Source: Apus apus (lineage: Eukaryota > Chordata > Aves > Apodiformes > Apodidae). Taken from it: a stretch of DNA of 64,000 bases. Made by a program: the position numbers and the translations under genes. The DNA lies in NCBI RefSeq assembly GCF_020740795.1, contig NC_067286.1, positions 37,710,503 through 37,774,502 of the forward strand. The letters run 5' to 3'. Shown piece after piece: positions 1-64,000 of the stretch (the first letter of the stretch is position 1; each line of letters opens with the position of its first letter). The notes under the pieces are model-generated. The model was not told where the DNA came from. It ran no database searches and saw nothing but the letters and a program-made list of their open reading frames with translations.

Positions 1-1033
1 ATCTTTTTAGAGGTGAGTTTAAGGGGTTTTTATATGCTGTCTGAATGCTTTATTCACATTCCTTAAACCAACTCACGTAAGTCTCTGTGTGACCTTATGG
101 TAAGAATTACTTTTTCTACAAAGTATAGATCACACAAGATACAGATTTGATAAAATGAGTTGTTATTATTAAGAAACATTTTGCTTACAAGAAATTTTGT
201 CAAAAATCTTTCCTCTTCATTACCATCAGATGTCCTACAATAATGTTTCTGAAGCTGTGGAGCTATGCAGTGCAACTTCAGGTATGAAAGAGCACTGCCT
301 CACTTGTGTCGTTCCCTCTATCCTCATTCACACAGCATTTTAATTTCAAATTTAGTGTCACATTTCCTCAGATCTAAGTGCCCTTACATGCCACGGATTT
401 TTGGTACAGAACATATCAGCTGCACTGACAGAAACTGTAAGAGAGGTCAAGACTGAAGATTAGCTTGAGCCATTGTCATCAGCTGGCCATAGAAGGTGCT
501 GTTATTTTGTGGTTTTGTAACTTGACTTCTTAGTTCCTATTTTCCCCCCTCAGTTTGTGAAGGAAAAGAAGAATTTTAGAAAAGTCTAAAATGAGGGTGT
601 TAACACATTTTGCTTCACTACCACAACTGTTACCGACTGTTCACTTCCATCCCCCATCTGTCACTACATCCAGTCTAAAATTGGTATCTGAATGTAATGA
701 ATACAAGTTACACCTTCTGCACAACTGTCATATTGATCATAACACTTTTTTGCATAAGAAAAAGAAAAACCTACAGAATGATACAAATATAGATCAGAAG
801 GATTTTATTTGTTTTCCTCTAGAAAAGAACTGAATTTACAAAAGACAGTTGGACAAAAGCACCCACAGAAATGCTTTGTTCTGTATGAAGATTTACCCTT
901 CAAGCTTTGCATAAAATGGTGTCCCACTGAAAGCAGAATTTTTAATGCTCTAATAGGAAAGTACAACTCCATTAGCCTGCTATAAAATAAAATAAATTAA
1001 ATTTAAATACGAAATTCACAGGTGTTCACCAAC
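1..1033 (-). other. HECTD1 intron 15, left part
   Basis: This lies downstream of the exon 15 donor. It is AT-rich, with only short chance reading frames. The next expected exon (VRTMARD...) is not present. Confidence 0.8.
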
Positions 1034-1110
1034 CTTTTGCTTTGTCTTCTCCAGTTTAGATTTCAGCTTTCTTCCTCTTTTGCCTGTCCAACCAGTCACA
1101 AATTCTGACC
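1034..1110 (-). CDS. HECTD1: HECTD1 exon 15 (last one in the window)
   Basis: This 77-nt exon lies after acceptor TTGCAG|GGTCAG. It encodes [20 protein letters not shown] and KTKQK, a strongly basic segment. The human protein continues VRTMARDLYDDHF at this point, so the exon must end in phase 0 after CAAAAG. The donor is then GTTGGTG, which has the required GT but a weak +3 to +5 match. No VRTMARD exon is visible in the remaining 1 kb, so the next exon is off the left edge. Confidence 0.93.
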
Positions 1111-4100
1111 CTGCAACACATTTTTAGAAAAGCCACAATTTCTCACAGGTATGAGAGGCAACAAACCCCAAAATTACCTCATATACACTTGTTCCTACCT
1201 GCACATAACACATACCTACATACTTACCCAAAGAGGTTTCAGCTGTAAATGAATGCTTTGTTCCTCTGTTAGATTCAAACACAAAGCCTGGAAGATCTTC
1301 TTTCAGTATTGTAGCTTGCTGGCCATCAGAATTGTGAATAGCAATTTCTCCCTCTTTTAAACAGGTGAGTGACCAGTTTCCCACGGTAAGTTTTGATGGT
1401 CCTGGTGCCGATAAAATTGGCTGGCTAGTGGTAGATGGTTTTACCTGGCTTCGAGCTCTTTGCAGCTTCTCAAGGAACTCACTTCTACTTTCTATTTAAA
1501 AAGACATAAACATATTTTTTCTTCCAACAATTGATTCCACCATCACATATCTCAAACTTTTTTTTTCTTAAGAGCAAAACAACTGAGTACATTCAATGCA
1601 AAATTAAGTTTGAAATTAGGCGTCTTAAAGCGTTCTAAATTTCTTCGAGTAGATTTCCATACCCCAACTGTGATTTATTCCATGACCACATCAAAGTGGA
1701 CAATGGAACTCTTGAATGGTGCTGTGGATAGGTGTATTAATTAATCTTCACAACTATAATAGGAAGATCAAATAAATTCATTATATACTTTGTCTTGCAA
1801 AAAAAAATTTATCATTTTGGCCAGCATGAACTATTCTCAAAGGTGAGTTTTTAGAAACAGGAAATTAAATTAATCCTCCAACAGGAAAACAGCAATCAAC
1901 TTCATAGTTTAAAGCAAGTGGAGAAAAGGCATTGAAGCCACATAAAATCCAGATAAAAATTCACAAAACTTTACAGTTTGACAATCAACATGTGCTAAAA
2001 GTAATATGAGCTGAAGTAATAACTATTTGTTCAGATTAACTGTCACAAAGGCACACACACAAAATTTTTATGACCTATACTAAAATATCTATTCATCTCC
2101 TTTGTTGCACCTTTATGCTCTCAGAGCATGTTACCCAATACAGTGACTTTATTCATTCAAGTGTAGGAATACGTAAGTAATCTATCTTGAAATTATCCCG
2201 AACAACTACCTCAGCTTTAATTAAATTACATTTTGATATTGTAGCAATTACAAGGCTGCATACTACATTTAAATTTTAATTAACATAATTCCAACAAAAT
2301 TGATGAGTTAATAATTTAAAAAATAAAAATTAAATATAAAAATACAATAATTAATATAAATACTACATCTCAAGTTCAAAGTTAACAAGTATTCTGATCT
2401 TTCAGCATACTAATTTGCTAAAGAAAGCTTTTGTAGTCCATGCACTTGTATAATTGCTGTTTTCCTTTTGCTGCAATGACTTACAGTGTTCTTAAAATTT
2501 GCCATTTTTATTGTTGTATAATACAAAATCAAATAATCTCTGTGCAAAAGTAAATATGCATCCTTGAGACTTAACATTCATTATTGCTTAAAATTCAAAG
2601 CATCCAAAGAGGTTTAAAAAATTGATTCTGAAATTTCATATGCAAAATTAAAAACCTGTTAATGAAGTCCTCCCAAATTTCCATAATTATATTTTAACAA
2701 ATTTATTATATAGCATGTAGCACTGAAAGTGCAATAATTATACATATGTTTGGTAATAATTTTGGGTTCCCTTCGACATAATTTTGAGACTCACTTAAAG
2801 CTTCAAAATTACCATTAAATTTCAATTTTTGCATTGAACTTCTATTTTTTCTAAAAATTCAAACAAAACAAGAATTAAGCTGATGTGGAGAGGGGTGAGC
2901 ACAGACCTTCCAAAGATGTTCATAGCATATATATTTCCCCCTCCTGCCCCAGCTTTCATCATGCAATACACATTGAAAAATTCCATTACCCAACCCTCTA
3001 TAATCTTGACAGTCGCGACATTACTTAAAAATTTACCATGAGATTAATCAGTAATGATTTAGGAAAGCAGAACATATAGTAAAGTTCAGGACTTAAAGAT
3101 ACTATTCTGAGTCTATAATGTGCCGTACTAACTTATGTTAACGTTAACAAATACTAGTTTCTTATCTCTAATGTAAAAGAGAGGCTGCACACACTTAGAG
3201 CTAATGTTTAAAGTTCAGGCAGATTACACCACGTCAGCACTCCTAGATGTCTATTTAAAAAACATATGCTAGAAGACTAATAAAATTCTACTTTAGCTCC
3301 TTCCCTCCCATAATACCCTTGCTTGGTATCTTTTCTAAAATTTTGATTCAATTTTTTTTAAAGACTGACAAAGAGAAATATCTTTAAATTTCCAATTACA
3401 ACTTTTTTTCTTTTAAGTTCTTTTCACTCCAAATTCATCCAAGCCATCCCTGTTCCACTTGCAAAGAAACAGTAAAATCCCAACCCCACTCCCATATCAT
3501 TTGGATGGAAGTAGGCAGAATTGGCATCCAGGGCCTATAAGAATTTAAGAAATTAATCTCATGAATCTTCTTAAAATTATAGTGAATCATAAATAAGTAT
3601 CTAAACATAAAAATCATGTACTTTTTAAGGTATTTGCCTTGTTAAAAAGAATGCAAGGATACATTTTCTGAGAAAAACAAACAAACAAAAACAAACAAAC
3701 AACTCTAGAAGTGGTTTCCAGCTTCCCATAATATAGAAACAAACTATATAATTTTATCTTCAACCCCCAAAACTGATGGACAAAATCATTAGCACTTCAT
3801 TTCTACCCTGAATCATAATATGTTCTGTTATTTCACTCAATGGCTTGTTGAAAACATAGTAATATTGCAAAGCAATATTTGCAAAGCATTTTATGTCTGC
3901 TGGTTCATAAAAGCATGAACTGTTGCAAAAAAGATGAAACAATAAAGGAGGGTCTTTTCTGCACCCAGAACAAGCTGTGTATTCTGTACATAAAATTAAA
4001 ACCACCTGTGCATTGCCAGTGCATAAGGTCTGTTCCCTTATCCTCTCTCCGACAAACAGTTAAGACACTGTAATCTGTTTCCCAATCTCAATGAGAAACT

Positions 4101-7100
4101 TTCCATTACTTTGTCTTCAAACACATGCAATTTCATTCTGCTAGCTAGAAGCATACAACAAATCACCATTTCAACCTGCTTCTCCTGGGACGGCCACTAC
4201 AAAGTGGTTTTAATGACTGGGGTGAAAAAATTAAGTATGCATGGAGAAGAATCAAAACAACACAAAGTTAATACACTTTTACTGGCAAGATGTTTACTTA
4301 ACACAAGGAAGTCAAGTTATGGTCACATGCTATCTGATAAAAAACATCACAATTAACTGACCACCTTCCACCTGTTTACATCCTTTACTATTTAGTAAGC
4401 CAATTCCTGCAAAACAAAATAGCTCAAATCAAATGATATAAACAACTGTAACAGTCTCAAAACTTAACTTGGACTTGGATTGTAAAGAAACTACCTGAAC
4501 TATCAGATCCTCCTTCAGGGCTGCCACTGGAATACATTGTGGCCAGTTTTCCATCCAAGATAAATCTGAACCATCCATTACTACCATTAGATAACTCCAG
4601 GGCTGCAGCATCACTCCAGATATACAGGCAGTCCCTTCCCCTAATGATTGACCAGTCTCTCCAGTGATATGGTTTTCCCTGTTGCAGTTCTTTAGCATCC
4701 TCCTGTGGTTCATCCTCCTGTAATAAAATTGTATTAAATACAACAAACAAAAATCCCCAAACAAACAAAAAACACAAACCAAACAAAACAACCCCAAAAC
4801 AAACATAAGAAACACAAACACTTTAAAAAGGACTGAGGAAAAAAAGAATGACTCAAACCAAAAGTATACGAACTATACTATTTCTGTTTGTAAAACATAT
4901 TTTTAAAAGTATTCTTTAATACAATGAGGTACTTAGAAGAAGAAGCTTCCTTTCAGATACCAAATTATCTAGTCAACAACAGCTTACTGACTGGGACATC
5001 CACCTCTGTTCAAAACTTGTACTGTAAGAAAAGAATTGCATAATGGTTGAGGTTGGAAGCCATGTAGTTCAAACCCCTGCTCAGGCAGAGTCACCTAGAG
5101 CCAGCTGCTCAGGACCATGTTCAGACAGCTTTCTAATATCTAATCACTAAAAAACCAAGAAAAGAAAAAGCAGCCAACCAAAAATCCCACAACCTCCAAA
5201 AAACCCCCCAAACAACCCAAAACACACAGTAAAAAAACTTGACTATACACTTAAGCCTTAACTATACATTTTAACTGAATGGATAACAGAAGCAATCTGT
5301 TACCAACTCAGTTCATCCAAGTGGTCAGTAAGTGGACTGCTGGAAATTGATAAATAACTTCAATATGCACTTAAGGTTTTCATCATGTAGAAAATAATTT
5401 CATATGTATTTTAAATATATTCCATAACAATGCTTTTAAAATTACAATTATTTGATGCACATACATTGAAAGAGATGCACTCTGTTCAGAAACTATTCAT
5501 TTAATTTAGCAGTCATTTTAAAAACACTAGACCAAAAGAAATGTTGGTGAATTTGACCACAAGTAAGTATGAATATGAAAACTCAGCAGAAAATAATGTG
5601 CTAACAGAAAGCACTGACTCAATAACTTAATTACTTTGCCCTGGAATTTCTGCAGCAGTGAAAATTATACTAGACAGGTTGGGTTTACAGGAATAAGTAC
5701 AGCTATCAATTCTGTACTTACCTTCTCAGGTTTAGACTCCTCTTCATTTTCATCATCAGATGACGGTCCTGCCAAAGTTGACACCTTACTAATTACACCA
5801 AGTCTAGCCAGCTGGTCTAGGAAAAGATCACCACCTTTATCCACCAAATCCCTTATGATTTGCAAGGCTAGCAAATGGCCATCATCATCATCCTGTAATA
5901 CATTGGAATGGAAAGGAAATAATAAAGAGATCTCTTTATTTAAAAGTATCTTTATATGCTGAAATTCACACATGGTCACAGATGGATGCTATAAACGTTC
6001 TAGAGTTAGTTATTAACAAGTATGTGGAATCAATGAGCATAATTCCCTTTTTTACATTGGTTTCATAAAAGGACAACATTCTCTTTCTTCCTACCTCTTG
6101 ATCAAGAACTGTAGCTGTTATCTCAACCAGTATTGTGGGCAAATTGTGGCCAGCATCAGAGTCACAAACCTCTTTCAGCAGTGCCTCAGAACAAAAGTGT
6201 ATCATTTTTCTAATGAGGGCAAGACTTGCTTTCCTTTAAAAGAGATTATAGAAGAACAAAAAAAAAGATTCTTACAAAGATGAAGCAAGCAGTAACTAAA
6301 GCAACAAGCACAAGATAAAAATGCTTTTGCACTGCATTTATGCATGCTTTCAAAACACACCAAAAAATACAAAGAGTTTCAGTTCTTATTCTTGGAACCA
6401 AAACTGGTTGCTGTTGGTAAGTCCTAGGTTATCTCTAAGAATAATTCACTTAATGATCTTTTTTTATTCTACAGCACTATGAGCCTAATGCATTTTTCTC
6501 TCCTCAAGTCTTCTCCAAGAAAACCTATTTTACATTGTCTTTACCCACTCTTAGTTACGGCAATTCACTTCTATACACTCCACCTTCCTTCTCAGGTATC
6601 CAGCCTTCTGTCTCATATTTCCTGTGTTTTGGTGAGATGCCTATAGTTTTACAGTCTAAAATTACTATTAGATCATGCAACTTTCCATATTAATAACTAC
6701 CATTAATTTGTAAGCCAATTGCTTCTGTATGGTTAAAGCCAAATTGTTTATTTGACTGACCTTTAAAACATTATTTACCTGATTCACAAAGAAAACTTTA
6801 AAACAGAGAGCCAACTACTTCTTTCCACCATCTCCAGCAACAACTAACCACACACATTGTTAACATAGTTTCTTATTTCTTTCATTTAAAAATGACCTAG
6901 CTTATGCTTCCCATCATCAGCTCATGTAGAGTCTCTCTCCATTAGAGTCCCCTTTTATCTTGTATTTTCAACCCTCAAAGTACCTATGAACACTGGGAAC
7001 ACAAATAAGAGACTAAGAAAATGTTATATTTGTAGTGTAAAAGGCTGAGGGGTTATGGTCAGACAATTTCTCACAAGCATTAGGCCACCCACAGTATTCC

Positions 7101-10100
7101 TTTTTAAGTATTAAATTAGATTACATTTTTTTAATTCTCTCAGTAAGAGGCATCTTCTCCAGTTGATTAACATTTAAGCTGTTAAGAAGTCTTCTAAAAC
7201 CTCCTAAAATAGTTTTTTCCAGTCTTTATGATTTTCAGATTACTGTATTCTGCTAACACTTCACTAGTTTTCCTACCCTAAATTAGTACTTTCATTACAG
7301 TGGCTACAATCAAATACACAGTATACACAGCCTATACAAGTATGAACAAAGTTGTCTTTCATCATAGCCTAGAGCAGACTTATCGCTCCCATTTCTGACT
7401 AACTAACCATATTTTTTCCAAGACACCACTTCCCCAGAAAGGAAAAAATGCTACTGAAAATACTAAGTAAAAATCAGACTTGCACTGAATAGAACCACTT
7501 CTACTCAAACAGAAATACCTTTAAATGTCACTTGCATTACTTCCACTTTTAGAGATTATATTTTTTACTGAAAAACACCTTGGCTTTTTTAACAGAGTGT
7601 GTTAAGAAATTAAAAATATTCAAGGAAATTGTCTGTCATGACTACTACCTTATAGAAGGCAACATAGTTTGTTGAAATGTTTGTGCAAACACAGGCAATA
7701 ATCTTTTCAAGTATATGGGTGCCATTTCTGGATCTCCTTTGGGTTCATTACATTCTTCTTCATCCTTGTTTGCATCCTTCTTTTTCTTCTCATCTCCTTT
7801 GTTAACAGGACACATCCAGTCCCCTGGAACATATTTTTTCCAAAATGTTCAATGGCAAAAAACAACAAACCAAGCAAAGAACCCCTTTAAAGAAATGTAA
7901 GAGCCTAAAAATATAAAATATACAAGTGCAAGACTTCTTCAAGAAAATTGTTGGATAACAAGTACCACCAAAGTCTGCTCACAAGAGAGGCTCACAGTCC
8001 TTAAAGCCACCAAAATATGAACATAAGCACCTGTGGCTCCAGCGCTACAAAAGCCTCACAAAAAAGTAAAGTGCAGTTCCTACACAGAAAGACAGGATGC
8101 CAGAGAAGCTACCAAGGCTGACAACCTCTGAACCCACAGCAAAATTCCAGTCTAGCCCTATTCCACAGCTGAAAAGCACTATGCCACTACTTGTGTCCAG
8201 TCAGTCATTTATTTGATTAAGAGCAACTAAAATAGTAAAGTTTTCACATGTACTTGTCAGGTTAAAGAAGGCTGGTCAAAAAATACTATTTTTTAAATTG
8301 AATCTTAATAGAGTAAAATGTTAATAATTTAATTACTTAACATACATAAACATTTCTACTAGCAAGGGCATGGAATTAAAAACTGCACTCACCTGGAGAC
8401 TGAAGAATAGCTACTACTTCACTGTGTCCTCTTTCACGAGCTTTATCTAAAGGAGTTTTCCCATCTTCATCTCTCAAATCAGGATTTGCACCATGTCGTA
8501 AGAGAGTCTGAGAACAAGTATTTTTAAATATGAAAAAAACACTAGAATTCTAGAATTCTTCTTCTAATGTAGTAAATGTGTTTCTCATGTATCTTTCCTA
8601 CACTTTTCCTCATGCTTGTAAGCAAAGGCAGAACATTATGTACTTTCTGTATCTGTAGAGCTACTATAAATCTACTCTTATGCATATTACTGCCCTGTAA
8701 CAAAACAAAACAACTGTATTTTGATAAACAGTGTAAAGAACATGTAAATATTTGACAGCACAGATGTTAAACATACTGCACCAAAGACAGTTTGTACAGA
8801 ACTGCCAAAACCAGAGGAAGTCCGTATATAAGGCTTTCTAACAGTACCAGCTTAAATCCTACCTTTGCTACCTGAGGTCTTCCAAAACATGCTGCATAAT
8901 GCAATGAGGATGATCTCTGACCTCTGTTAACATCAGCACCCCTTTCACAGAGAAATTCTACCTGTTAAAGAAAAAGGAAGCTATTTTTTTTTTCTTTCTT
9001 TACATAAATTGTCTAAGTTTTTACGATTCTGTAAAAGTAATTTACCATTTCCTGAGTTCCAAAAGCTGAGGCCCAGTTTAAAAGAGTTTGTCCTACATCA
9101 TCCATAAAATTTACTTCAAATGCTGAAAGACAATTATGTAAAAAAATTAAATGTCTCAGAATTATAAATTAAACTTAATCAGCATTTTTCAAGTAAGTGC
9201 CAGGTCTTTTAAAAAGTTAAGCATCCTCAATAATTCCAACGAATCATTTATGCCCTTAGTTGAAATTTTTAAAAAAGTAGCATAAGAATAAACATTAACA
9301 TAACCTGTTGAGTATATAACAAAGTAAGCGAACTTGTATATAAAGAATTACAAGGTACTACCTAAGTACTTGTTATGACACCATAGATGATAAAAATAAG
9401 ACACTTGATTTATCTCATTCTCTTTTTCAGACTATTTTTGCTTACCTCCTGTGTCAATAGCATCAATTAGTGCATCAGTATCCTTACTGCGGATGCAGTC
9501 TATCAGCTGCCGATGAGAACGCTCACCAGAACTATCCAACCTTCGCAATCCTGGGATTCTGCCTGTAGATCCAGCGCTGGATTTTGGCAGGGCTTTTCTC
9601 CCTTCGAACAGTAGCACCAAAAGAAGATCTACTAACCGCATGGTATCCAGCACACATCTCTCATCACCCTGCAACGCACTTTCTATAGAATCTGGAAGTT
9701 CAGATCTTAGGAGATCCTGGAAATAATTAAAAGTCTGAACAATAAAAAATATACAGGGCTTTAGAAAATACTATCATAATTGGATTTCATGTTTCCTTTT
9801 TTCCCCTCTTTATAAATAACTTACATATACGTGCTCCATATATATAAATAAAATCTATAAATATATGTATGTATATATGAGATAGCAACACAAAACTTGC
9901 ATATATTGAAGTACACAAAGGGAAAAATTCAATGAGAACAAAAAACTGTAGCATAAAAGGATTTCTTACATGTGTTACTACTGGAGAGCCTCTACACAGG
10001 GTTGACAACAGGCTTACAATAGTTGACACCTGATTACTTAATTTAGAGTCTGCAGCTGTAGATGGTGCTCCCGTGCTACTCCGTCCAGGTTTGCAAGCTG

Positions 10101-13100
10101 AAGATGGTCCTGATACTGTCCCACCAGCAGCTGCCATTCGAGACAACAACTCCTCAGTTAATCCATGCTTAGCTAAAGGGGCTGGGTCAACTCCACGCCG
10201 TGTGAACCTGTCAGCTAATGAAGCAAAGCATCTCAGAGCTCCATCTGAAACCTAAGAAAGATGTGCAAGAGAAAAGATGAAAAATCTGTTACTTAAGATG
10301 AGAAGATGCTATGGGAATATTTCCAAGAATGCTAGACAAAGAAGAAGCTGATTTCCCCAGGTTCCTTTCAAAGGCAATTAATGGAAGAGACAGGCCTTTT
10401 AAGTAAAAAACTCAGGAGTGCTCTGAACTGCTTACTGAAGGACTGTATTGTTTGTTGTTGGGTTTTTCTCTCCTTTCTCTCTGTTGACGATACAACAAAA
10501 TCAAACTTCAGTTTAAATTTCAGCACTACATGCATCTTCTTAACTATATGAACAAAACCCCAAATCAATCTAGAAAAATTACTGAATTGCCAAATGAATA
10601 CATGTTGGAAGCACAATTTAAAAACTTTTTAGTTATAGATATTGTTCTTACAGTAAGCAACGATTTATAATCCCCACTAGCAATTGTCCATTTTGACAAC
10701 ACAATTTGGAATAAAAAAACAACAAACCAACTAATCAAAAAACCCACAGCTTGAATTGAAAAATGGAGTGCTTAACTTTCTGGCTGTTCTCATGTTAGAA
10801 ACTGTTAAAGCAGCTTTGTAACAATAAAACTTAAAAAATAACAAAAAAACACCAAGAAAATGCACTACAAGGTTTTACTTCCTAACTGTCAAACAATCAG
10901 TGATAACTATAAATGACTGTCCACTGAGCATCTGACCCAAGCCTGATATGCAGGTATTTTTGTGACAATAAAATACAAACTCCCAAATTTAGGTTTGCCA
11001 CTAAAGAACAAGACAACAGACTGTGACACTTTGGAAACAAAGCTTACTGATGATCCTCTTAACAATCTAGCAAAAAATACTGCTGGCCAGCTGACCAGGA
11101 AAGGATCCAACCTCTTTTCACGTCGATGCCACATTTGGGAAAAACAAACAAACAAACAAACAAACAAACCACAAAAAAACACTAAACCCCGACAGTATCT
11201 ATTCTTTACCAAACTCTAAATTATTACAGTTCTTACTCTCTAAAATGTCAAATTCTAGCACAGCTCATTTTCAAAACTATTATCAGCTATCACATAGCAA
11301 GAGCTAAAATACAACTACTCATTAATAGACAGAACAAGATTAGAGTATTAGCCAGACTTCATGAAGTTAAAATCTTAAATCTCCATTAATTTTGCAAGGA
11401 CTTGAAAAACAGTTTCTCCTGAATAAATGCAAAACACGCTGAACTTCTGGCATGGTCCCTGCATGCCAAGCATTCTGATTTATCAATAATCTTTTGCAAG
11501 GGATTTTTTCTTTAACTTGTAATGGTCACTACTCATGTCCTCTGGCATTTTGCTCCAGTTCTTTAACAGCACAATGGATAAAAAATTCTGCCAATCTTTA
11601 TGTAATCTGTAAATACTTAATGGGTTTTTACCAGAACAGCTCTGTCAGAAACACACAAGTTCAGCATATTTAACACACCACAATGTGGCATCAGTTTACA
11701 AAGCAAGAGAGTACTGTGGAAGGTATTTACATTTCTTCTTGAAAACTGCAAGTTTAGTAGAAAGTTTAAAAAAACAAACTTTTGGATAAGCTGTTCCTAG
11801 GGCCACATTTATTTGCTCTGAACTCTTCTCTCAAGTTATGTTACTAACTGGAAGCCTACACAAAAAGTGACCAAATACAATAGTGTAAAAGGAAGGGCAG
11901 TAGGGGAGGAGAAGACTACCAAAATTTTACAAAGGAAGTTACTGGACAAATCTGTAATACACATCAATATTCATTGTATATCCTGAGTCTTGTTTCACAC
12001 AAAACACTTTTCTCTGGGATACAGGTACAGATTTACTATCTGAGTTATTCCAATCTCAACCACCCTTATCTTTAGCTTAACTGCTAAAAGGTAAGTTAAT
12101 TTGAACTCTCCTTCCTCTCCTTCAGATCACCAACATCCCCAGTAACTGTTTTCTCTCAAAAACATTATAGATTGGTAAAAGGTTCAAATGTTACAGACTA
12201 AATTTCAGGATTAGCTTGCCTGAGATGATCAGTGCATTAATAAAGTTACATAATGTCTAAAAAACATGGTTGCTTGTTCTGAAATGTGTGACAGTCTTCT
12301 GATGACGGGGTCTTTCAAAAATACCGAAAAATACATTAAAAAATTAAGCTTACAGGCAAAAAAATTTAGTCTCTCAAACATGATGTGCTTAATAAACCAG
12401 ACTGGGATCGGGAGGAGGTGTGGGGGGAGTTGTAGGGAAAGGAATGAGGACAGAGGTGGAGGCTAAATGGGGACTGAGAACAGTATGGACAAGAAGGGCC
12501 TGGTCAGGGTACAGCAAGAATTTGGCTAAATAGCTATCGCAAAGCACGTTAATATGACGCACACAAAAGAATATTTCTAAGAATATTAATTTCCTCTAGG
12601 ATTCATTTTCTAGATTTTAAAAGGACTATTTCATCTCAAGTTAACAAAACTGCAATAAAGAAGTAGTGCAGCTTCTATAGTAGTACCATTCAAGCTGGCT
12701 TCCAATGTAATATTTTAGCATTTACTGTGGATGTTTTTATTGCTTCTCTTACTTTAGCAAAAGAAAAACAAATCAAATTGATTTTTGTCTCTTATTTATG
12801 CTCAATTTAATAGTCACTGAGGTGCAGACATAGAACAATAATTCCTTCAGGAAGTATTTCAAAGGCCAAAATGAAAAAAATTACACAACATTTTTCAGTT
12901 AAGTTTTCAAAGGTTAAATTAGATCATATTCACACAATAGTGCTTGCAGTAAAGTGCTAAGCAGTATTTTTGCCCTCTTGTCTGGACAGCTATAAAGGAA
13001 ACTATCCAAATATAACAACTACTATGTAAACATATAGTTGTAGAAACGATATACAAATATCTAGCCATTCATTTTTTAAATGTAATGAAAATTAAATTCA

Positions 13101-16100
13101 AAGCATATAGAGTCAACTATTACATTACCTGATGGTCTTCATGTTTTAATAAACTAGACAGTGATTCCACACAGATCTCTAATGAGGAATCCTGAGGCTC
13201 CATTTTGCCACACAGTCTGGATACTACAGCCATAGCCGAATGCAAAGTATCTTTATGAACAAGGTGTCCACTGTCACGAATGAATGTCAGAACACAATTC
13301 AACCCTCCAGCTTCAAACACAGCTCCTGACTCACGGGTACAAATTAATTCTAACACCTATGACAAAACAATATTTTATTAGAATGAAGTATGCATTACAA
13401 GTCAGTTATTTGTTTCTCTCCATCTACAGAACTGGTTAAGAAATTTAACAGCAGAACAAATAAACCCCACTTTCCCCCAACACCCAGCAAGGGTCAAGCC
13501 TCCAGTACTCTAGTAGCCACAGTTTTCTTAAAAAATACAGAAGGGAATTTAAGAACATTCATCAATAGCATGATCATAACAGGTGTTCATGAGAGATAGC
13601 TAGATAATAGCATCTTTTCCTGGGAGAATTGAGTATTTGGATAAAACACAACTGAGAACTCTGAAATTTCCAAGAGTCCTGTTACTCCAGTATTTCAGTG
13701 AATGTACTTCTGAGTAGAATAGAACTGGTAAATAGGAAATGCATTCATAAAGTCTGATGCCATGGTAGCCAAGAACTCAAACTGTATGCTGTCACATGGA
13801 CAGGAGTAATGTTTTAAACAAGATTTTTAAGGAGCTTGTAAATTTTTCTGAAAACTTCAAAATGGTGCAAAGGAGCTGTGTCTAGTGCTACTGAAGAGAC
13901 AGCAGCCAACTCTCTTACAGGATAAACATATATAAAAATATATATGGAGCAATTACATATATATCTGGAGCAATCATATGTATTATATAAGCATATCTGG
14001 ATATATTTGTATAAATATATATATATCATCTTGAGCAATTGTGTATTCCTTTTTAGTGTAAAATTAGCCCTTAGCATTCCAGTAATTTTAGATAAAAAGG
14101 AAAACTTTTGTAATATTTTTGTTTGCTTTTCTGTGCTTTTTTTAAAGGAATCTGAGCTTTGAAGAGCACCAGACTGACAATAAAGACAAGCAGCACTGCT
14201 GGCATGTACACTTTTATAACACACTATATTATAACACACTATGCTTTTGCTTCTCATTTTAATAATATACATAGGTTTATAATATGAGGAAGCTCTTCAG
14301 AAACAGCACATTTTCCAGGTCTTAAAAACAGAAGGTTCTTCAGAATACATACCTTTACACACTGCTCAGCCAAGTCTCTGCTGGTTCTGTTGTTAAGTTC
14401 AACAACGACCAAACGATTACAAAGTGCCTTGATAGCTCCATCCACTCCCACAATCCTACGGGTGCATTCAGCTGATACATCCAGATAATACGTTATGGCA
14501 CGAGCTGTTACTTCTAATACATTGTCTGGAGCACTTTCATCAAGAAAAATTTTGCACAGAGCTGGTAAAAAAGTTCGAGGAGGGCATCTGCAGGAAAAAA
14601 AAACCCACAACAAAACATAACTAAGTTGTGAAAGCTAAGTAATTTCACACAATTTCACATTACGTTTTTCATACTGACATGATCAGTTCAATCGGTTTAT
14701 AGTTGGTTCAGAGCATTCATTTAGAACTCAGACATCTCATACACACTCCATAATTTGAGTCAGAAACCCAAAAAGATGCTGCATTAGGGGAGAAACCAAG
14801 CAGAAAGAAATTTTATTGAAATTTTAAAATTATACTGGGGAAAAAAAAATCTCTTCTCTTGTCAAATTACTTTAGGAAGTAACCTCACATCACAAAACAG
14901 AATACATTTTTTCTTAATACAGCTTCAAGATGATGACCAGCTACTCAACCATGAAATACTACTACTAAAGACTCTGGGTTTGCTATGCAATTTGATTCTC
15001 TGAGTGGTCCTTCTTCCCTATGTTCTTACTTGTATTTTTATCCTAATTAAATTTCTACCTTCCACCTCCTTCTTCTTCCCTAATCACAATGAGAATGTAT
15101 TTAACTCATTTAGCTTGCTTCTATTGCATTTCCTCTTCATATCCATGCTTTGGTAGCCCCTGGCTCTCCTCTTGATTGTTAGCCTTAATTCCATATGCAA
15201 GGAAAGTCAAGAACATTCCCTCAATTTCTTAACAGCACAAGCAAGCTGCAACAGTCCTTATTCTATCTATCTAAGTTAATAGGATACAAACTAAAATGGA
15301 TGGTCATAATAATGCTTTTCATTATTACAGCAGTTGTGGTTGAAACTGATTTGGATCAAAAGTTCTAAAACATGGAGCTGTAATTTAATGTAATTTATCT
15401 TCCAATAGCATGCATAATTATCAATAAATAACTTTGTATCATGGTTGTTCACTGCAGTGGTAGAAGACTTCCAAGGTGGTGGTGGTGAATTAAGTGAAGG
15501 GGATATAGGCTGTGACAGTAATTGAAATAACTGGATATCCTTAGATGCAGGGGATCAGAACTAAAGCTACAGGAGGCAAATACTGCATTTTTTTCTTAAA
15601 CGAGTTTTAATCTGCAAAAGAAGGCCTAAAATTTTTCCAAATTGAAAGAGAAAGAACAAAAATAATAGCACAGATTTTGGTCTGGAAGACAGGTGAAGTA
15701 CTTGCTGATTAATCATTCTGAAGACTAACCCAGAGGTCATGCAGTATCCCATCTGGCACACACTGTGACTCATACCAAGGCACAAAACCCTGGGACAGGA
15801 AAATGCTAATAGTTTCCTTGAAGATCTGGCTACGCTCTAGGAAATAATTAGATAATACTACCTGTCAAATAAATACGTTACCCAATGATCCTTTGCATAA
15901 CTCAATTAAGGTAATCTTCAATAAAGCAAAATCACTTATTTAATACTTATATTAGCCTGCCCAGCCTATACTGTCTGCTGTTCTTATGAAATTTGCTATT
16001 TAACTCCACACCTTCCTCAAAAAGAGTACACAGTAACTTGGCATTTTAAAGACATTGTCCACTGGAGGAAAAAAAACAGTCTGCAATTCATACTTATTAT

Positions 16101-19100
16101 TAGATGCCTATTATACAATGACACAACAAGCATTTCAGGACATAAAATTTAAAGCAGATAGTGCTATCTGTGCAAGTGTTCTGGTGTTGGATCTTCTATG
16201 CTGTAGTTTATACAACACCAGACAGATCACTAAAACACTGCTATAAAGTGTTCTTCAAACATTCCATTGCAAGAAAGAAAAATCTACCCATAAACAGAAA
16301 TCTTAAAAACAAACAAAAAAACCAACAAAATCAAAACCATACATGTAAGCAAATGGAAGGTAAAGAGCTCCATTGTCTCCACTGTAATACCAGCAAGTCA
16401 TAGTCAACCATTTTTCTAATATTTCCAAAGCCAGCAGCAGAAAAAAAACCTCTGGATTTTTTAAGGGAGTTAAAAGCAATACGTAGCAAATCTAACATTA
16501 ACATTTTTTCTAGTTTAACAGTTTATAAAACACACAGCCCAAATGGAACTTGGCCCTATTTTTTTTGAAAATGGAAATCTAAAAATTTGGCAGAAATCCA
16601 TTCCTGTCCTTAAAACATCTGCCCATAAGAGACAATTACCCAGCAGATACAGCAAATATACAAAGTTACTAAGAGTCTACAATCTATATTGAGTTCTTTG
16701 CCAGCTCACAAATGCCAAATGCACTGTACCAGCATAAGTAAACACAAAAATGAGCACAGCTCACTGGCAAAAACTTTAGGGCTTGTTTTTTTAAAAAATT
16801 ACTTTTTGCCAGAACCTCTAGCTGCATTAGTCAGAGACCATACTTTTTCAATTAGGAGGCAAGTACAACCTCCACTTGCTGTCAAGGCATTTGTTTTCTG
16901 ATTTAGAGAAATTATTTCCAGTCCCCCAATAAGGAAACCAAGTTGTATCACAAGGTTTAAGGAAGAAACTTGCAGATTTGTCATACACTTAACTTGTGGG
17001 AATTACTTGTTTCTCAAAATAAAAAGCTACCCAGACAATGAGCTTTCACAAAAAATTCTTTCAAGTTACTTCAACCTTTGAGCTCTATGAGTGGGGTTTT
17101 TTAACAGTTCAGTTGTTTGGTTTTTTTTATTTTGGTTGGTTTTGTGGTGGGTTTTTTTTTTGGTGGTGGTTGTTGGATATTTCTAGGAACCAGGAAGCTG
17201 CGAGCTAGACTACACTCTGTAGAAGAGGCAGCAGATACATTTTATAAAGATTTATTAAGGACAATAATGAAGACTAGAGAGAAAGAGAAAGGAGGAAAAA
17301 AAAGCAATACTGAAGCTTTAATTAAAGTGCCAAGTCCTTTTCCTCTCTTTTTTCTTGCAGCAAATCAAGACACAAAACACACAAAATCATCAGCATGAAA
17401 GTAAAACAGAACGAAGCACACCAGCTTTGTGGCATGAACTTTTATGCACTACCCAATCCCATCCACACTAATTTACTGCAAACTAAACATTTGTGCTGCA
17501 TATTATCTTTAATATTATATTAATTTCCTTTTAGTAGTTAATTCACTGTATTTCAATGCAGAACACATTAAAAAATTTTAAACTGTTACCTGTCACCTAA
17601 CAATGAAAAAAACTACCCTTCTAACAGAATGCTCTGGACCAACTATAAACTAATCAACAGATCATATAATCAGTGTGTAAGAGAAAAGTCCTTAGTAAAA
17701 AAAAAAAAAAGGTAAAAACCAGGATAGTTTATGAAAATGCACCAGACATATAATGACGCATGTAAAGCTAATACAAAGTTTAATCATTATTATAGCTCAT
17801 ACAAATTCGGATGATGCTTATACAAGCATCAACTTCATTTTTTTCAAATATAGTTATAGGGAACATGGCAAAACAATCAAAATGGATTTTTTGTCTTAGT
17901 CTCCAAAACAGCATACAAAAGTTGTTTTCTATTATACACAATACATACAGTTGTGTCACCTTCTTCCCCCCCACGTCTCTCTCAACTCAAAGTTAGCAAT
18001 ACAAATTAAGTTACTATCCCTAAAGTCATACCAGACAATAAAACACATGCATAAGTCTGAAGTATTTCTGAAGAATGCAAAACAGACAGACCTGAATTCT
18101 ATCAGCCTTTAGTCTCTGCCTGTGAGACTGTAAAAAAAAATTTTTATTATTGTTTTATGAACACTGCCTTAACGATCTCTTATATACGGCTACTACTTTT
18201 CCAAAGAGGTCATAGCTGGCAAGAGACCCAGCTTGGCTGTTTCAAGCCATAAAGGATGACAGCAACACTGACACTGAATTTGAAAATAAAGTCAAATCAT
18301 TAGTTGTGTTCTCAGATACCAAAGACAAATTTGGCCATGCAGTCAACAAAACACCAGGTTGCCTCAATAGGACCTCTACACTATCTTGTCCACTGCTCTG
18401 TAGCATTATTTCAGGTCAATACATTGCTCTACTTTGTTCTTATCAGCACAGTTCTTTAAAATTTTCAACTTGCAATGTTACCAGCAGAAAAAAATATGTC
18501 TGCTATGCCACTCAAGTATACAAGGTTCTTCACTACTCCTATACAACTGCTTTTCTGGTCAGCTGCAGACTTGTTATAGTTCTATGAGAACACAATTATC
18601 AAGTTACATTTGCACGCATTTCTAAAATACATCTTCAAGAAGCCATGCCCAAGCCTCTTCAGATAGTCTTTCACTCTCTGAGTCCTAAGCAGTTGAGACA
18701 AGACCGAAAAAAAAATAAATTAGAATATGTAAATTATTTCCTGGAATTAAAAGAGTATTCTAATCGAGCAGACTGTGATGAATAAGATGGTAAATTTCTG
18801 TGTTGAACCATGTCAAACAAGCTGGTAGCAGAAGCTTCTTGTATATAAATGCAATTGACTGGCCCTCACTAATATCACATAAGCAAGCAGGCAGGAATGC
18901 ATACACACAGGCATACCCTGCCAGTTTAAAACACTGCCTTCTTCCCACCCTAACTTGCTGCAGTCACACATTAGATCAAGACTGAGCCTCTCTCAGGACT
19001 AGCTCTGAACTTCTCACTGTGTTTTCTTCTCCTACCCAGAAAAGTTCCTAATAGCGTTTAGTACCTCCTTCTCCTAATCTATTGCCTGCAACATACAAGT

Positions 19101-22100
19101 CATTAGTGTTTGTCACACTGTAGCACCTAAGGGCTCTTTGCACAGATCAAGACCTCCCTGCCCCTTCAAAGCAAAATAGATCCTATTCTAGAAAACCTGA
19201 ATTATAATTGTACAATAGGACACATATGGAGAAGATAATGCAAACTAATCGTCCCACATTTTGACAACTTATCTTAGCATCTCAGTCATTTTGAGAACTG
19301 CTATTTACAGTTTAGCATATAACAATTATATTGAATTTTCTTATTCCACTTTCTCATGGCTTTTATAACCAGTTTATTGTCAGTCTCATCACCAGCATTT
19401 TCTGCTATTTTAGTAGAAAGGTTCTAGGAAATAAATTGTTTTGTTCCAGCTTTTCCAAAAGCTATCAGAGGAATGAACTGCAGTGCTGTCATTATGACCA
19501 CTACTGCTACCTATATTGCCACTCTGAATGCGCGTGCAAAATGACTGGGTAGGAATGATGATATACTTTGCTTTAGTCAGCAATAGTACTCAGAACAAAA
19601 GGAAAATGCTACTCTTACTGAAGGTCACAAACGAATTTTGACCTTGTTTGTATAATAACTAAAAATACATCCTTTGCAAAAATATTTGGTTGAGGCATTG
19701 GAATTGCTAGAATAAAGAACAGCAGGTGAATAAAGGGATAGCAAATTTGCTACACAACTAGATAAACCACATGGACTACTAGAATTTGTGATGTAATAAA
19801 ACATCATTATTAGAAATAGAATGGTTAGTTGCACAGAAACTCTTATAAGATGCACATAAATTATGTTCATAAGCACACACACCATACAGATAAATACAGA
19901 TTTTTGCCAGCTAAAGTCCACTTGGGCCTTAGCAGTCCATAAAGTTCCTTCAAGCGAGGGAACAGAAAGTACCAGTTCTGCCATTCACATGAGCCCCCAA
20001 CAGCAGGGAAGGGCATACAACAGATCCCCAGTGCCCCAGCCATAGTATTCTCAAACAGGTGGCTACAATAATTACAGCATAAAATTGTACAACTGTCATT
20101 TTGAAGACCTGTCATTATGCTGTAGGTAACTTCGCTATGAACTATGAACTATGTTACAAACAAAAGTACACAGGTCAGCTTTATAGAAATCACATTCTAA
20201 TCCCAAAATCTGCACCAAGCTGTTACATGGGTCTCTCACGGTTAAAACTATGAACATCTGCTCTACGTGTCTTGGGGACAGGAGCACGCATATGGGTAGT
20301 GCCAGAGAAAGGACCAGAAGGCATAGATGGGAATGCCAGCACATGATGGGATATGGGATGCAACACTGTCACAGCCACATAACAGGTGTCCCTTCTGTCA
20401 CATGGTCCCACTGTGGGTTTCTGTGTGCAGATTCTTGACCCCTAAAAAAGAAGGGAAAGTCTTGCTGTTACTCAGTAGATGGTCTCTTCAACTCAAAATT
20501 GTGTAAATGGCCTTTAAAAGTAGTCCTTGAATTTTCACTCAATCCAATCCTGAGTAAAGGCACCTTGTTACTAAAGTGTAAGCACAGGCAGCACAAGGAA
20601 GAAAAATCCACTACTCACTTGGAAGCAGTACTAGCAACCAGGTCCTGAGAAGAGCAATTTCTGAAAACCATCCTCTTTTTAATGAGGCACCAGGCAAGCA
20701 AATACAAACAAAACCAGTAGGAATCAAAGAGTGAGTCAGACAAGCCATGTTACGTGTCACTATGATGCCTTAATTGCAAGGTGAATCCCTAATTGGCTTC
20801 CTCAGGTAGACCAAAATATATCAAAGGGACCTAAAACTGTCTCAAATATTTGTTGTACAAAATGGACATGAGCCACCAATTTGCAATTGCAGCCCAAAAG
20901 GCCAACCACATCCTGGGGTGCATCAAAGTGTGGCAAGCAGGGCGAGGGAGGTGATTCTACTCTGCCCTGGTGAGACCCCACCTGGAGTACTGCTTCCAGC
21001 TCTGGAGCCCCCAGCACAAGAAGGAGCCACTTACATGGGAAATACAAGGCTGCTAAAACTTGCCAGGACAGCAGGGAGGCTGAGGGCAGAACTGCAGCAC
21101 TTAATGAACTGATATGACCAGACAGCAACTGATGTTCAACTTTTAGGTCAATTTCTAAACATGCAACATCCCAGTACCAAATACAGTTTCACCATGTTGC
21201 TTTTATCTAGACCATAGCAGTAAAATCTCTCAGAAAAAAAGGAAATACTGCCAGAATTGCTGTATTCTCAAAGTTGGGAGGGTATGGAAATTACTGATCA
21301 CAATTACTTATTTGCAGAGGAACAAACGAAAATACAGTGGTAAGTTCATTTTAATACAGAAAAAGCTATTTCTAATAGCTTTAATTTCAAATTACAAAAT
21401 AATGGTTAATAGGAGCTACTAGGTAGCTCCAAAGTTCCGATTTCTGTTTAGGCACTTCTCCTAATGAATATTAAAATGAAAGGAAAATATTTTTAGATTT
21501 TAATTTCTAATAAGCTATATTAGCATCACATTGGGTGCTTCCTAAAGTACTTTAAAAGGGTCCTCTCAAGAAGGGTGATTAAGGACTGACTTAGTGAATT
21601 AACGAGGTTACTCTGTGTTACTCTTTAGTGAAAGACCAACTTCAGTGAGTTAATTAGGTTACTCTGCAACCAGTGCTACAGCTCTTGTTAATTATTTTAA
21701 GTCTTTCAGATCTCCAGGTCCACCCAACTTCATTCCTGTACTCTCAGGATAACAGCTCTGCTACTTATTATCTTTCAAGTCTTCCATCCACCACGCTTCA
21801 AAGATCTTACTGGAAGACAGGTTTGTAAGAGGTCTGAAATAAGTACTATTCAGTATCAATATTTACCCTTTATATTCTAATCCATTAGGATTAGGCTAGT
21901 AGACTGTTCTCTGTTCCCTGTACCGATTGATGTCAATAACTAAACTACACCTAAAAGTGCTGATTCCGCACAATTTCTATTTAAAAAATGTTCATGCTTT
22001 CAGAGTTAAAATGAGATTATTAGTTTGTAAGAACCATGACACACAAATTCTATAATATATATTCTTCCTCTGCAGAAGGTTTATCTAAAAACGTTTTCTA

Positions 22101-25100
22101 AACATCACAATCATATTGATGTCAAGAAGGGCTAGGGAAATTTATGAAGAGAATTATATTACCACAGCATTCACATCATTATACTCTGCATAATTCCATA
22201 CGCTGACATGCTTCTGAAAATTTCCTTCTTCCCACCCTCTCTTTGGAAATAGTAATATCCACATGGATGCAAAACTCCTAAATAGCTACAGTAGTAAGCT
22301 CCTGCCAGTGCTAAGCCCTTAAAACTCAAATGAAGTGACTCAGCAGATTTTTACAGCTTGACAGTCTAAAAATATACCAAGGCAGTAACAATAGGCACTG
22401 TAAACTCCCTTCTGTAATTACATTTCACATTCACAATGCACCTAAAAGTCTTAGCCAAAACAGCAACATTAATGGCAGTTTAAAGACTACTGTTGCGTTT
22501 AAACAAAACCCAAAAGAAGGAAAAGACCACTCCACTTCACCCCCAAAATGTTTAACACAACTAGTGCCAGCATTAGGGTTCCTGGGCTGAGGCAGAGCCT
22601 CTGCCATGTGACAGAGCCTTTGGCTTCAGGCGTCTGGTCCAAGACATGTGACTTGGGGCAGAAAACCAAGCTCAGCTGCCTGCCAGCACTTGTGCTGGAC
22701 CTCTAATGCATTCCATCTGCTGACACCAACTAGCAGTGGGAAAAAAGGGATTTGGAAAAGCCTATATTATTGAATAATTATTTAATATGTAATAATTGTA
22801 AATAACTAAAAATTAAAATATTTAAAAGTTTAAACCTCAATAGTAACTGTTTTTGAGCAGAAATAGATGAGTTAAATATTTACGTGTCACACAATTTTAT
22901 TAAAGTTTCAAAGAACATACATCCTGCACAAATGATTTATTCTTCAAGCACCAGATACTCCAACTTATTTTTTATTAATACTTTTTTTCCTTTTTGGAAT
23001 TCTTTCTATGAAAGGAAGTCTCAGACTTTCCCTCATCATTTCTTTTGCTGAAACACTTTTTTTTCCCCTAGCTATGAATCAAAAACATCAGCAGAGTAAG
23101 GAACATCATCCACAGGAGAACTACTTGCACACCAGTGTTACTTACTGGTGTTCTTCTGGACCAATTTCCAACACATATTGTGCACTGTTTTCTTACAATG
23201 CTGTTACAGAACAAAAACCAGAAAAGGTCCACTTATATATAAGACTTCAGAGATATCACACAGTATTTTAAAGGTAGGAGGAAGAAGGAACTAAAAATTA
23301 AGGGCTTATTTAGGAACTTTTACCACAATTATGAAATATTAAACTTTTACAACTATTAAACTCTATTCTTAACTGCAATCACAGCTCAGGCCAATAAAAT
23401 AAAGCTAGAGAATTAACAACTCCATCTTACATCCACTCCAGTAGAAACTCTGAATTATCACAAGTTGAAAGAAATTAATTTAAATTTAAATTTGACATTT
23501 AGAAACACTTTAAAGTTCCTTTTAGCTAAATAAAGAACACAGAACTGAACCCTCTTCTGAGAGTTCACCATCAGGAGGAAACACACAATCTAAGCAGTCA
23601 ACTACACAGTCAATAAGTATCAGTCCTGCAAAATGAAACAAAACGTGCACAAGAAGAAACAGTTTCTGCAGGATAGGTAATTTCTGAATACATTGTTATT
23701 AGCTTTGCTCTTTAAGTTACAAAGAATGTGTTGGGCTGCCTGTCTGCATTCCTCAGTATCTTCGAAAAGATAGGCCATGCCTCAGGGTAGTAATTCCACG
23801 TTGGTTCTCCTACCTTCAGCATTTTGTAAATATTTTGCAGAAATTTTGTCCACAATAGCTGGATAAATTAAATAGCCTGAAATTACAGATAGTTCTGCCT
23901 ATAATTTCCAATAATAGAAACCACATTTGTGCAAACAGATAATGGTTTGAGTACACTTTACATCTGCTAACACTTCAAAACTAAATAAGAAATAAAATCA
24001 AAAAGTAAGATTTTTTTTTTTAAGTGTGCCTAAACATGCACATCTCCCCACTATCTTCTCCTGGATTTCCAGGTGCTCAAAAAGGGAACCAAGTTAACAA
24101 GCAAAATTCCATTTCCCCATTACCAATCTATTGACCATCTACACTGTCTACACCTCATACTCAGTACCTTCATAAGAGGCCAATACTTGAAATTTTACTA
24201 GTACAGTCATTCAAGAAAGGAAGCCTGCTATTTGAAATTTCTTCAACACCTTATTTGTTGGTCTCATGCAATCAACTAGGAGATGCAATCTTTTGAAAAG
24301 TCACTCTCACTACCTTAAAATTCTGCACCCATCTTTTGTGTAGAACTTGAAAGAATCACTTCAACTTTATCTCACACACAAAGCCCTGAAGAAAACAAAG
24401 GGTACTTGATGACACTACTGTTACTTTAACAGAGAAAATGACAGACTAGCAAATATTGGCAAAGACAGTGTGATGAGTTATGCAGAATTGCCTGGATTAC
24501 TCAGAGGCACAGGCTCATTTAAACAAAATGCCACTCAACAAAAAACCACACAAAAGCCAAGTTACAGTTCTTAGTATAGATAATGCATCAAGCCATAGAA
24601 ATCAAGCAACCGTATCCTGGAAAGCAGCTCTGCAGATAAATAACTAAAACAACACTTCCTGTACAACGTTTTGGAAACATCTAACTAAATTTTGGATGTA
24701 TAACTGGCAACAGTTAAATGTACTATTATAAATATGGATGAAGCCAACACTGGAAAACATTTCAGAAAAATTTTGAAACTGAAAAATCAGAGAGTGGGAA
24801 GAAGATCAGAAGCTGAAAAGATACTTCTCTGCAAGTACATTGACAGTGACAACGTGTTGGCTTTTAATTCAATTGGAAAAGCTGCACTGCCCATCACAGA
24901 ATGCAGCAGTCTGACCAATTCAAATAGAAAGGGACAAGCATAATTCAACAACAAAGGCAACTAGGCAGCAGATTAAATAGCAAAACAAGGGGGAAAATTA
25001 GGTAGGATGTGCTATTGGAAGTACCAACTACACACTATGCTTGACCAAACAAGACACTCAATTCAGTAATAACCAGGTAAAAGAAGAGAGGATGTCAATT

Positions 25101-28100
25101 CAGATGACCTAATCTTCCCTTCCGGCCTTTGCAACCATTAAGATTCTCAAAATGACCAGACAAGGCTAATTAATCTCCATTATACCCATTACAATGAAGC
25201 CATAATCCCCATTTTACAAAGAGCAACCAGAAAGACGAGCATTAAAACTCTTACCACTGCAAAAAACCCAGCCACCCAACAACAACAAAAAATATCAGAG
25301 ATAGTTCTAAAAATTATGCTGTAACAAGATAGCTCCCTGAAAAATACAGCACACACCCCTACTTCTATCTCAGAAAAGCATTTTACAGTAGCTGAAGATC
25401 CCACTATATTAGTGGACACAGAGTAAATAAATTACTCCAGTGTTGGCATTATCTCTGCTGCCACTTCCTCTGTCTTCATTAAACAGCAAAAAAAGTTAGC
25501 TGGAATCACATGAGTTTGCTATTGTAAAGCTTACAAAATTTAATTTGAGAGAGATGTCTGTGTCAGTCCAAACCAATAATTCACTAAGAACATATGTTTT
25601 GCATGGGTTGAAATAAAGAAAACTATAGTCTATTGTTGGCAGAAATAATTATCCTAATTTAATCATGTCTTTACTCCAGCACAAAACTGTAATAATGACC
25701 TGGCTTCCCCCCCCCCCGCCCTTAAAATAATAAAAGGAGCAAATCTGTAGGACTCAAAACATGCAGCCACCTTGATACAGATAGAGCTGCACTCTCAGCT
25801 TATTACTTTTAGCGGGATTGTTAGATCTGTTAAAGGGCACTTTACTGCTGACTGAATTAAAAAGATGCTTTTAAAGCCAGTCCAAACTTTCAAAATAGGC
25901 CTGAAAACCACGACTTTGCATTCCTACCCCTACTTCTACAATAAAAATTGGTTTCTTATCTATATGCAATTTGGATTTACAGGAGTTATACAATTCTGAT
26001 GACAGGAGCCTGTAGTTTTTAAGCAATGAGGGGGAGGTAAAGCTAAACTGTTCCACATTATTCTACCACAGTCTCACTAGCTCACATCAAGTCTCTGATT
26101 CTCAGAAGAATGTCTTCTTACACTTTCTATTACATGTTAGCAAATATAAGGTAGAGATATAGTAGCAATTACACACTCCGAAAATAGCAAGGTTTAATGT
26201 CTATTAAAATAAATATATTTGATCTAAAAAAGAAACTTCAAGGATTTCCATTTTATACATTAGAACCCTAAATTACAATCCTTTGTATAATTTTTATTTT
26301 TCAAATAAGCTGATCACTCTTGACAATCCATTGCTGAACAAATCTGTTAAAGCTAAATATACTCAGGTGACTTAGAGCACACCCAAACAGAAAGATGTGC
26401 TTCCTCTTTCTGAGCATTAATAAGGCCTTTTTATCTCTTCATTTTACTCAGGTCTTACTTTACTTGTTATACTATTGTCTTGTTCTACAAGTTTGGGTTT
26501 TTTTGTAATTAAGGAAAATAATTAAATAAAATCTTCCTTGCTAAATACTTTTACTCTGGCAGACAGGGAAAGAAAATCACAACACAAAGCCCAGATCTGA
26601 GGACTTTCCATTTTATTCACCCAAAAATAAAGAGAAATAATCAGGGTGAAAAAGATAAACTGAAACACCTATGGAGAAAAGGACTATATTAATAAAGTGA
26701 GATCGTAACTAACAGCCTCTTTGAAATTACCTGTAACAATTTAAATACTACAAATATCATTCAAATTATCTTTATATATGCATACTTAAACCTCCTGCTA
26801 AAGTTCACTTAATAGCATATAGTTTAACTACAATTTAGGACTAACATAATCAACACGAGTTTAGCTTCAATTCAATTCCTTAACAGAACCATTTCTACTC
26901 ACTCATTAAGTTTCTACAGTTCAGGCTACCAGCTTCTGCGGCTGGTTGAATTTTAGCCATTCTTCATGCTAAGTGACTAACACTGTCTGTGACTCATTAT
27001 CACCAGATGAATATGCTGCTGACTTTTTTGAATGCTAGCCTATGAGTAACACTAAAAATAACCTAACCAGGTGTAATATGTAAATCTGGGGAGAAATGAA
27101 GAAACATCAGTTATTTGGCAACGCTCACTACCTGTTAGTGGCTGCGTACCCTATACTCTGTGGTGGTACTGCTAGAACTTGGCTGAAACACTACAAAACA
27201 CACACCACCATACGTTTGTGCCTTCTTCAGTTTGTCTGATTTGGAAACAATAGTTTCTATATCCATGATGCTTGTAAAAAAGTAGATTATTAGCTTTAAA
27301 ACATACCATTTCTTTGAAATATGTTTGTGAAATAACCTTGTTACTTCACTGCAATAATGAACGACAAGATTATCCATCATTTCAATGCTTTCGCTTCCCC
27401 ATTTTTTTTCCAGTTTAAGATCTTTGCAAAGTGAGTCTGTGTATTACCCTTAATTCCCCAAGAAACAGTACTGTGCTTTTAGGGAAAATGCATAGCATTC
27501 GTGTCAATATTTTTCATGTGTCTTTGTTTCATAGCTTTGCCAGTCTTCACCACATACAGCTTTTAATCACCAGATGTACTTCACTAAAAGTACGAGCTTT
27601 TACTTAGCTTACATCATAAAACCAAACCATTTCTTATTTACAAATGGACTAATAACAACTAAAGTCTCTCTAACTGATCCCTGAAAAACATATTTCATTC
27701 TTCAAGAAATTGATTGTTGTAAGATTCCACCTCCTATCTGCCAGTTGTTGAATTCCACAGATAAATTTTCTTAAAGTTTTCTTAGTCAACATAATTAATA
27801 GCAATAAACAACACTGAGATCCTAAAATAGCATCTGCACAGCATACAAAAATTTAGGAATGCTCTTCTTGCTTAATAGAAGAAAAAAAAAAAGTTGTGAA
27901 GTCTAGAGGTTGGTGTTCTTACCAACACAAAAATGTCCACATTATAAATCACGCATACACTTAAACCATTTTCAAAATTAGTTTGCTGAAAAACGTGTTT
28001 GGCAACACTTCTGTCACACAGTATATCTTCTATTTACACAAGCTATAATTCCTTTAAAAACATTGCTGAAAAGCATCTTTAAAATCTTATCAAAGATTAT

Positions 28101-30568
28101 TTTAGTTACATTCTCTCAGCATATGACAGTTTTGGCTACTTGGACTGTTCTTTGAAAGATTTTAAAAATACTTCAAGATATCACCTATTTCTTACAGAGA
28201 ATTTCAAAATAAAGTCACCCTGAAATGCAGGCTGTGATACTACAGACATCCAAGACAATCAAGCCACTGAGAAGTTCTCCATTGAAGAGCATATAGCTTT
28301 CTCTGCTTCTCCCTTATTTCCACCTCCATGCAGTTCCACCTCCAGTGTTCATGAGCCACCCCTATAATCTACTGTAATTCACTGTAACAGCAGAAAAACA
28401 GCCAGTTTCTTCAGCGGGTTTAAAAAGCAGCTTGTTCTTTTACTGAATTAGAGGAGTCCAGTAAGCCCTGACACTGGCATGAACCAAGAATAAGGTTGTG
28501 AGGAATAAAAATGGAGAGTGACAAATGGACGTAGCAGCTTTCCCTTTTGAAGGTAATGAGCTACCATGTCAGCTCACCGAACACAACGGAACAGTATCTT
28601 CAGTGTATTCACAGTACCAGTTAAACAGAAGTTTTAACTTGAATGCAAAATCACCCGAAGAGGCAGGTAACCTTGATAACTTTTTCCCAGTTTACACTTT
28701 TATTTTCTTTAGCTTGTCTTTGAGGGAAGCTTACAACAGCAAAAAAGAGCAACAATTTAAAAGACCCATAAAATTAAATTATACCAAGGCCTAAAAAAAA
28801 AAAAAAAAGCCAAATGGTATTTTAAATGTTTCTTCTTTCAGACATAAAAACTAATTTTAAAACCACAACACTGCAATAGAGCATTCATTAGCTGTATTTT
28901 AAGAAAAAAAGCACTTGAACTAGTTAATTAATTTATATTGAGATGAAAGTCTGCTCTAAATAAAATGCATAAAACCCACAATTGATTTATATTTTTAAAG
29001 CTGACATTTCATTCCTAATTCTCAAATGCCCCGATAGCCTTATAAATGGTTATGCCCAAACTCTACTTCTGTTCTGTACTGAATATACTGAAGCAGGAAG
29101 TTCACCTAGATTTGTCTGAAAAATTCATTATTAACTATCAGATTATTTTCGACAGTAGTAAACTACGAAGTCAGCAAAGCAGGTTTTCTGAGGCTAACAT
29201 AGTGCTCCACCAGTACCAGTACTATGAAGGACTGATAGGGAAGTTGAATGCATCTCTCTCCAGTACATCTCTTTTCAAGACAAAATTTTACCTGAAAGCT
29301 CGTCAAGGCCAAAATCAGGCAATTTCAAATTCTAAACTAGCGTACAAAACTCTGCTTATGCCTATGTGGCTACTCCAAACACAAATTTTGCAGATGTATG
29401 AATTTCACACTTTCTGTAATGGCAGCAGTTGTTAACCATGAACAGCTTTTAAGAAATAAGCCTGAAAACTATTCTCTTCTTCAGGGCTGCAAAACTAAAC
29501 ATTGTAACAAACAGCTACCTTCTTAAATGCTCCTAAACCCATTCTGCCAAGAACCGGGATGTAGAAAGACACTAGTCACAGTTTGAGTTGTCAAAGAAAG
29601 GAAATTGAGAATAATGAAAAAAAGATGGAAGAGCATCAAAATAAGAACTGGGGAAACAAACAAGCAAATAATCACAAAATTTTTTTAAACACCAAAAATT
29701 ATGTAAGAGATGTCAGATTTAAAAGTTGTGAGTATTTACACTTTTGCTACCTTGTTCCATACTACTTGTGAGCCCTCACAGGAGGCAGTGTAACACATGC
29801 ACAGCAACACTATTAAGTAACAGAAGCAGTTACATCAGCACCAGGTGCTGTGAGAAACATAAAAAGGAGTGAGCAGGCCTTATGCTATAGGAAGTGTAGA
29901 AATGCAGTTGAGAAGGAGGGTGGCATGAACAGAAACATTCTTCAAAGAAGGGGCAAAATATTTCTGTGAACAGTGGTTTATATTTCTGATTTTTGTTTGG
30001 ATTTACAGAGTTCAGGAAAAGCTACTATATCTCTTGAGAAAAGTGTTCCGAGAGTATGGATGTCTAAATATACCCAGGTCATCATTACAGTTACAATGTA
30101 AAAAGTTTTTCCTGCCATTAAAAAACACCTAGATGTAACAAAAAAACCCCATCACTTCCACATTGCAACTCTGAATACATTTCTTTAAATGAAACCGTCA
30201 GATCTTGTGTCAGAAGGGACACTGCAGGTCACTCACAGGACACCACAATTTTTAATCAGACAACAGTCTTTCACACACCATGAACAGAAACACATCATTT
30301 CAGTACCTACACAAGTTCAGTCTGTAAAAACATTTTTGAGGCTGAAAGTTTCTAGGAATGTTAAACACTATGTACAGCTACTGAGAGAGGAAAATAACAC
30401 TCCATACACGAAAGCTAAAACTACTTACGTTTCAAAACAGCGATCCACGTTGTCTGACATCAGAAGTAGCATGCACAGCTGCTCCAGTGCTATCAGCTGC
30501 ATATCCCTTTCATCTCCCTGCCCCATCTGCAGCCATTCCAGCAACGTGTCTGGGTCCACATCTGCCAT
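1034..30568 (-). CDS. HECTD1: HECTD1, N-terminal third (14 coding exons; gene continues off the left edge)
   Basis: HECTD1 is a HECT-type E3 ubiquitin ligase. In mammals it is known to ubiquitinate targets such as APC and HSP90 and is needed for neural tube closure. Here the coding exons 30429-30568, 14353-14587, 13129-13356, 9970-10251, 9446-9716, 9046-9122, 8863-8961, 8393-8507, 7649-7823, 6095-6233, 5722-5892, 4495-4717, 1228-1491 and 1034-1110 join without phase breaks into 2,496 nt (832 codons). The product matches vertebrate HECTD1 almost residue for residue as I remember it. In order it holds an N-terminal helical (ARM-like) region, about residues 1-385, ankyrin repeats at about 390-490, an acidic stretch at about 630-650, and a conserved region with the [18 protein letters not shown] motif near 690. 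The C-terminal HECT domain lies outside the window, so this is a partial gene and not a broken one. I see no internal stop or frameshift. Confidence 0.97.
1228..1491 (-). CDS. HECTD1: HECTD1 exon 14
   Basis: This 264-nt exon lies between acceptor TTAAATAG|AAAGTAG and donor TCTTTGG|GTAAGT. It encodes [20 protein letters not shown], a Ser/Thr/Pro linker, then [20 protein letters not shown] through SFTAETSL. The phase matches the following 77-nt exon exactly, with a split Gly codon. Confidence 0.96.
1492..4494 (-). other. HECTD1 intron 13 (3.0 kb)
   Basis: This is AT-rich intron, especially at 2,200-2,400 and 2,640-2,760. I see no exon, mobile element or structured RNA in it. Confidence 0.75.
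4495..4717 (-). CDS. HECTD1: HECTD1 exon 13
   Basis: This 223-nt exon lies between acceptor TTACAG|GAGGAT and donor GTTCAG|GTAGTT. It encodes [20 protein letters not shown], then [20 protein letters not shown] and on to [13 protein letters not shown]. The Trp- and Gly-rich central segment looks like a beta-rich domain; I cannot name the fold from sequence alone. A long A/C-rich plus-strand tract (T/G-rich in the transcript) begins just upstream of the acceptor. Confidence 0.96.
4718..5721 (-). other. HECTD1 intron 12 with CR1 remnant
   Basis: This 1.0-kb intron contains an A/C-rich plus-strand tract at about 4,735-4,815, just upstream of the exon 13 acceptor on the transcript (T/G-rich there). 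It also holds the CR1 3' remnant at 5,030-5,150 and a second A/C-rich tract at 5,155-5,235. Confidence 0.75.
5030..5150 (-). mobile_element. CR1 LINE 3' end fragment in a HECTD1 intron
   Basis: Read on the plus strand, ATGGTTGAGGTTGGAAG, CAGGCAGAGTCACCTAGAG and CTCAGGACCATGTTCAGAC match the reverse complement of a CR1 3' end, so the element lies on the minus strand. It is the only copy here oriented like its host gene. An A/C-rich tract follows directly on the right (about 5155-5235). Confidence 0.75.
5722..5892 (-). CDS. HECTD1: HECTD1 exon 12 (acidic region)
   Basis: This 171-nt exon (57 codons, phase 0 at both ends) lies between acceptor ATTACAG|GATGAT and donor GAGAAG|GTAAGT. It starts [20 protein letters not shown] and ends [14 protein letters not shown]. 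The acidic Ser/Asp/Glu tail is continued by EDEPQED of the next exon and forms a charged linker, a plausible phosphorylation target (inference). Confidence 0.96.
6095..6233 (-). CDS. HECTD1: HECTD1 exon 11
   Basis: This 139-nt exon lies between acceptor TTTAAAG|GAAAGC and donor CAAGAG|GTAGGA. It encodes [20 protein letters not shown] through ITATVLDQE. Human HECTD1 has Val where this sequence has Ala in CDSDAGHN, as I recall the human protein. The helical pattern continues the ARM-like fold. Confidence 0.95.
7649..7823 (-). CDS. HECTD1: HECTD1 exon 10
   Basis: This 175-nt exon lies between acceptor GTTCCAG|GGGACT and donor TATAAG|GTAGTA. It encodes [20 protein letters not shown], a Lys/Glu-rich linker, then [20 protein letters not shown] and on to MLPSI. 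The basic-acidic linker follows the ankyrin block. It ends two bases into an Arg codon. Confidence 0.95.
8393..8507 (-). CDS. HECTD1: HECTD1 exon 9 (ankyrin repeat)
   Basis: This 115-nt exon encodes [38 protein letters not shown]. The [19 protein letters not shown] core is a textbook ankyrin repeat. The acceptor is TTCTCAG|ACTCTC and the donor CTCCAG|GTGAGT. It ends one base into a Gly codon that exon 10 completes. Confidence 0.96.
8863..8961 (-). CDS. HECTD1: HECTD1 exon 8 (ankyrin repeat)
   Basis: This 99-nt exon (33 codons, phase 0 at both ends) encodes [33 protein letters not shown]. The RGADVN and S-x-L-H-Y-A-A motifs are classic ankyrin repeat residues, and the exon is one repeat long. 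The acceptor is TTAACAG|GTAGAA and the donor GCAAAG|GTAGGA. An 84-bp intron separates it from exon 7. Confidence 0.95.
9046..9122 (-). CDS. HECTD1: HECTD1 exon 7 (ankyrin repeat)
   Basis: This 77-nt exon encodes [20 protein letters not shown] and GTQEM. The V-N-x-x-D-x-x-G-x-T-x-L-x-x-A pattern is that of an ankyrin repeat. The acceptor is TTTCAG|CATTTG and the donor GAAATG|GTAAAT. It enters two bases short of a codon boundary and leaves in phase 0, so skipping it would shift the frame. Confidence 0.95.
9446..9716 (-). CDS. HECTD1: HECTD1 exon 6
   Basis: This 271-nt exon lies between acceptor TTTCCAG|GATCTC and donor CAGGAG|GTAAGC. It encodes about residues 296-385, from [19 protein letters not shown] to [10 protein letters not shown]. 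It leads directly into the ankyrin block and ends one base into the next codon. Confidence 0.96.
9970..10251 (-). CDS. HECTD1: HECTD1 exon 5
   Basis: This 282-nt exon (94 codons, phase 0 at both ends) lies between acceptor TTCTTAG|GTTTCAG and donor ACACAT|GTAAGA. It encodes [20 protein letters not shown] through [10 protein letters not shown] Ser/Gly/Ala/Pro-rich linker in its middle, around [19 protein letters not shown], is probably disordered and separates helical repeats. Confidence 0.96.
10252..13128 (-). other. HECTD1 intron 4 (2.9 kb)
   Basis: This intron holds an (AAAC)n microsatellite at about 11,140-11,169 and a G-rich patch at 12,404-12,470. No exon or mobile element was recognised. 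Confidence 0.8.
11140..11169. repeat. (AAAC)n microsatellite
   Basis: About seven consecutive AAAC units lie in a HECTD1 intron, inside a looser A/C-rich run that continues to about 11,190. Confidence 0.9.
13129..13356 (-). CDS. HECTD1: HECTD1 exon 4
   Basis: This 228-nt exon (76 codons, phase 0 at both ends) lies between acceptor TCATAG|GTGTTAG and donor CATCAG|GTAATG. It starts [18 protein letters not shown] and ends LLKHEDHQ. It belongs to the N-terminal helical-repeat region. Because it is symmetrical, skipping it would keep the frame. Confidence 0.96.
13357..14352 (-). other. HECTD1 intron 3 with AT-rich tandem repeats
   Basis: This 996-bp intron includes a degenerate AT-rich array at 13,926-14,040, in which TATATAT blocks alternate with GGAGCAAT or TGAGCAAT. 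It also includes a 15-bp tandem duplication, TTATAACACACTATA, at 14,214-14,242 (the second copy is one base short). Confidence 0.8.
14353..14587 (-). CDS. HECTD1: HECTD1 exon 3
   Basis: This 235-nt exon runs from acceptor CTGCAG|ATGCCC to donor GTAAAG|GTATGT. It encodes residues 47-125, starting [20 protein letters not shown] and ending DLAEQCVK, a helical ARM-like segment of the N-terminal region. One base completes codon 47 and the exon ends in phase 0. A 15.8-kb intron separates it from the start-codon exon. Confidence 0.96.
14588..30428 (-). other. HECTD1 intron 2 (15.8 kb)
   Basis: This is the largest intron in the window. I found no exon-like sequence with a recognised product in it. 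It contains the CR1 fragment near 20.9 kb, a T/G-rich tract at 17,097-17,180, a C11 run at 25,707-25,717 and an imperfect duplication at 21,583-21,666. A somewhat GC-richer patch at 22,570-22,740 has no assignable identity. The rest is AT-rich single-copy-looking DNA. Confidence 0.85.
20855..21080 (+). mobile_element. CR1 LINE fragment in the large HECTD1 intron
   Basis: A central piece of the CR1 3' half is recognisable by GCAGCCCAAAAGGCCAAC, CATCCTGGGGTGCATCAAA, GGGAGGTGATTCTACTC and CACCTGGAGTACTGCTTCC. It is degraded, lacks the 3' tail, and is antisense to HECTD1. The outer limits are approximate. Confidence 0.85.
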
Positions 30569-30712
30569 GTTTGGTTTGTTGTTGCTGTTTTTTAAAAAAA
30601 GCTGCCTCTGCTTAAATTAAAAAGTACCAAAAATGTCCTTTAATTGTTCAAACCAGGCTAACTTGAGCACAGTATTTCTCCTCAGCCAGCCCCAGGCTTT
30701 TGTAGTTTTCAC
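30429..30712 (-). CDS. HECTD1: HECTD1 exon 2: end of 5' UTR and start codon (coding part 30429-30568)
   Basis: The coding part (140 nt) starts with ATG at 30568 and begins [18 protein letters not shown], the known HECTD1 N-terminus. The start context is strong, with A at -3 and G at +4. An in-frame TAA lies 17 codons upstream within the same exon, which fixes this ATG as the first of the frame. A T-rich tract and TTTTGCAG place the acceptor at 30714-30713, so 30569-30712 is 5' UTR. The donor is GAAAC|GTAAGTAG at 30428. The exon ends two bases into codon 47, which the first base of the next exon completes. Confidence 0.95.
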
Positions 30713-32953
30713 CTGCAAAAGTAAAAAAAAAAATAAAAAAATTATCACAAACTTGCCTCAACTTTTTTTATTTACTCCTCTCTAAAATATACAGCATATT
30801 TTTGGGTTGACATTAATAAAGCACATATTTAACCAGCAATTTTTTTAATCAAGCTTTATAGATGAATAAACAGTAATGAGTTTGTTCTGTTTCACTGGAA
30901 ATAAATCTCTAGTTCCAGCTGACAATCAAGCAAGATTTAGAGCCTACTCTTATTTACAGGATAACTCAAAAAAGAAAATTAGAAAACCTGTGTTTACACT
31001 TTTGTATATTATCAAGGCTAATATAAAGACAAACAGTGCTCCTGCCTAACCCCTTTCCTTTAGTATCACTGTATAATGAAGTGTCCAACTTCCTGAACGA
31101 TTAATTACCTCCTGACTAAAGCATTGTGACATCAAACGTCATGTTTTAAACACAAACCCACAAAACAAAAATCCTGAGATACATAACTAAAGACTTGGAA
31201 AATATCTGTAAATGTTTTATTAATCCTTTGTTTTTTAATATAGCTTTTGAACATAAGGAAAACAAGCTTTTTAAGTAAAAAAAAAAAAAATAATAAAAAC
31301 AATTTAAGAATCACTTCCATTTTCAAGGGTTTTGTTAGGGTGTTTTCAGAAAAAAAGTATCTACATCATAGCTTTAAAAAAATGCAGTGAATAATTCAAA
31401 TAATTCATGTACATATAAGGAAAACAACATTATTTGTTGGCTCAATGCCATAGTTGTACACGCAAGCTGAAGACCAAAAAAGTCCCTTTAAAATGTTAAG
31501 AGGTATTTTTGACCTATGTACTTGCTTTTTACTTTATGTTTTACTAACAAATAGTGAAATTCACCCCCCATGCTTAAGAACACAACAAGCATGACTATTT
31601 TCATATACAAACTAAATCAAAGGTTACAAACCAAACTCTCCAAGTTAAACATTCAAGGAAAAAAAAAAAAACAAACTATTTCTTAAATATAGCTCTTAAA
31701 AAATAATTAGTTTACCAAATTCACACATAAATATTAAATGCTGGACAGTGTCCCTACAAACTGGCGGGGATGCAGGGAAGAAGCTCAATCTGGACAAAGT
31801 CTGCCTACTTGTTTACTTGCTGTTAATGAGTTAATAGTTAAAAAATAACTCCATCAAGGGCACAGATAAAAAAGTGAATCAGAAATTGGTATTACATGGA
31901 GAAATGTACACTGAACCAGCAGTACTGTTTCACAACAGCTTTGAACTCAAAGATAGGATAAAACAGAAATAGGACTGATAGGATTATTTTATAGTTTAAA
32001 ACTACAACGACATTACAGATCACTCAATTACTGCTTGCCATTTTTATGGTTTTTTTGTTATTACTGCAGTCCTGCTGTAAAAACTAATTCAAATGTTACT
32101 AAAATCATGATCCGTGCTTTAAACAACGCCTATGATCCTCTGTGCTGTTTACAGACTGCATTTCCTTCTCCAAGACTAAATAAAACTACTTTCAGCCAGT
32201 ACAAGTGGGATCGTACTGTAAGTATAGTACGTCTCCTTAACGAGACTAAATTATTAACTTCGGGGAAGCGGGGGGGAGGCGTGAGGAGTGCGGGAGAAGG
32301 GGGGAAGGAAGGGTGAAGGCAACAGAAACAAGAAAATTAAGGGAGGCAGTGAAAGTGGGGTAAGTCAATACAGACACCTGCTGTTCTTCCACCCCAGACA
32401 GGCTCTAACTAGACGGAAACGAACCACCGAGCAGAAAACAGAGCAGGGCGAGCGCCCGAGGCTCCCAGGAGAGCCGCTCCAGAAAAGGGGCCAGGCCGCA
32501 GCTGAACTCATCCCCCACCGCCGGGCCTACGCACAGACACGCCAGAGGGGCCCGGGCCAGCGCGGGGATTCGGGGCCCCCTCCCCACACCCGCCCCACCA
32601 GGGAAGGGGAGCCCTCGCGCCGCCTCCCCGCCCCTCGGCGCCCCCGCGCAGGCGAGTCAGCGGCGCTTGGGGCTCTCCGGCAGCACCGCCTCGCTCTGCC
32701 CCCCGGCCCCCACGCCGAGATGTTCCGGCACCCGCCGCCGCCGCCCCCTCCAGGGCCCCGGCCCGCAGCGGGGCCCGCCGGTCCGCTCCTTCCGGGCCTG
32801 CCAACACCGACCCGCCAGGCCCGGGCAGCGACGCTCGAGTTCCTGGCGAGCCGCAGGCCTCGCAGGGTGACCCGGCCTGGCGGCTCAGGAAAGGCGCCGT
32901 CTCCCGAGCGCCCGCAGAAGCGGCCCCGCACCCTCCCCGCCTCCGCCGCTCAC
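30713..32953 (-). other. HECTD1 intron 1 (5' UTR intron)
   Basis: This 2.2-kb interval lies between the probable non-coding exon 1 and the start-codon exon. The left part is AT-rich with several oligo(A) runs, and from about 32.26 kb rightward it enters the CpG island. No other gene is seen. Confidence 0.6.
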
Positions 32954-33600
32954 CTCGGCCTCTCGGAACCTCTTCGCCGGAGCCGACCCCCCCCCCTCAG
33001 CGCCGCGGGGAGACAGGGGGAGAGGCGCGGAGACGGCGGCGGCAGCCCCAGCCCCGCAGCAGGCGGCAGCCAGCGGCACCCATGGCGCTCCGCCCAGCGC
33101 GGGACGGAGGGGGAGGGGCAGCGAGCGGCGCCGCGGCCCGGGGGGCGGAGCTGTCGCTGCCCGAGCGGCCGCTGGGGGCGCTGCGGGAGCCGCGCGGGCG
33201 CCGCCGCCTCCGCGGGCTGAGCCCGCCCTGCGCAGGCGGCTCCGCGGGGCGGGGCAGCGCGGCGGCGGCTCCCGCTGCGCCCGGCGCCGCTGCCGGCTTC
33301 CCGGGGAGAGCGCGGCCCTGCGCTTCCGTGCCCGCCTCCGGGGGCGGGGGCTGGGGGCGCCGACCCGAGCGCTACCCTGGGGCGCGGTGTCGGACCCAGC
33401 TCGAAGCCTTCCGCCCGAGGGGAGGCTGTGGCGCGGCTCCGCGCCCCGCAAGGGCCTCCTCGGCCCGGGGCCCGCCTCGGGAGCGGGGCCCGGGGCCCCA
33501 GGGCTCCCAACCACCCTCCACGGGGAGGAGCGGGAGTCGAGGCCTGCCCAGCGTGTCTTCCCGCTCCCCCCAGGCTTGGGAGGCCTTGTCATTCTATTTC
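32260..33600. promoter_or_regulatory. CpG island at the 5' end of HECTD1
   Basis: GC content rises sharply from the AT-rich surroundings and CpG is dense for about 1.3 kb. Many GGCGGG/CCCGCC (Sp1/KLF-type) boxes are present, and both strands have long stop-poor frames simply because of base composition. The position matches the HECTD1 5' end. Such islands often also fire a divergent non-coding transcript, here toward the right, but nothing in the sequence proves one. Confidence 0.85.
32954..33080 (-). promoter_or_regulatory. HECTD1: HECTD1 probable non-coding exon 1 and core promoter
   Basis: On the minus strand a strong donor, GGCCGAG|GTGAGC, lies at 32953 inside the CpG island. It is the best partner for the acceptor of the start-codon exon at 30712, giving a 2.2-kb first intron. 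There is no TATA box, as expected for a CpG-island promoter. The transcription start is not visible, so the upper limit of the exon (about 33.08 kb) is a guess. Mammalian HECTD1 also has a non-coding first exon, as I recall. Confidence 0.6.
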
Positions 33601-33852
33601 CTGCCGTATTCTGGTTATTTATTTTAATCTATTATTCTTTACAGAGAGGGGGTTATACCTTGCAGGGCCCACGCTTGAGAGCACTTGGATCCACCTCCAG
33701 CACCTCCCTCGAAGTGGAACGGATTTAAATGTTGCAGTAATGGGTCTGTCAGAGCTGCGGGTTGGACTCGCCCTTCCCCTCTCCTGGGCTAGAGCTGTGG
33801 CAGCGACGCTGCAGCTTGAGGCGCGTGTTGCGAGGGAGCAGCAGCAGCAGCT

Positions 33853-34488
33853 GCCTGCCTGCCTCCCTGCCTGCCTCCCTGCCTCCCTGCCTGCCTCCCT
33901 GCCTGCCTCCCTGCCTGCCTCCCTGCCTGCCTCCCTGCCTGCCTCCCTGCCTGCCTCCCTGCCTGCCTGCCTGCCTGCCTCCCTGCCTGCCTGCCTGCCT
34001 CCCTGCCTGCCTGCCTCCCTGCCTGCCTGCCTCCCTGCCTGCCTCCCTGCCTGCCTGCCTCCCTCCCTGCCTGCCTCCCTCCCTGCCTGCCTGCCTCCCT
34101 GCCTGCCTCCCTGCCTGCCTCCCTGCCTGCCTGCCTGCCTCCCTCCCTGCCTGCCTCCCTCCCTGCCTGCCTCCCTCCCTGCCTGCCTCCCTCCCTGCCT
34201 GCCTCCCTCCCTGCCTGCCTGCCTCCCTGCCTGCCTGCCTCCCTGCCTGCCTCCCTCCCTCCCTGCCTCCCTCCCTGCCTGCCTCCCTGCCTGCCTGCCT
34301 CCCTCCCTCCCTGCCTCCCTCCCTGCCTCCCTCCCTGCCTGCCTGCCTCCCTGCCTGCCTGCCTCCCTGCCTGCCTGCCTCCCTGCCTCCCTGCCTGCCT
34401 GCCTCCCTGCCTCCCTGCCTCCCTGCCTGCCTGCCTCCCTCCCTCCCTGCCTCCCTGCCTCCCTGCCTCCCTGCCTGCCTGCCTGCCT
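33853..34488. repeat. (G/C)CCT tetranucleotide tandem repeat, 159 units
   Basis: Read on the plus strand, the tract is 159 consecutive four-base units. Each is GCCT or CCCT, with no insertion, deletion or other substitution. I counted 100 GCCT and 59 CCCT units. The G/C choice is not random along the tract: five copies of a 12-bp block (GGC order) fill 33901-33960, and a 16-bp GGCC order repeats at about 34133-34212. All six frames are open (Pro-Ala-Cys-Leu-like or Gln-Ala-Gly-Arg-like), which gives long false reading frames. It lies about 0.8 kb upstream of the HECTD1 first exon. Confidence 0.97.
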
Positions 34489-37400
34489 GCCGCACGTGCT
34501 GCCAAAGGCACCTGATGGGAAAACAAAGGAAGCAAACTCTGCTATATGTTAGAAACTAAGGACTGAAAGGACTTTACAGCAAGCGACTGTAAAGTTAAAT
34601 TGAAGGACTAAAAGCAAAAGATCTTCAAAATAGTTTCCTTCTCTGCAAGATGACATGCATTTTTCTAAGGAATTTAAGCCTATTAATATAAGTACAGTAA
34701 ATAAGATTATTGTACATTCATATGTCACTCCTACGTACCTCACAGACATTTCCTGTAATTAGGAGGCTAAAACTACACACTGGAGAAAAAGGCAGTAGTA
34801 GTCATTATCAGTTAAAACTTGCCAAATGCAGAAAATTTTATTGTTTGGTGCTGTAATAACACCTCTAGAAAGTGTCATCTTTATTACTGTCAGTTTTTTT
34901 TTTTCCAGAATACAAGAACAGTACCTTCGTCTCTATTTCTGATTTCTAATGCAGCTTAGCCCTTCAGTCTTACAGCATTACGTCTCTCCAGGGCCACTTC
35001 TTCCAACCCTGCTGAGATTTACATGTATATCCTTTGTCTATGCTTGCCCTTCAGAGGTCAGCAAGACTTCTTGTATGCTTAAAGTTAAGGGCATGAGGCA
35101 TTAGGAAGACTGAGTCTGCAGTCTTTAAATTTAGAAGTTTGATCTTCTTTCACTTTCACTGGTGCAGAAGCAGCAGCAGAATTAGGCCAAACATGCGAGA
35201 ACAGCATCTGCTAAGTGACCTAGCACCTGTTGCACTGTGCTAGAACAGGTTCCTTTGCATTTTCTTGTGAAGAGAGGTTTTAATTAAAGCAATATTATGA
35301 AGACCAAAGCCACTTACTAATTTTCAATTGTAAAGACAAAAAACTTTGAAATCAAGCATTTCAATCTTTTCACGTAGTCTGCAGTTTCTGGTTCAGGTAT
35401 CATTGGACGAATACATGGCTGTCCATGGAGAAGATGAGGTTTTCAAAATACAGATCAATTTAGGAAAAAATCCAAATGTGTAAATATTGTACACATAAGG
35501 AATACAAGTTGGGGATTTTAAATACTGTTAAGTAGGAGTACAACACTTATTTAGAAATGGATAAACACAAATACTTCCACGCCCTGTTGCATTAATTGAC
35601 AAATTTGATATATCCTATATATTTATTTATTTTTTACATTAAAGGAAGTGTGTCAATTTAGTGATGAATCAGGATTTTTTTCATTGTGATAATTTGTAAT
35701 ATTTAAGAGTTTGCTAGTGATTTTTGTTCCTCATTAGGAGTTTTTCCCCAGAATGAATTTGAAAAAGAAGAAATTATCTACTGACTAGATAATCTCTGCT
35801 TTATTGGTTGTGTTCTTCTTACAATATAATGTTCAAGGTCTGATTAATACTTTTTCCACTTCGTGTGCTGGTTGGGCATTCAGATTATTTTCAGCAGTTG
35901 TCAGAGAGTACTCCATTGAAACATATCACAGCAAGTGACACCCCTCAAGTTGCTGTTTCAGACTCCCTCTGTGTGCAGCACCAATACAGATTAGGACTGC
36001 CTCTTCAAAGGTGCCTGCTCTCTAACAATTAATAAGAAGGAAATCATTAGCAAATAAGACTGCAGTTAGCAGATAAGAAAGATGTAAGAATTGCATCAGT
36101 CATTTTTTATGGAGTTACTTGCTTTCATTTGAATTTTCACATGAAGTTTTGTTCAGACCCCCAAATTTCCAGGCTATGGCTCTCACGTGGTTAGTGCTTG
36201 GCCTCAGCGTAGTGAGGAAGAAGGACTTTGTGTGGATTAGTGCAGCCAGATGGGGAAGGCAAGTAAGGCCGTACACTTGAAGTGACAGGTGATGGCTCTT
36301 GACTCTCATAGTTACCTTGAACAAAAACATGCTGAGCATTCTGTGAAACTTGCAAAGCCAACTGCAGTTCCCCATATTTGTACATATTGTTCATTCAGTT
36401 AGAAAATGGCCTAAATTCTAACACCAGCTGACACATTCTTCATGTATGACCTTGCCCTAATCCCTTAATTACTGAATGTCTCTGTTTCCTCCTTTATAAA
36501 AAAACCAAGATACTAATGCTGGAGTCAGAAATGTCATGGCGTTTATGGAATTGTGAGTTGCTGAGGCATGCTACTCTAGTAAGTCTTAAATAATACTATG
36601 AAACAGAATTTCTCTTTATGACTACGCTTCAGCAAATCACACGTGACTGAGGATGCTTTTGGAATTTAGGTCACAGAGGGTCAACATAGATTGACCTTTG
36701 TAGCATGTGATATTGACCAATGACCAGCGCTTTTGCTGGGTATTTACCTGAAAATTAAAACTTGGCTTTAAAAGAGAAAACGTCAGTACAATTACTGGCC
36801 TGCTGTCAGGGACACATGAAACACAGAGAAACATGCCATGGAGGGTAGCGAGGGTCAGGGACTGGGGCGTTGCAGATGCAGAGAGCTGGTGAGACACGCT
36901 ATAAAGCACACCTCTCTTGGGACAGCTCCTCCTTAGCAAGACACTGCGGGTGTTCTCAAGAGTTTGATTCTGTTTGAAAAGAAGTCATGTTTGGCTAGAA
37001 TTTTGCAAAATCTTGGGATGGAAAAAAAAGGTCATTTTTTTTTTCCACTTATAGCTCAAAAAAACTCCATATTTATTACTGCTCTTGTATTATATTCGTG
37101 CTTGTGTTTTCTATATGTTTTTAGCTGACAGCAGAAGGAAATATCTGTCATGGGTTCTGTTGATGTCGCATAGTAAAGATTGTAATCTTCAGATAGGAAT
37201 GACTGGGCTTTTGTTACAGAAAATAGAAAACTCTGGCCAAAAATCAAACAGAAACACACCTACAATTCAAACAAAATAAGAAGTCTCACTTTCCTCTGTA
37301 TATTTTTAATTGATACAGAAGCTAGAACCTAGTATAATTGATGTTTTGTTAGCTGTACTTCCAACCTCTGTACACATGCCAAGTTGATGTTCCAAAAATA

Positions 37401-40400
37401 CCACTCCTCTCCAGTACATACATCAGAGGGTGACATAAACAGACCTGAACACCTCCACAAATTTAATTGAGTAGTTTCTGCTAAAGGGCAGTGCTGTGCC
37501 CAGCCAAACAAGACAGGGCTTTTACAGATGATTTATCCTTTTGCTTTAACCATTTTTTCTCTGCCAGCCACATAATAATGTAGTGGAAAACACTGAGAGT
37601 TCCTGCTCCTCCAGAAACAAAATGTGAATAGTTCCATACACATTTAATTTTCTAGATTAATATTCTACTGGTAAAGAAAAGTTAATAAATGTTGACTATG
37701 CATTTTAAAGCAAGGCAGTCAAGTATTACAGACACCTCCTTGCTGTATCAGACAAGGTTCAGTTTTACAGAATTTAGCAATTTAAACTTATGTACTTCTT
37801 AAGCATATTGTTAAAAATCTGTTATTCTAGAAAAGTTACTTTTCAATACATAAAATGCCCTTGGTAAAAGCTTTTTTTAATTTAAATCCTCCTATGTTAT
37901 CGTGATCTCTTCTTAGCCACGCCACTGTTGCACAAACCTCGGGAGCCCAAACACGATGTCAGCGTCTGGACTTTCCAGAAGTCTGTGCCAGCTTTGCAGC
38001 CCTGGCGGTGGCCAAGCCGCGCTGCCTGCGCGCTGCCTGCGCGCTGCTTGCGCCCCGCAGCCTTGCGCCGTCTGCCGCAGCGGGCGCGGTGGGACAGGCG
38101 GCCTCTGTGGCAGTCCCGGTGTCGCAACGGCACACGTGGATGTGGTGAGCACATAGCTAAAGCTGAGGTGATAGATGTGCGAGTTGGCAAGCTGGTGGTT
38201 ATGGAGGCACAGAGCTGAGTCACTGCTCTTCTTGTTAAACTCCTCCTCAGGAGGGTGACAGCTTCCCGGAAGGTTCTCATCCTCAGAGCTGAGTGAATGA
38301 ACGTGAAAATCTACAAAAGAGCATGGTATTCAGAAACCTGCCAATGCTCCAAATCTACCTTTTCTTCTGTCTGAAATTATCATTCAAAATCTCATAAATT
38401 AAAGTGGTTTTTATTAAGTCCACTCACCTATGTGGGAGTTTCTTGTTAGATTTTATTTTTGAAGTAGAAGTTTAGCTTTCTGGTGTTCCAGGCTGGGCAG
38501 TGAGAAGTGGGTAAACTGTGTATCACTGAACTCCTTTTACCTTAGTTACCCTCAGCTCTATCGGTTGTTTGGACATTAAATAGAAAGTAACCTGTCATCG
38601 CAGGCTGCCCTCACTGATGTTCCTTACTCGTCTGATTGCCAAAGAGAAATGAGGCAGTAATTAGGCAACAGTTATCTATTTCAGGCTGTACCCTGTCCAC
38701 CAGTAACATAGGGAACAGCAGCAAATCTCAATCCAAGACAAGCACAAAGAAAAATGAGTGACTCAGATCACAGTGTTTCCTACGGTTTTTAATGTCACTG
38801 ACTAGGTTATAACTTCCTGAATCAGAAGATTAATCAAGATCTAGCATTTGTTGCTCCTTCTTATTGTGGGAGTAAACCACATGTAATCCTGCCAGGCATC
38901 TGATGTGGCTCCCAAAATTTCAGTTAAGTATTACAAATGTTGATGAGAAGACTTAGTGTGTCTTGATCACCAAATTATTCTTCTGTATTCTGGGATTAAA
39001 AAAACCCAGCTACTTAGAGTTTTATTGAAAAGAGTGCAAATTTTTCAGACTTAAAAGCTCACTAATGACTTTTAGTGTTCTTCTAATGAAATTATGCCTT
39101 ATTCACCGCTGTTGAATGTCTTGACATGCAAAAAGAAGAAACAGTCTCAGGCTCCTAAAACCTGATTTTCTGGATTAGTTGCTAACTGGAAAGAGCTACA
39201 TCCTTCATTCAAACCAAGATAAACGAACCAAGCATTATGCTGCAGCACAACAAAGCTCAGTGCTAGCACTGTGCATGGAGACAGACAACAAAAAATGGTG
39301 TTGATTACTAATGTAAGAGGAAAACTTTCTTGCCCCACTGGTAGCGTTTAGGGAAAATGGGAAAGCACTGTAATTCACTAATGGTTTGCTCTTTCAGAAA
39401 GGTTATCTGTGCCCTCTGCAAGCTCAATTAAGCCTTGCATTGTTTGGTTTGTAGGAAAGATGCCATTAAACAACTGAAATCCTTCTCAGAAGCGATGAAA
39501 TTACTTAGAATTGTAGTAGTGAGATAAAACCAGGTTTCTGCAGATCCTCAAGTCTATATTCCTGCAAGGGAAGAATACACATTTCTTAAGGAATATATTA
39601 CAAGTAGTAAACTGTGTACCTGATTTCCTCTTAATTAGTTTTATTAATAAATAAAGATCACATTGTGCATGTGTTGGGATTGGTCCTTCACTGTAACCTT
39701 TGGACTTATCCCAAGCTACAAACTACATTAAATAGCACTGGCTGAAACTGGGAAAATTATTTTGTGAAGAGATAAGAAGGAATTTTAATTTCAACGAAGG
39801 ACTTTAAGTTTCAACAGGGCTGATTTTCATTCTTTGCCCATTGCTAGTGAATGCCATAAATTATGCTGAAGGGTTTCCTTCTGCTTTCTTAGCTTTGGTT
39901 TTCGTTTTGCTACTCATTTTTTTTAACTTCCTTAACACAAATATTTTTTAAAATAGCAAAAATAACGCCCAAAGCTCAGAGCCTTGAAATTTATTCTGTT
40001 ATGTTGAATATAAGGAAAAGGATGAGAAATGCAACCCTTCCCAGGACATGAAAAACAAATCAGTATATTTCTGGTTAGAAAATACATTGGAAGATGCAGA
40101 CTTTGGATGAGAAACTCACGTCTTGACTGCACTTATACTAGCCTGTACTTGATTAAATAGCACCTTTAGCAGAAGAAAAAAAAATGGCTATACAGTGTTG
40201 AAGGCTCAAAACATTACCCTTGCTCACTACATTTCAAAGTGTGACCTAGGCCAGTTAAAGAGGATCCTTTTGATCTGATAGTAGAGAGCTTTGTGGCAGA
40301 GCTGCACGTTTATAGGAGAAGTGGCCATAAGAGACAACTGGTATAGATACTAGGTTTTTATAGATATCATTTGCCTAGGAGCTTTAAGTTAATTATCTAG

Positions 40401-43400
40401 CACAAACATAAGGAAAATGATAAGTATACTTACTTCTTATGGTATATAATGCATGGTTATTGACCTGTTTTTGAAAAGTGTCATCATCTCTGTTTTAATT
40501 CCACAGGAGTTCAGAGATTCACATGATGAGTGAATGAGTAGCACAGGATAAATGATTCATACACATTTTTCTTCTCGTGGTACCCTACATTTTATATTTT
40601 GGACAGTCATTGACTTACGTCAGTAAGATGGGATTTCCAGAAACAGGTCACAAATTACTCCAACTACTGCACAGGATTTTGTATTTCAGTTCTTGGGTAC
40701 TTAGTATCAATACCTTAAAAAATGAGGTTATCTGTAAAGTAGTTACAATCTAATTCCAGCCCAAGTTGCTGTGACTAAGCTTTTAATAGCAGTGTCCTGT
40801 TTGCATCAACTCATAGTTACTATATATGGTAATTCACTAGCAATATTTGGTTATGCAAGCATATTGGATGTGATTTCTGTTATGGGGCTATATTTTTATA
40901 CTGTAAAACAGTAGATCATTGGGGGGTTGCTGTCTGTATAAATTTCTGTGTGAGCACTGATCTCAGTGGACACAGGTATTAAAATGACTAAGTATTGTGT
41001 CTGAACCTGCATCAAAGCAAGAATGCACTCTAAATTCAACAGATCCAGTGGCAGATCTTGTTTGTTAATTTAATGAGCAGCAAGTTGTGTTTTTTTCTAG
41101 ATTTTCTGCTTGTATTTCAATAAGAAGAAGCATTGATATGGCCTCTTGTAAACTAATTTTTAGGGAACATCAGAGTTATTTAAATACAGAAATGTTACCT
41201 GCTTACAATGTGTTCTTGTAGTAAGTGGTGTGCTGCACTGATGATGTCAGCAGTTACTACTGGCAGAAATATTTGTCTATGTCATTTTTGCAGTAACTTT
41301 TCATGTACAATTATGTTTGTATATGATTACATCTCCTTGACCACATCAATTAGTCTGTGTCCCAGGCCTGGCTGTGATCCTGATGAGAGAAGAAATAAGC
41401 CTGAGGCTGCTGAATCTTCTGCTAGTGATTTTCTAGTGTTTCATAGTGGAGGATCAGTGTCATTGGCAGGAACTTTTAATACTGAAATGATCAACATGCC
41501 CCAGCTGATATTTAGGCCTCACTATACATGTCTGATAAAAGACATCTCCACCTCAGAGTTTAGAGCAAACAGAATATTCAGTCAAAGCAGGTCAGAGAGT
41601 AAATAGAGAACATACTGACAAGCTGCTTAGTTGTTTAATTCTGAAGTCCCATATCCCAACTACTACGTGTTACTGGTCTCCCAACTATATTGAGCTAACT
41701 CTTTTCCTTGTGCAAAGGAAGCCAAGAGGAAACCAGGAGCTGTTCTGGGTCTGCACTCCATATGGAGCATGGCTGCAAATTAGCCTGCATCTCCTCACCC
41801 ACTCTGCCTACTAAGATTGCCCAGTATTTAACATTACTCATAATCCAATGGGAAAGTAATAAGCAATGTTTTGAGAAAACCAGCTGATTACTGGCCAAAT
41901 AACTAATACGCAAATATGCTTACAAATTATCTCAAGCTAGATAATCTCAGGAAGCAGGCTGAAGACAGACATTTAGAGGGAAATTGTGCCCTCTATCACA
42001 ATATTCTACCCTACCAATGTACGACATTTGGGATGAAATCTGTAGGTGTTTGTATGTGTAACTGTGGGCAGAAATTAGACGCACAGCACATTTGAAAGTC
42101 AGAGACTGCCTCCGCTGGCCTTTGGCAAGAAGGATGAGACTTTTGTATTCAGAGTCAGGCATCCCTTGTATACTTCAGCAAGAACTATGCTGTAGAAACA
42201 AGATATTGGTTTAAATAGTAAAGATAATGAAAGACTTCAAGATTGTAGCCCAATCTGCCTTTGCCTTGATTAACAATTGTGGATCCTGGGACTGATACTC
42301 TGATGTCTCCTGAAACAGTTAGAAGATGCAAGCATCAAAACATTCTTGGTTTTAAAGTGATGCACAGCTTCGTCTAATCTATAAGGAGAATGTCTGACCT
42401 GTCATTGTCTTCCAGTGTTAGCCTGTACCTGTTGCAGGATGATTTGGTCTGGCACAGCAGTTTTAGACACATGGCTGCTTTAGTTCTGCAGAAGAATTTG
42501 GAATATGAAGAGAGTCTGTGTGGTTATCGACTGTAATCTGTAAATCACCGTTGGGTCGGGACATTCCAAAACAAGAGAATTTGAAAACACTGGAAGACCA
42601 CAACACATCCTGATTTCATCACTTTTATTGAAAAGGTAGCTTATTAAGTATTGTACGTTACATATGCATCTTAAAAATAAAAATAAAAAGTGGCATCCTA
42701 GGTTAGTACATTGTCAATGTGGCTGAATGCTAAACAAGGTGGCACTGACCCTGTGATAATTCCAGGTTTGTTTCATTCTCCATCCTACTTCTGTAGCAAA
42801 TTTAGACAGCTTTCTGCAACTGACAGAAGCCAGCACAGAGCTGGTGCATACTGATATTTCCTAGCTTAGCTCAGTGATGCTCGATGCTTTGCGTTCTTCG
42901 AGTAAACTCAAATCACAGGTGAGGACTAACTGCAAACTTAATAATTAATATTAAAAGCTTTCCTGTCAGTACAAGTTGTTATTTATGAAAATATAGAATA
43001 GCTTACTATAAAATCATGCAAAATGAATTTATCTTGGACTAATGATCTTGAAATATGTAGCTGCATTAGAGAAGGGTGTTGAGGAGTCTCTTGTCTGGTG
43101 GCCTTTGAGATAGTTACAGATAACACTGGCAAGTGAAAAGAGATATTTGAATTCACTTTATTAGTAACAATTATGAAAATAAAAATGATAATTTTGGTAT
43201 CATTTCACAGTGGTGCTGCTGGATTTCCTTTCAGCCTCTATTGGTAGACCTATTTGATCACTCAAGACCAATCCTGACTGATGAAACAGGCCCTTTTGTG
43301 TCAGATGTGGAGCATTTCCGGGACTGTAGCAACACCTACTCCAGCTCTCTTTCTGGTGCAGAGCTTTCACAGGTGTTGAAAAGATTTTTAAGGAAATGCA

Positions 43401-46400
43401 TCTTGGTCTCTTCAACACCTTCTCCAGAACTGCAACTGGGTTTGGGGGTGTGAGGAGGAGGGGCGTTTTCCAGTGATGTTTTTGTTTTCAGAATATTGTC
43501 TTGTTACAGTGTTAATTATTGAGTGTTTATTCACCAGTTCTAGTGATCTAGTTAGTAGAACAGGAGTCAATCGTGGCTGAATTGTAGTTCAGTTAAGAAA
43601 TTTGGATAATCTTGGACTTATAAATTGGAAAAAGTTTAAAAGCTCAACCACTTCATAATCATCATTTTGCTGTCAAACAACTCTGTTATCGAGGGCAGTT
43701 AATTGGTGTAGCTGTGAATTAGTTCAGAGGCTTTGCTTTCCAGAGTGTTTGCTACTGAGGAACTATTGGGACTTCTTAGCCAGATAATCTGTGGAACAAG
43801 TATCTTATTTGCATAACAACAGTCCAAGGGGCCTCAACATATTTTTATCAAGGTCAATAAAGCTGGCACTTTGAAAATAATTAGACCCTCTCAGGTGAGG
43901 TTGGGGTGAGGGGGTGTGAACACAGCAATATTGGTCTTTACAGAATGTTTTCTCTGGCACCTCCATGGTTTGTTTCCATTTCCGCTCTCTCCCAAGAAGG
44001 CTGACAAACTCAGTTATTTGTGCTTTTAAAAATAATTTCCCCTTTTAGGCTCTACTTGGTGCTTAAAACCTACTGTTTTATCAGCAGCTTCCATTTCTTC
44101 AGAACAGGGGAGTGAGGACAAGCTGAAATTAAAGGGAGAATGTATTTAACCTCTCTTCTCTGCCCTGAAGGAACTGAGCTGGTGCCAGAAATTACAGGCA
44201 GTTGGCAATTCCTGAGATTACAATAACCAGGAACCAGTAGTGCACTCTGGTCCATCTAACCTGCCCTAGAAAAACTAATTTGTCATTGAACAGTGACAAA
44301 CACTTTCCACTCTCTGCATTCTTTCTGGCCCTCCAAGAAAAGGTTTAATGTCCAAAGACTACCCACTGGTTTAGGTTAAAATCCTAACTGAAGAACAATG
44401 GTGAAAATTTTGCAATTCAAGTAACTCCTTTTAAGTACTTTCAAAATATTTTAAAAACATACGAAGTGTGCATACATGGGTGTTGTAACTAATACTGAAA
44501 AGACAATGGAAAGTAGAGCAAGTGCCTGCTGTTGCAGTTGATGAGTCACATCATTACAAATTTCTCTCTCTACTTTGCATACTATTTAACCATTTTCTTC
44601 TTTTATGTGGAAAAAACCCTGCTTTCTGATGAACTTTCTGTCATTGCTGTGACTGTTTTAATGATTTACTTAGAGACTGTATAGAATGTGATCCAGTTGT
44701 GGCTGCCTGGCATGTTTTATTAACAGGTACAGCTTTTGCCAGGTAGCCCAGGATTGCATGCAGGTAACTTTGCTTTCCTTTTATAGTAGTGTCGTTAACC
44801 TGTCTCATCCTGTGCTTCTAGTACAAGGTGTTCTGCTCTGATCTACAGGAGGGGTTGGCAGTCTCTTTTTTTCCTAGTGACAAACAATGGGCAGTAGAAA
44901 ACAGAAAAAGCAAAGCTAGTGTATCATAAAAGTGTGTGAACTGTACAGATCAGAGCAGTATCATTTGTAAAATACTTCATAGGATTCCAGTCAACTATCA
45001 AGCTATATCTCACACAGGCTGTTTTGAAGCGATGAGTCAACCAGGTAACTGATTTAATAATTATTTTCTCTTCCTCCTGTTATTACCCATGTGCCAGTAG
45101 CATGCCTCTTGTTCTGCTTCCCCCTTCCTTCCTCTGTGTCCTGTCCTAATCCTTCAGCTTTGGCTTGATTTGAAAAATAATCCCTCAAGAATGTTGTTGC
45201 TTCCTCGGCGAGAGTTCTAGTTTCTCCTTTCCTGCTGCTTTTTCCTCTTGCCTGCAATGTCTTCATAGCAAACTCTCTTGCTTCACTCTCTGGACCATAT
45301 TGCTCTCTAGCACTTTTACCCACCAAAAGTCACTTGGCAAGTCAAGTCATGGCTGGGTGTTGGCTACCTGAAGGTAGGGAAGACAACCAAAAAAGATCTC
45401 TAACAGTGAGTTTTGCATAGTTCTGGGATATTAGCATGAAGAGGAATTGGATTTTAAATACTTGCTTGTCTGCCTCAGTTCTTGCACTTACTAGAAATAG
45501 ATATGAAAAAAGTAAAAAAAGATTCAGTTTTGGGAGCATCCTATGTAGCTTAGGTACAGCTTCACAAGCCTAGAGAGTCAGCTAATATATTCATTACCTC
45601 CTGAAGGAGAAAACAATGGCACTGAAAGCCATTCCTTAGGTTAATGCCCAAAATAAGCTAGTGAAGAACAACATTTGAAACCTTACCACCAGCTGTAAGG
45701 CTGATCCAGCCAAGATGTACTGTAGCCTGGGACAGCCAGTTCCCACAAGTAGCAGCAGGTGCTTTGTGAGCTGCTGTGCCTCCTCTCATGGACGTATCAA
45801 GGCCACTGGCAGTTTGGGGAAAATTTTGTATAATGGAAAAAAATCTCACACAACTACACAAAGGCGGCCTGTCATAAGCAGAGGTGTTGCAGCCGTGCTT
45901 GTCAGTTCAAGCTTGACAAACCAGGCTGTCCCTGCTCACTCTCCTTTCCTGCTCACAGAAGCTCTGCAGCAGTCTTCCAAATCTGCTTCTGTGGTCTCTC
46001 TGCTCTATAGCCAGTACATCCAACAGCCTTTCTCTTCTGTCTTGGCCAGAAAAGCTTCAGGAGCATTTATGAAAGAATGCTTATCATTTCAGTTCATGGT
46101 TCTCAATGTTGCTGCAAGTGCACAGAACAGAGAAGGACACCGTGTGGATAAATGTACATGCAATGGCAGGATTCAGCAACTGCTGCCCTGAGAGACATCA
46201 AGGAGACATGCACTTGCACTGTGGCACAGACCCACATGGAGAAAAGCTCACTTCTATGTATCATTAGCATTTATTCACCAAGTCTAGTTGCATTTGACTA
46301 CCAACAGTCTCAGCACAGACCCAGGCCACTGGCAGTTACTGAGGAATACACAGCCACACAACTTAGGTTCCTGAGCTGCATGGTCCAGGGTAATCCCAGA

Positions 46401-49400
46401 ACAGGAGCCTATGTAAGCAGGTACTTAAAGAAACATATTAGAAAAGTGGGAAACTGCCTACTTAAGGATAAAAAAAAATATGTATTCACTCATTGCTTCC
46501 CCAAGTTCAGCTGCCCTCAGATGGATGACTTTGGTAGCTCATACCACTCCCACTGTCTTTTCCCCCTGTATCTACTATGACCTTTTTTTCATGCCTCCAA
46601 GGCGATGGGGGAAAATCTAGATAGAAGGCTGCAAGCTTTTAAGTGCCATGGGTCTGCATGTATCTCTGTTTACTCTATGGCTCAGAGCGTGCCTAGAACT
46701 ACAGATGGGTTGTGGCTCCTACTCAATACTGCTCGTTCTTGAGTACTTCTCTCCAACCAGCCTGCGAATTCTCAAATTACGAAAATAAATTATTCCCAGA
46801 TTTGTTGGCCTAAGAGGCAACTAGGAGGAATATGGACTAAAAAAAGCCCGTCTACCCTCCCACCCTCCCCCAACTGTGTAAATGTGTCACTTGACTCCCT
46901 GACAGCTAAAAACAAGATTGCATCGTTTCTCAAATTGGAGGTGAAAAACCATCTACTTGCATTGTCTCTTCCTTCACCTGTCTTCATCCTAGCCTTGCTC
47001 ATTTAGTAAATGTAGTTGATGAAGTATCATAAAAGAAAATCTGATTTTTTCATACAGGCAAATTCTTTTATCCCTCTAACTGAATTACAGGTAAATTTGG
47101 TGGCAACAGCTTGAACCAGTTATCCTTGTATCTGTTTCCTTTAAAACATGCATAAGTCTGTGACAATTTTTCCTTGGTGTTTGCCACAAAACTTACATGA
47201 AAGAGGATGAGGTTAAGAGCATTTGCCTTCATAATGATAGGTTGTATTTTCAAACTGCATAATATTTCTATTTTTAGATAGAAATAAAAATTGTTTCCAG
47301 AATCCCTGGGGCCTGTACTTCCACTGAAAAATACAAAACCTCTTTTTCTTGCAGAAAAAAATACTGAGAACTGAGGCACTAGGCAACAAAAAAATCCTTA
47401 CAAAAGTACCATAATAAAAATCTTATAATAAATACAAAAATTACCACTAGCAGCAGCATGAAAATCAGCAATTCTATATCACCTTTGATTGGCTGTGGGA
47501 TAATTCACATAAATTTGAATATATGAATATTAACATTGGATTGAAAAATCAAATTTTAGTCTAGACAACTGCAATTCATAAGGCAGTAACTTAGAATAGG
47601 ATATTATTGATCTTTTCCATTACTAAATTTATCCTCTTACCAGCAACTTTCAGAAGCTGGATTAACTCACCTGCAAACTTCTTTACTTACATAAACAACA
47701 CATTTTTCAGTGCAATAACTGGACAAATTGGCACATACGCTAACAGGCACACCGAGAGCAGGCTTTGCTGTGGCTGGTACCCATCATTCCCGTTTGTTTT
47801 TCCTTGTTATTGCCACCAGGAAACAGCTGAATACAAGCACAGAGGAAGGGGATTTGATGCCTCATCCTACCTCCTAGAATCTGACTCTGCACTTCAAATA
47901 ACAGGGACAGCAGAAGTGGGAATAGGACCATAAAGTGAAATTGATACTTGGCTGTTGAGGAAGTGAATTTGGATTACTTCAGGAGGTTTTGGAAGCCTGC
48001 TTTTACTTTGACCTGTTTCTCAAACAAAATCCTCAGCCCTACTTTTGCTATAATTAGGTGTGACTTCCCCTTTCATTGTTATATGTAATAAACCATTTAT
48101 TCTCCAGAGAATCCAGAGAACATTTTAAGAAATAAAAAAAAAATAATTTAAAAAAATCTACAACTATACATCAAAACCAGAATAAAAACCACACAGCATT
48201 TTGGAGAGGTTGGTCACATTGCTCTGGCATCTTTAATATTCCCTTGCACACAACAGAATGTATGAAGTCCATCTGTTTTATTTTATTTGACATAATCAAT
48301 TTTCATTGGTCATTATAAAAAATACGTTAGGGGCAGGTAAAGGGTGTCAGATATGGCCAAGTATGCTTTTAAATGTTTATATCTTTGAACCTGTACCCCA
48401 CAGTCATTAAATAGCTTGAGCAGCATATATAAAAATGAACTGCTTGCTATGTGCTTCAGCTAATTGAATTGGTGAAATGTCATCTACAGCAACAGCTCCA
48501 ATGTTGCTCAGACAGGAGCGCTATGGACAAATGTCCGTGCTTCTTTTAACACTTGGCTGCATTTTTAAGGATCAGAAGTTGCAACTCAACAACTGTTTCA
48601 TTATGTCTGCATTTTAAGAGCAACTTTACTTGTCAGTGGGTAATCAGGCCACATGGGTTTCTCATGCACAAAAACCAATGTCCAGGAATGCCCACAGGAT
48701 CAGGGTCAGCCAAGTAGTGTTACTTTCAAGACACAAGGGAGTGACTCTTCTTGTGGTTTTGTGACACCAGAGTACAGAGAAGCAGAAGCATAATCTGCCT
48801 AGCTATATGTTCTTTTATTTAAAAGCTGAACAAAGAGTGACTTTTCTGAGAATTTTTTCCATTCCTTGCTGGAAGTAACATTGGCCAAGTTTTTCACTGA
48901 TAGGGAACATGATCAGTTTATTAGTAGACCGGTATTGGTTAGGAAACAATATGCTCTTCTAGGAAACAGCTGCTGACTTGCTGTCTACTGATAAAATGGA
49001 GTTACATCTCAGGAAACTGTAAAAAAAAAAAAAAGTGTACCTGGCAGTTGAGATTAGGGATGAAGCTTTAGAAGAGACTGTCACAGTGACCTGTCATATG
49101 TTGTTACTGCCACAGATACATCCAACTTCATTAAAATTAAAACTATACTGAAATTCCATTGAATTTGTTGCCCAGTCCCAACTAAGCAGTCTTACTATGA
49201 CATCTGATAAACTTGCAAAATATCCTAAATCACTCCACTCCTCCTGCAATTGCAGTGACTCACATTGTTACTGCTGTGGCAGTCTTGGAGGAAAAACATC
49301 CCTTTGGAAATTCTAATTATTAACTGACTTTTACTAATAAAAAACCTGCTATGCTTCCTATGCATTTGGTAATCCCATTTTATGGTAATACATGCATCAC

Positions 49401-50208
49401 TTGACTGATGCTTCACTCAGCCTGAAGGTGCCTGCTGCACCTTGGAACATACCAGATCACTCTCAGACTTATTCTAGCCTAAGCAAGACTATTAGAAATG
49501 CTGCTTATTCAGCTGGAGGGTGAAAGACTTGTAGCCAACTAAAAAAAAACCACATCCCAACTGTGTGAAGCTTTTGCAAGGTTTTGACTAATCTGGTTTG
49601 TTGCAGTCAACAGAAAGTTGTCTGCAAAACATTTTTGCATTGCACTGAAATATTACATTCCCTGATGTCCCCGCATTTATATATATATATACTTAAGATT
49701 AGGCATAGGCAGGACCTTTTGCCACATAAAACCATTGACCTTTAAATATAAACAGTGCAAACATACAAAGTAAACAAGCATGCAGGCCACATGCTTCATT
49801 GCAAAAACACTTCAGGGGACAAAAATCTACTGGTGCTTGTACAGAAATTGCAAGGAGGCATGGGACACAGAAGCAGGAGTGGTAAAAGTGAGACTTTGGT
49901 TTATGGCTAAACATCTGTTTGGCTTTTTTTTTTTGGCTAAACATACAAGCTTGAATGCCATGTAATGCCTGAAAAATAAGAGTGGAATTAAAACTGGAAT
50001 TGCTCTGTGGCCTTAGTAATTTCTTCAGGAAAAAAAAAATTGATCCAAGTTCCTTGCAAATAAACAGGACTGCATCAAAGATAACTGATCTCTAAAAGCC
50101 AAATTCTTTTTATAACTGAAAAAAGTTTGTATCTGTAAGATTAATTTATAAAATCATATATGAATAGATTTACTCACATGATGCAACTTGTTTTAAGTGA
50201 AGATACAT
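34489..50208. other. Intergenic region between the HECTD1 promoter side and the CR1 element
   Basis: About 15.7 kb with no recognised gene. Its notable content is the GC-rich patch at 37.9-38.3 kb and two overlapping plus-strand frames at 45,715-46,191 and 46,152-46,580. It also has a 132-codon plus-strand frame at 41,208-41,606 without family resemblance and a short TA run near 49,677-49,691. Regulatory elements may be present but cannot be identified from sequence alone. Confidence 0.7.
37912..38310. other. Isolated GC/CpG-rich patch of unknown function
   Basis: About 300 bp of GC-rich, CpG-dense sequence stands alone in AT-rich intergenic DNA about 4 kb from the HECTD1 promoter. It contains three tandem copies of the 11-bp unit CGCGCTGCCTG at 38018-38050, the third with one change. 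On the minus strand one frame is open from about 38337 to a TAA at 37915-37913, about 140 codons. An acceptor-like TTTTGTAG ends at 38311. I recognise no protein in it. It could be a small CpG-island promoter of a non-coding transcript, an unknown exon, or a decayed retrocopy. The GC-rich half would have few stops by chance. Confidence 0.5.
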
Positions 50209-51055
50209 AGGACGGGGAGGCTCTAGAGAGAGACTTGGATAGATTAGATTGTTGGGCTAATGTTAATGGTGTGGGCTTCAACAAGGTCAAGTGCCGGGTC
50301 CTGCACTTGGGCCACAACAACCCCATGCAATGCTACAGGCTTGGGGAAGTGTGGCTGGAAAGTGTCTGGCAGAAAAGGACCTGGGGGTTCTCATTGACAA
50401 GGGGCTGAATATGAGCCAGCAGTGTGCCCAGGTGGCCAAGAAAGCCAATGGCATCCTGTTCTGTATTAGAAATAGTGTGACCAGCAGAAGTAGAGAGGTG
50501 ATTGTCCCCCTGTACTCAGCACTGGTGAGGCCACACCTGGAGTATTGTGTCCGGTTTTGGGAGCCTCAATTCAAGAGAGATATCGAGGTGCTGGAGAGAG
50601 TGCAGAGGAGGGCAACAAAGCTGGTGAAGGGCCTAGAGAATAAACCTTATGAAGAACACTTGAAGGAGCTGGGAATGTTTAATTTGAGAAAGAGGAGGCT
50701 GAGGGAAGACCTCATCAGTCTCTACAACTACCTGAAAGGACGTTGTAGAGAGGTTGGTGCTGGTCTCTTTGCACAGGTAATTAGCGACAGAACAAGAGGG
50801 AATGGCTTCAAGCTGCAACAGGAGAGGTTTAGACTGGACATTAGGAAAAACATTTTCACAGAAAGAGTGGTCAGACACTGGAATAGGCTGCCCAGGGAGG
50901 TGGTTGAGTCACCACCCCTGGATGTGTTTAAGAGTCATTTGGATGTGGTGTGGTGGATATGGTTTAGGGGAGAACTTTGTAGAGCAGGGATGATGGTTGG
51001 ACTCAGTGATCCCAAGGGTCTTTTCCAACCTGAATAGTTCTATGATTCTATGATA
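50209..51055 (+). mobile_element. CR1 LINE, 5'-truncated, with long open reverse-transcriptase frame
   Basis: The 3' part of a CR1 non-LTR retrotransposon lies between HEATR5A and HECTD1. A 248-codon plus-strand frame at 50291-51037 contains the conserved C-terminal ORF2 blocks [40 protein letters not shown] and [13 protein letters not shown]. The element ends in GTTCTATGATTCTATGA, the CR1 3' tail. Lack of stops over almost the whole element suggests a younger insertion than the other copies here. The endonuclease domain and most of the reverse transcriptase domain are missing, so it cannot move on its own. Confidence 0.92.
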
Positions 51056-53274
51056 CTCAGGGCACAGGTATTCTTACTATGTGGATAAAATATTTATCTG
51101 GATAAATTAAGCTTACTTGTATGTCTTAATTTACACTAGCCATTAAGAATAAGCAATGGTTCTCCTTATTTAGTAATTTTTGCTTCTTTATTTAGAATAC
51201 ATAGATATGTTGAAAATTGTGATTTTCCACATAGCGCTACAAGACTTGACCAAGAAACATCTTGATCAAATCACATAATAATGACACTTCTCAGTAACTC
51301 AGTTGTGAGCTACTCTAACCAGACCCTCCAAGAAGCCTAGGAATAAGCTCTTCTAAACTTTAACTGTTGTCTTTTAACAGCTTTCCTTGGTGCTCTTGCT
51401 ACTTGAGCCTGCTTCTTAAAAGGTTTTGAGCAAAGTAGGATTTAATCAGATTGTATAAGCAGTATTTTAAAGTGTTAGTGAAGAAAAGGTTAATGCTGTT
51501 CTTATACTTAACAGAAAATGGAAAAAGTAGCCACATATACCTATTGTAGGAACTAACTTTCTCAGCAATATTTTGGTCCACTTTGATAATAAACATGACA
51601 TGAGTTTCATTAAAAAGTTTCAAGTCCTGTAGGAATCTCTATGATTTTTGAGAAGTGGCCTTTTGGGGGGGTTGGGGGGGGGGGGAAGAGAGAGAGAGAC
51701 AAAATAACATACTCAGTAAATTTTGAAGGGAAAAATACTGAGATAAAAATTACTAATGAGATAAAGATGAATAACTGCCAAATTTAATGTAACTGCCTTT
51801 CAACACAGCCAACAACTATAGATTTGACTGCAATGAAGAGGTGGAACAAAGAACTTCTGGTTCCCCAAGGAGAGATGGAAAGCATCTCAAACATCTTCTC
51901 ATAGCTCACACATTTCACACAGAACAGATTTACACATACAAAGTCTCTCTCCCTGATCCTATTAATTTACCCATTTTGCTATACTAAACAGAAGAAGACC
52001 TGCGTTGTCAAATCACAGACCTTGGTGCATCCAGCCTGAGCATTTCTTATTAGCTTCTCTGTGGAAGTATACAAACATTTTCTTTCTGTTATGGAAGTCA
52101 TTGCAGCTCCTCTGCTATTGGGTAAAATGACTAAGACAAATCTTAAGTGAAGAAAATTAGCTTTATTTACGTAAATCAGAAAACTGAATTGTTAGAACTT
52201 TGGTCAAATGTTAATTCTGTACAATTTACAATTATATTTATATACAAAACTTATAATAAAATACAGTACTTCACATTTTTCCTGAGTCCCTGTGTGTTTC
52301 TCAGTTCTGTAAATCTTTTTTTTCCCCTCCTTCCTTCTAAAGTAATTAAATTCAAATGTAAATACTATTCTCAGTTTGATAGTGTTTGGTTTAGATAATA
52401 CTGGCATTAAGAAAGAAGTCAATACACTATATGTAGAAAATACTTTATAGCCATTGCAATTTTGATAGTTACCTTTCTATATTAAAATATTCTCCTTGAT
52501 AAAAATGTTGATTAAACACTCCTTATGAGTTTGTCACACTTCATTCGACACAAGACAAGCTGACTTCAAATACACCCATCTCCCATTCTAGAGACATATA
52601 AATTTGGGTGAGTTGCATGTATATAACTGATCATGTAAACATCAGGAAACACACATCCAGATAGAGCAGATGTCTGAATTGAGGCACAGTACATTAAAAT
52701 TGCTGTCCTATGCTGGACAAGGTATGTAAGCTTCACGTGCCTGCCTAGCACAATACAAAATTCACACAAGGATACATCCTGAAAAGTGAGACTGTCCAGC
52801 AGGAAGGCACCAAGCCTGCAAATACTGACATATGCATAGTAGTCCTACTATGTAAAGCACTGCGGAGTCTTCAGAGAAGGGTGATTGAGCTGTTTTTAAC
52901 AGCACTTGTTACATCTCAGCCAGCTCAAGTAGTTACTAGGGTTAAAGCTATCTGTTTACCTTCATTCGGTTAATTTTTTGAGATCAGCAATAATCTATTG
53001 TAAGGCTAACAAGGATATTTCACCTGTTTACTTAATGATGAAGTGTGCTACATTAGTACTTAGGCTAGATTACAACCTGCAAGTAAATTTATGTCCCACT
53101 TAAATCCAAAACCAAATCAGGGTAACTTATTTTTGACAAATTTTGATATAAGCCAAAATTAACTTAATGGCTAAGTGTGGGCTGCTCCTAAATGTATGGC
53201 AAAGCTCACTATATTTTTTTTAATACAGGCATGTGCATTTCTGGTATTTTAGTCCAAAATAATAAAAAAATACA
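51056..53274. other. Intergenic region downstream of HEATR5A
   Basis: AT-rich, with a G-tract/purine microsatellite at 51,665-51,699. No gene or transposon was recognised. Longer HEATR5A 3' ends could extend into it. Confidence 0.65.
51665..51699 (+). repeat. G7-TT-G12 plus (AG)n purine tract
   Basis: Seven G (51665-51671), TT, twelve G (51674-51685), then AAGAGAGAGAGAGA. The whole tract is purine except the two T and is capable in principle of forming a G-quadruplex on the plus strand. Confidence 0.9.
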
Positions 53275-53500
53275 GATTACATGACTTCTGATAGATTTAT
53301 TCACAGTATTTAGAGATGTTTAAGAAGTCTTACACTAACAGAAAGTTATCAAAGGTTTGCTTTCTCTTAAAAACTTTCTGTAATACCTCAGTGCAAACAG
53401 AAATACATGAGAACAACTGATAGTGATCCTTCTTGGATTAGAAATTAAGAGACATTTTTTGCTGTTAATATCAAAGTGCATAAAATAACAATATCAGATG
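53275..53500 (-). terminator. HEATR5A: HEATR5A 3' UTR with candidate poly(A) signal
   Basis: A canonical AATAAA on the minus strand lies at 53301-53296, about 200 nt after the stop, which would give a short 3' UTR. Further AATAAA motifs occur downstream (for example near 52.16 kb), so longer 3' ends are possible. The true cleavage site cannot be fixed from sequence. Confidence 0.5.

Positions 53501-64000
<10,500 letters not shown>

Follow-up and report, generated by a model that had tools for sequence, protein, structure and literature searches.

A putative non-coding (G/C)CCT VNTR, probably expanded in multi-unit blocks, upstream of the presumed HECTD1 promoter of Apus apus

The window analyzed here, a stretch of 64,000 nucleotides of the Apus apus genome (contig NC_067286.1, positions 37,710,503 to 37,774,502 of the forward strand), includes, both on the minus strand, the 5′ part of HECTD1 and, upstream of it, HEATR5A, in the gene order known from human. 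Between the HECTD1 CpG island and HEATR5A lies a long tetranucleotide array. Coordinates are those of the window, and the main features are as follows:

30479..30568, minus strand: segment of what is presumably the first HECTD1 coding exon, seen in translation, its assignment based on the human N-terminus
32201..33600 (about 32.2-33.6 kb), minus strand: CpG island and presumed HECTD1 promoter, CpG o/e 0.64-0.96 in 200-bp bins
33853..34488, no strand given: (G/C)CCT array of 159 units; its minus strand reads AGGC/AGGG
60383-60793, minus strand: HEATR5A exon, Pfam HEAT_HEATR5A, E 3.3e-32

The minus-strand frame at 30479-30568 is what we take to be the N-terminus of HECTD1. The frame at 14260-14634 matched the Pfam family TPR_TRIP12_N with an E of 2.2e-8, slightly above the cut-off, a match that would be compatible with HECTD1 and is no proof of it; five more presumed HECTD1 exon frames had no Pfam match, and two exons, including that at 14257-14634, had none among solved structures in a search up to E 1. 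Three further presumed HEATR5A exon frames gave two weak Pfam matches below the cut-off and, for the third, no match; weaker candidates for further HEATR5A exons occur at 53504-57471. The mapping of CpG o/e confirmed that the array is placed upstream of the HECTD1 CpG island, as the original prediction had it: the array starts about 250 bp past the island, on the side facing away from HECTD1. The distance of 0.8 kb from the promoter, which had also been proposed, is a fair estimate and no more. Outside the CpG island and the array, the GC content of the window is 30-41%. The whole window gave no RNA family in Rfam at the gathering threshold, and three frames that presumably represent ends of a CR1 LINE reverse transcriptase, which they resemble (50267-51034, 54573-54842 and 57794-58138), had no match in Pfam.

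The array consists of 159 (G/C)CCT units, for a total of 636 bp, with G at the variable base in 100 units and C in 59; coordinates, unit counts and perfect 4-bp phase are all reproduced as first described. It contains no indels and no other substitutions: the 477 constant positions are without any change, corresponding to a divergence below about 0.63% (rule of three, the copies not being independent), and the variable position uses only two of the four bases. The intact constant positions support the view, already put forward, of a recent expansion or homogenization. Tandem Repeats Finder reported a single array with a period of 16 and 40.6 copies. The array is devoid of CpG, its longest pure CCTG run is of five units, and a second run of at least four (G/C)CCT units was found on neither strand in the whole window. 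Four CAG units abut its left edge, at 33839-33850.

The order of the two unit types in the array is non-random. When the array was read as a G/C string and matched with itself at 40 lags against 5000 shuffles, an excess of matches was observed at 4, 8, 12, 16, 20, 24 and 28 units (z 2.6 to 4.2) and a deficit at 1, 2, 7 and 10 units (z -2.0 to -3.5); the lag-4 match was 0.671, compared with 0.530 in the shuffles (z 3.75), and z was 4.21 at lag 12, 3.86 at lag 20 and -3.18 at lag 2. Five periods were tested for spectral power: the period of four units had a p of 0.0005 against 2000 shuffles and of at most 0.007 against Markov models of orders 1-3, the third-order value being 0.007; the power at 2, 3, 5 and 8 units fell short of 0.05 against shuffles.

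Near repeats are in excess over every null tried: exact repeats of at least 10 units lying no more than 12 units apart number nine, against means of 1.7 in shuffles and of 1.7-2.7 in Markov strings (p≤0.005). At 13-40 units there are eight repeats against a shuffle mean of 2.7, a figure above first-order (p 0.015) and not above second- and third-order Markov strings, and beyond 40 units there are nine against 4.9, a number compatible with every Markov model tried (p 0.105 to 0.585). Long-range block copies, for which the 14-unit repeat at 34053/34181 and other dispersed repeats were candidates, were rejected on these grounds. The longest repeated string, of 19 units, is modestly unusual, with a p of 0.018 against shuffles and of 0.044, 0.145 and 0.279 against Markov models of order 1, 3 and 4, respectively. 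Markov models of order 2-3 suffice to account for this string and for the more distant repeats, a point against block copying.

The longest internal repeats are two tandem blocks, GGC and GGCC, both recognized earlier. The GGC block has six copies at 33889-33960, in place of the five originally placed at 33901-33960, whereas the position of the GGCC block at 34133-34212 was confirmed, with five copies. Local registers are distributed along the array as follows:

33889..33960: sub-array GGC x6, 12-bp register
33961..34132: middle part, GGGC and GGCC mixed, mainly 16-bp register
34133..34212: sub-array GGCC x5, 16-bp register
34365..34488: right end, with frequent unit alternation, registers of 2, 4, 6 and 8 units fitting about equally well

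Thus, the 3-unit register is confined to the left end, and the remainder of the array follows mostly a 4-unit register.

Comparator arrays that follow the degenerate pattern for 20 units or more were examined at all 37 fetched loci, 6 of them in viral and 31 in prokaryote contigs. Pure GCCT made up 35 of them and the other two carried one C unit at an edge, indicating that a mixed order is not inherent to the motif; these arrays, of 20 to 34 units, are far shorter than 159 units and come from unrelated, non-bird genomes that are uninformative on homology, and several sit at the extreme end of their locus and may be artefacts. The exact 36-base pattern of the GGC phase had no match in the viral contigs.

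The perfect 4-bp phase agrees with a plain tetranucleotide microsatellite, grown by single-unit slippage and subsequently diversified by G/C point changes; however, such a process makes neighboring units alike, whereas lag-1 and lag-2 matching in the array are below chance. Nine models with fixed block sizes were simulated, with 700 runs each, and compared with the observed lag-1 and lag-4 values. With single-unit events the lag-1 excess averaged +0.225, whereas the array has -0.078, and in up to 700 runs none was as low as the array; point changes limited to G/C at one position also seem improbable, and this origin is very unlikely. Both values were reproduced by 38% of the runs with 4-unit blocks and 39% of those with 4- and 8-unit blocks, by 6% with 3- and 4-unit blocks, by 0.3% with block sizes uniform from 1 to 8, and not once by the other five models.

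A second simulation left the weights of blocks of 1-8 units free, with a prior of 0.125 (320,348 runs, 314,462 kept). Among the 628 runs that fitted best, the mean weight was 0.309 for blocks of four units, 0.296 for eight and 0.089 for one; these values derive from summary statistics of a single allele (lags 1-12 and composition), and the weight on eight may represent larger multiples, as blocks above eight units lie outside the simulation. Weights and quality of fit were similar with unit flips, with conversion and with neither of them (50,486, 46,987 and 52,666 runs kept, respectively). Since the fit is equally good with conversion and without it, replication slippage and repair copying are indistinguishable from these data, and the equal fit of the model with neither process indicates that mutation after the founder is unnecessary. 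The proposal that blocks of 12 or 16 bp had been duplicated holds, on the basis of the simulations, for multi-unit blocks in general, but 16 or 32 bp dominates and 12 bp is mainly a matter of the left end.

The array is best read as a young block-expanded VNTR of an already known kind, that is, an ordinary type of sequence. Its units are near-identical and arranged head to tail, as in VNTRs, and a periodicity above the unit (four units) is present, as in block repeats, homogeneous only locally. More specifically, we give a probability of about 0.7 to a putative non-coding VNTR that derived from a mixed CCTG/CCTC founder by duplication and loss of 4- or 8-unit blocks, with a local 12-bp phase on the left. 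A founder that already contained both unit types is suggested by the absence of substitutions from the constant positions and by the use of two bases out of four at the variable one. This short founder would then have grown mainly as blocks of 16 or 32 bp were duplicated and lost, the left end passing through a 12-bp phase of its own, and the blocks may have been copied by misaligned repair synthesis or by replication slippage. The two-type code itself would curb single-unit slippage and favor multi-unit steps, because misalignment by one unit mispairs 54% of units, misalignment by four or eight mispairs 33%, and locally a 4-unit shift mispairs nothing. In vitro, a single interruption is reported to reduce polymerase slippage errors 5- to 50-fold, and interrupted repeats to be less mutable (PMC4102424). 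For CCTG in yeast, large contractions are described as occurring via break repair, with a modest, two-fold dependence on Rad51/Rad52, and slippage as expected to yield deletions of 1 to 3 units (PMC10849350). The array is likely polymorphic in length and represents a good candidate for length variation; for HECTD1, any such variation upstream of the CpG island would most probably be neutral.

Avian tandem repeats rich in GC are difficult to sequence (PMC6792250), and the array could have been collapsed, expanded or made chimeric during assembly; this is unlikely, as the window holds no N, and perfect phase combined with a structured unit order would be atypical of read error. That the array is a protein-coding repeat can scarcely be credited: all six frames are open across it, giving long ORFs, but this is explained by units that form no stop codon, and the one frame tested, at 33752-34555 on the minus strand, had no Pfam match, so that a coding reading was rejected.

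It is decidedly unlikely that the array is a functional structure former, either a minus-strand quadruplex or a CCUG-type RNA, retained by selection upstream of HECTD1. The array lies close to the CpG island, and its minus strand has a mean G4Hunter value of 1.31, with values of at least 1.2 in 70% and of at least 1.5 in 12% of the 25-nt windows, as well as 25 starts of quadruplex motifs when loops of up to 12 are allowed, a count without a control. However, selection for quadruplexes should appear as an order that enriches G4 motifs over shuffles, and the starts of G3 motifs with loops of 1-7 are nine, three of them non-overlapping in 636 bp; unit shuffles give 12.3 (sd 3.7), which puts the array within chance. 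Folded as DNA, the minus strand has a z of -9.6 against dinucleotide shuffles, none of 20 being as good; this value is due to the 4-nt phase and not to unit order, since half of the unit shuffles (20 of 40) give an equal or better fold, as do 36 of 40 for the plus strand. As RNA, unit shuffles are at least as good in 8 of 25 cases for the plus and 18 of 25 for the minus strand, and the plus strand has a z of 0.75 against dinucleotide shuffles, with 17 of 20 as good. Neither the quadruplex nor the hairpin reading, then, rises above unit shuffles, and both were rejected; these tests of order cannot address selection on composition or length. The quadruplex potential proposed initially proved weak, its only support coming from composition.

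Among the known repeat systems, mouse ESTRs such as Ms6-hm and Hm-2 resemble the array in being long homogeneous runs of very short GC-rich units. ESTRs are homogeneous arrays of at least 0.5 kb with a unit of 4-9 bp, a structure that the array shares, with 636 bp and a 4-bp unit, and the unit of Hm-2, GGCA, is a rotation of AGGC; the array differs in having two unit types in block order, and the likeness is one of sequence only. Human MSY1, whose repeat unit is longer than 4 bp, provides a second parallel. Germline mutation is frequent in mouse ESTRs, control mice having 0.03 to 0.07 mutant bands per band (PMC3419097), and an origin from MaLR LTRs is listed for Ms6-hm and Hm-2 (PMC9659126). 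In MSY1 and other GC-rich minisatellites, as in the array, an internal map of unit types records block changes, and the proposed mechanism is gene conversion by synthesis-dependent strand annealing; the MSY1 allele has large single-type blocks and length steps of 1-3 repeats (PMC2599865), whereas in the array the 4-bp unit types are interspersed.

The array shares its CCTG units with the (CCTG)n repeat of CNBP in myotonic dystrophy type 2 (DM2). Normal CNBP alleles are interrupted in eight of nine cases, by GCTG and TCTG, and seven of nine expanded alleles of DM2 patients also carry TCTG blocks; TCTG, the second unit, follows hundreds to thousands of CCTG as a single block at the 3′-end (PMC9462847). 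In the array, on the contrary, the second unit is CCTC and is interspersed, and the long uninterrupted CCTG run typical of DM2 is lacking, no run exceeding five units; moreover, the CNBP repeat is intronic and the array lies upstream of a gene. Because of the C units, the predicted RNA folding energy of the plus strand is about one third of that of a pure array (-52 vs -156 kcal/mol), and that of the minus strand somewhat less than half (-138 vs -319 kcal/mol). The analogy with CNBP that had been drawn is thus weak. Avian non-coding GC-rich tandem repeats are likewise short, with a G-rich strand, and occur in bird genes, but they are described for GC-rich genes missing from assemblies (PMC6792250), whereas the surroundings of the array have the GC content of 30-41% given above. 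The motifs AGGG, AGGC and CCTG are absent from the main text of two avian microsatellite surveys (PMC9951716, PMC4725869), and a review on repeat function mentions CCTG in the context of DM2 (PMC10027321); in the open-licence PMC literature, no title or abstract start among the matches listed concerns this array.

An indel-free tetranucleotide array with a two-letter code represents a legible history of block duplication. Birds lack PRDM9, and an association of recombination with CpG islands and regulatory regions has been described in the blackcap (PMC10781513). If birds, lacking PRDM9, recombine at CpG-island promoters, arrays flanking promoters might be recurrently rewritten by meiotic break repair, the string of units being the record and the two-type code enforcing 16-bp steps, since over half of the units are mispaired when the shift is a single unit; this wider reading is speculative and rather improbable. 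If the order of units varies among individual birds, it would provide a direct test of break repair moving 16-bp blocks near promoters in PRDM9-less genomes.

A short second CpG-rich patch is present in the window at 37900-38310, where one frame per strand gave no Pfam match; at 38001-38200 its GC content is 69% and its CpG o/e 0.91, and it includes a small array of an 11-bp unit, CGCGCTGCCTG, repeated 3.3 times at 38018-38053.
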